Assembly: GCF_013128195.2 (NCBI RefSeq)
Contig: NZ_CP053452.2
Span: forward strand, 9,734,001 to 9,798,000
Direction of reading: 5' to 3'
DNA: 64,000 nt
Source of the DNA: Frigoriglobus tundricola
GTDB lineage: Bacteria; Planctomycetota; Planctomycetia; Gemmatales; Gemmataceae
The notes below the pieces were generated by a model, which saw nothing but the letters and a program-made list of their open reading frames with translations, made no database searches and was not told the DNA's origin. Made by a program: the position numbers and the translations under genes. Shown here piece after piece: positions 1-64,000 of the stretch (position 1 is the first letter of the stretch; each line of letters begins with the position of its first letter).

Positions 1-134
1 CTGAAACGGCAAACGGGGCCGGAGTACGAGAAGTTTTTTCGCAAGAGCGGAGGTCGGGTGGATCGGAATTTGCTGCTCACGCAGCCCACTACAGACAATT
101 TGTGCGGGACTTTTTGTAGTAGCGACTGGCAGAA

Positions 135-162
135 TTGACCGTCGTTGGTTAGTCTGTAAAAT
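135..162 (+). promoter_or_regulatory. Sigma-70-like promoter upstream of arsR-type gene
   Basis: TTGACC at 135-140 and TAAAAT at 157-162, spaced by 16 bases, resemble the housekeeping -35/-10 pair. This stretch is more AT-rich than its surroundings. It lies about 65 bases before the ATG at 229, leaving a short leader. This is a motif match only, with no mapped transcript. Confidence 0.4.
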
Positions 163-228
163 GATTTAACTTCGATCTCATCCCCGTTCGTTTCCAACAC
201 GAACCAATGACTCTCCTTCGGGTGCCCT

Positions 229-531
229 ATGCCTACGAAAGAACTGACCGAACAGGCTGAATGGCTGGCCGCGCTCGGTGAACCGACACGCCTCTCGCTT
301 CTCTGCGTGCTGGCCACCGGCCAAATGACCGTGACGCAGTTGGCGTCCGCGATCCAGGTCGAGATCGTGAACGTGTCGCACCACCTGGGGCTTCTCAAGG
401 CGGTCGGACTGGTCACGTCCGAGCGGGACGGCCGGCACATGCTTTACAGCCTGTCCGGTGCGAAGGCCACCGCCGTCGCGCTGGAACTGGCTCACGCGTC
501 GGGGGTGAAGGTCAGCATACCGCTGGTGTGA
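229..531 (+). CDS. ArsR/SmtB-type winged-helix transcriptional repressor
   Basis: A 100-residue protein that is almost entirely one winged-helix DNA-binding domain. The segment LGEPTRLSLLCVL (residues 16-28) is the typical first helix. LASAIQVEIVNVSHHLGLLK (about residues 38-57) is the recognition helix with the SHHL signature, and RDGRHMLYSL (about 67-76) forms the wing. Members normally dimerise and repress a nearby gene, often releasing DNA on binding metal or another signal. I see no CxC metal-binding pair here, so the inducer cannot be inferred. No partner gene is adjacent: downstream is about 600 bases without a gene, then a convergent ribonuclease. It may act on a distant target or on itself through the promoter at 135-162. 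Confidence 0.85.
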   Translation: MPTKELTEQAEWLAALGEPTRLSLLCVLATGQMTVTQLASAIQVEIVNVSHHLGLLKAVGLVTSERDGRHMLYSLSGAKATAVALELAHASGVKVSIPLV

Positions 532-815
532 TTTACAACCGCACGACCGACGCGGTAACGCCCCGTATTTCCGAACCGGGGCGTCACGGATATTTTCCGA
601 GCCCGAACGACTCCGCACTCGCCGTCGGCCGCGCTTCGGGTTTCTCAAATCCTGCTGAGTTCGGCTGGCGACGATCGCGGCCGATGACGATTAACTCACA
701 ATCAGATTGAATTCGCTCATTGCAACGTGCAATTGAGCAGGGTTGCACTTTTTGTTAGTCTGTCGCGTTGCTGCCGTGGTGGGGGCTCTTGCACGTTGGT
801 CCGCAGCCGGCGCTC

Positions 816-878
816 TTCCGCCCGGCGGGCTGGGACGGGATCGCCCCGGGCGATCCCGTCCCAGCCCGCCGGGCGGAA
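816..878. repeat. Perfect 31-bp inverted repeat with 1-base spacer
   Basis: The arm at 816-846 (begins TTCCGCCCGG, ends GATCGCCC) is the exact reverse complement of 848-878 (begins GGGCGATC, ends CGGGCGGAA), with a single C at 847. It sits between the ends of the convergent arsR-type and ribonuclease genes, where a bidirectional terminator would be expected. However, neither strand has a T-run after the stem. The rest of 532-1151 holds no gene that I can support. It could instead be a mobile palindromic (REP-like) element. Confidence 0.85.
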
Positions 879-1151
879 AAAGCCACCTCGATCCGTTCAA
901 CAGCGCATCACGACGTGAGAAAAAACTCCCGGCACTCCGGCACCACGGGGTACCCGGGGTGCTCTCGGGGCGAGCGGGAGACAGGATTCTCCCAGTGCCG
1001 GCACCTTCGTGGTCCGACGTTCCCGTTTCCCGGTCCCGCGAGGGACTGCTCCTCAACACCGTGTGTCCGGACGGTTGCAATCCCGCGCCGTGCGGGGCGA
1101 GAGCAGTGGATCGGAACCGATGCGGGTTGCCCGTGGTGCTAACAGCGCCAC

Positions 1152-2666
1152 TCAGGGTCCACCGGGAGCCCTCTTCAGGGTCGCGCTCGGCGTCCCTTCA
1201 CTACTCGAGCGCGCGAAATCAATGAAGCCGCGCTCGACATTCAGACCGGTGAGCTCGACCCGGATTTCGTCGCCCACATCGACTCCGTGGTACCCGGCCG
1301 TCAGCCGGCCCTCGACAGGGGGATCCAGCACCCGAACCCAGGTCCCTTTGTCGGCGGCACCGGTGACCAGGGCATCGAAGACGTCCCCGATGTGCCCGGA
1401 CAGGAACAGCGCAGCGGCGGATTTTCGGACTTGTCGCTCTACTTTCCGGGCCGCGTCTTCTTGTGCGGTGCAGTGCGTCGCCAGTGCGGCGAGTTCGGCC
1501 GGGTCATAGGGGAGTTGGGCACCCGCCAGGGTCGCTTTCAGCAGCCTCTGGGTGATGAGGTCGGGGAAGCGGCGGTTCGGTGCGGTGGAATGGCTGTATT
1601 CCCGCACGGCCAACCCGAAGTGCCCCGCCGGCTCGTGCCCGGGGAGTTGAACGACGTACTCGCCGGCCCCCAGCAATTTGATGACCGTTAGCGACAGGTC
1701 CGGGAACCGCATCGGGTCCCGTTGCCGGCGCCGCGCCAGAAAAGCGGCCAGAGCCTTGGAATCGGGAACCGCCGGGAGCGGCTCGGCGAACCCCGCGGCC
1801 ACTTCACGAATGCGGTCCCACCGCTTGGGGGTGCGAACGACGCGCCGCAGCGCCGGCGCGCCGCGCTTCTGCAGGAACTGAGCGGACGCCCCGTTGGCCG
1901 CGATCATGAAAGCGGCGATCATGTCCTGCGCCCGGTTCTGCCGTTCCAAACGCAGATCGACGACCCGACCGTCCTCCACCACCGCCTCGGGCTCGATCGT
2001 TTCGAGGTCCAGCGCACCGTGTGAGCCGCGAACCGACCTCATCGCCTGGGCGATCCGGTCCTGAAGCCGCAGTTGCTCCGCCAGGCCGTCGGTCCGCGCG
2101 ATCTTTTCGGGCACCGGCGCGCGCCCGTCCAACCACGCCGCGACGCTCGAGTAGGCCAGTTGGGCGCGGTTGTTGACGACGGCGCGGTACACCGCGAAGC
2201 CCTCGGGGGAGCCGTCACCCGCCACCACCAGTTCGAGGACGAGGGCGAGCCGGTCCGCGTTCTCGTTCAGAGACGTCAGGTTCGTCGAGAGCCGTTCCGG
2301 CAGCATGGGGAAGGTCTGCGCGGCCGTGTACACGGAGGTCGTGTTGACCCCGGCGTGGCGGTCGAGCGGCGAAGCCGGCTTGATGAGCGCATCGACGTCC
2401 GCGATGGCGACCAGGAGTTTGACCCGGCCCGCCGGGAGCGGGTCCGCCACCGTGAGCTGGTCGAGGTCGCGCGACGTATCGTTGTCGATCGAGCACCAGA
2501 GGAGGGCGCGGAGGTCCCGAATCGCCGGGTCCGTTTCGTGCGCCGCGCCCGGGATGCCGTTCAGTTGGCCGATCGCATCCGGAGGGAAGTCGGGTTCGAG
2601 TCCCCGCTCCCGCATGGCCCGGCGGGCGATCGCACGGAGATCGCTCGGGCCGGTCTGCTCCTTCAT
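1152..2666 (-). CDS. RNB-domain 3'-5' exoribonuclease (RNase II/R family)
   Basis: This 504-residue protein carries the RNB catalytic domain of RNase II/R enzymes, which degrade RNA processively from the 3' end using two metal ions. The catalytic acidic cluster is visible as IDNDTSRDLDQ at residues 60-70: D61, D67 and D69 correspond to metal ligands, while the last Asp of the classical DMDD is Gln, as in the DLDQ subgroup. REYSHSTAPNRRFPDLITQR (starting near residue 354) is the conserved C-terminal RNB motif. A small S1-like beta barrel follows (about residues 430-490). N-terminal cold-shock domains are missing or very short, so it is smaller than RNase R. It stands alone, convergent with the arsR-type gene. 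Likely role: RNA turnover. Confidence 0.85.
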   Translation of the reverse strand: MKEQTGPSDLRAIARRAMRERGLEPDFPPDAIGQLNGIPGAAHETDPAIRDLRALLWCSIDNDTSRDLDQLTVADPLPAGRVKLLVAIADVDALIKPASPLDRHAGVNTTSVYTAAQTFPMLPERLSTNLTSLNENADRLALVLELVVAGDGSPEGFAVYRAVVNNRAQLAYSSVAAWLDGRAPVPEKIARTDGLAEQLRLQDRIAQAMRSVRGSHGALDLETIEPEAVVEDGRVVDLRLERQNRAQDMIAAFMIAANGASAQFLQKRGAPALRRVVRTPKRWDRIREVAAGFAEPLPAVPDSKALAAFLARRRQRDPMRFPDLSLTVIKLLGAGEYVVQLPGHEPAGHFGLAVREYSHSTAPNRRFPDLITQRLLKATLAGAQLPYDPAELAALATHCTAQEDAARKVERQVRKSAAALFLSGHIGDVFDALVTGAADKGTWVRVLDPPVEGRLTAGYHGVDVGDEIRVELTGLNVERGFIDFARSSSEGTPSATLKRAPGGP

Positions 2667-3813
2667 TCAACCAACCTCATGGGGCGACAGTGCCGACGGG
2701 TACCGGTCACGCCGCCGCGAGCGATGGGGCGCCCTGCGAGCGGCTGCTCGCCTCCTGCCAGAACGGCCGGCGGTCCGTTGCCGACCCAACGGGTTCGGGT
2801 CGGGCAACTCCCGGACGCACTGGCACCGCACGCACCCGAGGCGGTGCCCCAGGTTGTGATAGGTCGTCCCTGTGGGACTTTCCCGTAACGAGCAGTGACT
2901 CGGAGCCCACATCGAGTCGGAAACGGGCCTCGTCGCTTCCCCCTTGAAGCCGCCCGCACGCCCGGCATCAACTCATTACTCCGATTGCACAGAACGTTCC
3001 CAGTGGGGCCGGGGACGCGTTCGGACGCCCGGGGGCCGGAGTGCGGAACCCGGAGCGCCGAGACGGTCGCATTCGGCGCAGTCGCGATTGTTCCGCGTGG
3101 GGCCTCAACAGCGCGGTCACGGGAACCGGCTGGCCCGGCTCGGGCTCCGAACGGACGCCCACCGATCGGTCCCGACGACCTCGGCACCGAGCCAGAGCGC
3201 GTGGGCCGCGAGCACGTGTGTCGTGCCCAACGGGGCGTCCGCTCGTCGTCCCGGGTGGTTCGGGTGTTACGGGGGTAACACCGTCGTCCTCCCGGTCGCC
3301 GGTCCACATCGGGTCCGCATGGCGTGAGTGTGCGGACGCACAGATGGTCACCGCCTATTCCACGGATGGCACGGGCCGGCGGCGCGTCTCGATCCGCCCC
3401 CGGGTCGCGTGGGACCGAGACCACCGGGGACGACACGAAGACCCACCCCCATCGCGCCGGGGCGGGCGGGCCGGTCGCGGCTCTGCGGCCCATTTAGGAA
3501 TTGCTCGACCTCCTCACCGGGCGGCCCTTCTTCCCCCAGTACGGCGCCAAGGCGCCGGCGCCGCTCGAGCGGCGCCGGCAACGGGGTCGGGATTGAGTGC
3601 GTGACTCCTATCGCCTCCTCGGGCCGTGCGGAACACACCCTCCCGAGGCGCTCGGGGCCCCGGCGTGACGGCCTCGGGGGCGCCCACGGGACCCCAGCGC
3701 ATACACTTTGCCCGCACTCATCCTGGCGCTCCGGTCGTAGAACGTGTCGCTTCGTCCATCAAGTGCATCGGAACGACTACGGTCGTAACGTGCGGTTCAG
3801 GCAGTGTGGCGGC
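2667..3813. other. Gene-poor stretch, nothing supportable
   Basis: About 1.1 kb between two minus-strand genes. Open frames occur on all strands because stop codons are rare at this GC content, but none shows a recognisable domain, a ribosome-binding site, or a protein-like composition (they are runs of Arg, Pro and Gly). I see no tRNA, no repeat longer than about 12 bases and no clear terminator. Confidence 0.5.
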
Positions 3814-4482
3814 TCAAGGCGCCAAACCCCCATCTTTTGGCCCCACGCCGAACAAACGTACGAGGGTCCTGTGCATCCACTCCCATTTCCCGGCCGGAGG
3901 GGCTGGCGCGGCGTCCCGAGTGTCCCGAGTGGTCTCGTGACCGGTGACGTGGTCGATTCGGATCTTGTAGTAGACGAGTACGAACGGCTCGTCCGAGTCG
4001 CGCTGGGCGCGAGCCGCCCAGGCGGCGCTGCCCGGCTCCCACCACCTCGGACGGGTCTTGAGAACGTGCCAGGCCCGTTTCCGCTCGGAGTTGCCGGCCC
4101 CCTCTTCGCTCTGGAGGTCGCCCCGGTTAGCGGCGCACGGGAGGCCGGGTTCGCGGGCCAGCCCCTGGCGCGCCGGTGCCGGCTCTTCGTCAGGCTCGGG
4201 GGCCGCCGGCAGTTCTTCGTAGCGCCCCGTGGCGATGACACTCACCCACCGGTCGCAGGCCGCGATCTCGTCCACCTCGACGCAGACCAGTGGGTTGGTC
4301 CGCATCCACTCGACCTTCTGGCCGGGGGTCGTGAAACCGTAGAGGCACCCGGAGGTCTCGTCGTAGGCGAGGGAGACGGGGACGACGTAGGGCTGGTTCT
4401 CGTGCGCACACGCCAGCCTGGCCACCTCCGCTTGGGCCAGCACGCGGAGGCACTCTTCCCGGTTCAGCTCGCGGATCACCAT
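3814..4482 (-). CDS. Pyridoxamine 5'-phosphate oxidase-related FMN-binding protein
   Basis: Residues 1-110 have the pattern of the FMN-binding split-barrel proteins of the Pyridox_ox_2 type. They start with the N-terminal helix LNREECLRVLAQAEVARLAC, followed by QPYVVPVSLAYDE, GCLYGFTTPGQKVEWMRTNP and VCVEVDEI. Small stand-alone proteins of this family bind flavin or a related cofactor and are usually of unknown substrate. The C-terminal half (about 115-222) is low-complexity, with one conserved-looking strand (EPFVLVYYKIRIDHVTGHE) that may complete the barrel. The insertion between is rich in Glu, Pro and Ala, and its length differs from the ~150-residue family norm. The ATG at 4482 is followed directly by the family's first helix, so the start is well supported. 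No operon partner. Confidence 0.75.
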   Translation of the reverse strand: MVIRELNREECLRVLAQAEVARLACAHENQPYVVPVSLAYDETSGCLYGFTTPGQKVEWMRTNPLVCVEVDEIAACDRWVSVIATGRYEELPAAPEPDEEPAPARQGLAREPGLPCAANRGDLQSEEGAGNSERKRAWHVLKTRPRWWEPGSAAWAARAQRDSDEPFVLVYYKIRIDHVTGHETTRDTRDAAPAPPAGKWEWMHRTLVRLFGVGPKDGGLAP

Positions 4483-5462
4483 GACTCCCCCTCAGTGCGC
4501 TCGGACGGAAGCGGGAAGCACCGGCGAAACCCGTCCGCCAGTTCGGGAAGCACTTTACGCGCCTCACGGAGCCACGTGTCGGATTTGTTTCCAATAACCG
4601 TCTGTCCGCGTGCTGCTGAGGATCGGCTCGCTCGTTGTCCGGTGGGTCCGAAATCTGAACCGGCGAAGACGAATCCGCACAGCAGGGTGTGCACTTCATC
4701 CGCCGCGCCGCCGCGGGCCCAATCCGGCCCCGCAGTCCCCGTTGGCGGCCGTCCAGAAACCGCTGTCTCGTCGCCGGGTCCACAGTGGACCGGCAATTGG
4801 GCGAAGCGGAGTGAGGAAAGCTGGTCGGGGTCCGGAACCTCATCCCGTAGCGGCTCCCTCCACCGAAGACGGTCGCACCCACCTCGGCCCGACATCAAGA
4901 CGTTCTCCCGACACCCATTTTGCGTCATTCCCCGACGGCGCGCTGCCCGATCTCCGGTCCCCCCCCTACCCTTCACGTCCGGTGGGAGTCGAGTACCAGC
5001 GCAGCCCAGATCGGTGTCACGGCCGCCAAAAGGGGTGACGCTAACCCGCGCGGTCGCGACCGACCTCGAGAAGCGGGTCGGCAGCGGGCCGCCCCGAAAC
5101 GGCACCTCTACTGTGAGACCGCCGGTCGTCTGCAGGACGCGGTCCGGAACCATTCGCACGGAGCAGTTGGGGCTGGAGGAGGCCGGCGCACTCATCGGCC
5201 CGGTCGGCGCCGGGCACAACCCCGAGCCGAACGCGAAACGTCTGGTTCGAGCCGGGGCGGCGCCGAAGACCGGGGGGAGCTGAGTCCGAAACCGGGTCAG
5301 GGACGGCCCCATTCGTGTCGGCAAATTCCCACAGGGGGAATGGCACATCTGCGGACAATCGTCGGTCGGCCGTGGGTCTACAGTGGTACCGGCCACGATT
5401 TCACGCGCCACCGGCACGGCGCCCCGCCGCACCCCGAGCGATCCCGAGACAGGAGAGGCCAC
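4483..5462. other. Gene-poor stretch, nothing supportable
   Basis: About 1 kb between the divergent PPOX-like and DksA-like genes, so it should contain both promoters. I found no convincing -35/-10 pair. The long open frames that run across it in several phases lack domains and are interpreted as GC-driven artefacts. Confidence 0.45.
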
Positions 5463-5861
5463 ATGAAGGAGATGGAAGCGGACCCGATCCGGCACCAGTT
5501 ACTGGAGCTGGCGCGGCGCATCCGGGGCGACGTCGGCGCGCTGACGGCGGAGGTGTGTTGTGGTACGGGGGGGCAGTCGAGTGGCAACCTGACCAACATT
5601 CCGGGCGAGGACCGGGCGGAACGCGGGTCCGACTGTTTCGACGACGACGTGACGATCGACCTGCTGGAACTGGGGTCGGCCCGACTGGGCGAGGTCAACG
5701 CCGCCCTGGACCGCCTCGATGGGGGTACGTTCGGCCGGTGCGAGGGTTGCGCCCGGGCCATTTCGCGGGAACGGCTCCGTGCCATCCCGTTCGCACGGTT
5801 GTGCATCACGTGCGCCCGCGCGGCCCCGCACGGACAACGGACGTCGCATGGCAACTTGTAA
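5463..5861 (+). CDS. DksA/TraR-type C4 zinc-finger protein
   Basis: A 132-residue protein with the layout of the DksA/TraR family. It has an N-terminal helical half rich in acidic and leucine residues, with VTIDLLELGSARLGEVNAALDRLDGG forming the second coiled-coil helix, then a four-cysteine zinc finger CEGC...CITC near residues 96-120. These proteins insert the coiled coil into the RNA polymerase secondary channel and modulate initiation. The acidic tip DDDV at about residues 60-63 fits the functional loop. The ATG at 5463 is preceded by AGGAGAGG at good spacing, which rules out the long upstream open frame as an N-terminal extension. It is the last intact gene before the damaged gas-vesicle-type region. 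Confidence 0.85.
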   Translation: MKEMEADPIRHQLLELARRIRGDVGALTAEVCCGTGGQSSGNLTNIPGEDRAERGSDCFDDDVTIDLLELGSARLGEVNAALDRLDGGTFGRCEGCARAISRERLRAIPFARLCITCARAAPHGQRTSHGNL

Positions 5862-6099
5862 GGCCGGAGGGCGCGGCGAGTGTGTCGGCGACCGGACGTG
5901 GCGTGAGCCGGATGAGCATGATGGTCAGTGTCGAACGTTCGACGGCGATGGCGCGTTCCCATCGCGGGCCGAAGCCGAGCCGGGGGATCACATACGTGAC
6001 GACTTCCGAGCCGCAGAAGGGTCCACAAAACCCGGACGGGCGCCACCGGCGCCGCGCTGAGTGATGGGCCGGCCGGAACGGAAATGCCGCTCGAGACCG

Positions 6100-6990
6100 A
6101 GCTGTCGCGATCCACCGGCAGAGCAAACGGGCGGCCGGGCCGTTCGTTCCGATCGACTGCGGGGCGGTCACGTCGAGCCTGATCGAGACCGAGCTGTTCG
6201 GGCACGAGATGGGCTCGTTCACCGGGGCCGACCGGGCGCACGTCGGCTGTTTCGAGGCGGCGCGGGGCGGGACCGTGTTGCTGGACGAGATCCACAACCT
6301 GCCGCGGGTGACGCAGGCCAAACTGCTGCGGGTGCTCCAAGAAAAACAGATCCGCAGCGTCGGGCCGCGACCCCGCTGAACATCGACGTCCGGGTCGTCG
6401 CGGTGAGCAAAGTCGATCTGGCCGCGCTCGTGGAGGACGGCCGCTTCCGCCGCGACCTGTACCACCGGCTCAACGAGTTCAAGGTGGTGCTCCCGCCGCT
6501 CCGCGACCGCGGGGACGAGATGCCCGGTCTGGCCGGCCAGTTCGTCCCCGCGGCGTGCGCGGAACTCGGGCGGGCGGTCCGCGGGTTCAGTCCGGAGGCG
6601 CTCGACAAGCTCCGCGGCCACCGCTGGCCGGGGAACATCCGGGAGCTCCGCAACGTGGTCCGCCGGGCCGTCCTGCTGGCCGACGACGTGATCGATCCGG
6701 ACCACCTGGAGATCGAGGGGCTCCCCTGGGAGCCCCCGGTCCCCGACGGCGCCCGTGCGGCCGCGGTGAGCCTCTCCGGCGGCGTCTCCCTGAAGTCGCT
6801 GGTCCGGAAGAAGGTGGCCGACACCGAGCGGGAGGTCGCGGCGGAGGCCCTTCGCATGTCCGGCGGCAACAAGACGCGGGCGGCACGGCTCCTGCGCGTG
6901 GACTGCAAGAGCCTGCGCAGCAAGGCCCGCGAGTACGACCTGGATCACACACTGGATCACACACTGGAGGACGCCGATGAGCAAGGATAA
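6100..6990 (+). pseudogene. Sigma-54-dependent activator (NtrC-type), truncated and frameshifted
   Basis: From about 6110 one frame reads PFVPIDCGAVTSSLIETELF, then the sigma-54 contact loop GSFTGAD (canonical GAFTGA with A to S), the Walker B TVLLDEIH, and LLRVLQEKQIRSVG. It then hits a stop. Another frame continues the same protein from LNIDVRVVA through the sensor motif RFRRDLYHRLNEF and RWPGNIRELRNVV to a Fis-type helix-turn-helix (NKTRAARLLRVDCKSLRSK). Restoring one G at 6362-6364 rejoins them. The Walker A loop and any N-terminal receiver are absent: the sequence before 6110 shows only a decayed hint of the usual KELVARAIH segment. The stop overlaps the start of the Hsp20-type gene by 14 bases, so the two were co-transcribed. 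As it stands it cannot hydrolyse ATP. Confidence 0.85.
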
Positions 6991-7482
6991 GGTGACCGAC
7001 CTGTTAGCCGGGGGGCTGTTCGGGAACCTCGGCAAGTTGATCGAGCGACTCGGGAGCTGGCCGAGAAGGGGGAAGAGCTGAAGCGCTCGGGCGAGTTCGC
7101 GGTCGCGCAGAACGGAACGGCGGTGTACGGGGTCACGATCCGAACGGGGCTCGGGAAGAACGGCGGCCCCGGTGGCATCAAGGTCGAACCGTTTGGGAAC
7201 GTGAAGCCCGATCGGGCCACCGGCCAGCCGGTGGTCGAAGCCGAGACCGAGCCCCCGGCGGACGTCTACGAGGAAGCGGACCACCTCATGGTGCTGGTCG
7301 AGTTGCCCGGGATCGGCCCGGACGAGTGCCGCGTCGCGCTCGACGGGTCCACCCTCACCGTGACCGCCGAAACGAAGAAGAGGAAGTACCGCAAGGAGAT
7401 CGTCCTGCCGGTCGCCCCGCCCCCCGGTCGGATGACCCACACCTGTCGGAACGGGGTCCTGGAAGTGAAGCTCCCGCTCTGA
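6977..7482 (+). CDS. Hsp20/GvpH-like small heat-shock protein (frameshifted)
   Basis: The ATG at 6977 opens MSKDKVTDLLAGGLFGNLGK, a leader like those of gas-vesicle-associated GvpH proteins. After LIERLG the frame is lost; adding one G at 7052-7054 gives LIERLGELAEKGEELKRSGE and joins the downstream frame. The second half (from about 7255) is an alpha-crystallin domain: VYEEADHLMVLVELPGIGPD, LTVTAETKKRKYRKEI and the C-terminal GVLEVKLPL. Small heat-shock proteins hold unfolding clients; GvpH-type members are found in gas-vesicle operons as accessory chaperones. An open frame from an internal ATG at 7123 would still give the crystallin domain (119 residues). It lies 62 bases before the Cdc48-like gene, in the same direction. 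Confidence 0.7.
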
Positions 7483-7544
7483 CCCGACCGCCCCGGCGCG
7501 CGGCCCCCGCGCGCCCGCCCCCTCCTCGCCCCCGAAAGCCACCC

Positions 7545-9654
7545 GTGTCAGACGCCAACCCGGCCGCGCTCAAATTGAAGGTCACGGAACCCTACCCGAA
7601 GGACGTCGGCCGGATCCTGGCCCGGCTCGACCCGGCGGACATGGCCGCGCTCGGGGTCGGGGCCGGCGAGATCGTCGCGGTGATCGGCAAGCGGACCACG
7701 GTCGCCAAGGTGATGCCGGCCCAAAAAGAGTACCGGGGGCAGGCCCGGGTACAAATCGACGGGGTCATCCGCCAGAACGCCGGGGTGTCCCTCAACCAGT
7801 CGGTGGAGGTCCGCAAAGCGGCCGCCCGCCCGGCGGAGCGGGTGCGGCTGGCCCCGCAGAACATCTCGGTCCGCGACACGGACCTCGGGTACCTGGGGGC
7901 CCTCATCGACGGGCTCCCGGTCCTGACCGGGGACAAAATCACCGTCCCCCTGTTCGGGAGCCGCCCGGCCGATTTCGAGGTGACCGCCACCGCCCCCACC
8001 GGGCCGGTCCAGATCGTGGCCGCGACGGTCGTCGAACTCGCCCGGCCGTCGGCGTCGGGCGACACGCCCCCGAAGGAGCCCGGCGACCACCCCGTGTCGT
8101 ACGAAGACATCGGCGGGCTCCGGAAGGAGCTCGCCCGGCTGCGCGAGATCGTCGAGCTCCCGCTCCGGTACCCGGAGGTGTTCGAGCGGCTCGGGATCGA
8201 CGCGCCCAAGGGGGTGCTCCTGTACGGCCCGCCCGGGTGCGGGAAGACCGCCCTCGCCCGGGCGGTCGCCCGCGAGACGAACGCCAAGTTCTACGCGGTC
8301 AACGGGCCGGAGATTATCCACAAGTTCTACGGGGAGAGCGAGGCCCACCTGCGGAAGCTCTTCGACGAGGCCGCACGGACCGCCCCGAGCATCATCTTCC
8401 TCGACGAAATCGACGCGATCGCCCCGAAGCGGGAGACCACCGTCGGGGACGTCGAGAAGCGGGTGGTCGCCCAGCTCCTGGCGCTCATGGACGGGCTGTC
8501 GAAGAGCAAACACGTGATGGTGATCGCGGCCACCAACCTGCCGAACAACATCGACCCGGCGCTGCGCCGGCCGGGCCGGTTCGACCGCGAGATCTCGATC
8601 GGCATCCCGGACCAGACCGGGCGGCGGGAGATCCTGGACATCCACAGCCGCGGGATGCCGTTCGCCCCGGACGTGGACCTGAGCGCGGTCGCCGCGGGCA
8701 CCCACGGGTTCGTCGGGGCGGACCTCGAGGCCCTGTGCCGGGAGGCCGCGATGAGCTGCCTGCGCCGCATCCTCCCGGAGTTCGACTTCGCCACCCAACA
8801 CATCCCGTACAACCTGCTCACCCGCCTCGAAGTCGAGATGGCCGACTTCCGGGCGGCGATGCGCGAGGTCGAGCCGTCCGCGATCCGAGAGGTGCTCGTC
8901 GAGGTGCCGCACGTCCGGTTGGACCGGGTCGGCGGGCTGGGGGACGTGAAGCAGCAGCTCCGCGAGGCGGTCGAGTGGCCGCTGAAGTACCCGGAGCTGT
9001 TCCGGAAGCTCGGGTGGAGCCGCCGAAGGGGGTCCTGCTGTGCGGCCCGACCGGGTGCGGCAAGACGCTCCTCGCCAAGGCAGCCGCGACCGAGATGGAG
9101 GTGAACTTCATCTCGGTGAAGGGCCCGGCCCTGCTCTCCAAATACATCGGGGAGTCGGAGAAGGGGGGCCGGGAGATCTTCCATAAGGCCCGGCAGGCGA
9201 GCCCGTGCATCCTGTTCTTCGACGAGATCGACGCCCTCGTGCCGGCCCGCGGGGGCGGGGACAGTTCGGGGGTCACCGACCGGGTGATCGGCCAGTTCCT
9301 GACCGAACTCGACGGGATCGAGGAGCTCACCGGGGTGCTGATCCTCGGCGCCACCAACCGCCGGGACATCATCGACCCGGCCGTCCTGCGGCCGGGCCGG
9401 TTCGACCAGATCATCACGATCCCGCTGCCGGACCAGGCCGGCCGGACGGACATCTTCGCACTGAACCTGCGGGACAAGCCGCTCGCCCCGGACGTATCGG
9501 TCGCCGACCTGGCGGCCAAGACGGGCGGGTTCAGCGGGGCGGAGATCCACGCGGCGTGTAACCGCGCGGCCCTCGCCGCGATCCGGAACGCGGTCCCGTC
9601 GCCGCGCTGGACGACGCGATCCGGGGGGTGAAACCGGGCGCGGCGCGGGCGTGA
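7545..9654 (+). CDS. Cdc48/VAT-like AAA+ ATPase with two ATPase modules (two frameshifts)
   Basis: From GTG 7545 the reading begins VSDANPAALKLKVTEPYPKD, the double-psi barrel N domain of Cdc48/p97/VAT proteins (to about residue 180). Module D1 has Walker A GPPGCGKT at residues 228-235, Walker B IIFLDEID and the arginine-finger region DPALRRPGRFDREI. D2 follows after a one-base loss at 9013-9015 (CTCGGG, one G short): LGVEPPKGVLLCGPTGCGKT, FFDEIDALVP and RPGRFDQII. A second loss at 9595-9597 hides the natural end. Corrected, it runs ALDDAIRGVKPG and stops at 9652-9654, giving about 700 residues, a normal family length. Such unfoldases are abundant in archaea and occur in some bacterial gas-vesicle clusters. 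The context suggests remodelling of vesicle proteins; that is inference. Confidence 0.85.
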
Positions 9655-9683
9655 ACCGGAACCCGTCAGCGCGAGAGCGATCG

Positions 9684-10494
9684 ATGCCCGACCACGCCGT
9701 CTATCTGTACCGTCTGACCGACGGCGCCGTGGGGGACGGGTTCCGGCCGATGGGACTCGACGTCGGTCACCCGGTCACGCGGGTTCGGGTGGGCGATGTC
9801 GTCGCGGTCGTCAGCCGCGTCCCCCTGGGGCTGCGCCCGGCCGGGGACGGCCCCCACCGACGCCGAGCGGACCCGGCTGATCGCCCTGGTCGTCCGACAC
9901 GAGGCGATCGTGGCGGACCTGTTCCGGTCCTCTCCGGTGCTCCCGGTCCGGTTCGGAACCGTGTTCCGAACCGAGGACGCGGTCCGCGGGTTCCTGACGG
10001 CGTCCGCCGACCCGGTGCGGCAGTTCCTTGATGCGACGCGGGGCCGTGAGGAATGGGTGCTCAAGGGGTTCCTTCGGACCGACCGGGCGCGGCGCTCGGT
10101 GATCGCGGCCGACCCCGAGCTCGCGGCCCGGTTCAACCGCCTTTCGGCGGCTCCCGGCGCGCGGTACCTGCAAGAAAAGCAACTGTTCGCGGAAGCCGAC
10201 CGGCGGAGCGGGTGCTGGGCGCTGGCGACCGGCGAACGGGTCACGGCCCGGCTCGCCGGGTCCGACACCCCCGTGCGGCCCCTCCGACCGGCCGCGGCCC
10301 CGGACCCGGAGTTCGGCGGGGGGCCGGTCTACCAGGCCGCGTTCCTCGTCGCCCGCGGGGGCCGCGCCGGGTGGCTGCAACGACTCGACACGACGGCCGG
10401 GGAGTTCGAGCCCCAGGGGCTCACCCTCGTCGGCACCGGCCCGTGGCCCCCGGCCGCCTTCGCCCCGGACCTGTCGGCGGAACTCGGACCATGA
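9684..10494 (+). CDS. GvpL/GvpF-family gas vesicle protein, copy 1 (frameshifted)
   Basis: The ATG at 9684 starts AVYLYRLTDG, the first strand typical of GvpL/GvpF, followed by VGDVVAVVSRVPL. The frame then changes near 9843-9856 (removing one G from the GGGG run restores it). It continues with TDAERTRLIALVVRHEAIVA, then PVLPVRFGTVFRTEDAVRGF (the family signature for the 'LPxRFGTVF' strand), LKGFLRTD, and the C-terminal LTLVGTGPWPPAAF, matching the usual 'sGPWPPYsF' ending. GvpF/GvpL are minor vesicle components thought to act in nucleation and assembly. The stop overlaps the ATG of the second copy by 4 bases, a translational-coupling arrangement. Confidence 0.8.
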
Positions 10495-11234
10495 CGCTGC
10501 TGGCCTACGGGGTGACCGCCGCAGACGTGCCCCCGACGACCGGGGTCGCCGGTCGCGCGGTCGCGCGCTCGCCGTGGATGACCTCTGGGTGCCGTTTTCG
10601 GCGGTGGAGTCGCTCCCGCTCCCGCCCGACCCCGAAGCGGCCGTGGCGTACGGGTGGGCCCTGAACGCGATCCACGCGGCCGGGACCGTCATCCCGTTCC
10701 GGTACGGCTCGGCGGCCCCCGACGCGCTGCTCTGCTCGCCGCGCTCGTGCGGTCGCGGGCGGACTGGTTCCGGGCCGCCCTCCGGCGGCTCGACGGGCTC
10801 ACCGAAATGACCCTCCGAGTCGCCCTCGACGCGGCCGCCGAACAGGTGCTCGTGGCCGCCGGCCACTCGCCGATCACGGGCGCCGGCACCGGTCCCGAGT
10901 CCGGGCGCACCGCCGCGGGGCCCGCCGGCGGGGCCGAGTACCTGCGCCACCGGCGAGCGGTGTTTGCCGCCCGGGACACAGAAACGACGGCGGGGCCGTC
11001 GTCAGCGCCCTGCTGCGCGCGGCGGTCCCCGACGTTCGCGACCTGAGGGTCGAGCGGGTCGGCGATCCGGTCCCGGGGATCGCCGCCCACGCCCTGATCG
11101 CCCGGGAGACCGTTGCCACGTTCCGGGCCGCCCTCGCCGCCCACCCGATCCTCGGCCCACTCCAGTGGGTCGTGACCGGCCCGTGGCCGCCGTTCAATTT
11201 CGCCGGGGCGCCGCCGCGCGACGGGCCGCGGTGA
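10491..11234 (+). pseudogene. GvpL/GvpF-family gas vesicle protein, copy 2 (three frameshifts)
   Basis: The ATG at 10491 overlaps the stop of copy 1. Pieces recognisable in order: MTLLAYGVTAADVP (frame 1), VDDLWVPFSAVESLPLPPD and GTVIPFRYGSAAPDALL (frame 2), LVRSRADWFRAALRRLDG then MTLRVALD (frame 3), and after 10995 VSALLRAAVPDVRDLRVERV ending WVVTGPWPPFNFAG. These follow the GvpL/F order, including the diagnostic C-terminal GPWPPFNF. Single-base losses are needed near 10571, between 10728 and 10738, and at the G-run 10992-10995. With three breaks no functional product is expected from this sequence unless the breaks are consensus errors. It ends 20 bases before a short tandem repeat. Confidence 0.75.
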
Positions 11235-11252
11235 GACCCGGGCGCACGATAA

Positions 11253-11284
11253 CCATCCGACCATCCGACCATCCGACCATCCGA
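11253..11284 (+). repeat. Four tandem copies of CCATCCGA
   Basis: An exact 8-bp unit, CCATCCGA, is repeated four times, between the second GvpL/F gene and the histidine kinase. It does not encode anything obvious. The region 11235-11349 also has to hold the ribosome-binding site of the kinase; GGTGAAAAGGG just before 11350 is a weak candidate. Confidence 0.9.
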
Positions 11285-11349
11285 CCGGCCGCCGGGTACC
11301 GGCCCGCCGTCGCCCGGGGCCGTTTTCCTCCGGTGAAAAGGGCTATCGG

Positions 11350-12847
11350 ATGTTCCCTCAGCCACCCTCCCTGACGTCCGACCGCCTCGGGAAACTGTAC
11401 CTGATGTTGCTCGACAGCATCCCGCCATCGGTCCTACTGGTGGACGCGGGCCAGCGGGTGGTGTCGGTGAACCGGAACTTCCTCGCCCAGTCCCGGGTCG
11501 CCGAAGCGGACGTCCTCGGGCGGCAACTCGAGGACGTGTTCCCCACGGTGATCGCCGAACGGATGGGGCTCCGCGGCAAGGTGACCGACGTCTTCCGGAC
11601 CGGACAGTCGGTGCGGGGCGAACGCCTCACCTACCGGCCCCCCGGCATCCAGACCCGGGCGTACTACTACTCGCTCATCCCGTTCGTGTGGAACCACCGG
11701 ACCGAGAACGTGATGCTCCTGATGGAAGACGTGACCGAGCAGGTGCGCCTCGGGGAGGAGGCCCGGCGGGCGGAGCGGCACCTCGCGAGCGTGGTCGAGA
11801 GCGCGAGCGAGGTGATGGCGTCCACCAACCTGAGCGGGCGGATCCTCACGTGGAACACCGCGGCCGTCCGCCTGACCGGGTTCGACGAGGCCGACGTGAA
11901 GGGCTGGCCGCTCCCCAACGTCTGCGCGGAAGGCCACCGGGCGGCGCTCACCCACGCGCTGGAGCGCGCGGGCGGACGGCCGGGCCCCGTCCGTCGAGGC
12001 CGAACTCATGTCCCGGACGGGGCGGTGGATCCCCGTCGCCTGGGTGATCTCGGCGATGCGGGACGCGAACCAGAAGCCGACCGGGTTGGTCGCGGTGGGC
12101 CGCGACCTGACGGAGCGGCGCCAGTTCGAGACGCAGCTGATCCGCTCCGAGAAGCTCGCCGCCCTCGGGGTCCTGGCCGGGGGGATCGCGCACGAGGTCC
12201 GGAACCCGCTCGCGGTCGTGTCGTCCGCCGCCCAACTGTTGTTGGAGGGCCGGCTCGATTCCGCGACCCGGCGGGTGTGCGAAGAAAAGATCCATCAGAA
12301 CGTCCAGCGGGCGTCCGGGGTGATCGAGAACCTGCTCCGGTTCGCCCGCCAGTCCGACCGCGGGGAGCGGCTGCTCCTCGATCTGGCGGCGGTGGCCCGG
12401 GACGCGGCCGATCGGATCGCCAACCAGTTCAAGCTCTCGCGCGTGGAACTGGCACTGGAGTTCCCCTCGTGCGCCGTCCCGATCCGGGGCACGTCCGGGC
12501 TCCTCCAGCAGCCGGTGATGAACCTGTTGCTGAACGCCGCGAACTCGATGCCGGAGACGGGAGGCCGGGTCACGCTCCGGGTGAGCGTCCACCCGCCCCA
12601 CGCCGTTCTCCAGGTGGTCGACACCGGCTGCGGGATCCCGACCGCCGACCTGCCGAAGGTGTTCGACCCGTTCTTCACCACCATGCCGGTGGGGAAAGGG
12701 ACCGGGCTCGGGCTGTCCATCTGCTACTCGATTACGAAGCAGCACGGGGGCGGGATCGACATCGCCAGTGAGCCGGACCAGGAGACGGTCGTGACCGTTC
12801 GGTTGCCGCTCGACACCGGCCCCGGGAGCGGGGAGGTGTCCCCGTGA
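11350..12847 (+). CDS. PAS-domain sensor histidine kinase, NtrB-like (one frameshift)
   Basis: A soluble kinase without membrane segments. PAS domain 1 is at about residues 15-130 (IPPSVLLVDAGQRVVSVNRN). PAS domain 2 follows at about 140-250 (ESASEVMASTNLSGRILTWN). The reading then shifts at 11982-11984, where removing one G restores LMSRTGRWIPVAWVISAM. Next come the HisKA box GGIAHEVRNPLAVVSSAAQL with the phospho-accepting His, and an HATPase with N box NLLLNAANS, G1 DTGCGIP, and G2 GKGTGLGLSICYSI. The downstream half is open from 12008. It overlaps the response-regulator gene by 4 bases (GTGA), so they form a two-component operon. Placement behind a sigma-54 activator remnant and gvp-like genes suggests it once controlled them. 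Confidence 0.85.
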
Positions 12848-13242
12848 TCCCGCCGAGGCCCCCGCCCTTATTAATCGTGGACGACGAGGACATGGGCTGG
12901 GCCATGCAGACCCTCCTCCGGGTGGACGGCTACTCCTGCCTGGTGGCCCGGTCCGCGCGGGAGGCGCTGGTCGGACCCGGCCGCCAGGCCGTCCTCGCCG
13001 CGTTCATCGACCTGAAGCTCCCCGACTGCGACGGGCTGGAACTCATCCGGGCCATCCGCCGCGAGCGGCCCGGGCTCGTGTGCTTCCTGATGTCCGGGTA
13101 CCTGTACCCCGACGACGAGCCGGTGCGGGCGGCGGAAGCGGACGGCCTCATCACCGGGTTCATCAGCAAGCCGTTCCTCCTCGACCATGTCCGGACGGCG
13201 ATCCAGGCCGCGATTCGCGCCGCACGGGGGAAGCCGACCTGA
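12844..13242 (+). CDS. Single-domain response regulator (CheY/receiver only)
   Basis: 132 residues, a lone receiver domain with no output module. Acidic pocket D13/D14, phospho-accepting D56 in AFIDLKLPDCDG, conserved Ser84 in FLMSGY (switch Ser/Thr), and K109 in ISKPF are all present, so it should be phosphorylatable. It starts with GTG at 12844 inside the kinase's stop (GTGA overlap), implying translational coupling and cognate pairing. Lacking a DNA-binding domain, it must act by protein contact or as a phosphate relay. The natural NtrC-type partner would have been the activator whose remnant lies at 6.1-7.0 kb. Confidence 0.9.
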   Translation: MIPPRPPPLLIVDDEDMGWAMQTLLRVDGYSCLVARSAREALVGPGRQAVLAAFIDLKLPDCDGLELIRAIRRERPGLVCFLMSGYLYPDDEPVRAAEADGLITGFISKPFLLDHVRTAIQAAIRAARGKPT

Positions 13243-13957
13243 CCCGAGTGGCGTGGTGCGGCGGCACGGCCCCCGCCCCCCGCTGCCCGGCCGCGTCGGA
13301 CCCGGAACCGGCGCGCGGACCCACGGCGCGGCTCGCGTCCGACGCTCGGCCGTCCGAGTCGTATCCCCTCGGGGCGGCGGCCCCCGCGCGTCGATCGCCG
13401 CCGCCCTCTCACCGCCGGAGTCGGAAACGGTGGCCGGCGTGCCAAAACTCGGCAGCGCCAGAAGTGTGCGCCGATTAGCATCTGACTACATCAAGACTGA
13501 TTCGATCTGAGCGGTATGCGCCCGGCGGGTCACGTGATTGACCGGCGGTTTATGGCGGATGTATAGTAAGCGGCGCTGGGGCAACCCATGGTCCGATCTA
13601 ATCCTCGTCATGAAGTTCTGGTCTGCCGCTCGGAACCGATCAGGTGGATTTACACCGGCCCGGTAGGTGGATGGTGTCGCGATTGCCGACAGGCTGAGTT
13701 CCTGCTTCCGGTCGCTTCGTCCGTTCGCTGAGATCGGCCCGGCGGCTCTCCCCACCGACTCCGCAGCCGGCTACCATTCCGAACGAACACGTCAGCCCGG
13801 CCGGCATCCGTGCGGGGTTGTTTTCGATACGAGGGTGTGGCACGAACCGGGATCACCTCTGTGCGCCGAACTGCGACACAATTTTGTGCGGAATCTTGGA
13901 ACCACCAGTCCACTGGGCGCCTTTCTCATGCAGTGATCATGTCGAAACACACGGGGG
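13243..13957. other. 715-base gap with a promoter-like pair, no gene
   Basis: After the response regulator no coding signal is seen. Base composition falls from extreme GC to a more balanced mix from about 13480. The only element I can name is the promoter-like pair at 13538-13567. Short open frames here have neither domains nor ribosome-binding sites. Confidence 0.45.
13538..13567 (+). promoter_or_regulatory. Sigma-70-like promoter, far upstream of ECF sigma gene
   Basis: TTGACC at 13538-13543 and TATAGT at 13562-13567 with an 18-base spacer. A transcript from here would have a leader of roughly 385 bases before the GTG at 13958, or could be a separate small RNA. The downstream leader contains no stem strong enough for me to call. 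Confidence 0.4.
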
Positions 13958-15313
13958 GTGGTGGTGACACAACCGGACGGGGTAGCACGCGACTGCGTCA
14001 GGACGTGGCTCGGGGTTGCCGCACTGGCCGGGTGGACAGACCGCCAGTTGCTCGACCGCTTCGTGGCCGGCGGAGGGTCCGCCGAGACCGCCTTCGCGGC
14101 CCTGGTCGCCCGCCACGGCCCGATGGTTCTGCGCGCCTGCCGCACCGTCCTTCGGGACCGGCACGATGCCGAGGACGCGTTCCAGGCCACCTTCCTCGTG
14201 CTCGCCCAGCGGGGCGCGAGTCTCTGGCTCCGGGAGTCGCTCGGCCCGTGGCTTCACCGGGTCGCTTCCCGAGCGGCGATTCGACTCCGGGATGCTTCCG
14301 TTCGGAGGTGCCGGCACGAGTGTCGGGCCGCGGTCGAGCGCGCCGGTTCTCAACCGACGAGTGGGGACCTCGGCGACCTCGGCATGGTCCTACACGCGGA
14401 ACTCGACCGACTCCCGGAACGCTTCCGAGGCCCGGTCGTGCTCTGCGACCTGGAAGGCCGCACTCATGAAGAGGCGGCGGCGCAACTCGGGTATCCGGTC
14501 GGCACCGTGAAGAGTCGCCTCAGCCGCGCCCGCGAGCGCTTGCGAATACGGCTCGAGCGCCGCGGTATCCTCCCGACCGCCGGCGGGCTTGGCGTCCTGC
14601 TCGCGGCACAGTCCGCACCGGCGATGCCCCGGGCACTGTCAACCGCGGTGATCGGGGCCGCGCGTCGGGTCGCAACGAATCGCGGATTCGCGGGAACGGG
14701 TCCGGCGACAATCGTCGAACTGGCAGAAGGGGTAGTGAGGACTATGACACGTTCCAAGATCGCCATCCGCGCTGCGGTGCTGGTGATGTGCACGATCGCC
14801 ACAGCCGGGGTGGTCGCACTGGCCGCGGCCCGTCCGGCACCCCCACCCGTAACGAGAACGGCTCCCGTCACCACCCCGGTATTTTCCCGGGCACCGGTGC
14901 CGGCAGATCCCGTCCCCAAGGGGCTTCTGCCCTTCCAGGGCATCTGGAAGGTGGATCTGTGCGACTCCGCGACAAACGGCTTCGGTGCCACTCCGGGGGA
15001 GGCCCAGAAGGGGCGGTGGGCCGTCAAGGGAGACGCGATCACATGGAGCCGCGATGGGGAGGAGTGGGCAATGACCCTACGCGTCGATTCCACCAAGAAG
15101 CCGATGGAGATCGACCTCGCTTATCGGAGCGGCCCGTTCAAGGATGAGAAGTGTCTGGGCATGTACGAGTGGGGAGGGATCGACGGGAAGACCCTCATGA
15201 TCTCCATTCAAGATCCGGGAGCAAAGGCCCCTCGGCCGAAGGCCATCGAGATGCAAGGCAAGACCTCGCTGATTTTCCTCCGCAAGACCGAAGCGGTTGC
15301 CCCCAAGAAGTAA
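13958..15313 (+). CDS. Membrane-tethered ECF sigma factor with C-terminal TIGR03067-like domain
   Basis: 451 residues. Region 2 of an ECF sigma factor spans about 27-115 (LLDRFVAGGGSAETAFAALV; DRHDAEDAFQATFLVLAQRG). Region 4 spans about 150-202 (LPERFRGPVVLCDLEGRTHE; GYPVGTVKSRLSRARERLR). A single hydrophobic segment at 269-290 then crosses the membrane, followed by a Pro-rich stretch. A beta-rich domain at about 325-445, GLLPFQGIWKVD onward, resembles the TIGR03067 domains common in Gemmata. The expected topology puts the sigma part inside and the beta domain outside. Holding a sigma factor at the membrane would normally require release before it can bind polymerase. Starts offered are three consecutive GTG codons (13958, 13961, 13964). 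It is a paralogue of the gene at 15919. Confidence 0.85.
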   Translation: MVVTQPDGVARDCVRTWLGVAALAGWTDRQLLDRFVAGGGSAETAFAALVARHGPMVLRACRTVLRDRHDAEDAFQATFLVLAQRGASLWLRESLGPWLHRVASRAAIRLRDASVRRCRHECRAAVERAGSQPTSGDLGDLGMVLHAELDRLPERFRGPVVLCDLEGRTHEEAAAQLGYPVGTVKSRLSRARERLRIRLERRGILPTAGGLGVLLAAQSAPAMPRALSTAVIGAARRVATNRGFAGTGPATIVELAEGVVRTMTRSKIAIRAAVLVMCTIATAGVVALAAARPAPPPVTRTAPVTTPVFSRAPVPADPVPKGLLPFQGIWKVDLCDSATNGFGATPGEAQKGRWAVKGDAITWSRDGEEWAMTLRVDSTKKPMEIDLAYRSGPFKDEKCLGMYEWGGIDGKTLMISIQDPGAKAPRPKAIEMQGKTSLIFLRKTEAVAPKK

Positions 15314-15545
15314 GGCGTCCGGTGCGACGAGAACGACCCGGTGGTAGGGCTTACGCGGCCGACTCCGGCGTCGGGTGCCGGGCGGTCCGCCCGGCACCGG
15401 AACCTCGAGTCGTGGGCGACTCCGCCGCCCCGCCTGAGTACCCGCTCGGCGCCGCCGCCGACCACCTCGCCGGCTACCCCGAGCGTGTGTTCCAGGCCGA
15501 GGTCGCCGTCGCCCTTGCGGCGGTTCCGCCCGCGCCGCCGAACGC

Positions 15546-15781
15546 CGCTTCGGGTGGGGACGCGAGGCCGTCGAGACCGGGCTGAACGAACGCCGCACCG
15601 CATCCGCTTCGTCGAGAACGTCCCGGCCAAGGGCCGCGTCCCGGTCGAGCGTACCGATCCATGACTGGCGGCCGACGTCCGCGACCGGGTCGAGTCCCGC
15701 ACCCGTGCCGACCCGGATTTGAAGCCCACCCACCGGTACACGGAACTGGCCGCCCGAGCTACGCCGAGGGCACTCATCAAG
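15546..15781 (+). pseudogene. ISAzo13-type transposase remnant
   Basis: Translating across two frames and one stop gives RFGWGREAVETGLNERRT, then VENVPAKGRVPVERTDP, a stop, LAADVRDRVESRTRADPDLK and THRYTELAARATPRALIK. This order matches the N-terminal to middle part of ISAzo13-family transposases (GWGR...GL.ERRTG; DIR..V....QTDP..KTT..YTRLTA). The DDE catalytic core is missing and no terminal inverted repeats are seen. The rest of 15314-15918 shows nothing else. This is recognition by eye of family-typical words, so moderate confidence. Confidence 0.6.
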
Positions 15782-15918
15782 TATCCCAGACGATTGCGAA
15801 ATTTCTCCTCTTCTATCGGCGCGCCGAGGTCGTTCGGGGTAAGGGATGGGAAACGAAGCCGAATCCCAAGCCGGAGTTCACAACAGCCCGGCTTGTTCGG
15901 CCCCGAGCGGAGACATTG

Positions 15919-17646
15919 ATGCCGACCGATGCGGAACTTCTTCTCGCATACCTCACGGGAGATCAGGGGGCCTTTGGCGACCTCGTATACCGCCACGAGG
16001 CGATGGTGTTCGGCGTCTGCACGCGCGTGCTCCGCTCCCGCCACGATGCCGAGGACGCGTTCCAGGCCACCTTCTTCGTGCTCGCACGGCGTGCCGCCGA
16101 CGTGCGGCCGCCCGAGCACATCGCCCGCTGGCTTTACGGGGTCGCCCGCCGGACCGCACTGAAAGCGAGGAGCCGCCGGGCGCGCCGGCGACAGGTCGAG
16201 GCCCTGGCCGGCATGATCCCGCACCCGACCGAGGCCGAGGTCCGGGTTCCCGAGTCCCTGTGGAAGATTCTGGACGAGGAGGTGGCCCGCCTGCCCGGTC
16301 GCCTGTTGTCACCATTCGTCCTGTGCGACCTTGAGGGGATGACGTATCGGGACGCGGCCCGACAACTCGGGTTGCCCGAGGGCACGTTATCCAATCGACT
16401 CGCGGCCGCCCGCCAGCACCTGGCGGTCTGGCTCGCCCGGCGCGGCGTCGTACTTCCCGCCGCCGGGCTAACGGCCGTGCTGTCACCGTCCACGGTCATG
16501 GCCGTCCCGCCGGCACTCGCCGCTTCCACGGTGGACGTGGTCAGTGCCGGTGGCCCCCTGTCCCCCCTTGCTGAAGGAGTGGTACGAAACATGGCGATCA
16601 CTAAAACCCTGAAGGCCCTCGCCGCACTCGTCGCGGTGATCGGGTCGGCACTTGTCGGCTGGTCCGCCCTCGCCGCCCGCGAAGGGGGCAAGGAACTGAA
16701 GAAGCTCGAGGGCGAGTGGACGGTTGTCCGCGCCGAGCAGAGCGGAAAGCAAGCACCAGACGACGACCTCAAGAAGATGAAGGTCACCTTCACGGGCGGG
16801 AACATGACCATCGACACGGGCGCCCGTCAGGAGGTGTGCGCGGTGGCCGTCGATGCAACTACGAAGCCCAAGGGCATCGACTTCCGCCCTCTCAAACTCA
16901 ACAACGGGCAGGTGGACCGGGGGATCTACGAACTCAAGGGCGACGAGTTGACACTCTGCTGGGGCGGAGAAAAGACGCCCGGCGGTCGCACCGAAGAGTT
17001 CAAGACCACGAAAGATGGCGGCCAGCGGTTACTCGTCCTCAAACGAACGAGAGCGAAGGACCCCAAGGATCCCCAAAGCCCCAAGGTTGATACGAGCGGC
17101 TCAGACCCAAAGAAGCAGTTGAAAACCGCACCGCCTCAGGAAGTGAGCAAAGATGCGGAAAAGCTGTTGGTGTGGGCGGTTCAGCAAGCCAAGGCGAACA
17201 ACAAGCGCGTCATGCTTGTTGTCGGGACGAAGGCATGCATTCCGTGTCGACAACTCAATGGGCTCTTCGACGACCTCGAGCCGATTCTCGACAGGCACTT
17301 GATACTCGTCAAACTCGATTTGGATATCGAGAAGGCCAACGTAGTGCATGAGCGCCTCCGCAAAACGGACCTTGATGGAGGAGGGAACGCATTCCTGCCC
17401 TGGATGATCATCCTGAACGACGCGGGTGAGCCGCTCGCCAAATCGGGAAAACAAGTAATCGGCAATAAAGATGCCGTGACCGGCCTGCCACATGGCAAGG
17501 ATGAGGACCGACGTTACTTTGTCAAAATGCTGCGCACATCTTGCCCCGACATGACCGACGACGAATTGTCACGCGTCTATGATGCGGCCACGGCGCTCCA
17601 TAGACGGATCTGGGGCGACAAAGGTTCTTACTCAAGTGGCAAATAA
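15919..17646 (+). CDS. ECF sigma factor fused to membrane anchor, TIGR03067 and thioredoxin-like domains
   Basis: 575 residues from ATG 15919, chosen because region 2 begins directly after it (MPTDAELLLAYLTGDQGAFG). Domains in order: sigma region 2 (about 8-85, including RHDAEDAFQATFFVLARRAA), region 4 (about 118-175, LPEGTLSNRLAAARQHL), one membrane segment (229-252), a TIGR03067 domain (about 258-378, LKKLEGEWTVVRAEQSGK ... LLVLKRT), and a thioredoxin-fold domain (about 410-560). The last contains the active-site pair C440-I-P-C443 after KRVMLVVGTKA, and a cis-Pro-like FLPWMIIL. Predicted topology: sigma domain cytoplasmic, TIGR03067 and thioredoxin parts outside. A redox-sensing sigma factor would fit, but that is inference. 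Confidence 0.88.
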   Translation: MPTDAELLLAYLTGDQGAFGDLVYRHEAMVFGVCTRVLRSRHDAEDAFQATFFVLARRAADVRPPEHIARWLYGVARRTALKARSRRARRRQVEALAGMIPHPTEAEVRVPESLWKILDEEVARLPGRLLSPFVLCDLEGMTYRDAARQLGLPEGTLSNRLAAARQHLAVWLARRGVVLPAAGLTAVLSPSTVMAVPPALAASTVDVVSAGGPLSPLAEGVVRNMAITKTLKALAALVAVIGSALVGWSALAAREGGKELKKLEGEWTVVRAEQSGKQAPDDDLKKMKVTFTGGNMTIDTGARQEVCAVAVDATTKPKGIDFRPLKLNNGQVDRGIYELKGDELTLCWGGEKTPGGRTEEFKTTKDGGQRLLVLKRTRAKDPKDPQSPKVDTSGSDPKKQLKTAPPQEVSKDAEKLLVWAVQQAKANNKRVMLVVGTKACIPCRQLNGLFDDLEPILDRHLILVKLDLDIEKANVVHERLRKTDLDGGGNAFLPWMIILNDAGEPLAKSGKQVIGNKDAVTGLPHGKDEDRRYFVKMLRTSCPDMTDDELSRVYDAATALHRRIWGDKGSYSSGK

Positions 17647-17686
17647 AGGCCGCCGGATGCAATCAGTCGTTGAGCAGTAGAGAGTG

Positions 17687-17771
17687 CTTTTCCGCCGCCG
17701 GGTTAGCGACCGTGGTGCCACCGTCCACGGTCATTTCCGACTCGCCGGACCGCGCTGCTTCCACGGTGGAC
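17687..17771 (+). repeat. Duplicated scrap of the ECF sigma gene linker
   Basis: This segment closely matches 16453-16540 inside the preceding gene: both contain CCGTCCACGGTCAT and GCTTCCACGGTGGAC at the same spacing, preceded by CCGCCGCCGGGTTAGCG here and CGCCGCCGGGCTAACG there. It therefore derives from the linker between sigma region 4 and the membrane segment of this gene or of a lost paralogue. No flanking domain survives. Confidence 0.75.
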
Positions 17772-17835
17772 AACGATGCGTGATCCGCGAATCGTGGACC
17801 AGCATGTCCGACGGGCGTTGATCGGTGAATGTTTA

Positions 17836-18039
17836 CCCGACGTTCACGTCTCGGATGGGTTGGTTCCGCGCACGGTTTAACAGCCAGCGATCCGGGAGCC
17901 ACTCCAACAACGGCTCGGTCGTCTTCTCGCCCAACGCGAACCAACCCGGCAGCGCGTCCCGCAGGTACGCGAACGGGTCGATCCCCAAATGCTTGCAGGT
18001 CCCGACCACCGAGTACAGTACCGCCGCCGTCTGACCGCC
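17836..18039 (-). pseudogene. IS66-family transposase C-terminal remnant
   Basis: On the minus strand this reads GGQTAAVLYSVVGTCKHLGI, DPFAYLRDALPGWFALGE, and LLEWLPDRWLLNRARNQP. These are the typical last ~65 residues of IS66 transposases, the conserved C-terminal 'GIDPFAYL' segment. The catalytic domain, the small IS66 ORFs and the terminal repeats are all gone. Together with the transposase scrap at 15.5 kb it brackets the thioredoxin-fused sigma gene. The rest of 17647-18358 shows nothing I can name. Confidence 0.8.
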
Positions 18040-18358
18040 CACCTCACACCGTGGAGCGCGGTGCCGGCCGTGGCGACGACTCCGAGTGCCGATCACGCCC
18101 CGCTGCGACGAACGAGAGCCGACCGCACCGCCCCGGCTGAAGGAGACGTTCCGTCGGGTGAATCACTGACAGCGGATTACACTTTCTCCTGATGCGCCGC
18201 CGCCACCTACCCAATAAGTTCAATGCTGACGTAGCGACGTACCGATTTGCCCAACTGCCTTCGGAGGCCGATCGCAACGAACGGTTCACTCCGCATCATT
18301 CCGTGAGCGCACTGCGACCCGGCGGTGACCGATTCTCGCGGTCCGAAGGACGGGTCGG

Positions 18359-21300
18359 ATGACATGTAGAACCTTGCTGAGTTGGCTGACGGGCGAGCGT
18401 CAGTTCCAACGAGGAGGCCCGCAGCGGGTCCTCACCGGCTCACGTCCCCGCCCGTTGCGCCTGGAGGAGATGGAACCGCGCGTGGTGCCGGCGTCGATTC
18501 TGTCCGTCGGAAACGCCACGTTCAGTCTGGCCGCCGGGGCCGCCGGCTTCCAAGTCACCCGCACCGGCGACCTGACACCGGCCGTCGGTATCGGCTATTC
18601 CGTCACGGACGGCACGGCGACCAGCGGCACGAACTACACTTCTTCTGCCCCGACTGGGGTTCTGGATTTCGCATCCGGCCAGACCACGGCCACAATTCCG
18701 CTCTCAATTCTCACGACTAATTTTAGCGGAGCCAGCCGGGGGTTCACGGTCGACTTGACCGGGGTCGTTGCCACCTTCGGCCCGCCCGCCGCCTTCGCCG
18801 CACAACGCACCTTCACGGTGGGCGTCCACCCCTTTTCAGTCGTGGAAGCCGACCTGAACGGCGACGGGCGCCCCGACCTCGTTGTCGCTAACTTCGGGTC
18901 CAACACGGTTTCGGTGCTGCTGAACACCACGGCGCCGGGCGCCGCCATCGCCAGCTTCGCCGCCCAGCAGACCTTCGCCACGGGCAACGGACCTTTTACC
19001 GTGACGGTCGCGAACGTGAACGGCGACGGCCGGCCCGACTTCGTCGTTGCCAACTCGGGTTCGAGTACCGTGTCGGTGCTACTGAACACCACGGCAGCCG
19101 GCGCCACTACCGCCAGCTTCGCCGCCCAGCAGACCTTCGCCACCGGCGCCGGACCCGTTTCCGTGACGGCAGCGGACGTGAACGGCGACGGCCGGCCCGA
19201 CCTCATTGTCGCCGACGAAGGGGCCAACGAGGTGTCGGTGCTGATGAACACGACGGCCCCGGGCGCCGCCACTGCCACTTTCGCCGCCCAGCAGACCTTC
19301 GCCACCGGCGGCGCGCCCCGCGCGGTGACCGCTGCGGACGTAAACGGCGATGGCCGGCCCGATCTGATCGTCGCCGACTACGGGTCCGCGGCGGTGTCGG
19401 TGCTGCTGAACACGACGGCCCCGGGCGCCGCGACCGCCAGTTACGCCGCCGGTGCCTCGTTTGCCACCGGCACGAGTCCCTCTTCCGTGGCCGTGGCGGA
19501 CCTGAACGGGGACGGCCGAGCGGACATCGTCGTCGCCAACTACGGCTCCGCCTCCGTATCGGTGCTGCTGAACACGACGGCCCCGGGCGCCGCCGCACCC
19601 AGCTTCGCCGCCCAACAAACGCTCGCCACCGGCAACGGGCCCCGGTTTGTGGCAGCGGCGGACGTGAACGGCGACGGCCGGCCCGACCTCGTCGTCGCCA
19701 ACTATAACTCGTTCAATCTGTCGGTTCTGCTGAACACGACGCCCCCGGGCGCCGCGACCCTGAGTTTCGCCGCGCAGCAGACGTTCCTCACCGGCAACGG
19801 GCCGTTTTCGATCGCGCTGGGGGATCTGAACGGCGACGGCCGGCCCGACATCGCCGTCGCGAATTACACCTCCGGCAACGTGGGCGTGCTGCTCAACACC
19901 ACGTCCCACACCGAATCGACAACGGCCGGCGTGCCTTCGCCCACGTTCACCGCGGCCGCCACACCGGCCACTGACATGGCGCCCTCTTCGGTGGCGGTTG
20001 CGGACTTGAACGGCGACGGTCTCCCCGACCTCATCGTCGCCAACTTCACCTCCGGCACGGTGTCGGTGTTCGTGAACACGACCGCGCCGGGTTTCGACAC
20101 GTCGACGTTCGCTGCCGAGCAGACCTTCGCCGTTGCCAGCTCGCCCTCTTCGGTGGCGGTTGCGGATGTGAACGGCGACGGCCGGCCCGACCTCGTCGTG
20201 ACGCACGAAGGCAACTCCACCGTGTCGGTGCTGCTGGGCACGACGGCCCCGGGCTCCGGCACGATCAGTTTCGCCGCTCCGCAGACCTTCGCAACGGGCG
20301 GCGCTCCCGATTCCGTGGCGGTGGCGGACGTGAACGGTGATGGCAAGCCCGACCTCATCGTCGCCAACCTCGGTTCCAACACGGTATCGGTGCTGCTCAA
20401 CACGACAGCGGCGGGTTCTCTCACCGCCGGTTTCGCCGCGCAGCAGACCTTCGCCACCGGGCGCCGGCCGTATTCGGTCGAGTTCGCGGACCTCAACGGC
20501 GACGGCAAGCCCGACCTCGTCGTGGTCAACGAAGGATCGGCCACGGTGTCGGTCCTGCTGAACACGACGGCCCCGGGTGCCACCACCTCCGCTTTCGCCG
20601 CCCAGCAGACCTTTGCCGTCGGCGCCGATTCGCGCACGATGACGATCGCAGACCTGAACGGCGACGGCCGGCCCGACCTCATCGCCGTCAGCTACGCCTC
20701 CGAAGCCGTGTCGGTTCTCGTGAACACGACGGCGGCGGGTGCGACGACGGCCACCTTCGCCGCCCAACAGACCTTCGCCACCGGCACCGGCCCCCGTGCG
20801 GTAGCGGCCGCGGACGTGAACGGTGACGGCAAGATCGACCTCGTCGTCGCCAACCTCGGCTCCGGCACGGCGTCGGTGCTGCTGAACACCACGACGCCGG
20901 GGGCCGCCACCGCCACCTTCGCCGCCCAACAGACCTTCGCCACGGGTAACATCCCCTATGCGGTGGTAACCGCGGACGTCAACGGGGACGGGCGGCCCGA
21001 CATCATCGTCGCCAACCAGTACGCCAACACGCTGTCGGTGCTGATGAGCGTGGAAGCGGTCGTCGGCACCAGTCCCGCCACCGGCACGATCGCGAGCGCC
21101 CCGATCGTCCAATCGATCGTCCTGACGGACCCCAACCCCAGCACCGCGGCGACGGTGGACTTCACGGTCACGTTCAGCCACGCGGTTAGTGGGGTCGTGG
21201 CCGGCAACTTCGTCCTCAGCGGCACCGCCACGGTCGGCGCCGGCATCGGGACGCCCGCGACCACCGACGGTGGCACCACCTGGACCGTGCCCGTGACCAC

Positions 21301-23178
21301 CGCCGGCACCGGCACCCTCGGCCTCACGCTCGGCACCCGGACGGGAATCGACGATAGCAGCGGCAATCAACTGTACAACACCACGAGCGACGACGGTTCG
21401 ACCTTCACCGCCGTCGTCGGCCCGCAATACACCATTGAGGCCGGTACGGCGACCGCCGTCGGCTCGTCGGTCGATCCGTCGACCTACGGCCAATCGGTCA
21501 CCTTCACGGCGACCGTCAGCGACACCAGTGCCGGTGGGGTCCCGACCGGCAGCGTGGACTTCTATAACGGTACGAGCTTGCTCGGGGCCGGAACCGCCCC
21601 CAGCGGCACGGGGAACGCCGCGACCTCGACGTTCACGATCGCCACGTTGCCGGCCGGAAGTTATGCGATCACCGCCGTCTTCACCGCGACCGGAGCATTT
21701 GTCGGCAGCGCATCGCCCGACGTGACCCAGACCGTCAACCCGGCGCCACTGACGATCACGGCCGACGACCAGACCAAGGTGTACGGCGCGGCGGTGCCGC
21801 CGCTGACGGCCAGTTACACGGGCTTCGTCAACGGGGACACCGCGGCGAATCTGACCACGACGGCCGTACTGACGACGACGGCCACCGCCGGCAGTACGGT
21901 CGCGGGCAACCCGTACGCCATCACTGCCAGCGGTGCCGTGGACGGGAATTACACGATCTCGTACGTGCCCGGCGCCCTCAGCGTCACCGCCGCGCCGCTG
22001 ACGATCACGGCCGACAACCAGACCAAGGTGTACGGCGCGGCGGTGCCGCCGCTGACGGCCAGCTACACGGGCTTCGTCAACGGCGACACCGCGGCCAGCC
22101 TGACCACGCCGCCTGCACTGGCAACGACGGCCACCTCCAGTAGCCCCGGCGGCTCGTACGTCATTACCGTCAGCGGGGCGGCAGATTCCAATTACGCCTT
22201 CGCGTACGCCGCCGGCACCCTCACCGTCGCGGGGCCGCCCCTGAGCCCGCCTCCGGCGCCCGTGCGCCCGTTGATCGTGGTGGGCGCGGGCGCGGGTGGG
22301 CTCCCCGAGGTCAAGGTCTATGACGCGGCCACCGGCGCTCTCGAGTTCGATTTCCTCGCCTTCGACGCCGGTTTCCGGGGCGGGGTGACGGTGGCGAGCG
22401 GCGACGTCAATGGTGACGGCGTGGCCGACATTATCGTGGGGGCCGGGCCGGGGGCCGGCCCGGCCGTCGCGGTGTTCAGCGGCGTGACGGGTGCGCTGTT
22501 GTCCGAGTTCTACGCGTTCGACGCGGGTTTCCGGGGCGGGGTGACGGTGGCCGCCGGGGACGTGTACGGCACCGGGGCGGCGGAGATCGTCGTGGGGGCC
22601 GGGCCGGGCGCCGGCCCGGCCGTCGCGGTGTTCAGCGGCGTGACGGGTGCGCTGTTGTCCGAGTTCTACGCGTTCGACGCGGGTTTCCGGGGCGGGGTGA
22701 CGGTGGCCGCCGGGGACGTGTACGGCACCGCGGCGGCGGAGGTCGTCGTGGGGGCCGGGCCGCGCCGCGCCGGCCCGGCCGTCGCGGTGTTCAGCGGCGT
22801 GACGGTGCGCTGTTGTCCGAGTTCTACGCGTTCGACGCGGGTTTCCGGGGCGGGGTGACGGTGGCCGCCGGGGACGTGTACGGCACCGCGGCGGCGGAGA
22901 TCGTCGTGGGGGCCGGGCCGGGGGCCGGACCGGCCGTCGCGGTGTACAGCGGCGCCGGCACGCTACTGAACGCGTTCTTCGCGTTCGATCCGCTGTTCAC
23001 CGGTGGGGTGACGGTGGCCGCCGGGGACGTCACCGGTGACGGCCGGGCCGACCTCGTCGTGGGGGCCGGGCCGGGCGCCGGACCGGCCGTCGCGGAATAC
23101 AGCGGAACCGACCTAACGCTCCTGGACGCGTTCTTCGCCTACGACCCGCGGTTCACCGGCGGCGTCTGCGTGGGTTGA
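18359..23178 (+). CDS. Giant FG-GAP/VCBS-repeat surface protein with MBG repeats (one frameshift)
   Basis: About 1,600 residues when reconstructed. The N terminus carries RPLRLEEMEPRVVPA, the short L-E-x-R-x-x-P motif seen at the front of many large planctomycete exported proteins. A Calx-beta-like domain follows (about 50-140). Next come 14 repeats of about 60 residues, each with a calcium-loop-like DxNGDGxPDL and a strand such as FAAQQTFATG. They are followed by an Ig-like domain, two near-identical MBG-type repeats (PLTITADDQTKVYGAAVPPL), then a second set of VCBS units (GGVTVAAGDVYGT ... IVVGAGPGAGPAVAVFSG). The frame is lost just after 22803 (GACGGTGCG where sister repeats have GACGGGTGCG). 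The true end is 23178. Role: cell-surface or extracellular adhesion or structural protein, inferred from family. Confidence 0.85.
22361..22950 (+). repeat. Near-identical 156-bp tandem repeats within the FG-GAP gene
   Basis: Units beginning TTCGACGC(C/G)GGTTTCCGG start at 22361, 22517, 22673 and 22831. The first two spacings are exactly 156 bp (52 codons). The third is 158 bp, because the 22673 unit has three extra bases near 22760 (GPRRAGP instead of GPGAGP) and one missing G at about 22804. The high DNA identity points to recent slippage or conversion. Confidence 0.9.
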
Positions 23179-23226
23179 GGTCGCGCGGCCGGTCCCGAGT
23201 AACGCCCCCGGAGTTGGCACGCGACC

Positions 23227-24303
23227 ATGTCCGAACCCATTCCCGATCCGATTTCCGGCCCCGACCCCTGGCTCGTCGTCACCTCGTCGCGCCACTTCCC
23301 GGCGTGGCTGGCCGCCGAACGCATCAGTTTGGCCGTGACGACGTATCAGACCGGTAAGTTGATCCTGATCGGCCTTCATCCGGATGGTCGGTTGTCGGTC
23401 CACGAGCGCACGTTCAACCGCTGCATGGGCCTGTGGGGGGACGGACAATCCCTCTGGATGAGTTCCCAATATCAACTCTGGCGGTTCGAAAACGTCCTCA
23501 TGCCCGGAGGCCGCCACGACGGGTACGACCGCCTCTACGTCCCGAGGGTCGGTCACACGACCGGCGATCTGGACGTCCACGACATCGCCGTCGAGGCCGG
23601 TGGCCGGGTGGTGTTCGTCAACACCCGATTCGGCTGCCTGGCAACGCTGAGCCCGCGCGACAGCTTCGCCCCGCTCTGGCGCCCGGCCTTCTTGAGCAAG
23701 CTCGCGGCCGAGGACCGCTGCCACCTCAACGGCTTGGCTCTGGCCGCCGGGCGCGTGCGCTACGTAACCGCCGTCGGCACCAGCGACGCGGCCGACGGCT
23801 GGCGCGAGCGGCGGCGCGACGGGGGCGTGGTGATTGACGTGACGGACAACCGGGTCGTCGTCGCGGGCCTCTCGATGCCACATTCGCCCCGCGTCTACCG
23901 CGACCGGTTGTGGCTGCTCAACTCCGGCACCGGCCACTTCGGCAGCACCGACCCGGTCCGCGGCACGTTCGAGCCGCTAACATTCTGTCCCGGATACCTG
24001 CGTGGTCTGGCCTTTTCGGGCGATTACGCCGTGACGGGCCTGTCGCGCCCGCGACACGATAAAACCTTCAGCGGCTTGCCCCTGGACGACGCCTTATCCT
24101 CCAGGGGGTGCGAAGCGCGGTGCGGCCTCCAGGTTATCGATCTGCGAAGCGGAGACATCGCCCACTGGGTGCGCATTGAGGGTCTGGTGAGTGAGCTTTA
24201 CGACGTGGTGGTGCTCCCGGGCGTCGTGCGACCCATGGCACTGGGGTTCAAGACCGATGAGATCGAGCGCCTGCTCACCGTCGGCGCCGCGAACGTCCTG
24301 TGA
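23227..24303 (+). CDS. TIGR03032-family protein of unknown function
   Basis: A 358-residue protein with the hallmarks of the TIGR03032 family: TSSRHFPAWLAAERISLAVT, NRCMGLWGDGQSLWMSSQ, DVHDIAVEAGGRVVFVNTRF, FLSKLAAEDRCHLNGLALAAG, YVTAVGTSDAADGWR, LSMPHSPRVYRDRLWLLNSG, and LSRPRHDKTFSGLPLDD. The fold is expected to be a beta-propeller built from LWLLNSG-type strands. No catalytic function is established for the family. The ATG at 23227 follows 48 bases after the giant surface-protein gene, and no signal peptide is seen. The gene precedes the five-gene biosynthetic-looking operon by 325 bases. In that gap, 24304-24628, I see no gene and only a short AT-richer patch near 24540, which may hold the operon's promoter. 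Confidence 0.85.
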   Translation: MSEPIPDPISGPDPWLVVTSSRHFPAWLAAERISLAVTTYQTGKLILIGLHPDGRLSVHERTFNRCMGLWGDGQSLWMSSQYQLWRFENVLMPGGRHDGYDRLYVPRVGHTTGDLDVHDIAVEAGGRVVFVNTRFGCLATLSPRDSFAPLWRPAFLSKLAAEDRCHLNGLALAAGRVRYVTAVGTSDAADGWRERRRDGGVVIDVTDNRVVVAGLSMPHSPRVYRDRLWLLNSGTGHFGSTDPVRGTFEPLTFCPGYLRGLAFSGDYAVTGLSRPRHDKTFSGLPLDDALSSRGCEARCGLQVIDLRSGDIAHWVRIEGLVSELYDVVVLPGVVRPMALGFKTDEIERLLTVGAANVL

Positions 24304-24628
24304 CGGGCCGCGTATGTGATGGCGTTCTCAATCAATCGCCCCGCGCTCCACCCGGCTCAGGAACGCCGATCGTTGTCCATCGCGGGTCCAGCTTGGAGCG
24401 TGGCAATCACGACCCTACACGAGTGGCGAGCTGCCGGACGGGCGCATCCAGAATCGAGGGAAGCACTTGCGCCTTGACGGTGGGTGACGGGTTTGCACCA
24501 AAGTCGCCGGTGCATTTCTGTCGGCTCCCGCCCAATCCGAAAAAATATCGCGCCCCGCGCTCGTTTTTCCCCTCGAGACGCGATTGGTATGGTGTGGGCG
24601 ACTCGGCACACGTGCACGGAGGCTCGCA

Positions 24629-26116
24629 ATGGGGCCACGGGACGGGACTCTGCTGACCGGGGTGACCGGTTTTCTCGGCCGCTACTTGCTGCGCGACATG
24701 CTCGCCGCGGGGCACCGAATTGCCGTCCTCGTTCGACCGGATCGGACCCGAACGGCCGAGGAGCGCGTTCGGGACGTGTTGGAGTTCGCCCGCGGGACCG
24801 CCGGGGTGCCGCTGGCCGCGCCGACAGTCATTGTGGGCGACCTCCGCGAGCCGGGACTCGGACTGAGCCGGGCCGATCAGGGCTGGCTTTCCCGGAACTG
24901 TGGCCGCGTACTGCACTCGGCGGCGAGCCTGTCGTTCGGCCGAACCGCGGACGGTGAGCCGCACGCAACCAACACGATCGCGACCCGCCGGCTCGCCGAA
25001 CGCGCCGAGGCCTGGGGCGTTCGCGCGTTTCATCACGTCTCGACCGCGTTCGTGTGCGGCGACCGCGACGGACCGGTCCTCGAATCGGACGGCGACCGCG
25101 GCCAGGGTTTCCACAACGATTACGAACTGAGTAAGCACTCGGCCGAACTCGCCCTCCGCACATCGCCGGCGTTGCGCACGACCGTGTACCGACCGTCCGT
25201 CATTGTCGGCGACAGCCGAACGGGTCACACCAGCTCGTACCACGGCCCCTACCGCTTTCTGAACCTGGCGAACCGCCTCGCACAAGCGGGCAACACACCG
25301 GGCCGGCGCTGGCTCCCGCTCCGACTGCCGTTCGAGGGGAGCGAGTTCCGCAACCTCGTTCCCGTTGACTGGGTCTCGGGCGCGATCACCCGGATCATCG
25401 GCCGTCCGGCCCTCCACGGCCGCACGTACCACCTCACCGCCGCGCGCCCGACGACGGTTCGCGACATCAAGGATGTAGCCGTCGAAGAACTGGGGTTGGA
25501 CGGCGTCGAGTTGGCCGGACGGGTGCCCCGCCCCAGCGCGCTCGAGCGCGCCTTCCTCGACGGGCTCCAGGAATACTGGCCGTACCTGGGCAGCGACCCG
25601 TCATTCGATTGTCGGAACACGCTCGCCGCGCTGCCGGACCTCCCCGCTCCGCGCGTGGATCGCGAAGCGCTCCGCCGGTTGGTCCGGTTCGCCGTTCGGG
25701 ACGACTGGGGGCGCGGGCGCCGCCGGACGTCGCTAAGGGGTTCACTCGACTGCGGCGACTACATCGAGCGGTACTTCCCGGACGCCGTCGCCCGTTCGCC
25801 CCTTGCGCGGTTCGCCGTCGAGGCCGCGCTGGGGTTCGACATCCGCGGTGCGGGGGGCGGGCGGTGGCTGTGCCGCATCGGCGGCGGTCGCGTCCTGCAG
25901 GTGACGCGCGGTTCGAACGAACGATCCGACGTCGAGTACCAGATGGGCGTGGACACGTTCGCGGCGGTGGTGTCCGGGCGGGAAAGCCCGCAAGCGGCGT
26001 TCTTCGGCCGGCGCATCGAGATCGCCGGGAGCATCGAGAAGGGGCTGAAACTGGCCACGCTGTTCGGCCAGTTCGTGCGCGACTTCCCCTACCCCGCCGC
26101 GTGCCCCCAGGAATAA
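24629..26116 (+). CDS. SDR/thioester-reductase-like enzyme with C-terminal SCP2-type domain
   Basis: 495 residues. The N-terminal half is an extended short-chain dehydrogenase of the NAD_binding_4 (thioester reductase / fatty acyl reductase-like) type. It has the nucleotide loop TGVTGFLG at residues 10-17, VRPDRTRTAEERV, HSAASLSFG, catalytic Ser138 region HHVSTAFVCG, Y165-x-x-x-K169 in NDYELSKHSAE, and YRPSVIVGDSRTG. The last ~110 residues (about 385-490: CRIGGGRVLQVTRGSNERSD, VDTFAAVVSGRESPQAAFFG, EIAGSIEKGLKLATLF) look like an SCP2/sterol-carrier lipid-binding domain. That fusion suggests a hydrophobic acyl substrate. ATG 24629 has GGAGG nearby. It is the first gene of a five-gene operon, 4 bases before the next. 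Confidence 0.8.
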   Translation: MGPRDGTLLTGVTGFLGRYLLRDMLAAGHRIAVLVRPDRTRTAEERVRDVLEFARGTAGVPLAAPTVIVGDLREPGLGLSRADQGWLSRNCGRVLHSAASLSFGRTADGEPHATNTIATRRLAERAEAWGVRAFHHVSTAFVCGDRDGPVLESDGDRGQGFHNDYELSKHSAELALRTSPALRTTVYRPSVIVGDSRTGHTSSYHGPYRFLNLANRLAQAGNTPGRRWLPLRLPFEGSEFRNLVPVDWVSGAITRIIGRPALHGRTYHLTAARPTTVRDIKDVAVEELGLDGVELAGRVPRPSALERAFLDGLQEYWPYLGSDPSFDCRNTLAALPDLPAPRVDREALRRLVRFAVRDDWGRGRRRTSLRGSLDCGDYIERYFPDAVARSPLARFAVEAALGFDIRGAGGGRWLCRIGGGRVLQVTRGSNERSDVEYQMGVDTFAAVVSGRESPQAAFFGRRIEIAGSIEKGLKLATLFGQFVRDFPYPAACPQE

Positions 26117-26120
26117 CGGC

Positions 26121-26837
26121 ATGACGCTCGTTGGGGCTGATACCGAAGTCGTGGAAACCGTCCGGTTCCCGTCCGGGCCGCTCGCGCTCGAGGGGCGGTT
26201 CTGCTACCCCGGCGCCGGCGCGGTGTACGGAGCGGTCGCGCTCGCCGGGCCGCACCCGATGCTCGGCGGCGACATGGACAACAACCTCGTGCGCGGCTTG
26301 TCCGCCGGGCTCGCCCGCCGCGGCGTCGCGACCCTGTGCTTCAACTATCGGGGCGTGGGCGCGAGCGAAGGCCCGCCCGCCGACGTCGTCGGCACGCTCG
26401 TCGAGTTCTGGGCGACCTCACGAACCGCGGAGGAAGCGGGCTATGCGGACGACCTGCGGGCCGCCACGGTAGCGCTCGCTCGGTTCGTCGGGACCGGACG
26501 CTGCGTCGGCCTCGTCGGCTACAGCTTCGGCTGCTCGCTCCTGCACGCCGCGGGGGCCGACCCGGACTGGCCGCTGGTCCTGGTGGCCCCGACCGTCGGG
26601 CGGCACGACTACGCCGCGTTCGAGACCGTGCCGAACCCGATGCTCGTGATCGCTCCGGACGGGGACTTCGCGGCCGAAGCGGACCGCGTGACGGACTGGT
26701 ACGCGGCGCTACGTGCCCCGAAGCGGCTCGTCCGCGGCGAGTGGGACGCCCACTTCTTCCGCGGCCAGGAGGAGCGGCTGGCGGAACGGGTCTTCGAATT
26801 TCTCCGCGAACGGTGGGAGGGCGGCTCGTGCCTCTGA
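26121..26837 (+). CDS. Alpha/beta hydrolase
   Basis: 238 residues, a compact serine hydrolase. HPMLGGDMDNNLVRGL provides the oxyanion region typical of the KANL3/TEX30-like branch, FNYRGVGASEG the next strand, and GYSFGC (S135) the nucleophile elbow. APDGDF and WDAHFF near the C terminus supply plausible Asp and His. There is no signal peptide. The family includes thioesterases, esterases and dienelactone-hydrolase relatives. In this operon a thioesterase or editing role next to an acyl-activating enzyme is reasonable but unproven. It starts 4 bases after the SDR gene and overlaps the following gene by 10 bases, so translation is coupled. Confidence 0.8.
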   Translation: MTLVGADTEVVETVRFPSGPLALEGRFCYPGAGAVYGAVALAGPHPMLGGDMDNNLVRGLSAGLARRGVATLCFNYRGVGASEGPPADVVGTLVEFWATSRTAEEAGYADDLRAATVALARFVGTGRCVGLVGYSFGCSLLHAAGADPDWPLVLVAPTVGRHDYAAFETVPNPMLVIAPDGDFAAEADRVTDWYAALRAPKRLVRGEWDAHFFRGQEERLAERVFEFLRERWEGGSCL

Positions 26838-27928
26838 CACAGAAACGCGCCTCTCGGTCGGGCGGTACCGAGCGCGACGTGCGGTTACGCGAGGTGCTGG
26901 CGCTTCACCTGCACCCGCGGCACGGTAGCGCGTACTGGTTGCGGCGACAGGCCGACCTCGGGTGGGACGTGCGCGACCGCGTGCGCACCGTCGCGGACCT
27001 CGCGCGCCTGGGCCGGATGCCGGTGGACGCCCTCCGACGGTGCCCCGTGCGGGACTTCATCCCGGCGGCGTTCCACAACGTGTTGAGCCGGTTCGTCACG
27101 GGCGAAACGGCCGGTACCAGCGGGCAGCCGTGCGCCACCGCGTACCGGGACGACGAGTTCGAGGCGGCTTTCGTTACGCCGTTCTTGCGAGTTGCAGAAG
27201 CGACCGGGTTTCCGAGCGGCGTGCCGTGGTTGTGGGTCGGCCCGTCCGGCCCGCACATCATCGGGAAGGTTGTGCGGGAACTCGCCCGCCGCACCGGGAG
27301 CATCGATCCGTTCAGCGTGGACTTCGACCCGCGCTGGGCGAAGAAGCTCGCGGCCGGGTCGCTCGCCCGGCAGCGGTACCTCGATCACGTGACCGCCCAG
27401 GCGATCGATACCGTGCGGCGCGAGGACATCGGGGTGCTGTTCACCACCCCGCCGGCCCTGACCGCCCTCGCCGAGCAGATGACCGCCCGCGCCCGCGAGG
27501 CGATCCGCGGCATCCATTACGGCGGCATGAGCCTCGCGCCGGGTGCCGTCAACGGGTTCCGGGAAGCGTTCCCGAACGCCGTCCACCTCGCCGGGTACGG
27601 GAACACGCTCTTCGGCGTGGTCATGGAGGGCGCCGACGGGCACCGACTGGCGATGGACTACTTCCCGCTCGGCGACCGCGTGCTGTTCGATGTCGTGCGG
27701 GACCCGGACACGTGGCCGCCCGCGCCGGTGCCCGTTGGTACGCGCGGCCGGGTGATGTTCCACCGGCTCGACGAAAGCGCGCTGCTCGTGAACGTCGTCG
27801 AACGCGACGAGGCCGAGCGGATCGCGCCGAGCGCTCCGGCCCGTGCCCTGGGCGGAACCGATGACGGGTTGCGTGATCCGGCCCCGCCCGCGGCGTTGAA
27901 CGCCCAACTCCAGCACGGACTGTACTGA
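26828..27928 (+). CDS. Adenylate-forming enzyme, PaaK/LuxE-like
   Basis: 366 residues from GTG 26828, preceded by GGGAGGGCGG; the start lies inside the hydrolase gene. The sequence follows coenzyme F390 synthetase / phenylacetate-CoA ligase / LuxE-type enzymes. It has the nucleotide loop GETAGTSGQP (about residue 95), PWLWVGPSGPHIIGKVVREL, RYLDHVTAQAIDTVRREDIG with the VLFTTPPALTALAEQ helix, IHYGGMSLAP, AGYGNTLFGVVME, and a C-terminal RGRVMFHRLDESALLVNVVERDEA. These enzymes activate a carboxylic acid as the acyl-AMP and pass it to CoA, a carrier or a protein cysteine. The protein is shorter than PaaK (about 430), as in LuxE-like proteins. LuxE with a reductase makes aldehydes, matching the reductase two genes upstream. 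Confidence 0.7.
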   Translation: MPLTQKRASRSGGTERDVRLREVLALHLHPRHGSAYWLRRQADLGWDVRDRVRTVADLARLGRMPVDALRRCPVRDFIPAAFHNVLSRFVTGETAGTSGQPCATAYRDDEFEAAFVTPFLRVAEATGFPSGVPWLWVGPSGPHIIGKVVRELARRTGSIDPFSVDFDPRWAKKLAAGSLARQRYLDHVTAQAIDTVRREDIGVLFTTPPALTALAEQMTARAREAIRGIHYGGMSLAPGAVNGFREAFPNAVHLAGYGNTLFGVVMEGADGHRLAMDYFPLGDRVLFDVVRDPDTWPPAPVPVGTRGRVMFHRLDESALLVNVVERDEAERIAPSAPARALGGTDDGLRDPAPPAALNAQLQHGLY

Positions 27929-27942
27929 CCCCGGAGGGAACC

Positions 27943-28809
27943 ATGCGCCGGACGACCCCAATTACCATTGCGTACACCCCGGACAGCGACGACGCGTTCT
28001 ATTACGACGCGCTGGAGCACGGGCTCGTGTCGATGCCCGGCTACCGGCCCCGGTTCCGGCGCGAGCCGATGGCGGTCCTGAACCGCGAGGCCCTGACCGG
28101 GACCAACGAGGTCACCGCGATCTCGTCCGTGGTGTACCCCGCGATCGCCGGCCGGTACGCGATCCTCAGCGTCGGGACCAGCGTGGGCCGCGGCTACGGC
28201 CCGGTGCTCGTGAGCCGCGAGCCCCGCACGCTGAGCGCCCTCGCCGGCCGCCGCGTCGGCGTGCCCGGCGTCCCCACGACGGGCTGGTTCCTGCTCCGGA
28301 CACTGTGCCCCGGCGCGGTCACGGTCGAGATGCCGTTCGACGAGATCGCCGGCGCGGTGGCCGCGGGCGCACTCGACGCGGGTGTCATGATCCACGAGGA
28401 GCTGCTGTATTACCCGCGGATGGGCCTCCGCCGGGTCACCGACCTCGGCGCCGAGTGGTGCCGGCGCCACGCGCTCCCCCTTCCGGTCGGGTTGAACGTG
28501 GTCCGCCGCGACCTCGGCAGCGCCGGGATGCGGACCGTCTGTACCGCGATTTCCGCGAGCCTGCACCACGCGCGGCTGAATCCGGAACCGGCACTCGCGC
28601 GGGTCAGCCGGTTCGGCCGTGGGGCCACGGGCGGGTGTACGGAGCAGTTCGTCCAGATGTTCGCGAACGACGATTCACAATGTATGCCGGCGGACGTGCG
28701 GGCCGCGCTCGGGGTGCTGTTGGCGCAGGTCGTCGCACTCGGGGCGGGTCCGGCGGTGCCGCCGATCGACATCATCGAACCCGCACCCGCGACCGTGGCT
28801 GTTGCCTGA
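27943..28809 (+). CDS. MqnA/MqnD-like (VitK2_biosynth) family enzyme
   Basis: 288 residues with the periplasmic-binding-like fold used by the futalosine-pathway enzymes MqnA and MqnD. Visible landmarks: an N-terminal ITIAYTPDSDDAFYYDALEH (compare 'SPCPNDTFIFYAL.HG'), EVTAISSVVYPAIAGRYAIL, SVGTSVGRGYGPVLVSRE, GRRVGVPGVPTTGWFLLRTL, DAGVMIHEELLYY and LPLPVGLNVVRRDLG. MqnD cleaves cyclic dehypoxanthinyl futalosine. Here no other menaquinone gene is present and the operon carries acyl-activating and reducing enzymes, so a different substrate is likely. GGAGGG precedes the ATG, which lies 14 bases after the previous stop. No signal peptide, so cytoplasmic rather than a transport binding protein. 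Confidence 0.75.
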   Translation: MRRTTPITIAYTPDSDDAFYYDALEHGLVSMPGYRPRFRREPMAVLNREALTGTNEVTAISSVVYPAIAGRYAILSVGTSVGRGYGPVLVSREPRTLSALAGRRVGVPGVPTTGWFLLRTLCPGAVTVEMPFDEIAGAVAAGALDAGVMIHEELLYYPRMGLRRVTDLGAEWCRRHALPLPVGLNVVRRDLGSAGMRTVCTAISASLHHARLNPEPALARVSRFGRGATGGCTEQFVQMFANDDSQCMPADVRAALGVLLAQVVALGAGPAVPPIDIIEPAPATVAVA

Positions 28810-28835
28810 ACACCACCTGCTGAGAGGAGCGCGAG

Positions 28836-30062
28836 ATGGGACCGACGGAACGGGCGCTGGCGACCAAACGCGATTTCCTGGTGCCGTGCGTGTACCACTT
28901 CTACCAGCGCCCGCCGGTGCTGGTCCGCGGGGCCGGCGCGTTCCTCTTCGACGCGGACGGGAAGCGGTACCTGGACTGCTTCGCGGGCGTCACGGTGATG
29001 AACGCGGGGCACTCGAACCCCGCTATCATCGAACCGGTCGTCGAGCAGCTCCGCGCCCTGGTTCACGCGACGAGCGTTTACCTGACGGAACCGGTCCTGG
29101 AACTGGCCTGGGCGATCGCGGAGTTGGCCCCCCCCGGCCTGCGGCGGAGCTTCTTCTGCGCGAGCGGGAGCGAGGCCAACGAGGGCGCGATCATGCTCGC
29201 GGCTCTCGCAACGGGCCGCAAGGAGTACGTCTCGCTCGACGGCGCGCTCCACGGCCGGACGAAGGCCGCGATCAACGCCAACGGCCTCGAGATGTGGCGC
29301 ACCGACCCGTTCCCGCTGGCCGACTTTCACCGCGTCCCCGGCCCGCGCCACCCCGACAGCCTCCCCGGACTGGAGCGGCTGCTCCGGAGGGAAACGGTCG
29401 CCGCGGTACTCGCCGAACCCGTTCAGGGGAACGGCGGGATCGTCGTCCCGCCCGACGGCTACTGGAGCGAACTCCGCAGACTCTGCACGAAGTACGGCAC
29501 GCTCCTGATCGCCGACGAGATCCAGACCGCGTGGAACCGGACCGGGCGCTGGTTCGCCACGACGCACTGGAACGTGGTGCCGGACATTGTGACCGTCGCG
29601 AAGGCACTGGGGAACGGCTTCCCCATCGCCGCGTACCTCACGACCGATACCATCGCCGCGAAGTACACCCGGCCCGGGGCCGCCACGTTCGGCGGCAATC
29701 TGGTCTCGTGCCGCGCGGCCCTCGCGACACTCCGCTTCCACCAGGAACACCGACTGGGTGAACGGAGCGCCCGCCTCGGCGAGCACCTCCGCGCCCGGCT
29801 CCGCGCGGTGCAGCACCGCCGCGGGGTGATCGCGGACGTCCGCGGCCTGGGCCTGATGGTGGCGGCCGAACTCGACGCCGGACCGAACAGCGCGGCGCTC
29901 ACGGACGCCGTGCTGGAGCAGATGAAAGACGCCGGGTACTTGCTCGGCAAGTGCGGACCGGGGCGGAACGTGCTCGCGTTCCTGCCGCCGCTGGTCGTGG
30001 AGCCGAACGACCTGGACCGCATGATCGACGACCTCGACCGGACGCTCGCGTCAGTGGCCTGA
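28836..30062 (+). CDS. Class III PLP-dependent aminotransferase
   Basis: 408 residues, full length for class III omega-aminotransferases. The cofactor site is complete: GSEAN (111-115) for phosphate binding, ALHGRTKAAINANG (about 137-150), ADEIQ with D227 to the pyridine nitrogen, and the Schiff-base lysine K256 in VAKALGNGFP. TFGGNLVSCRAALATL is the conserved Thr/Gly segment of the second subunit. The family transfers amino groups between an amino acid and an aldehyde or keto acid; relatives include AGXT2 and 4-aminobutyrate aminotransferase. A GAGAGGAG ribosome site precedes ATG 28836. Last gene of the operon, 26 bases after the MqnD-like gene. With the upstream reductase it could aminate an aldehyde product. 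Confidence 0.88.
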   Translation: MGPTERALATKRDFLVPCVYHFYQRPPVLVRGAGAFLFDADGKRYLDCFAGVTVMNAGHSNPAIIEPVVEQLRALVHATSVYLTEPVLELAWAIAELAPPGLRRSFFCASGSEANEGAIMLAALATGRKEYVSLDGALHGRTKAAINANGLEMWRTDPFPLADFHRVPGPRHPDSLPGLERLLRRETVAAVLAEPVQGNGGIVVPPDGYWSELRRLCTKYGTLLIADEIQTAWNRTGRWFATTHWNVVPDIVTVAKALGNGFPIAAYLTTDTIAAKYTRPGAATFGGNLVSCRAALATLRFHQEHRLGERSARLGEHLRARLRAVQHRRGVIADVRGLGLMVAAELDAGPNSAALTDAVLEQMKDAGYLLGKCGPGRNVLAFLPPLVVEPNDLDRMIDDLDRTLASVA

Positions 30063-30073
30063 CGCACTCGGCC

Positions 30074-30316
30074 GTGCGTTCCTCGCGACCTGTCGCAGCG
30101 AGGCGCCGCTTCACGGTCGCCCGTGCGTTCCTCGCGACCTGTCGCAGCGAGGCGCCGCTTCACGGTCGCCCGTGCGTTCCTCGCGACCTGTCGCAGCGAG
30201 GCGCCGCTTCACGGTCGCCCGTGCGTTCCTCGCGACCTGTCGCAGCGAGGCGCTGCTTCACGGTCGCCCGTGCGTTCCTCGCGACCTGTCGCAGCGAGGC
30301 GCTGCTTCACGGTCGC
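30074..30316 (+). repeat. Five tandem 49-bp repeats downstream of the aminotransferase
   Basis: Copies start with GTGCGTTCCTCGCGACCTGT at 30074, 30123, 30172, 30221 and 30270. The 49-bp period is exact and sequence is nearly identical; copies 4 and 5 share a C-to-T change in the GGCGCCGCTTC part. Each unit can fold: GCGACC pairs with GGTCGC and, inside, AGCG with CGCT. The period is not a multiple of three, and the unit is open in several phases by chance. The array fills most of the 288-base gap between two genes. Confidence 0.95.
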
Positions 30317-30350
30317 TCCATGCGCCCCGTCCTTTCACGGAGGATCAGGA

Positions 30351-30902
30351 ATGTTGAAGAAGGCAATCGCTCTGGGCGTGTTCCTGGCTGGCGGCCTGGC
30401 CCTTGGGGCCGAACCGGCCGCGTCCGGGCCACAGGTCGGTGAGAAGGTGCCGGGGCCGTTCAAGCCGTTGAACGCGACCGGGCCGGACGCCGGCAAGGAG
30501 GAGTGCCTGTACTGCAAGCAGGGCTCCAAGCCGATGGTGATGGTGTTCGCCCGCGAACTCACGCCGGGCGTCGCCGCCCTCATCAAGAAGCTCGACGCCG
30601 CCACCGCCGCCAAGAGCGAGGCCGGGCTGGCGAGTTGCGTCATCGTGCTCAGCGACGCCAAGGACCTGGCCGCGTCCCTCGGTAAGTGGGCGCAGGCCGA
30701 GAAAATCACCCACACGGTCCTCGCGACCTACGCCGCGACCGGGCCGGCGAAGTACGCGCTGGCCCCCGACGCCGCGGTCACGGTCCTGCTTTACACCAAG
30801 CACACGGTGAAAGCGAACCACACGTTCCGGGCCGGCGAGTTGAAGGACGCGGGCGCGGACGCGGTCGTGGCCGATATCGCCAAGATCCTCCCCCGCGAGT
30901 AG
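30351..30902 (+). CDS. Exported thioredoxin-like protein
   Basis: 183 residues. The N terminus MLKKAIALGVFLAGGLALGA is a signal peptide, with cleavage expected near residue 20-24. The mature part begins with PQVGEKVPGPFKPLNATGPD, as in redoxin-type proteins, and has a CxxC pair at C52/C55 (CLYC). VMVFARELTPGVAALIKKLD and a strand-rich C terminus VTVLLYTKHTVKANHTFR follow. That CxxC sits earlier than the classical thioredoxin site, so disulfide chemistry is likely but the exact class is uncertain. GGAGGATCAGG gives a good ribosome site. An upstream open frame through the 49-bp repeats is an artefact. Confidence 0.7.
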   Translation: MLKKAIALGVFLAGGLALGAEPAASGPQVGEKVPGPFKPLNATGPDAGKEECLYCKQGSKPMVMVFARELTPGVAALIKKLDAATAAKSEAGLASCVIVLSDAKDLAASLGKWAQAEKITHTVLATYAATGPAKYALAPDAAVTVLLYTKHTVKANHTFRAGELKDAGADAVVADIAKILPRE

Positions 30903-30912
30903 TGTTCGGCAC

Positions 30913-30957
30913 GAGCGATCGGTCCCGGTGCGATTTCGTCACCGGGACCGACCGCTC
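30913..30957 (+). terminator. Hairpin after the thioredoxin-like gene
   Basis: GAGCG-A-TCGGTCCCGGTG pairs with CACCGGGACCGA-C-CGCTC across a 9-base loop: 17 pairs with one A/C mismatch. It starts 11 bases after the stop at 30902. Only a short T-run (GTTTATC) follows, so intrinsic termination may be partial; it could also protect the mRNA end. Confidence 0.6.
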
Positions 30958-30979
30958 GCGCCGTTTATCGGAGTAGCCT

Positions 30980-32086
30980 ATGAGCCTTCGTCCGATGGGA
31001 ACCCCGACCCGCACGGCCGGGATCGTGGTCGCGTTCGCCCTCGCCGCGGCCGGCGGGTGCGAACTCATTTCGAACCGGCTGAGCAAGTGGAAGATGCTCG
31101 ACCAGTCGGCCCTGGAGAACCCCCTCAAGGCGGTGGGCGGCGACGGCATCGTGTTCGCGCCCGCCGGCGAGGACCGCCCCCTCAATCGGGACAAGCTCGC
31201 GAAGGCGCAGCCCACCGAGCTGGTGGCGTACTACGCGCCGGTACTCATCCAGCAGCGGGTGAACACCGCGGCCGGGCGGCACCCGTACCCGCCGGAATTC
31301 GATTTGGTCGGCACGGCGCAACTCCAGCGCGACGCGAAGGGGGAACTCAAAGCCAAGGTCGGCGGCGAGCCCGCCGTGTACGCGATCTACCAGAAGCTCC
31401 CGATCGGCGCGCGCGAGCACGTTCAGCTCACCTACACCGCGTGGTACCCGGCGCACCCGCGGATGAAGGCGATCGACCTCGAAGAAGCGGACATCGACAG
31501 TTGCGTGCTCCGCATCACCCTGGACGACCAGAACGCGCCGATCCTGTTCGAGACGATCGCCGCGTGCGGGTGCTTCCACAAAGCGTTCGTGGAAAAATGG
31601 GTGGAAGAGGCCGCCGCCAAGGAGTTCGGCGCGCCGGAGCGGAACAAGAAGTACGCGGTCGAGCGCACCATCAAGGGCGACATCGATTGGGAAGTGGCGG
31701 GCGTGGTGGACGAGCCGCGCGACCAGCCGCGGCGCCCGGTGGTGTTCATCAAGGCGGGCGACCACAAGGTTCTGGGCGTGGGGAGCACCGCGCGGCTCAA
31801 GGTGCCGCCGGGCGCCGACACCCGCCGGTACGCGGTCACGGACTACGCCGTTCTGTACGACCTGCCGCTGCCGAACGGCGAACGGGCGCCGTTCTTCGAC
31901 CTCGGCAACGGCGGGAAGGTGCGCGGCGCGGAGCGCAAGGAGGGGCGGCTCCTGTCGCTCATCGGCGTCGATTCCGCCGGCCAGCCCCGCGCGAACGATC
32001 AGATCAAGCTCCACTTCGACCAGAGCACCTGGAGCGATTCCACGATCTACGGGCGGTTCTTGCGCCTCCCGCCGGGAACGTTGTAA
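30980..32086 (+). CDS. Putative lipoprotein of unknown function
   Basis: 368 residues. A signal segment (about residues 12-26, GIVVAFALAAAGG) ends in C27, a plausible lipidation cysteine, though the box AGGC is not ideal. The rest is a soluble, mixed alpha/beta protein with a conserved-looking middle (YTAWYPAHPRMKAIDLEEAD; IDSCVLRITLDDQNAPILFE; AACGCFHKAF). I do not recognise a family. It sits 9 bases before an ABC-exporter ATPase gene, in the same direction, so it may be a periplasmic accessory of that exporter. Confidence 0.7.
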   Translation: MSLRPMGTPTRTAGIVVAFALAAAGGCELISNRLSKWKMLDQSALENPLKAVGGDGIVFAPAGEDRPLNRDKLAKAQPTELVAYYAPVLIQQRVNTAAGRHPYPPEFDLVGTAQLQRDAKGELKAKVGGEPAVYAIYQKLPIGAREHVQLTYTAWYPAHPRMKAIDLEEADIDSCVLRITLDDQNAPILFETIAACGCFHKAFVEKWVEEAAAKEFGAPERNKKYAVERTIKGDIDWEVAGVVDEPRDQPRRPVVFIKAGDHKVLGVGSTARLKVPPGADTRRYAVTDYAVLYDLPLPNGERAPFFDLGNGGKVRGAERKEGRLLSLIGVDSAGQPRANDQIKLHFDQSTWSDSTIYGRFLRLPPGTL

Positions 32087-32095
32087 GGAGCAGAG

Positions 32096-32779
32096 ATGCC
32101 CGGCGAAGAGCGCGCGGCGGTTCATCACGTTTCGAAGGTGTACGGCGCCGGCCCGAACCGCGTGGACGCGCTCCGCGGGGTCAGTTTGACGTTCGGAGCG
32201 GGCGAGTTCGTCGCCGTGACCGGTCCGTCCGGGTGCGGCAAGAGTACGCTCCTCCATCTGCTCGCCGGTCTGGACGCGCCGACCTCCGGCACGGTTCTCG
32301 TTAACGGAACCGACCTCGGGCGCCTGAGCGAAGAGGAGCGCGCCGCGTTCCGCGGGCGGACCGTCGGCGTGGTGTTCCAGAGCTTCAACCTGCTCGACAT
32401 CCTGACGGCCGAGGAAAACGTGGCCCTCCCACTGGTTCTGGCCGGCGTGCCCGCCGCGGCGGCCGCCCGCCGCGCCCAGGAGGCGCTGGCCCGCGTCGGG
32501 CTGGGCGGCCGCACCCGACGCCGCCCGGCCGAGATGTCCGGCGGGGAGCAGCAGCGCGTCGCGGTGGCGCGGGCACTCGTGAGCGCCCCCGTCCTGATTG
32601 TCGCCGACGAACCGACCGGGAACCTGGACACGGAGAACGGCCGCGCCGTGTTCGACCTGCTCCGCGGGGTTGCGGGCGAGAATCAGCGCACGGTCGTCAT
32701 GGTGACGCACGACCCGGTTCTGGCGGGCCGCGCGGACCGCGTGGTGCGCCTCGAAGACGGCCTGGTGCGATCGTCGTAA
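32096..32779 (+). CDS. ABC transporter ATP-binding protein (MacB/LolD type)
   Basis: 227 residues, full length for the MacB/LolD/FtsE ATPase group. Walker A GPSGCGKS (43-50), Q-loop Q95 in GVVFQSFNLL, signature MSGGEQQR (147-154), Walker B VLIVADEP (166-173) with TGNLDTENG as D-loop region, and the switch His in MVTHDP. This group powers mechanotransmission by FtsX-like permeases, extracting lipoproteins or exporting peptides rather than pumping across the inner membrane. The matching permease is the next gene, after a 270-base gap that holds a palindromic element. Confidence 0.9.
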   Translation: MPGEERAAVHHVSKVYGAGPNRVDALRGVSLTFGAGEFVAVTGPSGCGKSTLLHLLAGLDAPTSGTVLVNGTDLGRLSEEERAAFRGRTVGVVFQSFNLLDILTAEENVALPLVLAGVPAAAAARRAQEALARVGLGGRTRRRPAEMSGGEQQRVAVARALVSAPVLIVADEPTGNLDTENGRAVFDLLRGVAGENQRTVVMVTHDPVLAGRADRVVRLEDGLVRSS

Positions 32780-32804
32780 GCAACGGGGCGCTGGTACGAA
32801 GATC

Positions 32805-32990
32805 GAAGATCTCACCACAAAGGCGCAAAGGTCCGCACAAAGAGCCACAAAGAAAACCACTTGAGGAAGACAAAAGAGGCCACCGCGACGGGGCCGACGA
32901 GCCGAGCGCGAGGCCCCGGCTTTTCAGTTGTCTCGGTTTTCGCCTTTCTTTGTGGCCCTTTGTGTCTTGTGCCTTTGTGGTGAAATCTTC
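32805..32990. repeat. MITE-like inverted repeat between the ABC exporter genes
   Basis: The left arm (32805 to about 32853: GAAGATCTCACCACAAAGGC, then GCCACAAAGAAA) and the right arm (about 32943-32990) are imperfect reverse complements over about 47 bases. Between them is a GC-rich core with its own GGGGCC/GGCCCC stem. The arms are markedly A/T-richer than the chromosome. Similar wording (accaccaaggcacgaag) recurs at about 49065-49100. No ORF is inside, so this is a non-autonomous element or an RNA structure. Confidence 0.85.
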
Positions 32991-33049
32991 GGCCCCGGGT
33001 GTCGCAGAGCCCGACCGGTTACACCCATTTGATCAGGGCGGAGAGCGGC

Positions 33050-35509
33050 ATGGGGCTTTGGAAGTATGCGGTCCGAGATCTGATACGCCGCCCCGGCCGG
33101 TCCCTCTTCACGTTGACCGGGATCGCGGTCGGGGTGGCGGCGGCAATCGCCGCGCTCGCCGCCACCCAGGCCGCGCGCGGGCACTACCGAGCACTGTTCG
33201 ACAGCGTCGCCGGCCGCTCGGCCCTGGAGGTGTACGCGCCGGGCGAGGCCGGGTTCGATCCGGCCGCGGCAGCGGACCGCGTTCGTGTTCCGGGGGTTCA
33301 GGAGGCGGTGCCGGAGGTACGGGGAACGGGCGGACTGCCGTCGTGGTATTCCTCTGCCGCAGTGATCGTTCGCTCGTACCGGGCGACCGACGGGGCGAAG
33401 GCCCCCCGGGACGATGAGGCCCTGGTGCCCACTCACCTCCTGGAGGCGCACGGGCTGAAGCCGGGCGGGCGGCTCCGCCTGTGGGGCACGACCGGGCGAG
33501 CCGACCTCGTGGTCGCGCCGGCGCCCCCGTCGGCCCCTGGAAGTGCTGCCGGTTCGTGTGTGATCGTTTCGCTCGCCACCGCGCAACACCTCTTCGGCCT
33601 CGGCGCGCACGTGAACATTGTCCGGCTGGTCCTCGAGGACGGGGCCGATCCGCAGACCGTTCGGAGCGCGATCGCGTCCCGTCTCCCGCCCGGGTTGTGC
33701 GTCCGGGAGCCGGCGGAGCGGGGCGACATCACCGGCGGGCTCCGGGCCGCGGCGACCCAGGGGCTGACCGGGCTCACGGCTATCGCCCTCGCCGGCGCCG
33801 GGTACATTGTGTTCGGGCTGGCCCAATTGAATCTGTTGGCCCGGAGGCCGGAACTCGCGCTCCTGCGGACCCTCGGCGCGTCCACACGTCAGGTCGAAGG
33901 TCTCTTTCTCCGGAACGCGCTCCTGCTCGGTTTCGGCGGCGGCGTGTTGGGCACGGCCGGCGGGTGGTTGTTGGCATGGGGCGTTCTGGGCGGGGCGGGC
34001 CGCGCCTCCGGAATCGCGATCGCGGCGCCGCGGGTGAGCGGGGCGTCCGTCCTTCTCGGTCTGGGAAGCGGCGTTGCCATCTCGATGTGTGCGGTTTGGT
34101 TCCCGGCCCGGAGCCTGTGCCGGGCCCCCCCGCTCGACCTGATCCGCGCCGGCACCGTGACGGGCGGCGCCGGGCGCCCGAGCATGCGTGTGACCGCCGC
34201 CGCGGCGCTCGGCCCCGCGGTCGGACTCTGGCTCCTGGCCGACGGCGCGACCGGCCGCATCCCGCCGGCCTGGGGGCGCGTGCTCTTCCCGCCGGCTCTG
34301 GCGCTCGTACTCGCCGGCACGACGGGGCTGGTGACCGTGCGGTTGCCCCGGCTCGTCGCGCGGCTCGAACGGCCCGCGCGGGCGCTCTTCGGGATCGAAG
34401 GCGTGATCGCGGTGCGCCAGCTCGGGCTCCGCCCCGACCGGACCGCCCGCACGTGCGGGGTCGTGTTCGTAACCGTGACGATGGTGGTCGGCTTCGGGCA
34501 CACCGTGTTGAACACACTCTCGGACGTGCGGGCCTGGACGGACCGGGCGATACCCGCTCACCTGCTCGTGCGCGGCGCCCCGCCCGACCCGGGGCTGGTG
34601 CTGAACGTGGGCCTGCCGGAATCGATCGGAGCGGACCTGCGCGGGTTGAGCGGGGTCGCAAACGTGGAACAGATCGCCTTCCTCTCGATCACGGTCAACG
34701 GGAGCCCGGCTCTCCTCCTGGCCCGCACGTTCGCATCCGACGAACCGCTCCCCATCGACCTCCGCGGGGCGGAGCCCGAACACATCCGGGACGGCCTGGC
34801 CAACGGCGAAACGGTCCTGGCCGACGGCCTGGCGACCCATCTCCGTGCACGCGCCGGCGATTCCATCGTGCTCGACACGCCTGCCGGACCGCGGACGCTG
34901 CACGTGGCGGGCGTGGTGACCGAGTACGCCGCGGGCGGGCGGGCCATGTACCTCGATTGGAAAACCACCACTTCGCTGTTCGGCAACTCCGGGGTCCACG
35001 TGTTCCTCGTCACCTTGACGGCCGGCGGTTCGGCCGAGGCGGAGGTCGCGCGGTACTGTGCGGCGCGTGGGCTCTTTCTTCAGCGCAACCGGGAGTTCCG
35101 GCAGACCGTGAACGACCTGACCCGCGGGCTGACCGGCGGGCTCTGGGCGCTGCTGGCGGTGATGATGGCCGTCGCCGGCCTCGGCGTCGCAAATGCGGTC
35201 GCCGTCGTCGCGCAGGAGCAACGGGCCGACGTGCGGACCTTGCAGGTCATCGGGATGTCGACGGGGCGAATCCGGCGTGCGTTTCGCCTCCAAACCGCGT
35301 TGCTCACGCTCGCGGGCGTACCCTGTGGCGTATTTTGCGGGATCGGGCTCGCGGTTGTGCTGGGCCGCACGGTCCGCGGCTTGTGGGGCTACGGGGTGCC
35401 GTTCGAGATCCAGTGGGAGTTCCTTTTGTGGAGCGTCGGAAATGCGATCCTCGTAGCCGTTCTGGCAGGATTCGCACTCCCGCTGCTTTCACGCACCGAA
35501 ACCGCGTGA
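33050..35509 (+). CDS. FtsX-like ABC transporter permease, double-module (MacB type)
   Basis: 819 residues from ATG 33050 (MGLWKYAVRDLIRRPGRSLF), preferred over the in-frame GTG upstream because the amphipathic start helix plus first membrane span is the family beginning. An N-terminal span (about 18-40) is followed by a large extracytoplasmic domain. A three-span FtsX core (about 230-400: LTGLTAIALAGAGYIVFGLA, LLGFGGGVLGTAGGWLLAWG) comes next, then another span pair, a second soluble domain (about 490-680), and a C-terminal FtsX core (GLWALLAVMMAVAGLGVANA; CGIGLAVVLG). The duplicated layout is that of lipoprotein-releasing and MacB-like permeases. Its ATPase is the previous gene. Confidence 0.85.
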   Translation: MGLWKYAVRDLIRRPGRSLFTLTGIAVGVAAAIAALAATQAARGHYRALFDSVAGRSALEVYAPGEAGFDPAAAADRVRVPGVQEAVPEVRGTGGLPSWYSSAAVIVRSYRATDGAKAPRDDEALVPTHLLEAHGLKPGGRLRLWGTTGRADLVVAPAPPSAPGSAAGSCVIVSLATAQHLFGLGAHVNIVRLVLEDGADPQTVRSAIASRLPPGLCVREPAERGDITGGLRAAATQGLTGLTAIALAGAGYIVFGLAQLNLLARRPELALLRTLGASTRQVEGLFLRNALLLGFGGGVLGTAGGWLLAWGVLGGAGRASGIAIAAPRVSGASVLLGLGSGVAISMCAVWFPARSLCRAPPLDLIRAGTVTGGAGRPSMRVTAAAALGPAVGLWLLADGATGRIPPAWGRVLFPPALALVLAGTTGLVTVRLPRLVARLERPARALFGIEGVIAVRQLGLRPDRTARTCGVVFVTVTMVVGFGHTVLNTLSDVRAWTDRAIPAHLLVRGAPPDPGLVLNVGLPESIGADLRGLSGVANVEQIAFLSITVNGSPALLLARTFASDEPLPIDLRGAEPEHIRDGLANGETVLADGLATHLRARAGDSIVLDTPAGPRTLHVAGVVTEYAAGGRAMYLDWKTTTSLFGNSGVHVFLVTLTAGGSAEAEVARYCAARGLFLQRNREFRQTVNDLTRGLTGGLWALLAVMMAVAGLGVANAVAVVAQEQRADVRTLQVIGMSTGRIRRAFRLQTALLTLAGVPCGVFCGIGLAVVLGRTVRGLWGYGVPFEIQWEFLLWSVGNAILVAVLAGFALPLLSRTETA

Positions 35510-35590
35510 GTGGGGCGCGAAGATGGGGCCTGACGCAGAGAAATCGTTTCGAGACGCCCCACGTGCCCGGACGGGGTGCCCGTGATCGGA

Positions 35591-35699
35591 TACCGGGCAA
35601 TTTTAATAACTGCCGTTCGATAATTCCCGGTAGTGTTCTGTTTTTCGAGCGTTCCCGGTCCGACGACCGGGCTCGAACCCGCGGGGCATGTGTGCCCCG
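35591..35699 (+). promoter_or_regulatory. Three successive hairpins before a small ORF
   Basis: Stem 1 (35591-35632, TACCGGG...CCCGGTA with AATT extensions and one bulge) is followed by TGTTCTGTTTTT, which would make a good terminator for the ABC operon. Stem 2 (about 35644-35676) pairs CCCGGTC with GACCGGG and, outside a bulge, TTCGAGC with GCTCGAA. Stem 3 (35682-35699) pairs CGGGGCA with TGCCCCG, ending 2 bases before the AGGAG of the next ORF. The set could be a terminator plus a structured leader. Confidence 0.6.
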
Positions 35700-35714
35700 A
35701 CAGGAGAATTTCCC

Positions 35715-35909
35715 ATGACAGTCGGAAGTGTAGCGTCCGCTCCGTTGCCGCCCCTTCCGCCTCCCGCCACGGGCGGCGGAGCCCCCAAGGTCGCCAGCGC
35801 ACCCACGACGACCCAAGCTCCCGCAGCAGCTCCCGCAGCGGCTCCGGCACCGACGGACGGCGACGGCGACCACGACGGCTCGGGCGGCAAGGTCAACGTG
35901 CTCGCGTAA
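35715..35909 (+). CDS. Small Pro/Ala-rich protein with acidic DGDGDHDG tail
   Basis: 64 residues from ATG 35715, with AGGAG at proper distance. The first two thirds are Pro, Ala and Thr (PLPPLPPPATGGGAPKVA; repeated APAAAPAAAPAP). The end is TDGDGDHDGSGGKVNVLA, a dense acidic stretch like a calcium-binding loop, followed by a hydrophobic tip. There is no signal peptide or membrane span. I do not recognise a characterised family. Good codon periodicity, a clean ribosome site and an isolated structured leader argue it is a real gene. Placed between the exporter permease and a convergent outer-membrane-protein candidate. Confidence 0.55.
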   Translation: MTVGSVASAPLPPLPPPATGGGAPKVASAPTTTQAPAAAPAAAPAPTDGDGDHDGSGGKVNVLA

Positions 35910-35960
35910 ACTGTGTGCATCGACTTGCCGGGAACCGGGGCGCCCCGGTTCCGGCATTGT

Positions 35961-36983
35961 CTAGAAGATGAACCGGATCGCACCGTACCCGGTCAGAGCC
36001 CACTCGCGGAGGTGGAAGTCGAACACGTCGGCCGTACCGAGCCGGAACTCCAAATACGGCAGCTTGCGGAACGGCCGCCCGGCGAACCCGGTGTCGATCG
36101 ACAGGATGCGTGGTTTGGCCACCCGCTCGTCGATCATCTGCGTGTCGGCGTAGAGGTAGTACCGTGGCCCGAACACGTCCAGGGTCAGGTACGCGCGGGC
36201 GAACGCCCCCGGTTTGAACCCGTTCCCGTCCATGTCCGCCATCTCCTTGGTCGGATAGTACCCGGCGCTCACGAACGTCGCCCGGGCCACGTCGAACCCC
36301 GGCCGCCCCAGGTCGGGGTACGAGCCGCCAATGTACCACCGGTTTTCGATCCCCACCCCGTCCAGGAAGCCGGACGGCTGGGACGTCGATGTCCCCCGGT
36401 TCAGGTTGTTGAAGGAGTACGCGAACACGCGCGCCTCCAACCGCTGGTAGTAGTTCCACGCGACGCCGATGGTCTCGTCCAACTCGCGCTTGCTGAAGTC
36501 GAACGCGCCCTGGGTCGGGTTGGTGATGCCGGGGGCGGCCCGCTGGCCCCAGAAGCTGCTGTCGTTGTACGCGTACACCCGCTGGCCGCGCCACAGCCAG
36601 ATGTTGAAATCGAGATCGAGCGCGAAGAGCGCCTTGTACCCGACGCCGTTGGGAGCGGTCCGCCCACCGGGCGCGAAGCCCCGGACCCCGACCACGCCCC
36701 ACGCCAGCGGCCCCACCCGGTCGCACGGGTCGGCCGGCGGATCGGGGGCGGCGCCGGCGCGCATCGCCGCGAGTTGGGCCGGCCCCGTGAACCCGCGGGT
36801 GGAAGGTGACTCCGGGTCGGCACCCGGAGCCGGCCCGCCCGGTTCAGACGGGACGAACGGAACGGCGCCCGCCGGCACCGGACGGGGCGGCTCGTCCGGC
36901 CCCGCCGCCCCGGGCGCGGGAGTACCGGCCGTTCCGACGAGCACGGCCCAGACGAGGAACAGCGCGTGACGGGTGACACGCAT
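35961..36983 (-). CDS. Putative outer-membrane beta-barrel protein
   Basis: 340 residues from ATG 36983 (an alternative ATG at 37022 adds 13 residues). The signal peptide MRVTRHALFLVWAVLVGTAG is followed by a Pro/Gly/Ala-rich linker to about residue 85. About twelve amphipathic strands with frequent Tyr/Trp/Phe come next: GYKALFALDLDFNIWLWRGQ, VYAYNDSSFWG, GVAWNYYQRLEARVFAYSFN, GIENRWYIGG and FARAYLTLDVFGPRYYLYAD. The last strand, LTGYGAIRFIF, ends in Phe as in barrel proteins recognised by BamA. I do not know the substrate or a precise family. Convergent with the small ORF upstream. Confidence 0.65.
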   Translation of the reverse strand: MRVTRHALFLVWAVLVGTAGTPAPGAAGPDEPPRPVPAGAVPFVPSEPGGPAPGADPESPSTRGFTGPAQLAAMRAGAAPDPPADPCDRVGPLAWGVVGVRGFAPGGRTAPNGVGYKALFALDLDFNIWLWRGQRVYAYNDSSFWGQRAAPGITNPTQGAFDFSKRELDETIGVAWNYYQRLEARVFAYSFNNLNRGTSTSQPSGFLDGVGIENRWYIGGSYPDLGRPGFDVARATFVSAGYYPTKEMADMDGNGFKPGAFARAYLTLDVFGPRYYLYADTQMIDERVAKPRILSIDTGFAGRPFRKLPYLEFRLGTADVFDFHLREWALTGYGAIRFIF

Positions 36984-37077
36984 CGGGATCAGCTCGAAGA
37001 AGACAAGATGAACGAAACGCATGACAGTCGGATCGACGCTTCGCCGACGCCCGAACTGTGGTCCGGCGCGTCCCGTG

Positions 37078-38190
37078 CTACGGCAAGCACGCTTCTCGCA
37101 GTGCGGCCCGCTGGCGGATCAGGCCGAGTAGATCCGGGAGGTATCCGGCCACGGGGCGGACCGCGAGATCGGCCGGGGACACGACCTCGCGAAGCCGTGC
37201 GTTGTCGTAGACCACGTCCATGTTCAAGAACGGCAGGTAGTGCCGTAACGAGCGAAACACCCGCCGCCGGAGCGGGGTGTTGACGCACGCCCGGTGGAGT
37301 GCGGGCGTCCACTCGGCTGGGGGCACCAGCCGGATCGGGGCCCGCCGGCCGTTGGCCGCGGCGACCTGTTCGACCAGTTCACCGACCCGCACGCAGCCGG
37401 TGGCCCCGGCCGACAGGTGGTAGCACTCGTGCGCTCGTGCCCTCGCCTCCAGCACCCGCAGCGTGGCCCCGGCGGCGTACCCCACGTCCACGACGTCCAG
37501 CCGTGCGGTCGGATCGATCGGGAGCGCCGCGAACGCCCGCGTGAGCGGCGCGAACCACAGGATCTGCCGCGCGAACACCGGGTCCGGCAGGCCGGCGCTG
37601 AGAACGATGGTCGGGCGGAGCGTCAGGACCGGCAGCCCGCTCTCACGCAACGACTGCTCCCCCACGGCTTTGGAGTGCGTGTACGTGTTGAAGTGGTCGT
37701 TCGCGGGCCGGCACCCGTCCTCTTCCCCCAGACACGTCCGGGTGGCGCGGCCGACGTTGGAGGCCGTACTCATGTAGACGACGAGCGGGTCCCGGCGGCA
37801 CGTGCGGGCGAAGTCGATCAGCCGCCGCACACTTTGCACGTTCGTCTTTGCCGTGTCCCGGCGCGTGGCAAAAGAGGTGTCGGCGGCGTTGTGAATGATG
37901 ACGTCCGCCGCGGCCGCGATCTCGGCCCGGTCCGCGGGTGCCAGGCCCCATCCCGGCTCGAGAATGTCGCCACCGACCGCGTGGGTGTGGCCATCCGTCG
38001 GATCGTCCCCGCTCCGCCGAAGACGCTCCCGTAACCGATCGTCGGGAGTGCGTTCGGCGGTCGGGCGGATCAGTGCCCAAACCTTGCCCCGGTGGCCGCG
38101 CGCGATGAGCCGGCGCAGCACTTCCCCGCCGATCAATCCGGTCACGCCCGTGATCAGGACGTTACTGTCTCGCGTCAGTTCGCGTCGCAT
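37078..38190 (-). CDS. SDR, thioester-reductase-like NAD(P)-dependent enzyme
   Basis: 370 residues from ATG 38190, preceded on its strand by GGAGGG; the longer frame to 38436 has no family sequence. It belongs to the extended SDRs of NAD_binding_4 type. The nucleotide loop TGVTGLIGGEVLRRL is near residue 15, then WALIRPTAERTPDDRLRERL, HNAADTSFATRRDTAKTNVQ, MSTASNVG with the catalytic Ser/Thr, YTHSKAVGEQSL supplying Tyr and Lys, and LRPTIVLSAGLPD. It is a relative of the first gene of the 24.6-30 kb operon but lacks the SCP2 domain. Reaction and substrate are unknown; the family reduces acyl thioesters or acts as epimerases. No operon partner. Confidence 0.8.
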   Translation of the reverse strand: MRRELTRDSNVLITGVTGLIGGEVLRRLIARGHRGKVWALIRPTAERTPDDRLRERLRRSGDDPTDGHTHAVGGDILEPGWGLAPADRAEIAAAADVIIHNAADTSFATRRDTAKTNVQSVRRLIDFARTCRRDPLVVYMSTASNVGRATRTCLGEEDGCRPANDHFNTYTHSKAVGEQSLRESGLPVLTLRPTIVLSAGLPDPVFARQILWFAPLTRAFAALPIDPTARLDVVDVGYAAGATLRVLEARARAHECYHLSAGATGCVRVGELVEQVAAANGRRAPIRLVPPAEWTPALHRACVNTPLRRRVFRSLRHYLPFLNMDVVYDNARLREVVSPADLAVRPVAGYLPDLLGLIRQRAALREACLP

Positions 38191-38672
38191 CGTGTCTCGA
38201 TCCCTCCGTGGAAGTCCGCACGGCCCGGAAAGTTGGTGTGACTCCAATGTCAGTCGGGGCACACCGACCGCGGGCACCTCGGTTCCCGGGGCGACCGGCA
38301 CCGAGCGGACCCGAACCGCATTTCGAACACCGTCCTGGTGTTTTCGCCCGTGATCACATGGGAACACCGGCGCCGCTCTCACGGGCACGATGCCGGGCGA
38401 ACGGCGCCGGGAAATCCGGTCCGCGGTGCCCCCCATCGACTGAGAACGGAACCGATCGGAAATGCGAGCGCGAAGGGGGTATTTTTTCTCACGGTCCGCG
38501 CGGTGTTGGAATCACGAAGCGAGCGTCCCGGACGCGGAGAGGGCACCGCAACGAGACGTTCACGGACGGCGAAGGCCGGTTCGCGGACTCAAGGGCATCG
38601 AGGAATGTGACTCGGGGCGCGAGTGCCGTTGCGCGCGGACGGGCGCGCGGCGTGTTACCGAGAGTGGAGCGC
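38191..38672. other. 482-base gap between SDR and kinase genes
   Basis: It should hold the promoter of the SDR gene and the 3' end of the kinase operon. I see no recognisable gene, repeat or clear terminator. Confidence 0.45.
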
Positions 38673-41237
38673 TCAACGGTCGGCTGCGAGCGTTTTGAGC
38701 AGTTCGGCGGAGTCCGTGTGATTCGGATCGTCCGCGAGTGCGGATCGCAGATGGGACCGAGCCGCGGCGCGGTCGTTGCCGGCCAGGTACACGAGAGCCA
38801 GGTCGTAGTGGGCATCGGCGCGGCGCGTGCCGAGTTCCAGGGCGCGTTCGAAATCCGCGATGGCCGCCGCGGGTCGGTTCGAGCGGAAGTGGAGCACCCC
38901 GCGATTGATCCACGCGTCCGCAAGTCCCGGTGCGAGTTGCAGCGCGTGGGTGTAGTCCCGGATCGCCGATTCGCTGCGCTCCCGCGCGGCGAAGGACTGT
39001 GCACGATTGTAATACGCTGCGGCGAGATCCGGGGCCGACCCGATGCACACACTCAAGGCGGCCGTCGCCTCCTCGAACCGGCCCAGCCGCAGCGCCGCGA
39101 CTCCGAAATAATAATTGGGCCAGCACGCGGCCGGTTGGAGGGCGACCGCCCGGCCCAGGTACTCGGCCGCTCGCGCGGGCTCCCCCGCCCGTAACAGGGA
39201 TCGCCCCAGCGCGTACTCTTCCCACGCCGTGTGGGGCCGGGGCACCTCGAACCCCGCGTCCGCCCCGGCGCCGAGCACGCGGCGAACGCACTGCCGCTCA
39301 TAGGCCAGAACCGGACTCGGGCCGCAGAGCGCCTCGGCTTCGTCAAGGACGCGGAGCGCGTCGCGCCGGTCGGCCGCGGGGTCGGCCGCCAGGTCCGCCC
39401 GCAACCCGGTCCAGAGGACCGCGAGATCGAGCAAATCGGTGTCCAGCTCGGGGTGCCGCCCGGCCCCCAGGTGGGCGCGGATCGAGAGGCGGTTCTCCCA
39501 GATCACCCGGCAGCTTTCGAGGAGCGCCCGGGACGGGTCGTTCGGGGGCAGTTTGGCACCGTACAAGCCCCGTAAGCGCTCGACTTGGGCGCGCAGGTCC
39601 CGCAGCAGGCTTTCGTGCCGGGCGGCCGTCTGCGCGCGTTCCGCCTCCACGAGGGCCTCACGCAACCGGCGCTTCAGATCCGCGCCGATGGGCAGCTCTT
39701 CCGCGAGCGCCAGCCCGCCCCTGAGCGTCGCGACGGCCTCATCGTGATGGCCCCGCTCCTTCGATTGAGCCACGCCTTCGAGCACCGCGCGTTCGGCCCG
39801 CTCGCGGCTCGCGGAAACGTGAGCCGCGTACCCCAGGGCAGGACCGCCGACGGCGAGAGCACCCAGCGCGACCACCACGCCGAGTCGAATACCCGCCGCC
39901 CGCCGCCGCCGCCACTTCCGCCACCGCTCCCGGGGGCTCCGGTTGGCGACCCCCACGAGCGGGAGGTCGGCCAGGTGCCGGCGCAGGTCCGCCGCGAACG
40001 CGGCCGCGTCGGCGTACCGCTGGTTCGGGTCCGGGGCCAGGCTTTTTGCGATGACGTCGGAGAGCCCGACGCTGACCTGGGTGTTCATGTGGTAAAGGGG
40101 CGGCGCGGGTGCCCGGACAGGGACCGTGCCACCGAGCGCTTCGTACACCACGGAGCCGAGCCCGTAGACATCGGCGCGGCCGTCGACCGCGACCGGAACG
40201 GGGCGGCCGGTCCCGACGGCCTCGACCCCGCGCCGGTGTTCGGGGGCCATGTAGGCGAACGTCCCGCCCAGGCACTCCGGGGCCACCTCGTCCGGTCGGA
40301 TCGGCGCGCGGGCGAGGTGGAAGTCGAGCAGCATCGGCTGCCCGTCCGCCGCGATCAGGATGTTCGACGGCTTCACGTCCAGGTGCAGTACCCCGCGCTC
40401 GTGAGCGTAATGCAGCGCCTCCGCGCACACAGCGGCGATCCAGCACACGGTCTGCGCGAAGTTCAGACGCCGGAGGAAGTGCCGGGGCGTCGTGACCGGG
40501 GGGGCCACGGTCGCAACCGGCGCGGCGAGCCGGTCCAGAGCGTCGATGAGGTGCCGGCCGGTACGGTGTTCCGGCGGCACGCCGGCGAGGGCCTCGGACA
40601 GTCCCACAAGGGTCGCGCCCCCGAAGTAGGGCATACACAGCACCCGGAGGCCGCGCTCCGGGTCGTCGTGGGCGCTATAAAGCGGGACGATACTGGTGTG
40701 CTGGAGCCGGGCCAGGGACAGGTGCTCCTGACCGGTGCGGGGCGTCAGCTTGACGACCAGCGGACGGTCGGCGAGCGCCGACTGGGTGGCGACGAATACC
40801 CGACCGTGTGCGCCCCGGGCGAGTTCCGCCACCAGCCGGAACCCGCCGACCGTTTGCCCCACTCCCGGAAAGTCGGGGGGCACCGGCGAAGTGTCGATCA
40901 GCTCGTGGCACTCGCGCAGGGACCGGAGGGGCCGGTCCCATTGGGGGAACCGGCGGCACACGTCCGACCAGACGCCCCCCTCGCCGTGGTCCTGCCGGAG
41001 CTGGACCTCCTCGTAGAGGACGTCGAGCGCGCATTCCGGTCGGAGGAGCAGCTCCGGGTGCTGGTCGAAATACCCCTCGGCCCGCGGGCGGTCGCCGCCC
41101 TCCCACCGCCGCCGCATGTCTTCGGCGGCGCGCCGGGCGATCGACTCGACACGGCCCGATGGGACCGCGTCGGAGCCCCCGTGCGGGTCCGGGACGGCGG
41201 GGGCCTGGCGCGCGGCGCGTGAGGGGAAGTGGCTCAT
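38673..41237 (-). CDS. Transmembrane serine/threonine protein kinase with TPR repeats
   Basis: 854 residues. An N-terminal helical region (about 25-115) is of the kind found in planctomycete kinases paired with sigma factors. The PknB-type kinase domain (about 133-420) has the glycine loop ARGAHGRVF, ATP-binding K163 (LVVKL), the catalytic loop HLDVKPSN with D287, K289 and N292, and an APE (APEHRRG) segment. The metal motif is D305-F-H rather than DFG. A single membrane span follows (about 450-472), then a coiled coil and about five TPR repeats (690-850). Kinase inside, TPR outside is the expected topology. It overlaps the sigma gene by 4 bases (ATGA), so sigma and kinase are made together. 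Confidence 0.88.
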   Translation of the reverse strand: MSHFPSRAARQAPAVPDPHGGSDAVPSGRVESIARRAAEDMRRRWEGGDRPRAEGYFDQHPELLLRPECALDVLYEEVQLRQDHGEGGVWSDVCRRFPQWDRPLRSLRECHELIDTSPVPPDFPGVGQTVGGFRLVAELARGAHGRVFVATQSALADRPLVVKLTPRTGQEHLSLARLQHTSIVPLYSAHDDPERGLRVLCMPYFGGATLVGLSEALAGVPPEHRTGRHLIDALDRLAAPVATVAPPVTTPRHFLRRLNFAQTVCWIAAVCAEALHYAHERGVLHLDVKPSNILIAADGQPMLLDFHLARAPIRPDEVAPECLGGTFAYMAPEHRRGVEAVGTGRPVPVAVDGRADVYGLGSVVYEALGGTVPVRAPAPPLYHMNTQVSVGLSDVIAKSLAPDPNQRYADAAAFAADLRRHLADLPLVGVANRSPRERWRKWRRRRAAGIRLGVVVALGALAVGGPALGYAAHVSASRERAERAVLEGVAQSKERGHHDEAVATLRGGLALAEELPIGADLKRRLREALVEAERAQTAARHESLLRDLRAQVERLRGLYGAKLPPNDPSRALLESCRVIWENRLSIRAHLGAGRHPELDTDLLDLAVLWTGLRADLAADPAADRRDALRVLDEAEALCGPSPVLAYERQCVRRVLGAGADAGFEVPRPHTAWEEYALGRSLLRAGEPARAAEYLGRAVALQPAACWPNYYFGVAALRLGRFEEATAALSVCIGSAPDLAAAYYNRAQSFAARERSESAIRDYTHALQLAPGLADAWINRGVLHFRSNRPAAAIADFERALELGTRRADAHYDLALVYLAGNDRAAARSHLRSALADDPNHTDSAELLKTLAADR

Positions 41238-41818
41238 TGCTGATGCACATCCGGCGGGAGCGAATCACACGCGAGGCGTAGTGCCAGGGAGCGGAGGATG
41301 CGCCGCACGCTCCCGACGTGCAGACCGAACCGCGCGGCCAGGTCCGGCAGCGCGACGCCCTCGCGCCGCAGGCGCAACAGTTCGCGGTGCTCCGGGGGGC
41401 AGAGGTCCAGCATCCGTTGCCACAGGTCCTCGGCCCCGACGAGGTCGCCCGGCGACGGCGCGCCCGGCCGCGCGAGTTCCGCCTGGGCCTCCCACGTGAG
41501 CGGCGTTTCGCGCTCGATGGCGGCCCGGTGCTGGCGGTAGCGGTCGATGAAGCGGTTCCGCGTCGCCCGAACGAGGAACGCCGTGAGGTGGTTCACGGTC
41601 GTGAACCGCCAGCCGGCGTGGCGGAACCCGTGGAGCAGGTCCCGCCACGCGGACTGAACGATGTCGAGCGAATCGAAGCGCGTCCGCAGCCGGGCGGTCA
41701 ACTGGCGGCGAACCACCTTCCGCAAGTACGGTTCGTAGGTCGTGAAGACCTGCTCGGCGGCGTGCGCGTCGCCCAGACGCAACTTCTCCAGCAGGTCATC
41801 AAGGGGTGGAACGGTCAT
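41234..41818 (-). CDS. ECF-type RNA polymerase sigma factor
   Basis: 194 residues from ATG 41818, chosen over the ATG at 41857 because it overlaps the upstream gene's stop in the coupled form ATGA. Region 2: LLEKLRLGDAHAAEQVFTTY, then RTRFDSLDIVQSAWRDLLHG with the -10-contacting helix, and HLTAFLVRATRNRFIDRYRQ. Region 4: LCPPEHRELLRLRREGVALPDLA then GLHVGSVRRILRSLALRLA, the -35-binding helix-turn-helix. This is the planctomycete group paired with a protein kinase in the same operon, in which the kinase is thought to control sigma activity. No anti-sigma gene is present, consistent with phosphorylation-based control. Confidence 0.88.
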   Translation of the reverse strand: MTVPPLDDLLEKLRLGDAHAAEQVFTTYEPYLRKVVRRQLTARLRTRFDSLDIVQSAWRDLLHGFRHAGWRFTTVNHLTAFLVRATRNRFIDRYRQHRAAIERETPLTWEAQAELARPGAPSPGDLVGAEDLWQRMLDLCPPEHRELLRLRREGVALPDLAARFGLHVGSVRRILRSLALRLACDSLPPDVHQQ

Positions 41819-42789
41819 CGACGGGACCACGGTGTTGGGGGGCCGGCGGCTTCGCACGGGTCAAGAGCCGGCGGGGGAGCGGACCGCGGCCACAAGACGA
41901 GCGCCCCACCCACAACCAGTCCGGCGGCCAGGGTCGCGTGGAGGAGGTAGGTCGAGGGGTCCGGGCCGTCCGGGACGTCGCCCGGCCCCGTCGCGACCGT
42001 CACGGCACGATCGAAAAACCCTCTGAGGCCGGCGCTTAGCGCCGCGATATCGGTCGGGAGCGCGTCAACGAGTACGCCTGCGGCGAGGGGGACCCAGTCC
42101 CCGGGGCGGACCGGCAGCCGGTCGAGTACCGCGGCCTCAACTCGTGGCCCGGGAGCGGTGTCCAGCCAGACGCCCTCCTCGCCCGGCACGGGACTCTCGC
42201 CGGCGTGTTGGTTCGCAGAGGTCGGGAGTTCGTCCGACAAATGGGGCACCGAGGGCCGCTGTCCCGGGAGGTCGATCGTAACAAGTGCGGCCGGGTGAAC
42301 ATCCGTTGCGATTGGCACGGTAACCGGGTGGGCCACGTTTGAGCCCACGACCGAGGGATTGACGCCGTCGGGTTCCGCCATCGAATTGGGCACCAAAAAT
42401 GGCCCCGGCCCCCTGCCGTCGTCGCGGTCGGTCGGGACGTATCCGGTGTCACCCGCGTCGTAATCGGAATCATCGTCCTGTTGGGCGTCAGCACTTCCGG
42501 TCGATTGGATCGCCCCCCCCCGGTCCAACGCACCGGGTCCACTCGGAGCCGTTTCGACAGGGTGTACCGCAGCTGGGGCGCCTTTCGAGGCACTGAGTTC
42601 GATGCTGCTGACCGCCGCACTTGCGCCCGGCGTGCCGTGTGTCAGGAGTGGTTGAGACGACGCGACCAGAGGCATGACAACGGCGACATACGGGTCGGTT
42701 GGGGCAATCATCGCCGTGGCGCTGGCCAGGCACCGACCCTCAAGGGGCTCCACGATGAGAGTACGGCGGAGTTGCATCCCGTTGCGCAT
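41815..42789 (-). CDS. Membrane-anchored protein with planctomycete N-terminal motif, upstream of sigma/kinase
   Basis: 324 residues from ATG 42789 (alternative 42777). The N terminus RRTLIVEPLEGRCLASA is a variant of the L-E-x-R motif that opens many planctomycete surface proteins. A long low-complexity middle with acidic patches follows (QQDDDSDYDAGDTGYVPTD), then one C-terminal hydrophobic span, LLHATLAAGLVVGGALVLW (about 290-310), and a short basic tail. No enzyme motif is present. Its stop overlaps the sigma gene's ATG, so it is the first gene of a three-gene operon. It may act as the outside sensor for the kinase or sigma pair; that is inference from position only. Confidence 0.7.
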   Translation of the reverse strand: MRNGMQLRRTLIVEPLEGRCLASATAMIAPTDPYVAVVMPLVASSQPLLTHGTPGASAAVSSIELSASKGAPAAVHPVETAPSGPGALDRGGAIQSTGSADAQQDDDSDYDAGDTGYVPTDRDDGRGPGPFLVPNSMAEPDGVNPSVVGSNVAHPVTVPIATDVHPAALVTIDLPGQRPSVPHLSDELPTSANQHAGESPVPGEEGVWLDTAPGPRVEAAVLDRLPVRPGDWVPLAAGVLVDALPTDIAALSAGLRGFFDRAVTVATGPGDVPDGPDPSTYLLHATLAAGLVVGGALVLWPRSAPPPALDPCEAAGPPTPWSRR

Positions 42790-43010
42790 GGTGCGATCCC
42801 AGTCCGTGGGACACCGCAAAACTCTGGGGACCTCACTTACGGTCTCGTTAACGCTGAAAGAGCCTATCCGGTACGCGTCGCGGACACAATCGCATTATCG
42901 CGCCGCGCAGGCGCGACGCGAGCCGTGGAGAACATGGCACCAACCGGCGGGTACTTGCCGACTGGCTGGCTTCAATTCGGCCGCGGCGGTGCGCCGGATT
43001 ACTTTGGGGG

Positions 43011-43160
43011 ACGGGTGTTCTCGCCGGCACGTCCAGTTACAAGTTCTGTCGTGGGGCCGGCCACAGCGCCGGCAACGCCCAGGCGCAGTTCCTGCCGCAC
43101 GCCGTCAAGTGGGTAAGGAAGGGGTACGCCCCGGAGTACGGACAAGTAGTGCCGCAGCCG
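43011..43160 (+). pseudogene. Possible C-terminal scrap of an esterase (alpha/beta hydrolase)
   Basis: One frame reads AGTSSYKFCRGAGHSAGNAQ, AQFLPHAVKWVRKGYAPEYG. This resembles the end of enterochelin-esterase-like hydrolases, where a GxGH motif carries the catalytic His and a 'LPEALxWLWxxY' helix closes the protein. Nothing convincing precedes it in any frame, so if real it is a fragment. The rest of the 718-base gap 42790-43507 shows no gene. Confidence 0.3.
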
Positions 43161-43507
43161 AAGCGTCCTCGCTCGAAGGCAACTGGTCAACGCCCGATTT
43201 GCCTGGTCGGCCGGCGCTGCCGTGATCGCTACCGCTCTTCCTGACCCGCTGCTGGAGTGAACCCGGCGGCGGGTTCCTCACCCGGCTTGTGGTCGACCGG
43301 CGAAGGCTCCTGAGTCGGTAACTCTGCGACCGGCTCAGAATGCTGATCCTCTTCGCGCTCGCGTGGTGCTATGTGCCGGCGAGGAAGCACCCCCGCGCCA
43401 CCCAGGGCCGGCACAGTAGCGAGGAGAAGACGGGAGACAACGGGTACCGAGAGTGGCATAATGTGAGTCTTCCGTACGCTCTTCGCGGCCCCGGTAGTGA
43501 CGCGCTC

Positions 43508-44818
43508 ATGCCCCCGCTCCACCTCGCGACGTTCGAGTGCGATGTAACCCCCCCCGAAGATCACCCCCTGTGCGGCGGGTGGATCACGCCGGTGCGCGGG
43601 GCCGATGACCCGCTGAAGGCGCTGGGGGTCGTGCTCCTCGGCGGCGGCAAGCCGGTGGTGCTGTGCGCGGTCGACTGGACCGGTCTCCGCAACGACGCGT
43701 TCCGCGTCTGGCGCGCGGCCCTGGCCGACGCGGTCCACACGACCCCGGAACACGTCTCCCTGCACTGCGTGCACCCGCACAACACGCCGTTCGCGGACCT
43801 CGAGGCGCAGAAACTCATTGAGGCCGCGAAGGCGCCCCCGTCGCTGGACGCGAAGTTCTTCGCCGGGTGCGTGAAGAGATCGGCCGACGCGCTCAAAACG
43901 GGCCTGATGAGGGCCGCGAAATTTACCCACATTGGTACCGCTTCGGCCGAGGTCAAAGAGGTCGCGTCCAACCGGAGGGTGATCGGCCCCGATGGTAAGG
44001 TGCAGTACGTCCGCACGAGCGCGACCCGTATCAAAGAGGCCCGCGACGCCCCCGAGGGGCTGATCGATCCCCAGTTGCGAACGCTCAGCTTCTGGGACGG
44101 CGACCGGGCGCTCGCGGCGCTGCACTTCTACGCCTGCCATCCCATGAGCTACTACGGCGACGGCCGCGTCAGCGCGGACTTCTGCGGCCTGGCCCGCGAA
44201 CGGTTCCGCGCCGAGACGAAGACGTTCCAGGTGTACTTCAACGGCTGCGGCGGCAACGTCACGGCGGGCAAGTACAACGACGGCGCGAAGGAGAACCGCC
44301 CGGTCCTGCGGGACCGCGTTCACGCCGCGATGGCGACCGCGTGGAAGCTAACCAACCGGGTCGCGGCGACCGAATACGACTGGCGCTTCGAGCCGGTCAG
44401 GCTCCCGCCGCGCAAAGAGGCGTCGTTTGGCGAAGACGAGAGCCGCAAGGTTTTAGAGGACACCAAAGCGGCCGCCGCCAAGCGGAACAACGGCGCGTTC
44501 CAGCTCGCGTGGCTCAGACGCAAGGACACGCCCATCGAGGTCAACTGCCTGGATTTCGGCGGCCGGGTGCTGAACCTGTTCCTACCCGGAGAGGCGTTTG
44601 TCGAGTTTCAGCTCGGCGCGCAGAAGATGCGCCCGGACGCGGTCGTCAACGTCGCCGCCTACGGCGACGGCGGACCCGGGTACATCCCGACTGCGAAAGC
44701 CTACCTCGAGGGCGGGTACGAGCCGACTGTTGCACTGGTCGGGCCGGGGTCCGAAGACATTCTTCTCGCCGCTCTGCGGAAACTCCTGAAGGCCGAAGGA
44801 AAAGGGGCTCCCAAGTGA
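43508..44818 (+). CDS. Neutral/alkaline ceramidase-like hydrolase
   Basis: 436 residues. It begins LHLATFECDVTPPEDHPLCG, a start typical of neutral/alkaline (non-lysosomal) ceramidase-like proteins in planctomycetes. Candidate zinc ligands are the HPHNTP motif (about residues 96-101) and the ACHPMSYYGDGR motif (about 213-224), followed by FNGCGGNVTAGKYND. ALLHWTGL-type and AAYGDGGPGYIPTAKAYLEGGYE segments complete the family pattern. True ceramidases release fatty acid from ceramide; many bacterial homologues have unknown amide substrates. No signal peptide is evident from ATG 43508; an in-frame start further upstream (43340) would add a hydrophobic stretch but unrelated sequence. It overlaps the next gene by 4 bases (GTGA). 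Confidence 0.75.
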   Translation: MPPLHLATFECDVTPPEDHPLCGGWITPVRGADDPLKALGVVLLGGGKPVVLCAVDWTGLRNDAFRVWRAALADAVHTTPEHVSLHCVHPHNTPFADLEAQKLIEAAKAPPSLDAKFFAGCVKRSADALKTGLMRAAKFTHIGTASAEVKEVASNRRVIGPDGKVQYVRTSATRIKEARDAPEGLIDPQLRTLSFWDGDRALAALHFYACHPMSYYGDGRVSADFCGLARERFRAETKTFQVYFNGCGGNVTAGKYNDGAKENRPVLRDRVHAAMATAWKLTNRVAATEYDWRFEPVRLPPRKEASFGEDESRKVLEDTKAAAAKRNNGAFQLAWLRRKDTPIEVNCLDFGGRVLNLFLPGEAFVEFQLGAQKMRPDAVVNVAAYGDGGPGYIPTAKAYLEGGYEPTVALVGPGSEDILLAALRKLLKAEGKGAPK

Positions 44819-47800
44819 AACCGCTGCTCGCGCTCGTTGCATTGTTCGTTTTGGCTGGTCCGGTCCTCGCGGGCGCTGCCCCGGCCTTCAAAGCGGGGGT
44901 CGCGACGAAGATCATTACCCCCACGGAACCGGTGTGGATGGCGGGCTACGCGGCACGAACCAGGCCCGCCGATGGGAAGATTCACGACCTGTACGCCAAG
45001 GCGCTCTGCCTCGAAGATTCGACCGGCAAGCGCATCGTCCTGGTGACCACCGATCTCATCGGGATCCCCCGCGCACTCGGGGACCTGGTCGCGGCGGAAG
45101 TCGAGAAGGCGCATGGTATCACGCGCGACGAACTCATCCTGAGCGCGTCCCACACGCACTGCGGGCCGGTGATCCGCGAAAACCTGAGCGACATGTACCC
45201 GCTGACGATAGACGACGCGGTCAAGGTCGAGGCGTACACCGAGCAACTCCGCGTCGCGCTCGTCGCCGTAATCGGGGCGAGTCTGAAGGACCGGAAGCCG
45301 GTCGATCTGAAGTACGGCGCGGGAAAGGCGACGTTCGCCACAAACCGGCGCGAGTCGACCGCCCAGGGGGTCGTCATCGGCCGCAACCCGGCGGGACCGG
45401 TCGATCACACGGTGCCGGTGCTGGTGGCCGAGGGGGCCGGCGGTAAGCCCGTGGCGATCGTGTTCGGGTACGCCTGCCACAACACCACGCTCGACGGGAT
45501 GCAGTGGTGCGGCGATTACGCCGGCTTCGCGCAGCTCGCGGTGGAGAAGGCCGCTCCGGGCGCGGTGGGGATGTTCTGGACCGGCTGCGGCGGGGACGCC
45601 AATCCGAACCCGCGCCGCAAGCGGGAACTGTGCGAACAGCACGGCAAGGAACTGGCCGAGGCCGTCACCGGGGCGCTCAAGGCGGCTCAACCGATAACCG
45701 GTACGTTCGCGACCGGGTACGAGAAAATCGCCCTCAAGTTCGAGTCGGTCCCGACCAAGCAACAACTCGGCGCGGACCTGCTCAGCAAGACGCTCGCCGT
45801 TCGGCGTCGGGCCGAGCGCCTGCTCAAAGAACTCGAAGTGGGGGGGAAGATCGCCGACACCTACGATCACTACCCGGTTCAGGCGTGGCGGCTCGGCGAT
45901 CAGGTGCTCCTGGTCGCGCTCGGCGGGGAGGTGGTAATTGATTACCTGCTCCGCCTCAAGAAGGACGTGCCCACCAGCCGCGCGCTATGGGTGATGGGCT
46001 ACGCCAACGACGTGATGGCGTACATCCCCAGCGCCCGTGTTCTCAAAGAAGGCGGTTACGAGGCCGATTCGTCGCAGATCTATTATGGCATGCCGGGAAA
46101 ATGGAGCCCCGCGATCGAGGACGCCATCACCGGCAAGGCGAAAGAACTCGCCACCAGGGTGTCGGAACTTCCCAAACCGCCCGGTCCACTGAGCCCGAAA
46201 GAAGAGCGAGACTCGTTCCGGCCCCCGGACGGGTTCCAAATCGACCTCGTCGCGTGCGAGCCGGCGGTCGTCGATCCGGTCGCAATGTGCTTCGACGCCA
46301 AGGGCCGGTTGTTCGTCTGCGAGATGCGGGGCTACCCCAACGGCGGTGTCGGGACCGGTCCCGAGACCCGCGGGAAGGTCAAGTGCCTCGTCGATAAGGA
46401 CGGGGACGGCGTGTACGAGACGGTCACGACGTTCGCCGAGGGGCTCCGGTTCCCGATGGGAATCACGCCGTACAAGAATGGGGTGATCGTCGCAGTCGCG
46501 CCGGACCTCGTTTATCTCGAAGACACCGACGGTGACGGCCGAGCCGATAAAACGACTGTACTTTACACCGGCTTCAACCAAGCGAACATTCAGCAGATGG
46601 TGAACGGCCTCCAGTGGGGCATGGACAACTGGATTTACGGCATCGCCGGGAGCGACGGGGGCACGGTCACTTCGCCGCAGACCCCGAAGATGGCGGCCGT
46701 CGTGCTCCGCAACCGCGGGTTCCGCTTCAAACCGTGGGAACCGGGGGGCCTGGAGCCGACCAGTTCCGGCGGGCAGTACGGGCTGAGCGCCGACGACTAC
46801 CAGCACTGGTTTACGGCCACGAACAGCCAGCACCTCCGGCAGATCGTGTTGCCCGACCACTACCTGAAGCGGAACCCGTATCTGGCGGTGCCGACGGTCA
46901 CGCTCGACATTCCCGAGCACGGCGCCGCCGCGAAGGTGTTCCGCATCAGCCCGTTCGAGCCGTGGCGGGTCGAGCGCACCACGCGCCGGGCCGGCTCCCC
47001 GGACGCGCGGCGCTTTCCGACCACCGAACTCGTTCCGGGCGGCTACATCACGTCCGCGTGCAGCCCTCTCATCTACACCGCCGGTGCGTTTCCGCGCGAG
47101 TTCCACGGGAACAACTTCGTCTGCGACCCGGCCAACAACATCGTCCACTGCGAACGGCTCACGGACAAGGGCGCGGTGTTCAGCGCCGCCCGCGCGTACG
47201 CGGACCGCGAGTTCCTCGCCTCCACAGACACGTGGTTCCGACCGGTTCACCTGAGCACGGGTCCGGACGGGGCGCTGTACGTTCTCGATTTCTACCGGGA
47301 GGTGATCGAAACGCCGCTCTCGCTGCCGGAGGACATCAAGCGCCAACTGAACCTCGAAAGTCGCGGCCGCGGGCGCATCTGGCGCATCGCCCCGAAGGAC
47401 CTTGTGCCACCCAAAGGGCTCGACCTGAGCGCGCTGAACACAACACAACGGGTTGACGAACTCGCCGCCTCCAATTCGTGGCGGCGCCTCACCGCCGAGC
47501 GATTGCTGATCGAGAAGCATGATAAGGGAGCGGCCGGGCCGATTCGTGATCGGCTCCCGAAGGCGAAGGGCGCCCCGTCGCTGGCGGCGCTGCTCTGGAC
47601 ACTACACGGCTTGGGTGAGTTACAGGCGGCCGACCTGAAAGTCGCTTACTCCGACCCCGAGGCCGGAAACCGCGAGCAGGCGCTGCGGCTCTCGGAGGCG
47701 TTTTTCAAGACCGTTCCCGAGGTCAGGGCGCAGGCCGCGAAATTGGTTGACGACCCGGCGCCCCGCGTCAGGTTCCAACTCGCGCTGTCGGCGGGGGCGC

Positions 47801-49056
47801 TGCCGCCGGCAGATGCCGCACCGCTGGTAACCGCGGTTCTGGAGAGCGACGCGGGCGACCCTTGGACCGTGACCGCGGCCCTCAGTTCCGCCGGGGAGTG
47901 CGGGTTCCAGGTGCTCGGCGCTCTCACCACGGCCGGCCGGCGCCCGAGCCCCCTGATCGTTGCCCGCCTCGCAACAATGGTCGGGGCCAAGGGCGATCCG
48001 AAGGAAATCGCGGGCGTGTTGGAACTCGTCGCCGAAGCACGAGCCGCCGGCGCCGAACCGGCGCTCCTCGACGGGTTGGGGCAAGGGATGCGCGGATCGA
48101 AATTGCCCCTTGCCGCGTGGTGGGCCGCGCCGCCGGCCGAAGCGGCCCCGGCGATGCCGAAGCTCCGTGAGCGGTTCGCCGCGGCGGCATCCGTCGTTCG
48201 CAACGAGAAGGCGGAGCTGGAAGAGCGCGTGCGGTCTGCGGCGCTGTTGGCCTATGGCCCGTTCGGCGATGCGGCTTCTCTGGCCGACGCGCTCTCGCCC
48301 GGCACCCCCAACGAGGTTCAGCTCGCCATCATTAAAGCGCTCGCGGTTCACACGGACCCGAAGGTCGCCGACCTGCTCCTGAACACCTGGACCGGCTACG
48401 GCCCTGCGGTTCGGCGCGAAGCGCTGGAAGCGCTGCTCGCCCGCGCCGATCGCGTCCTCAAGCTGCTCGACGCGGTGGAAGCCAAGAAGGTCGCCCCGAG
48501 CGAGTTCTCGCTGGCTCAGACGCAGCAGCTCCACGCGCACCCCAACACGCAGGTGCGCACCCGAGCCGCGGCCGTCCTCACACGCGCCACCGACGCGGAC
48601 CGCGCGAAAGTGGTGAAGAGCTACGCCGCCGCCCTCGAACTGAAGGCCGACGCGGTTCGGGGTAAGGCCGTCTTTAAGCGGAGCTGTGCCGCGTGCCACC
48701 GGCTCGACGGGGCGGGGGCGGACGTGGGCGCGAACCTGTTGGCGGCACTGCCCAACAAGTCCGGCGCGGACCTGTTGGTTGCGGTGTTTGATCCGAACCG
48801 GGAAGTCGACCCGCGGTACGTGTCATACCAGGTGGTCACGACCGACGAGCGCGTGCTGACCGGGATCGTCGCCGCCGAAACACCGACCGGTATCACGTTG
48901 CGCCGCGCCGACGGTAAAGAGGACGTGATCCTTCGGGCGAACATTGCGTCCTTGCGCTCGACGGCGCTGTCGCTGATGCCCGTCGGGCTGGAGAAGGAAC
49001 TCACGCCGCAGGACGTGGCGGATCTGTTCGCGTACCTGCGAGCCGCGGGAAAATGA
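44815..49056 (+). CDS. Ceramidase-like / PVC-type dehydrogenase / HEAT / cytochrome c fusion
   Basis: 1,413 residues, intact, from GTG 44815. Signal peptide MKPLLALVALFVLAGPVLAGA. Ceramidase-like domain at about 25-440: VTTDLIGIPRALGDLVAAEV, SASHTHCGPVIRENLSDMYP, GYACHNTTLDG, FWTGCGGDANPNPRRKR, GYANDVMAYIPSARVLKEGGYE. From about 467, a PVC-type membrane-bound dehydrogenase (TIGR02604-like) beta-propeller: RPPDGFQIDLVACEPAVVDP, RLFVCEMRGYPNGG, DGDGVYETVTTFAEGL, RPVHLSTGPDGALYVLDFYRE. A helical HEAT-like region covers about 880-1270. The end is a cytochrome c with C1291-A-A-C1294-H1295 and a downstream Met (SLMPVGLE). Exported, probably periplasmic. It is unusual in joining an amidase-like and an electron-transfer module; both are coupled to the ceramidase-like gene upstream. 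Confidence 0.88.
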   Translation: MKPLLALVALFVLAGPVLAGAAPAFKAGVATKIITPTEPVWMAGYAARTRPADGKIHDLYAKALCLEDSTGKRIVLVTTDLIGIPRALGDLVAAEVEKAHGITRDELILSASHTHCGPVIRENLSDMYPLTIDDAVKVEAYTEQLRVALVAVIGASLKDRKPVDLKYGAGKATFATNRRESTAQGVVIGRNPAGPVDHTVPVLVAEGAGGKPVAIVFGYACHNTTLDGMQWCGDYAGFAQLAVEKAAPGAVGMFWTGCGGDANPNPRRKRELCEQHGKELAEAVTGALKAAQPITGTFATGYEKIALKFESVPTKQQLGADLLSKTLAVRRRAERLLKELEVGGKIADTYDHYPVQAWRLGDQVLLVALGGEVVIDYLLRLKKDVPTSRALWVMGYANDVMAYIPSARVLKEGGYEADSSQIYYGMPGKWSPAIEDAITGKAKELATRVSELPKPPGPLSPKEERDSFRPPDGFQIDLVACEPAVVDPVAMCFDAKGRLFVCEMRGYPNGGVGTGPETRGKVKCLVDKDGDGVYETVTTFAEGLRFPMGITPYKNGVIVAVAPDLVYLEDTDGDGRADKTTVLYTGFNQANIQQMVNGLQWGMDNWIYGIAGSDGGTVTSPQTPKMAAVVLRNRGFRFKPWEPGGLEPTSSGGQYGLSADDYQHWFTATNSQHLRQIVLPDHYLKRNPYLAVPTVTLDIPEHGAAAKVFRISPFEPWRVERTTRRAGSPDARRFPTTELVPGGYITSACSPLIYTAGAFPREFHGNNFVCDPANNIVHCERLTDKGAVFSAARAYADREFLASTDTWFRPVHLSTGPDGALYVLDFYREVIETPLSLPEDIKRQLNLESRGRGRIWRIAPKDLVPPKGLDLSALNTTQRVDELAASNSWRRLTAERLLIEKHDKGAAGPIRDRLPKAKGAPSLAALLWTLHGLGELQAADLKVAYSDPEAGNREQALRLSEAFFKTVPEVRAQAAKLVDDPAPRVRFQLALSAGALPPADAAPLVTAVLESDAGDPWTVTAALSSAGECGFQVLGALTTAGRRPSPLIVARLATMVGAKGDPKEIAGVLELVAEARAAGAEPALLDGLGQGMRGSKLPLAAWWAAPPAEAAPAMPKLRERFAAAASVVRNEKAELEERVRSAALLAYGPFGDAASLADALSPGTPNEVQLAIIKALAVHTDPKVADLLLNTWTGYGPAVRREALEALLARADRVLKLLDAVEAKKVAPSEFSLAQTQQLHAHPNTQVRTRAAAVLTRATDADRAKVVKSYAAALELKADAVRGKAVFKRSCAACHRLDGAGADVGANLLAALPNKSGADLLVAVFDPNREVDPRYVSYQVVTTDERVLTGIVAAETPTGITLRRADGKEDVILRANIASLRSTALSLMPVGLEKELTPQDVADLFAYLRAAGK

Positions 49057-49299
49057 CGAGAAGAGCGCACCACCAAGGCACGAAGCAGAAGACAGAAGAG
49101 CCACCACAAATACCTGGAACCGGCTCGGTGCTTCGTCCCCCCACCGTCAAGAAGAGCTACGCCTGTCGGTACGGCGCACGGGGCCCCCGTGGAAGCGGGC
49201 TCCTTCTTAGCGGTGAGGATAGCCGATTGGAGCCGGACCTGCTCGCCTCTCGCGCCGCTGGCTCCGGGGTCGATGCCGACCTGCACGATGCCGCCAGAT

Positions 49300-49419
49300 C
49301 ACCGCTCTTTCCCGATGGGCGGAACACCGACGGCCGAGCAACTACTCGACCGGTTGCCGGATCGTTGCGTGTTGCACCAGGCGCGAAGTCAACCCGTCCG
49401 AGATGCTACCGCCCCTTGA
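49300..49419 (+). pseudogene. IS66-family C-terminal remnant
   Basis: The plus-strand frame reads TPTAEQLLDRLPDRCVLHQA then RSQPVRDATAP and stop. This matches the tail of IS66 transposases and the copy at 17.8-18.0 kb (LLEWLPDRWLLNRARNQPIRD). Only about 30 residues survive. Upstream, 49057-49299, are fragments of the CACAAAG-type repeat wording but no gene. Confidence 0.55.
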
Positions 49420-49615
49420 ACCCGCGACCCGAGCACGCGAGTGAGAAAGCGGAGCGCCGACCGTGCCCCGCTCGTTCGTCTTGCCGCGCCCAATGTCCGG
49501 CACCCGCGGCGTGCGCCACTCGAAGGCCGACCGGGCCGCGATCGTTGTGAACACGTCGAAGGTGTTCTCCGGTCCGTCGCGCGGGATGCGCGCGGGCGGC
49601 CGTGCCCGTCTGGGG

Positions 49616-50644
49616 TCAATAATCTCCGAACACTTCACCGCCCGCGCGGGTGCCGAGCGCACGCCACGTCACCGCGTCGACGCCGTTGCGGACGAACCGC
49701 ACCGACCCGTCGCCGAGGAGCGCGTTGACCCCGCCGGTGTGGTAGCTGCGGGCCGCCGCTTGGCCGGGGTTGTGCGAGGCGTTGCTACAGTCCCACCGGC
49801 TGTCGTTCGGCAGCAGGTGGTGGTTGTAGTTGCAGTCGGCGTAGTGGCCGTTCATCCATTTCGCCCCGCGCATACTCGACCACACCCCGCCGCTTCCGTT
49901 CGCACAGTTGGCGTCGCTGGTGACGGTGCTGCCCGGGAGGGTCAGCACTTATCGGGCCGCGTCCGTCGGGGCCGCTCCCGAGACGCCGGGCGCGCCGGTG
50001 CCCATCGTACTCTCGCTGAACGCGACCGTGTTCGACAAGCCGTCCGTCACGTCGGCGATCCGAACCGGCGCCTGTCCGAACAGCCCGTCGCTCGTTTTGT
50101 ACTGGCCCCAGTAGGTGCCGGTGTTGTCCGCGCTGCCGTCCCCGCTGCCGATGCACGCAACATAGTTCGTACCGGCGTAACGATCCGTCGTCGAGACGGC
50201 GCCGGACGATTGGGTGGCGAACGCGCTCGGGTTTTGCCCGTTCATCGGGTCACTCGGGCACACGTACAGCTTCACGGGAGTGATAGACGCCAGATAGTTA
50301 CCCGGCGGAAGCGGATAGACCGCGGGATTGGAGTTGTACAAGGGCACCTGGGTCACATCGACGTTACGGCCGAGGTTGTCCTGCTCGATGTACGCCAGGA
50401 TGCGGGCCTGAGCGGACACGACCAGCGGGTAGGCGGCCCGCCCGGGTGGGAAGTTGGTGTTCGCCCCCTCGTAGTTGTGCAGGGCCAGCCCGACCTGCTT
50501 CAAGTTGTTCTGGCACTTCAAGCGTGCGGCGGCCTCGCGCACCTTCTGGACGGCGGGCAACAGCAGCCCGATGAGGATCGCAATGATCGCGATCACCACC
50601 AGCAGTTCGATCAGCGTGAAGCCCGTGTGGCGGGTCTTCGTCAT
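49616..50644 (-). pseudogene. DUF1559 prepilin-like protein interrupted by an in-frame stop
   Basis: ATG 50644 (GGAGATACACCT before it) opens [20 protein letters not shown], the type IV prepilin-like processing site [14 protein letters not shown] plus membrane helix, then [20 protein letters not shown] and [14 protein letters not shown], the DUF1559 start. After residue 231 ([10 protein letters not shown]) a TAA at 49949-49951 breaks the frame. The same frame continues LTLPGSTVTSDANCANGSGG through NHHLLPNDSRWDCSN to YHTGGVNALLGDGSVRFVRN, the family's H-x9-DG closing motif. Total 342 residues is the normal family length, so this is one gene with a nonsense codon. The family is secreted or surface-exposed, function unknown. 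Follows the DUF4198 gene by 51 bases. Confidence 0.88.
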
Positions 50645-50695
50645 AGGTGTATCTCCGGGGTTGAGTGTTTTCGGATCCGAGTGCCGCGACGCGGG

Positions 50696-51499
50696 TCAGT
50701 CGCCGCAGCAGGGGCACTTCTCCGGTACGAACACGGTCAGCGTGGCCGAGTACAGGGTCGCCTCGTAGCCCTCGCCCCGGTCCGCGCGGGGGTGGTGCGC
50801 GACGACGAGGTAGTAGTTGCCGGTTTTGGGGGTAAACACGGCCCGCCCGTCCGGTCCGGTGGTGCGATCGTGTTCGGGGTCGGCACCCTCCTTCAGAGCC
50901 GTACCCCGCGGGACGAATGACACCTTCGTACCGGCAAGTGGCTTGCCCTCGAACAGCAGTTTCACCTTGATCGGGGTGCCCGGACCCATCGGGACCACCG
51001 GGTTCGTTTCGGGCACCAGTTCGAGCTTGTGCCCGAGCGGCTCGTCGTACCCCCGCTGATCCTTGGCCACCTTGTCGAGCGAATCGCTGACCACGAAGAA
51101 CGCCTTCGCGCTGCGGACCGACCGAACCGGCTTGCCGTGGGTGACGACCGCGTCGGAGCGCTGGGCGGCCACGTACAGGCCGGGTTTGGCGGCCACGAAC
51201 TTGGCCGAGTGGAACCCCTCCTTCGGGGCGTACCCGAGGTCGGCGGCGTCGGGCTTGAGGTCGTATTTCTTGCCGCCCGGGGCGATCACCTCGAACGTCT
51301 GGATTGCGTCCGCGGAGAGCTTGCCGGCGACCTTGAAATCGCGGTGATCGTTACCGTGGTTGCCGAGCAACAAGTCGATGTGGATCGCGTCCCCGGTGCG
51401 AACGATGTTGGTGTTCGTTTGCACCCAGGTGTCGTGGGCCGGTGCGGATCCGACGGCGGTGGCGAGTACGGCGGCCAGTGTCTGGACGTAACGGCTCAT
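50696..51499 (-). CDS. DUF4198-family exported protein
   Basis: 267 residues from ATG 51499; the longer frame upstream lacks family sequence. Signal peptide MSRYVQTLAAVLATAVGSAPA; the mature protein begins HDTWVQTNTNIVRTGDAIHI, a characteristic DUF4198 opening (HDxW). Beta-sandwich strands follow: KEGFHSAKFVAAKPGLYVAA and GTPIKVKLLFEGKPLAGTKV, then TTGPDGRAVFTPKTGNYYLVVAHH, a carboxypeptidase-regulatory-like layout, ending in KCPCCGD. The family is often near metal transport genes, but none is visible here. The His at the mature N terminus and the C-terminal Cys pair could bind metal; that is inference. Middle gene of a three-gene minus-strand run. Confidence 0.85.
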   Translation of the reverse strand: MSRYVQTLAAVLATAVGSAPAHDTWVQTNTNIVRTGDAIHIDLLLGNHGNDHRDFKVAGKLSADAIQTFEVIAPGGKKYDLKPDAADLGYAPKEGFHSAKFVAAKPGLYVAAQRSDAVVTHGKPVRSVRSAKAFFVVSDSLDKVAKDQRGYDEPLGHKLELVPETNPVVPMGPGTPIKVKLLFEGKPLAGTKVSFVPRGTALKEGADPEHDRTTGPDGRAVFTPKTGNYYLVVAHHPRADRGEGYEATLYSATLTVFVPEKCPCCGD

Positions 51500-51717
51500 G
51501 CGAGGGCTCCTAAAAGGGTTGGACGCGTGCGGGTCCGTCACGACCCTGAAACGGGCCGGACGGCTAACGGCGACGGCACGGGAACCCACGCGCGGCCGTA
51601 CCGGGGGTGCGGGGCGCGCGAATCGGCACGTGCGCGTCGGGACTAGATCCCGACGAACGCGCGAGCGCCGTGCGCGGACCCGCGGTCGGATGTCCGTGTG
51701 GGTCTGGGGGAACGCGG

Positions 51718-52422
51718 TCAGTCACGCGGGGGCGGGGTCGGAGGGGCGTGAGCGACGGGAACAGCCCGGTTGGAGCGCGGGGACGGGTGGCGGTCACGGT
51801 TCGGCGGGTCGAGCCGAATCGGGGACAGATCGGGAACGACGGCAGGGTCGAGCATGAGCAGCGCGGCCGGCCCGTGTCCCCGGCACTTCTGGGCGAAGAC
51901 ACCCGCCACCCAACGAGCCCCGAGCTCTTCCGGGCGGGGGCGGGTCTGTTCGCAGCACTCGGATGCGGAATCGGCGGGACAGGCGGGGCCATCAGCGGCG
52001 GCCACGGCCGCACATGACGGCCTCCCGGCGCCCCGCGTCGATGCCGGCTTTCGCGCCTCACAGCACGGCGCCGCGGTCGCGTGTGTCGGTTCGCTTTCCG
52101 AGCGGTACGGCGGCTTTATTTTCGGAGGCGGGGCGGGTCGTGACTTGCGGGATTCGACCAGTGCGCGGGCATGACCGGGCGGCTCGATCCCGTTCTCTTC
52201 CGCCCAGTGGAGTTTCTCTTCGATGGTGAAGCAGCAGCAGTCGCCTTTCCAACACTCGTTGTAAGTGAGGCACCCGCAGGGGCGGCTCTGACAGGGGAAC
52301 GGCCGGGAGCCGTCCTTCGACGTGCCGGCGGACAGTAGGGGAAGAGGGAAGCCGAACGTGGTCAGCAGGTGGCACAGAAGCGCCCCCCCCGCCGCGCCGC
52401 GCCTCCAGCCACCCGTCCGCAT
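51718..52422 (-). CDS. Cysteine-rich exported protein, planctomycete-type, unknown function
   Basis: 234 residues from ATG 52422. After a hydrophobic start (GGALLCHLLTTFGFPLPLLS, signal-like) comes a dense cysteine motif: PFPCQSRPCGCLTYNECWKG, DCCCFTIEEKLHWAEENGIE, PPGHARALVESRK. The spacing suggests metal binding. The latter half is low-complexity (Pro, Arg, Ala) with further cysteines CCEARK and SECCEQ, and LLMLDPAVVPDL near the end. I recognise the motif as recurring in planctomycete genomes but know no function. First gene of the run with DUF4198 and DUF1559, 218 bases upstream of the former. Confidence 0.7.
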   Translation of the reverse strand: MRTGGWRRGAAGGALLCHLLTTFGFPLPLLSAGTSKDGSRPFPCQSRPCGCLTYNECWKGDCCCFTIEEKLHWAEENGIEPPGHARALVESRKSRPAPPPKIKPPYRSESEPTHATAAPCCEARKPASTRGAGRPSCAAVAAADGPACPADSASECCEQTRPRPEELGARWVAGVFAQKCRGHGPAALLMLDPAVVPDLSPIRLDPPNRDRHPSPRSNRAVPVAHAPPTPPPRD

Positions 52423-52858
52423 CGCGAAACGCCCTCGCCCCTCAAGCAACCGCCAAACGACAACTTACGCGTTCGTGCTCCCGTTACCAGAGCCCCCTGC
52501 GGTGAGCGGCCGAGGGGTCGGGCTCGACACGAATCGACTCCGTTCGAGCGTACCGGAACGTGCCCCGCGCCCACCATTTCATGCCTTCTTAGCGTCGGGC
52601 CTGCCACTTTCGATGACACACGATGCACGGGCCGTTGCGCCGGCACTCTTGAGACCAGCCACCACAAAGTTCTTGACCTCCTTCTCCACTTGGAACGTCG
52701 GCCCCATCGATCGTCGGGCTGAAAAAGATGTTCTGGCGGGCGCGGACGGACCGAGCCGGACGACGGCGGCATGTTCGAGCGAACGATCGGCACCCCGGCC
52801 AAATTACGAGTGGCCCCGATTCACGGACCCGCGCGGGCCGGGGCCTCTTCGTTCGGCC

Positions 52859-53515
52859 TCAGGATGAGATGGTTTTGATGCTGATGGTGATATCTTGCCA
52901 GCTCAGCCCGTCGGTCCGCCCGGACCACGCCCCGCAGCGGACGGATTCGACAGGCAGGCCCGCGGCGGCGTGCATCTCCCGCACGCGCGTTTGGCTGAAC
53001 GCGACGGCCGCTTCGGCCACGCTCGGCACGTCCACGCGGCAGCAGCCGAACTCGTGGGCGAAGGTGTGAGCGATCCTGCCCGAGGCGATCAGAGTGGCCG
53101 TCTCGTCGCTGAGGAGGAAATAGGTGATCAGGGCGTGACCACCCGGGCGCAACACCCGGGTCACTTCGGAGAGATCGTTCACCGTGGCGGCCGGGAGCAA
53201 GTGGGTGAAGACGGACGTGAGGAACGCGAAATCGAAGGTGCCGGAATCGAACGGGAACCGGTACTCACTCGCCGGCGTTTGCCCGCGGGGGTTGTACCGG
53301 TCGTTGCGCACGTCGGCGTGGTGGAACCGGAAGTTCGGGTGCCTGCCGTACGCGCGCTGGCACCAGCGCACCGACTCGCCCACGATTTCGAGCCCCGCAT
53401 ACGTTCCGGACGTGAGATAGGTGGTTAGTGGGATCGCCATTCGCCCCGTCCCGGACCCCACATCCAAGACGCGCTCCGTGGGCTGAAGCCCGCACAGGTC
53501 GCGGAAATTGCCCAT
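52859..53515 (-). CDS. Class I SAM-dependent methyltransferase (N terminus extends upstream)
   Basis: 218 residues from ATG 53515. Motif I VLDVGSGTGRMAIPLTTYL, acidic end of strand 2 (GLEIVGES), FRFHHADVRND, motif post-II DFAFLTSVFTHLLP, and RPGGHALITYFLLSDE identify a Rossmann methyltransferase. The same frame upstream is clearly protein: LLRPYRTVQDAIGRR, TGRIPPLVPPKWLHSVGHA, DSLGAGTEF. Homologues usually start there, yet no ATG/GTG/TTG is present before a stop at about 53715. Either the start was lost by a small indel near 53640-53700 or a rare start is used. Substrate unknown. No partner genes. Confidence 0.8.
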   Translation of the reverse strand: MGNFRDLCGLQPTERVLDVGSGTGRMAIPLTTYLTSGTYAGLEIVGESVRWCQRAYGRHPNFRFHHADVRNDRYNPRGQTPASEYRFPFDSGTFDFAFLTSVFTHLLPAATVNDLSEVTRVLRPGGHALITYFLLSDETATLIASGRIAHTFAHEFGCCRVDVPSVAEAAVAFSQTRVREMHAAAGLPVESVRCGAWSGRTDGLSWQDITISIKTISS

Positions 53516-53936
53516 GAATTCGGTACCGGCCCCGAGGGAGTCGGCGTGGCCGACGCTGTGCAGCCATTTCGGCGGAACGAGCGGGGGGATCCTTCCCGTG
53601 CGGCGCCCGATCGCGTCCTGGACTGTGCGATAAGGGCGCAGGAGTACCCGGCCGGAGGCGGTGGGCGGTGGGGCGGTGCCGAGGCCCGATTTGGAGCGTG
53701 GACATGGGAAGGCTCACGGGGTGGAGTGGCTCCTCCCGACTACGATACGAATCACTCTACAACCGGGAACGTGATCGCGTCGTGGCTGACGGTGCACGCG
53801 CCCGGACGCACCCGTCGGCGCCGGGCCAGTCCGCGGGTCCCCGGCGGTCGGGCATATGCACCTCACGCAGCGTGGTTGAGACGGGCGCGGGTCCACTTCA
53901 GACTCGCGGCGACGTGGACCTCGTCGCGCCCGCGGA

Positions 53937-54312
53937 TCACGACGCGGCGACGAGGAGCGGGCGGGCGAACCGCTCGGTGAACGCCTCGGCCGGGCAGAGG
54001 ACCATGTGACGGAACCCGCACCAGGGGATGGACCGCACCTCGTGGATCTGATTGCCAGCAAGGACGACCGCTTCGGCGCCGGCGCCGGTGGGGTCGATCA
54101 GGAAGAGGTGCGCTCCGGGCGCGTCGCCGACCCCAGTCCCGCCCGTACCGGCGCCCGGGACCACGGCATCGAGTTCCCGGGCGTGCGGGTCCGCCGGTTC
54201 TGCGCGCGGATGAGGCGGGCGCGCTCCGGCTGACCGTGCTCGTCGAGCCCGCGGGAGAACGCGGGTCGCGGGGTCCGTGCGGATCGCGCGCGTGAACGCG
54301 GGCGCGTCATCC
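53937..54312 (-). pseudogene. TIGR02996-domain gene remnant
   Basis: On the minus strand one frame gives TDDAPAFTRAIRTDPATRVLP and the next gives GLDEHGQPERARLIRAQNRR. Together they are the Gemmata-typical TIGR02996 domain (FLRAI..DP...RLVYADWLDE.G.PERAEFIR.Q) with the central RLVYADW deleted and a frame change. The ATG is also gone. The remainder, to the stop at 53937 (HLFLIDPTGAGAEAVVLAGN), is open but unrecognised. Confidence 0.6.
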
Positions 54313-54674
54313 GTCTCACCTCGGCCGGGCAATGGCCGACGGTTGATTACGAAGGGGGAGGTTGACCGGATGAAAAAGTGGCGGGCCGCGGGCCGACGGC
54401 CGGTGCGGACGAAGAGGCAGTAACAGTGCCCGCGGTCGTTGCAGTGGTTCTGAACAGGCGGGCGGCTCCACCGCACCTCACCCGCCGGTCGCCGCACCCC
54501 TCTTCGGGATCGTGCCCACACACCCGCAGGCTTCGGGGCGCGCGAGTCGAACCGGTTTTTGAACGGAGCGTCTGCCATGGGAACTCCTCGCGGGTACGGT
54601 ATACTGCGGTCGAATGCGCTGCTCAACCGGGCCACAGCTGAGGGCCGAAGTTCCGAAGGAAAGGATTCCATCGC

Positions 54675-55331
54675 GTGTCTCAGGAATTTACCGGCACATT
54701 GCTGGTGATCGTTGCCGGCCTGTTTCCGGTCATCAACCCGCCGGGCGCCGGGTTCATCATTCTGTCCCTGGTCCCGGACGCGACCCCGGCCCAGCGGGCC
54801 GACCTGGCCCGGCGGATCACGGTCAACAGCTTCCTGCTCCTGCTCGGCGCGCTCTCGATCGGTGCGTACGTGCTGTCCTTCTTCGGGGTCTCGATCCCGG
54901 TGCTCCGCGTCGCGGGCGGCATCGTGATCGGTAGCGCCGGGTGGAACCTGCTGCACTCGTCGGCCGACGAGAAGAAGGCCCACGCGGTCCCGCCGGACGC
55001 GACCACGAACCTCGCCGAGCAGGCGTTCTACCCCCTGACCCTGCCGATCACCGTCGGCCCCGGCTCGATCGCCGTGGCGATCGCACTGGCGACCGGTTCG
55101 CCCGGTCACGGGCTGACGGCCCTGAACCTCGCCGCCGTGGGCGTGGCGCTCCTGGTCCTGTGCGCCAGCATCTATCTGTGTGTGCGGTACGCCGCCGCCG
55201 TGGAGCGCCTGCTGGGGGCGGTTGGCTCGCGCGTCGCCATGAGACTGTTCGCGTTTATTCTGTTTTGCATCGGTGTTCAGATCTTCTGGCTCGGCTTGGC
55301 AGAGCTCCTCGGGTCGCTCCCTGGAAAGTGA
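54675..55331 (+). CDS. MarC-family integral membrane protein
   Basis: 218 residues from GTG 54675 (GAAGGAAAGG upstream). Six membrane spans at about 8-28, 42-65, 70-90, 115-135, 145-165 and 190-212. The family pattern is visible as FPVINPPGAGFIILSLVPDA in the first loop, RVAGGIVIGSAGWNLL, and FYPLTLPITVGPGSIAVAIA, the diagnostic P-L-x-P-x-T-x-G-P-G-S/T motif, repeating the first half in an inverted-repeat fold. MarC proteins were once linked to multiple antibiotic resistance, but that role was not supported and the transported molecule is unknown. TATACT at 54600-54605 could be a -10 box. Stand-alone gene. Confidence 0.9.
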   Translation: MSQEFTGTLLVIVAGLFPVINPPGAGFIILSLVPDATPAQRADLARRITVNSFLLLLGALSIGAYVLSFFGVSIPVLRVAGGIVIGSAGWNLLHSSADEKKAHAVPPDATTNLAEQAFYPLTLPITVGPGSIAVAIALATGSPGHGLTALNLAAVGVALLVLCASIYLCVRYAAAVERLLGAVGSRVAMRLFAFILFCIGVQIFWLGLAELLGSLPGK

Positions 55332-55584
55332 CCGGGTGCGACAGCACCTGGTGCGCCGCGCCCTCGACGCGCGGCCCGCCAATTGCCTTCCCCCATGTGG
55401 AACGGCTCACCGCGGGCGGCCCGGGTGCGCTGGTGTTCGCCGCCCGCAGCGCCACCGGGTGCGGACCCCGGCGGTGTCATTCGGTTGCCGTGAGGGCGGC
55501 GCGGGTGAGCGAGGAGTACTCCCCCGCCCGCTCGCGTTCTGGGGCTTGCAACGGGCGCCGGAGCGGTAACGCTGCGGGCGACCG

Positions 55585-55830
55585 GTGACCATAGCGGAGT
55601 GGCTGGCGTGTGACGACCCGTTCCTGATGTTTGAGGAGCTCCGCTCGCGCCGAGGGCCGCGGCATCTTCGTTGGTTGCGGCCCGACGCTCGCGGTACGCG
55701 AGCGAGTGGAAGTCGCGGCTCCTCGCCGCGGCACACTGCCGCCGGGTCAGGCACCTCGTTCCTGCGGCAGCGGCCCGGCAGTGTGTTGAAGCGGCGGAGC
55801 GATACGCGGGCGGGGAGCGCGGTGACATCG
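55585..55830 (+). pseudogene. Decayed Gemmata-type 'EAEWLACxDP' paralogue
   Basis: GTG 55585 opens TIAEWLACDDPFLMFEELRS, then, after a frame change near 55665, VAARRSRYASEWKSRLLAAA, HCRRVRHLVPAAAARQCVEA and AERYAGGE. This is the order of a large Gemmata paralogous family (T.AEWLAC.DP.PML..L......RKLRLFA.ACCRR....L......A.E..ERYADG). One frame is broken and the rest of the gene is missing. Confidence 0.5.
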
Positions 55831-56737
55831 GATTGGGAGCGGCTAGCACGAAATCCCTGCGCGGAACCGAAGAGGGGTTCGGGCTCTGGCGGGAGAGCGG
55901 CCGCACCTGGGGACCGGTCGAATGGGAAGCGATCCACGCGGCCGGACGGGTCCGCCGAAGCGGACCCGCCGGCCGGACATGTACCGAGCGGTCGCGTTCG
56001 CTTCGGCGTTCTCACAGAGATCCTCCGACGGCGCACCTTCGCGGAGCGAGGACGGTTCCGACGCGCTGGGGAACGCGGAACTCGAACGAGAGCCGGCGCG
56101 TCAAGGCCGTCCCCCGCGCGACGTCCTCGGCACCCCGTTCCGCCTGGTCCCCTTCTCCCCGTCTCGACGCACCAGCACCGCGGGTGCCCTCGCTTAGGTG
56201 ATGGATGACGCCCGCGAGTTCTCCGTGCGGTCGCACCCGGCGGACGCCCTTCGGGACGCCGGGTGCGACCGTGCGGGCGTCCCCGACCGCTGCCGCGGCC
56301 CCGGTCCACAGGTCCGCGGGTGTTGGGTCACAGATCTGGTACTCGTCAAGGCCTCAGGGCCGCGGTCGACCGGCGAGCGGGGCAACCTTCCGGCGCCGGC
56401 GCCCGTTTGTGTACCCGCGTTGGGGAGCCCAGGTGCACTCGGGAGGGTCGTTCGCAAGCGCTCGGGGGACGCGCTTCCCGAGGAGGTCGGCGACGAGCAC
56501 CGCGAGGCTGAACTGGCCGATCACGGCCACGGCCGGGTCGTCGACCGTACTTTCACTCCTCCCGGTTGCGGCGGTCATGTCGGAGCAGGGCTGTCGGGCG
56601 TGGAAGCGCCCTCACGTTTCGGGGGAATCGACTTGCCGCCATCAGTTCCTCATGTTAACTTGCGGCCGTGCTGTCGAGTGGGTGTATGAATTACTCCCCG
56701 TGCCCCGGTCCGGGTGCCCTCGCGCGGAGCCGTTCTC
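55831..56737. other. Gene-poor stretch
   Basis: About 0.9 kb with no supportable gene. It lies next to the two decayed paralogue fragments at 53.9-55.8 kb and may itself be old coding DNA, but I recognise no motif. A minus-strand stretch at about 56480-56540 (DPAVAVIGQFSLAVLVADLL) looks protein-like but is isolated. Confidence 0.4.
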
Positions 56738-57268
56738 ATGGACCATCGCGCATCGGCTGCGGGCCTGCTGTTCGCTCTCGCGAGCAGTTATTCGGCGCTC
56801 TCGTTCGTCGCGCCGGAATGGACCCGTCAGGCCGGGCTGGACTTCTGGAACCACGCGCGGGTGACGGCGTGGGCTCGGGAAGAAGAAACGCGGCACCGCG
56901 AGTTGGCGTCCGAAGCGGACCAACTTCAGCACCGCCGCGCGGTTTACGACCAGATTGCCCGAGACGTGTGCGAGCGCCGCGTATCTGTGCGTGACGCGAT
57001 CGGGCACCTGATGGGAATCGTTGAGGCCGACTCGCACTGGTTGGCCGCCGCGAGCGAGCGGTATCGGTCCGCCGGGCGCCCTCCGCCGCCAAGTGATCGG
57101 GCCGCCGTAGCCCTCTTGCTCCGACTGCGGATCGAGCTCGTCCTCGTGCGGGCCAAGAAAGCGGGTGACACCGACCGCGTGTCACTCGTGACCGCCCGAC
57201 TCGCCTCCTTTGACGGCGAGGTTCGGGAGCTTGTCGAGGAACCGACCATCGCGCGGGCGAAACCCTGA
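56738..57268 (+). CDS. Small membrane-anchored coiled-coil protein, unknown function
   Basis: 176 residues from ATG 56738. A hydrophobic N-terminal segment (SAAGLLFALASSYSALSFVA, about 4-23) could be a membrane anchor or signal. The rest is highly charged and helical: REEETRHRELASEADQLQHR, RRAVYDQIARDVCERRVSVR, DAIGHLMGIVEADSHW, LLLRLRIELVLVRAKKAGDT. Similar short helical proteins with 'V..R.....AIA.L' repeats are frequent in Gemmata, without known function. An upstream in-frame ATG at 56714 is possible but lacks a better ribosome site. The gene is convergent with the large glycosyltransferase gene. Confidence 0.65.
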   Translation: MDHRASAAGLLFALASSYSALSFVAPEWTRQAGLDFWNHARVTAWAREEETRHRELASEADQLQHRRAVYDQIARDVCERRVSVRDAIGHLMGIVEADSHWLAAASERYRSAGRPPPPSDRAAVALLLRLRIELVLVRAKKAGDTDRVSLVTARLASFDGEVRELVEEPTIARAKP

Positions 57269-57510
57269 GCCGCTTCACCCGATGACCTTGCAACGACACG
57301 CCGGGTCACGCTCCCCGCCCGTGTGTTCGTGTGGTCCACTTCCTGACCTGAGACGCGGGCGCGCAGTCGACTCCTCCGTGCCCCGTAACTCCGTCCGCGG
57401 CTCGACCAGCGCTCCGCCGACGAAACGCCCCGGGTGCCGGATCCCCCGCGCCGACGAAGGTGCGCGTGGCGACACGCGGACCGAATGATGAGCGGACGGG
57501 CGCGGGGGCA

Positions 57511-60500
57511 TCAGACCGGTAGCCCGAGGTCGCGCAGCGCGGCCGCCGCCTCGTCGTGACCCGGCTCGGCGACGAGTACGGCCCGCCACGCCGAGGCCGC
57601 CCCGGGGCGGTCGCCCGCGTCCCGCAGGGCGTACCCCAGGCACACCCGTGTCGCGACCGAGTCCGGGCGCAGCTCGAGCGACCGCTGGAACGCGGAGACG
57701 GCCTCGCGCGCCCGCGTGCGTGCAGGAACACGGTCCCGAGGTTGTGGTGCACCGCCCCGTCGGTCGGGGCCGCGGCCGCCAGTGCCCGCAGCGCGCGCTC
57801 CGCCGGCCCGTCCCGGCCCGCTTCGAAGGCGAGGCGGGCCAGGCGCTCGAGCACGTCGGGCTCGGTCGGGCCGAGCGCGAGGGCCGCCTCCCACGCGCGC
57901 CCCGCGTCATCGGCCCGGCCCCGGGCCACTGCCACCCGCCCGGCCAGCAGGTGCCCCTCGGCGGCCAGCCGCGGCCGCCCCACCAGTTCGGCCGCCACCG
58001 CACCGGCCGCGTCGAGCCGGCCCCGGCGCAGCAGTAAGTCGCCCAGCCCCTGCCACCCGGGCCGGTAGTTCGGCTCCTCGGCCGTCACCGCCCGGAGCAG
58101 CCGCTCGGCGGGGTCCCACTCGCCCAGGTCGGCGTGGACCGCCGCCAGGTTGGCCCGGGCCTTGAACCCGGCCACCCCCCGGTCCAGGCTGGTGAAGTAC
58201 CGCGGGCCGCCCCCGGCCAGGACCCGCTCGTACGCCGCGACCGCCTCGCGGAGCCGGCCGGTCGCGTGCAGGTACACCCCGGCCCGGAACCGCAACTCCA
58301 CGTCCTCCGGGCACTCGGCCAGACCCGCGTCACACGTCCGCAGCGCGCCGGCCGCGTCGCCCAGGGCCGCCCGGCAGAACGCGAGCAGCGCGTACGCCTT
58401 GCGGCGCTGGGAGTCCCCGAGCACCGAGGCCCGCAGGCTCTCCTCCAGGTAGCCGGCCGCCCGCCCGGGTTCGCCCACGTCGGCGTAGGTCATGCCCAGG
58501 TTGAACAGGGTGAACGGGTGGCCGGGCTTCTCGGCGAGTTCGCGGTGCAGGATCCGCAAGTCCCGCTCCTTCTTGCGGGCCTGTCCCTCGGGGCTGTGGT
58601 CGTAGCCCGCGTGGACCACGAACAGGTCGGTCCACGCCACGCCCCCCCCGGCCCGGCGGATCGCCGGGATGATCTGCTCGTGGATCCGGTGCTCGAACCG
58701 CAGGTCCGGTCGGTTGCGGAACAGCTTGACGTGGTCCACCACCGTCACGTCATCGGTCAGCGCCGGGTCCGGTCCGGTGCAGTGGACCCGCACCACGTAC
58801 CCGAACACCGTGTCGGGGTGCGGGCCGTCGGCCAGGGTCCGCAGCGCCCGGCCGTTGGCCGCGTCGATCACGTCGTCGGAGTCCATCCAGAACACCCACT
58901 CCCCGCGGGCGTGGCGCACCGACTCGTTGCGGGCGGCCGAGAAGTCGTCCACCCACGGGAAGTGGAACACCCGGGCCCCGAGGGCGGCCGCGAGCCGGGG
59001 GGTGTCGTCGGTCGAGCCGGTGTCGACGACCACCAGCTCGTCCACCCACGGCCGCAGGCTCTCCAGGCACGGGCCGATGGTCTTCGCGTTGTCGCGGACG
59101 ATCAGGCACCCAGACAGCGCGGGCGGGCCGTCGGCGTGAGCACCAGCCCCCGCGCGGGTCCGGGGCAGCGGCGAAGGCGGCCCGGCGCGCCGGGCCGGGG
59201 CGCACCGGGTGCCGACCGATCCGGGGCGCCGGGCGCAGTGGGCGGCGGATCGGACCCGTGGCCCCCGCCGGCGGCCAGGCGGCCCAGCGCCGCCAGGATG
59301 CGGTCCGCGAACGCGTCCAGTGAGAACCCGGCCGCGACCCGGCGGGCGACGGCCGCGGCCCGGTCCCGCAACCGGCCCTTGTCCGCCAGCGCCGCCCGCA
59401 GCTTGGCCATGAGCACCTCGTCGGCGTCCCCGAGCCGCAGGTCCACGAAGTCGTCGGCGAACACGTCCCGGGCCGTCTCCGGCACGTCGCCGGCCACGAG
59501 CGTCCCGCACGCCCCCAGCTCCAGGTACTTCATCAGGAAGCACCGGTAGATGCTCTGGGTCGCGACGCCCAACCAGGCCCGGTTGATGGCACGGGCCAGG
59601 TCCGCCCCGGCGACCACGCCCGCGGCCGCGGCCCCGGTCGGGTAGTACCCCGGGTGGGGCAGGTGCAGGACCCGGAACTCGGTCTGCCGGGCGAGCAGCG
59701 CCGCCAGCCGGGCCCGCAGCGGGTACACCTCCGGGTTGAGCGCCCCGTACACGATGACGTCGTACTCGCGGGTCCCGGCGTGGTCGCGGAACACGCGGGT
59801 GTCGACGGCGTTCGGGGTCCAGACGAACTCGACCCCCGGGCACCGCTGCCGGTAAAAGTCGATGTGGTGCCCGGCCTCCTGCATCAGAACGGCGGTGAAC
59901 CGGTGCCGCCGGATGAAGTCCACCTGCCGGTCCTCGAACGCCCACGAGTCGAGCAGCTCCACCGCCGTCGGGACCGGCGCCTCGCCGAGGTCGGTCACCA
60001 GTGGCACCTCCGAGGTCTTCGGGTCGCACCCGTGGACCACAACGTCCGGCCAGCGCCCGCCGCACGCCGCGTCCACCGCCTCCCGGAGGCTCATCCCGGC
60101 CCGGTAGCCGGGCAGCCCCGGGCCGAACAGGGTGACGCCGGGCCGGGCCGCCAGGGCCCGGTACCGGTGGTAGTGGTTCTTGTCCATCCGGTCGCGGAAC
60201 AGGGCGACGTGGGCCAGGAGCAGCACGCGCGGCCCGTGCGCGGGTGCCGCGGGGGGGCGCCGCCGGGCCGGGTTCGGCCGGGGGCGCGGCCTCCCACTTG
60301 CGGCGGAACCGGTCCCGGTTGGCCCGCAGGAGCCCGCCGTAGTCGACGCCCGTGGCCCGGAACGTGGCCCCGCCCACGTGGTGGACGAACGCGTCCCGTG
60401 CGATCACCGCCCGGAACCCGGCCGCGGCCGCCCGCCGGCAGTAATCGTCGTCCTCGAAGTTGCCGAGCCCGAACCCCTCGTCCAAGAGCCCGATCGCGTC

Positions 60501-62588
60501 GATCACGGCCCGCTTGACGAGCAGGCAGAACCCGACCAGCCGGTCGGTCGGCCCGACGGCCCGGTCGTGCCGCCGCCCGTGGGCCCAGGCGAACCCGTCG
60601 AGGCCCTCGAGGTCCGCCTCGGGGTAGGTGACGGGTACCTGCTGCTCACCGCTCACGTGGTTCGAGCACGGCCCGGCCAGTCCGACGTCGGGGGCCGAGT
60701 GGAGCGCGGCCAGGAGCCGGGCGAGCCACCCGGTGGTGGGCACCGTGTCGTTGTTGAGCAGGAGCACCTGCGCGCCGCGGGCGGCGGTGATACCCTGGTT
60801 GCACCCGGCCGGGTAGCCGCGGTTGTCGGCGTTGAGGACCACGGTCACCCCGGGGTCGGTCGCGGCCAGGGCCGTGAAGTACTCGGGGGTGCCGTCGGTC
60901 GAGCCGTTGTCCACGAGAACCAGCTCGTACGGCTCGTCGGTGAGTAGCCGGATCCCGTCGATGCACCGGCGGGTGAACCGGAGTTGGTTGTGGGTGAGGA
61001 TCACGATCGACGTGAGCCCGTACTCCCGGGGAGCGGCGGGGCGGGCGGCGGCGAGCCACTGGTACGTGTAGAACTCCTCGGCGGCGGCGGGCTCCAGCCC
61101 GCCGATCCGGAGCCCGCCCACGTCCACCGCGCCGGGGCGCCCGGCGGCGGCCCACTCGGCGTATCCGGGGCCGGGGGCCGGGGCCAGGGCCGGGATCTCG
61201 AACCCGGCCCGGAACAGCAGCTTCTCGACCTCGCGGCGGGTGTAGAACCGCAAGTGCGTGTGGTCGAGGAGCCCGGCCGGTTCGTACGTCCAGTCGCCGG
61301 CCAGGAGCCCGCGGACCACCGAGTGGTGCCGCACGTTGGGCAGGCTGACGACGAGCACCCCGGCCGGTCGCAACCAGGTGCGGACCCGGCGCAGGACCGC
61401 GAGCGGGTCGCGCAGGTGCTCGAGCAGCACGTCGCCGCACACGACCGCGTCGAACGCGTGCGGCGGGAACGGCCAGTCGAGCGCCTCGGCGTCGCCCTCG
61501 ACCACCATGTCGAGACGGGTGCGGGCGGCCGCGGCGGCGGCGGGGGCGGCCTCGATCCCGACCACCCGGCACTCCTGGCGGGCCTTGAGCGCCGCGCCCA
61601 GCCGGCCCCCGCCGCACCCGACGTCCACGACATCGCGGGCGGTGACCGGGACCAGGGCGACGAGTTCGGGCCGGTCGTGTTCGAAGTAGCCGGGATAGAC
61701 CGCCGGCCGCGGGACCCCGGCGGGTTCCGGCTCCGGTGCAGAGACCCGGACCGTACGGGGGAGCCGCTCGGCGGCGCGCAGCACCTCCTCCATCCGGTGC
61801 CGGTACGTGTGCCGGGCGACGACCTCGGCGCGCCCGGCCGCGGCGACCCGGGTCCGGGCCTCGGGCCGGGCCAGATAGAACCGCACCTTGTCGAGCAGCT
61901 CCTCGGTGCCGCGGTACGTGGCCAGGTGGGCGCCGTCGCGGAACAGCTCGCCCTGCCCGGTCTCGGGCGGTAGGGCGTTGGTGGCGAGCAGCGGGCCGCA
62001 GGCCAGCGCCTCGAACACGCGCATGTTCAGGTCGTCGCGGATCGACCGGTTGAACGCCGTCCGGGCCGCGGAGTACGTGCGGGCCATGTCCTCGAAATAG
62101 GCGCGGCCGACGAAGTGGTCGGGGAAGTGGCGGCGGAGCAGGTCGAGCAGATCGGACCGCGGGCCCGGGAACAGGTTGCCGACGAAGCACACGTCGTACC
62201 GCTGGGGCAGTTCGTGCGGGCGGTGGACCTCCGGGTCGCAGGCCAGGGGCAGCCAGGTCGCGGTGGCGATCCCGGCCCGGCGCAGGGCCTCGGCCCCGGG
62301 CCGCTGGGCCGCGAACGTGAGGTCGGCGGCGCGGGCGTGCGCGAGGCAGCGGTCGGGCCCCAGGTGCGTGTCGATGGCCCACCAGGCGAGCGGCCGCAGG
62401 GCCGCCGGGAGCGGGGCCGCCCCGCCGTCGTCGATGCGCACGAACAGGTCGAAGTCGGCCGGGTTGACGGCGTCGGCCCGGTCCGGGCGAACGTGGGCCG
62501 CGGGGCCGAGTTCGCGCAGCGCGCGGAAACAGTACCCGCCGGTCGTCTCCGGTCGCTCCCGGTCGTCGTAGAGCACGCACACCCGCAT
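57511..62588 (-). CDS. Very large multi-domain glycosyltransferase/methyltransferase with TPR tail (three frameshifts)
   Basis: Reconstructed length about 1,690 residues from ATG 62588. In order: a CgeB-like glycosyltransferase (1-290; DDLNMRVFEALACGPLLATN); a class I methyltransferase (about 305-500; VVDVGCGGGRLGAAL); a family-2 glycosyltransferase (about 521-770; LTSIVILTHNQLRFTRRCID, LVDNGSTDG, LLLNNDT, FEDDDYCRRA); a second CgeB-like enzyme (about 790-1130); a second family-2 enzyme (about 1160-1300; CLIVRDNAKTIGPCLESLRP, VVDTGSTDDTPR, WMDSDD, RFEHRIHEQI); and TPR repeats to VAEPGHDEAAAALRDLGLPV. Frame changes are needed at about 60251 (seven-C run), about 59165-59200 and about 57715. Such assemblies build or decorate surface polysaccharides or glycoproteins. 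Whether it is one polypeptide or adjacent genes depends on those indels. Confidence 0.75.
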
Positions 62589-62732
62589 GAACGCACCTTG
62601 AAAAACTACGTCGGCGAAACTCGCCGGCGGGGTCGAGCCCCCCCGGTCAATCGCGGCTGCCACCAACCGATCGCCGGCTCGATTTCGAGCCGGTTTCCGT
62701 GCCGACCCAGGCGGCCCGCCGGCCCGGTTCGG

Positions 62733-64000
62733 TCACCGCGCCAGGTCCCGGTTCTCTAGCAGCACGTCGCCCGGCCAGGGCTCGACGACGCGGAACCCGG
62801 GGAGCAAGCGCACCAGCTCGTGCAGCGGCACCTGACCCTCGTACAGCTCGTCGTCGGGGTACTCGGTGTAGAGGTACCGCGTCCGCTCCAGAGTCCGGCG
62901 GCCCCCGCGGACCATCTGCCCCTCGGCGCCCTGGAGGTCCGCCCAGATGAAGTCGATGACGCCGGGCCCTGGCGGCTGGTGAAGGTGTCGAGCGCGACCA
63001 GTTCGACGGCCACGGGGGCGCCGAACGACACCGCGTGGCGCGTCAGGTGGTTCCTCGGCCTCTTGATGGACGACGAGTAGGTCCATTCCTGGCCGCCCGG
63101 CCCGTGCCGGCTCGGGAACAGCGGGCCGGTCCCGTCGCGGTCGGCGCTCGCGGCGCGGCGGACGGTCACGTTCGGGGCGGGCGCCGGGTGGTTGCGGGGG
63201 TCGGGCTCGAACGCGTGGACGGTGACGTTCGGGAGCCGCGCCAACCACTCCGTGTCCGTGCCCCGGTGGGTCCCGAGTTCGAGGACGGTTTTGGGCGCGG
63301 GCGTGCCGAGGGCGCGCTCCACCCAGTCCCGGATCCCCGGCGGGGCGGGGGCGATCGGCCGCTTGCGGCGCTCGATGTCCTGCCGCACGCGGTCGGCCAC
63401 GCGCTGGGTGGCGCCGGCGGCCCCCTCACCGGCGCACCGCACGAACTCGGTCCCGCACCGGTGCCAGTCGTCCGGGGACCAGGCGAGCGGGTGGGTCCGG
63501 TGGAAGGCCGCCGGGTACTCGATCGCATGGACCGCCCGCCCGCGGGCCGCGAACGTGACGGGGAGCCAGTAGTCCCAGAACGGTCGCCCCAAGCTCAGGA
63601 GCGCCCGCGGGAACCCGGCGGCGTCACGGCCGTGGAACAGGAAGGCATCAAGGCCGAACGGTTCGCGCTCCGCGGTCCCGGTGCCGTCGAGGTTGTACCG
63701 AACGAAGTAGCAGAGCCCGCCGTCGGCCAGCCAGCGCTCGCGTTTCACCTCCCATTCGCTCATCCGCAGCTCAATGTCGGCGTTGAGCAGGAGGACCGGC
63801 GCGTCCCGTTCGGCCGCCCAGTCGAGCATCGCGTGGACGGGAACGAGGCGCTTGCCGAAGACCGATTCGGTGGTGCCGGCCACCGCAACGAACTCGACGT
63901 CGTAGTGCTCGGCCAGGCCGGCGACCTCGTCCGGGTTGTTGAACGCGCGCACGTGGAGCCCGGCCCGCTGCCACGACCGGATACACTCGCGGGTGCGCGG
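62733..64000 (-). CDS. Glycosyl/FkbM-type methyltransferase protein, partial at window edge (one frameshift)
   Basis: The frame is open to the window's end (TRECIRSWQRAGLHVRAFNN), so the start is outside. The first ~200 visible residues resemble a glycosyltransferase-like module (LLLNADIELRMSEWEVKRER, LDAFLFHGRDAAGFPRALLS, GRPFWDYWLPVTFA). From about 63320 there is an FkbM-type methyltransferase: TVLELGTHRGTDTEWLARLP, VHAFEPDPRN, VAVELVALDTF. A single missing C in CAGGGCCCGG near 62967-62973 then shifts the frame. Corrected, it continues VIDFIWADLQGAEGQMVRGG, YTEYPDDELYEGQVPLHELV and ends FRVVEPWPGDVLLENRDLAR. It precedes the large transferase gene by 144 bases on the same strand, likely one surface-glycan operon. 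Confidence 0.75.

Follow-up and report, generated by a model that had tools for sequence, protein, structure and literature searches.

The gene listed first in Table 1 encodes a single polypeptide in which sigma-70 regions 2 and 4, a hydrophobic span, a TIGR03067 domain and a thioredoxin fold that retains a complete C-I-P-C motif follow one another in that order. The protein is real and well delimited, and its domain content, domain order, span and recurrent architecture are carried by sequence comparison and structural models. We read it as an ECF-type sigma factor that is tethered to the membrane, has an envelope sensor built into the same chain and is probably activated by proteolytic release, and we give this reading about an even chance. 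An earlier note on the same DNA had placed these four parts in one chain and proposed a one-protein path from envelope to transcription; the order is confirmed by Pfam, NCBIfam, the Kyte-Doolittle profile, relatives and the model, and the single-chain layout is supported. When the domain search suggested in that note was run over the whole protein, the sigma regions and TIGR03067 passed their cut-offs and Thioredoxin_7 fell just under.

The window, meaning the entire 64,000-nucleotide stretch of Frigoriglobus tundricola DNA analysed here, holds the gene as 575 codons without a stop (Table 1). The same frame is open further upstream, to an ATG at 15661, but the listed start is the likelier one because matches to paralogues begin at residues 2-4 and a GGAG-like stretch, recognized by eye, lies ahead of it.

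Table 1. Features of the tethered sigma gene and its immediate surroundings (window coordinates)
Feature	Position	Strand	Details and evidence
Whole gene	15919..17646	+	575 aa, uninterrupted translation; Pfam and NCBIfam
Sigma-70 region 2	15982..16188	+	aa 22-90; Pfam Sigma70_r2, E 3.8e-9; paralogue columns
Sigma-70 region 4	16267..16422	+	aa 117-168; Pfam Sigma70_r4_2, E 5.6e-11
Leu130	16306..16308	+	Arg in the other 77 own-genome and 4 foreign aligned proteins
Weak hydrophobic, proline-containing segment past region 4	16447..16503	+	aa 177-195; Kyte-Doolittle 1.62
Predicted membrane span	16615..16671	+	aa 233-251; Kyte-Doolittle 2.09
TIGR03067 domain	16690..16989	+	aa 258-357; 79.2 bits; lipocalin-like barrel in model
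Thioredoxin-fold domain	17107..17622	+	aa 397-568; relatives, alignment, model
C-I-P-C active-site motif	17236..17247	+	aa 440-443; both Cys in invariant columns of alignment A1
Cis-proline position of the thioredoxin fold (Pro494)	17398..17400	+	Invariant column of A1
Tandem upstream paralogue, sigma-span-TIGR03067	13958..15313	+	451 aa from GTG start
Copy of the gene's own linker (16454-16536), past the stop	17689..17771	+	83% identical

By domain content, the N-terminal part is classed as an ECF-type sigma-70 factor: Sigma70_r2 and Sigma70_r4_2 both exceed their Pfam cut-offs, no region 3 model matched, and the sigma70-ECF superfamily model TIGR02937 scores 61.1 bits against an NCBIfam cut-off of 42.9. 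Judged by paralogue columns, region 2 retains D46, A47, Q49, A50 and F52. Conserved columns, defined as those at least 85% identical among 82 aligned sigma proteins, number 35, and 33 are retained here; the two departures (Leu for Arg130 and Phe for Leu53) equal the median of 2 among the 82. Leu130 is nonetheless unique in that set, all 81 other proteins having arginine, as does SigE of the solved structure 9m9d at the aligned position. In E. coli sigma-E, this region-4 arginine presumably sits close to where the -35 DNA is contacted; because it has been replaced by leucine, promoter binding may be altered or weak. Against other genomes of the family, the sigma part finds its best matches at 46-53% identity.

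A whole-protein search of the organism's own genome (9,857,393 bases) reported 151 matches. Stretches retrieved around the better ones contained 95 open frames with a sigma part, 91 of them from the own genome; frames with under 260 residues counted from the start of the sigma part were left out of the alignment (some of them, such as the sigma gene at 8845839 in L068, were clipped where a stretch ended), as was the tandem upstream paralogue. The aligned set comprises 78 own-genome proteins, this one included, and four foreign ones. A hydrophobic span of at least 1.6 falls within residues 206-280 from the sigma start in 74 of the 78, and the spans of the aligned family are alanine-rich. Beyond the span, the tails vary: among the 77 scanned (75 retrieved and two in the window), WD40 (PF00400) occurs in 20 and PD40 in 21. 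The view of the earlier note that TIGR03067-sigma fusions are a recurring theme is upheld in this genome, where TIGR03067 matches nine of the 77 tails at E up to 0.001; L068 and L133 lie below the curated cut-off and the other seven exceed it. ResA-like domains were found in three tails, two of them arranged as sigma-span-TIGR03067-Redoxin (L077 and L136) and the third (L110) as sigma-CarboxypepD_reg repeats-Redoxin. The order of sigma part, span, TIGR03067 and thioredoxin fold therefore appears three times among the examined own-genome proteins, with two different thioredoxin subfamilies. The tandem upstream paralogue has both sigma regions over cut-off and a TIGR03067 domain at 48.2 bits, and no thioredoxin model matched it. 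By these comparisons, the protein is one of dozens of predicted tethered sigma switches in the genome, with varied tails, and not a one-off.

Such a family bears on how these proteins might act. It is conceivable, although we consider it distinctly less probable than release, that the sigma factor works uncut at the membrane, where it would recruit core polymerase from its tether while the outer domains alter its conformation or oligomeric state. The existence of dozens of proteins with the same layout and very different outer domains argues for a generic intramolecular mechanism of this kind; likewise, the available text of a study on Tuwongella immobilis reports five ECF sigma factors only in detergent-soluble fractions, three of them from a single experiment (PMC8567305). 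Against it, IutY, the sole experimentally worked-out release case named in the accessible portion of a review for a sigma factor with a fused regulatory part, works by proteolysis (PMC8999054; PMC5411451). Proteolytic release is in our judgement the likeliest mode of action; action at the membrane without cleavage and a split made by signal peptidase are its rivals.

The earlier note had counted one membrane span; the strong Kyte-Doolittle peak agrees with it, and a second, weak hydrophobic segment that the note had left unmentioned lies between region 4 and that peak. Net charge by hand count is +2 in the 15 residues ahead of the strong span and +1 in the 15 behind it, and across the family the 15 residues before the span are more positive than the 15 after it in 60 of 74 proteins and less positive in 4. 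A single span with the C-terminus outside, as the earlier note had it, is favoured because of this charge bias, the signal-peptide-like starts on homologues of the outer modules and the fusion of the thioredoxin module to M56 peptidases; in BlaR1, the sensor domain stands outside the membrane. The weak segment could instead pair with the strong span as an inserted hairpin, so that TIGR03067 and the thioredoxin fold would be cytoplasmic and would form an inhibitory C-terminal extension like that described for ECF41 in the available part of PMC8999054. We consider this highly improbable: the segment does exceed 1.6 here and in all reaches that value in 23 of the 78 own-genome proteins, but it stays below in the other 55, the loop between the two segments would put positive charges outside, both outer modules have homologues with signal-peptide-like starts, and eight proteins carry the thioredoxin module behind M56 spans.

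Even with the C-terminus outside, signal peptidase might recognize the span as an internal signal sequence and cut there, yielding a secreted TIGR03067-thioredoxin protein and a separate sigma factor, membrane-bound or free; the fusion would then only couple expression or signal export status. The same outer modules do occur without a sigma part behind signal-peptide-like starts, the sequence S-A-L-A-A-R straddles the end of the span in this protein, and an A-x-A motif lies near the outer span end in 43 of the 78 span-bearing aligned proteins (74 own, 4 foreign), a count made without a composition control. The motif is lacking in 35 of the 78, however, and is made frequent by composition alone because the spans are alanine-rich; splitting on export is on balance unlikely.

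The first of the two putative outer domains scores about twice its curated NCBIfam cut-off of 40.15 bits, and both the sigma and the TIGR03067 scores lie far beyond chance. Its AlphaFold model has a mean pLDDT of 92.7. Foldseek returned no match with E < 0.001 for this model. In VIA, the domain matched a lipocalin-like protein with Z up to 10.1 (rmsd 2.7, 91 aligned), where the tool deems a best Z of 7-8 typical without a clear match, and lipocalin-like, fatty-acid-binding and related barrels make up most of the best 50 rows; we read the domain as a probable lipocalin-like barrel. A weak Foldseek resemblance to the anti-sigma factor RsfG (7qh3) was dropped, its TM score being at most 0.41 and its rmsd about 11. 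In alignment A4, a cysteine in one strand is kept in several TIGR03067 copies, within LTLCWG in this protein. Our literature search found no paper that names TIGR03067, and the lipocalin-like model offers a working hypothesis for this unexplained planctomycete domain, namely that it may bind small or hydrophobic ligands.

The second outer domain matches Thioredoxin_7 (PF13899) with E 4.1e-5 and 24.1 bits, and reaches 25.3 bits when the outer part is scanned alone, in both cases short of the gathering score of 27. Its relatives L059, L062, L139 and L182 pass that cut-off, and the assignment is made because of such relatives and the model, rather than from the Pfam score alone. Independent support comes from a single-sequence search of 59 genomes, in which the thioredoxin part matched 12 further sequences, 27-33% identical to it, with a best E of 1.6e-10; the profile from alignment A1 was built on this domain and 11 of those 12 (L019 was omitted), and its scores for them are partly so by construction. 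Within the 12 sequences of A1, the C-I-P-C cysteines and the proline of L-P-W (residue 494) occupy invariant columns, bearing out the earlier claim of an intact active site; the cis role of this conserved proline is established for the thioredoxin fold. The motif reads CIPC here versus CGPC or CGWC in most relatives. In the AlphaFold model (pLDDT 84.4), the CxxC (C45 and C48 of the domain) sits at the start of helix 46-57, after strand 35-41, and comparison with solved thioredoxin-fold proteins gave a best Z of 11.0, with the exported disulphide isomerase 3fk8 among the best matches (Z 10.5, rmsd 3.1, 116 aligned). The two outer domains were modelled separately, from alignments A1 and A4; a joint alignment (A3) was dropped, its thioredoxin rows having fallen under TIGR03067. 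A tree of 80 thioredoxin domains gives this one a long branch, at a distance of 2.9 from its nearest neighbour and with supports of 0.879 and 0.438, and we therefore propose no origin for it. The domain may sense redox state, reduce an envelope target, or only bind.

Relatives in other genomes show with what else such a domain is combined. When 397 genomes of the class were searched with the thioredoxin-subfamily profile (12 rows, this protein included), 79 of them gave a total of 97 matches at E up to 1e-25. Eighty of these proteins were examined by frame, a few of them clipped at stretch or contig ends; the remaining 17 are frames of 157-388 aa, too short to hold sigma part, span and domain. 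Five of the 80 have a sigma part in the same frame, namely this protein, L059 (G002), L062 (G057), L139 (G063) and L182 (G153), and the latter four carry CarboxypepD_reg between span and thioredoxin fold and no TIGR03067. The architecture for which the earlier note had proposed a survey recurs within the own genome. In L165 (G203), not counted among the five, a sigma part and CarboxypepD-thioredoxin parts share a frame with a TGA between them. Eight multi-span relatives, all of those scanned, are M56/BlaR1 peptidases fused to the same thioredoxin subfamily (L161, L168, L171, L175, L180, L195, L198 and L199), seven of the eight with CarboxypepD_reg matches. Upstream of one such M56-thioredoxin gene, the frame at L199:2-1438 matched the sigma profile and was not counted as a fusion because it is a separate frame; by eye, it begins like a sigma factor and ends like a kinase, and is perhaps a sigma-kinase fusion. 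In three genomes of one genus (L065, L066 and L206), a sigma gene lies beside a double-thioredoxin gene on the opposite strand. Signal-peptide-like starts were seen by eye in the stand-alone own-genome relative L063 and in L017-L019, and many other long members of the subfamily have a hydrophobic stretch near the N-terminus.

The redoxin-bearing paralogues have relatives of their own. Sigma-fused relatives of the L136 kind occur in G013, G112 and G077 (cut by the contig start in G077), all with CxxC and 53-65% identical to it across the outer part, and a form without the sigma part is found in L146, L210, L212, L213, L214 and L217 (G000 and others), with signal-peptide-like starts where these are readable. 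In 94 other genomes of the family, a search at E up to 1e-25 found no relatives for the outer part of L077. The redoxin domains fused to sigma parts in L215 and L216 have lost CxxC, which means that fusions of this type can do without redox chemistry. The suggestion of the earlier note that the added redox domain points to a defined signal is weakened by these two proteins and strengthened by recurrence, with three such proteins in the genome drawing on two thioredoxin subfamilies.

No close orthologue of this protein was found in the 94 other family genomes searched, and a scan of genome contigs gave no relatives of the whole outer part. Third-position GC content (GC3) is 0.66 in the thioredoxin part and 0.83 in the sigma part; among 143 paralogue tail blocks of 170 codons (mean 0.824, s.d. 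0.065), three are as low as 0.66 or lower. Given its distant thioredoxin relatives, the want of outer-part relatives in the contig scan and the low GC3, the fusion may be a recent one on which selection has had little time to act. Just past the stop lies the linker copy of Table 1, which we take for what is left of a recombination event or of a tandem copy since decayed. It is followed by a decayed stretch (17808-18050) that matched at least 37 places elsewhere in the genome, 40 out of 123 candidates having been scored. One of those places falls in a 518-aa transposase-like frame, which we take to be an IS66-like transposase, and the remnant in the window resembles its C-terminal part. Together, linker copy, transposase remnant and low GC3 suggest that sigma tails may have been shuffled. 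A large repetitive frame, FG-GAP-like by eye, lies further downstream (18359-22858, + strand).

With these marks at hand, the protein might be a functionless chimera, decaying or newly shuffled, that arose by recombination of sigma tails near mobile-element debris. The linker duplicate followed by a decayed transposase end, the unique loss of Arg130, the want of an orthologue in the genomes searched and the low GC3 of the thioredoxin part would all fit such an origin. The frame nonetheless runs for its full length without a stop, both cysteines, the cis-proline and nearly all of the conserved sigma columns are retained, L077 and L136 share the domain order, and the sigma-fused relatives of L136 are 53-65% identical to it in the outer part; we hold a functionless protein to be quite unlikely.

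A tethered sigma factor activated by release, the reading preferred here, would work as follows. The sigma part would be cytoplasmic and the strong span would cross the membrane, placing the lipocalin-like TIGR03067 barrel and the thioredoxin-fold domain, with its intact CIPC, outside. There, the outer part would sense a ligand, a misfolded envelope protein or the thiol-disulphide state, while the tether would keep the sigma part from most promoters. Upon a change outside, the sigma part would be set free by site-1 and site-2 (M50) proteases cleaving the chain, much as happens in IutY. Envelope thiols would have access to the thioredoxin domain, which might also be linked to a reductant relay of the DsbD type. 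Redox gating and release are the least certain of these steps. The own genome does have M50 matches (eight matched stretches in five frames) and one DsbD_TM match, but as all 14 control genomes also gave M50 matches and 10 of the 14 gave DsbD_TM, their presence is weak support. More tentatively still, and at low confidence, it may be proposed that planctomycetes plug exported sensor cassettes (lipocalin-like TIGR03067, CarboxypepD_reg repeats, and thioredoxin or redoxin folds) onto tethered sigma factors or BlaR1-type M56 peptidases, and that in this protein the disulphide state of the outside CIPC would set sigma release with no anti-sigma factor between.

If the preferred reading is true, a single polypeptide does the work usually divided among a sensor, an anti-sigma factor and a sigma factor, and what a planctomycete monitors in its envelope could be read from the exchangeable outer domains of dozens of paralogues. 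Among these, the forms with a thioredoxin fold provide a directly testable entry, since two cysteines can be mutated. Among the literature matches listed (titles and abstract openings), none described a sigma-thioredoxin fusion, and we do not claim its absence from print.

Several known systems resemble parts of this protein. In IutY of Pseudomonas putida (ECF243), a sigma/anti-sigma pair in one chain, the outer part is an anti-sigma domain serving an outer-membrane receptor, whereas here it is a putative TIGR03067 barrel and a thioredoxin fold, and release is only proposed. That anti-sigma domain is presumably FecR-type; no anti-sigma domain was found in the outer part here, Pfam at E up to 1 having given only sigma, helix-turn-helix and thioredoxin-like models. 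What the two have in common, going by the available portions of the sources, is an N-terminal ECF sigma factor and a predicted periplasmic C-terminal domain in one membrane polypeptide, and the sigma part of IutY is released by Prc and RseP (PMC5411451; PMC8999054). Likewise, the ECF48, ECF52 and ECF53 groups of Actinobacteria (e.g., SCO4117) have a C-terminally fused transmembrane part for which proteolytic release is predicted, but according to the same partial text they bear a zinc-finger anti-sigma-like part (PMC8999054), and no such model matched here in Pfam at E up to 1. Closer to the host, the accessible text of PMC8567305 records ECF sigma factors with WD40 repeats from planctomycetes and several ECF factors in detergent fractions of Tuwongella (Gemmataceae); for the abundance of young ECF paralogues in this family it cites Jogler 2012 and Wiegand 2020. 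The Gemmataceae ECF-WD40 proteins also join a sigma factor to a C-terminal extension, and beta-propellers are the commonest tails in the present genome too; their tail is a propeller, while the tail here is TIGR03067 and a thioredoxin fold. The BlaR1/M56 sensor peptidases share the thioredoxin subfamily through the eight fusions described above, yet their output is a protease and the output here would be a sigma factor. Finally, the exported Thioredoxin_7 or DsbD C-terminal-like and ResA/TlpA oxidoreductases have the fold, the CxxC and the cis-proline in common with this domain, and its stand-alone relatives appear to be exported as well; most relatives have CGPC or CGWC, whereas the present protein has CIPC and is joined to a sigma factor.
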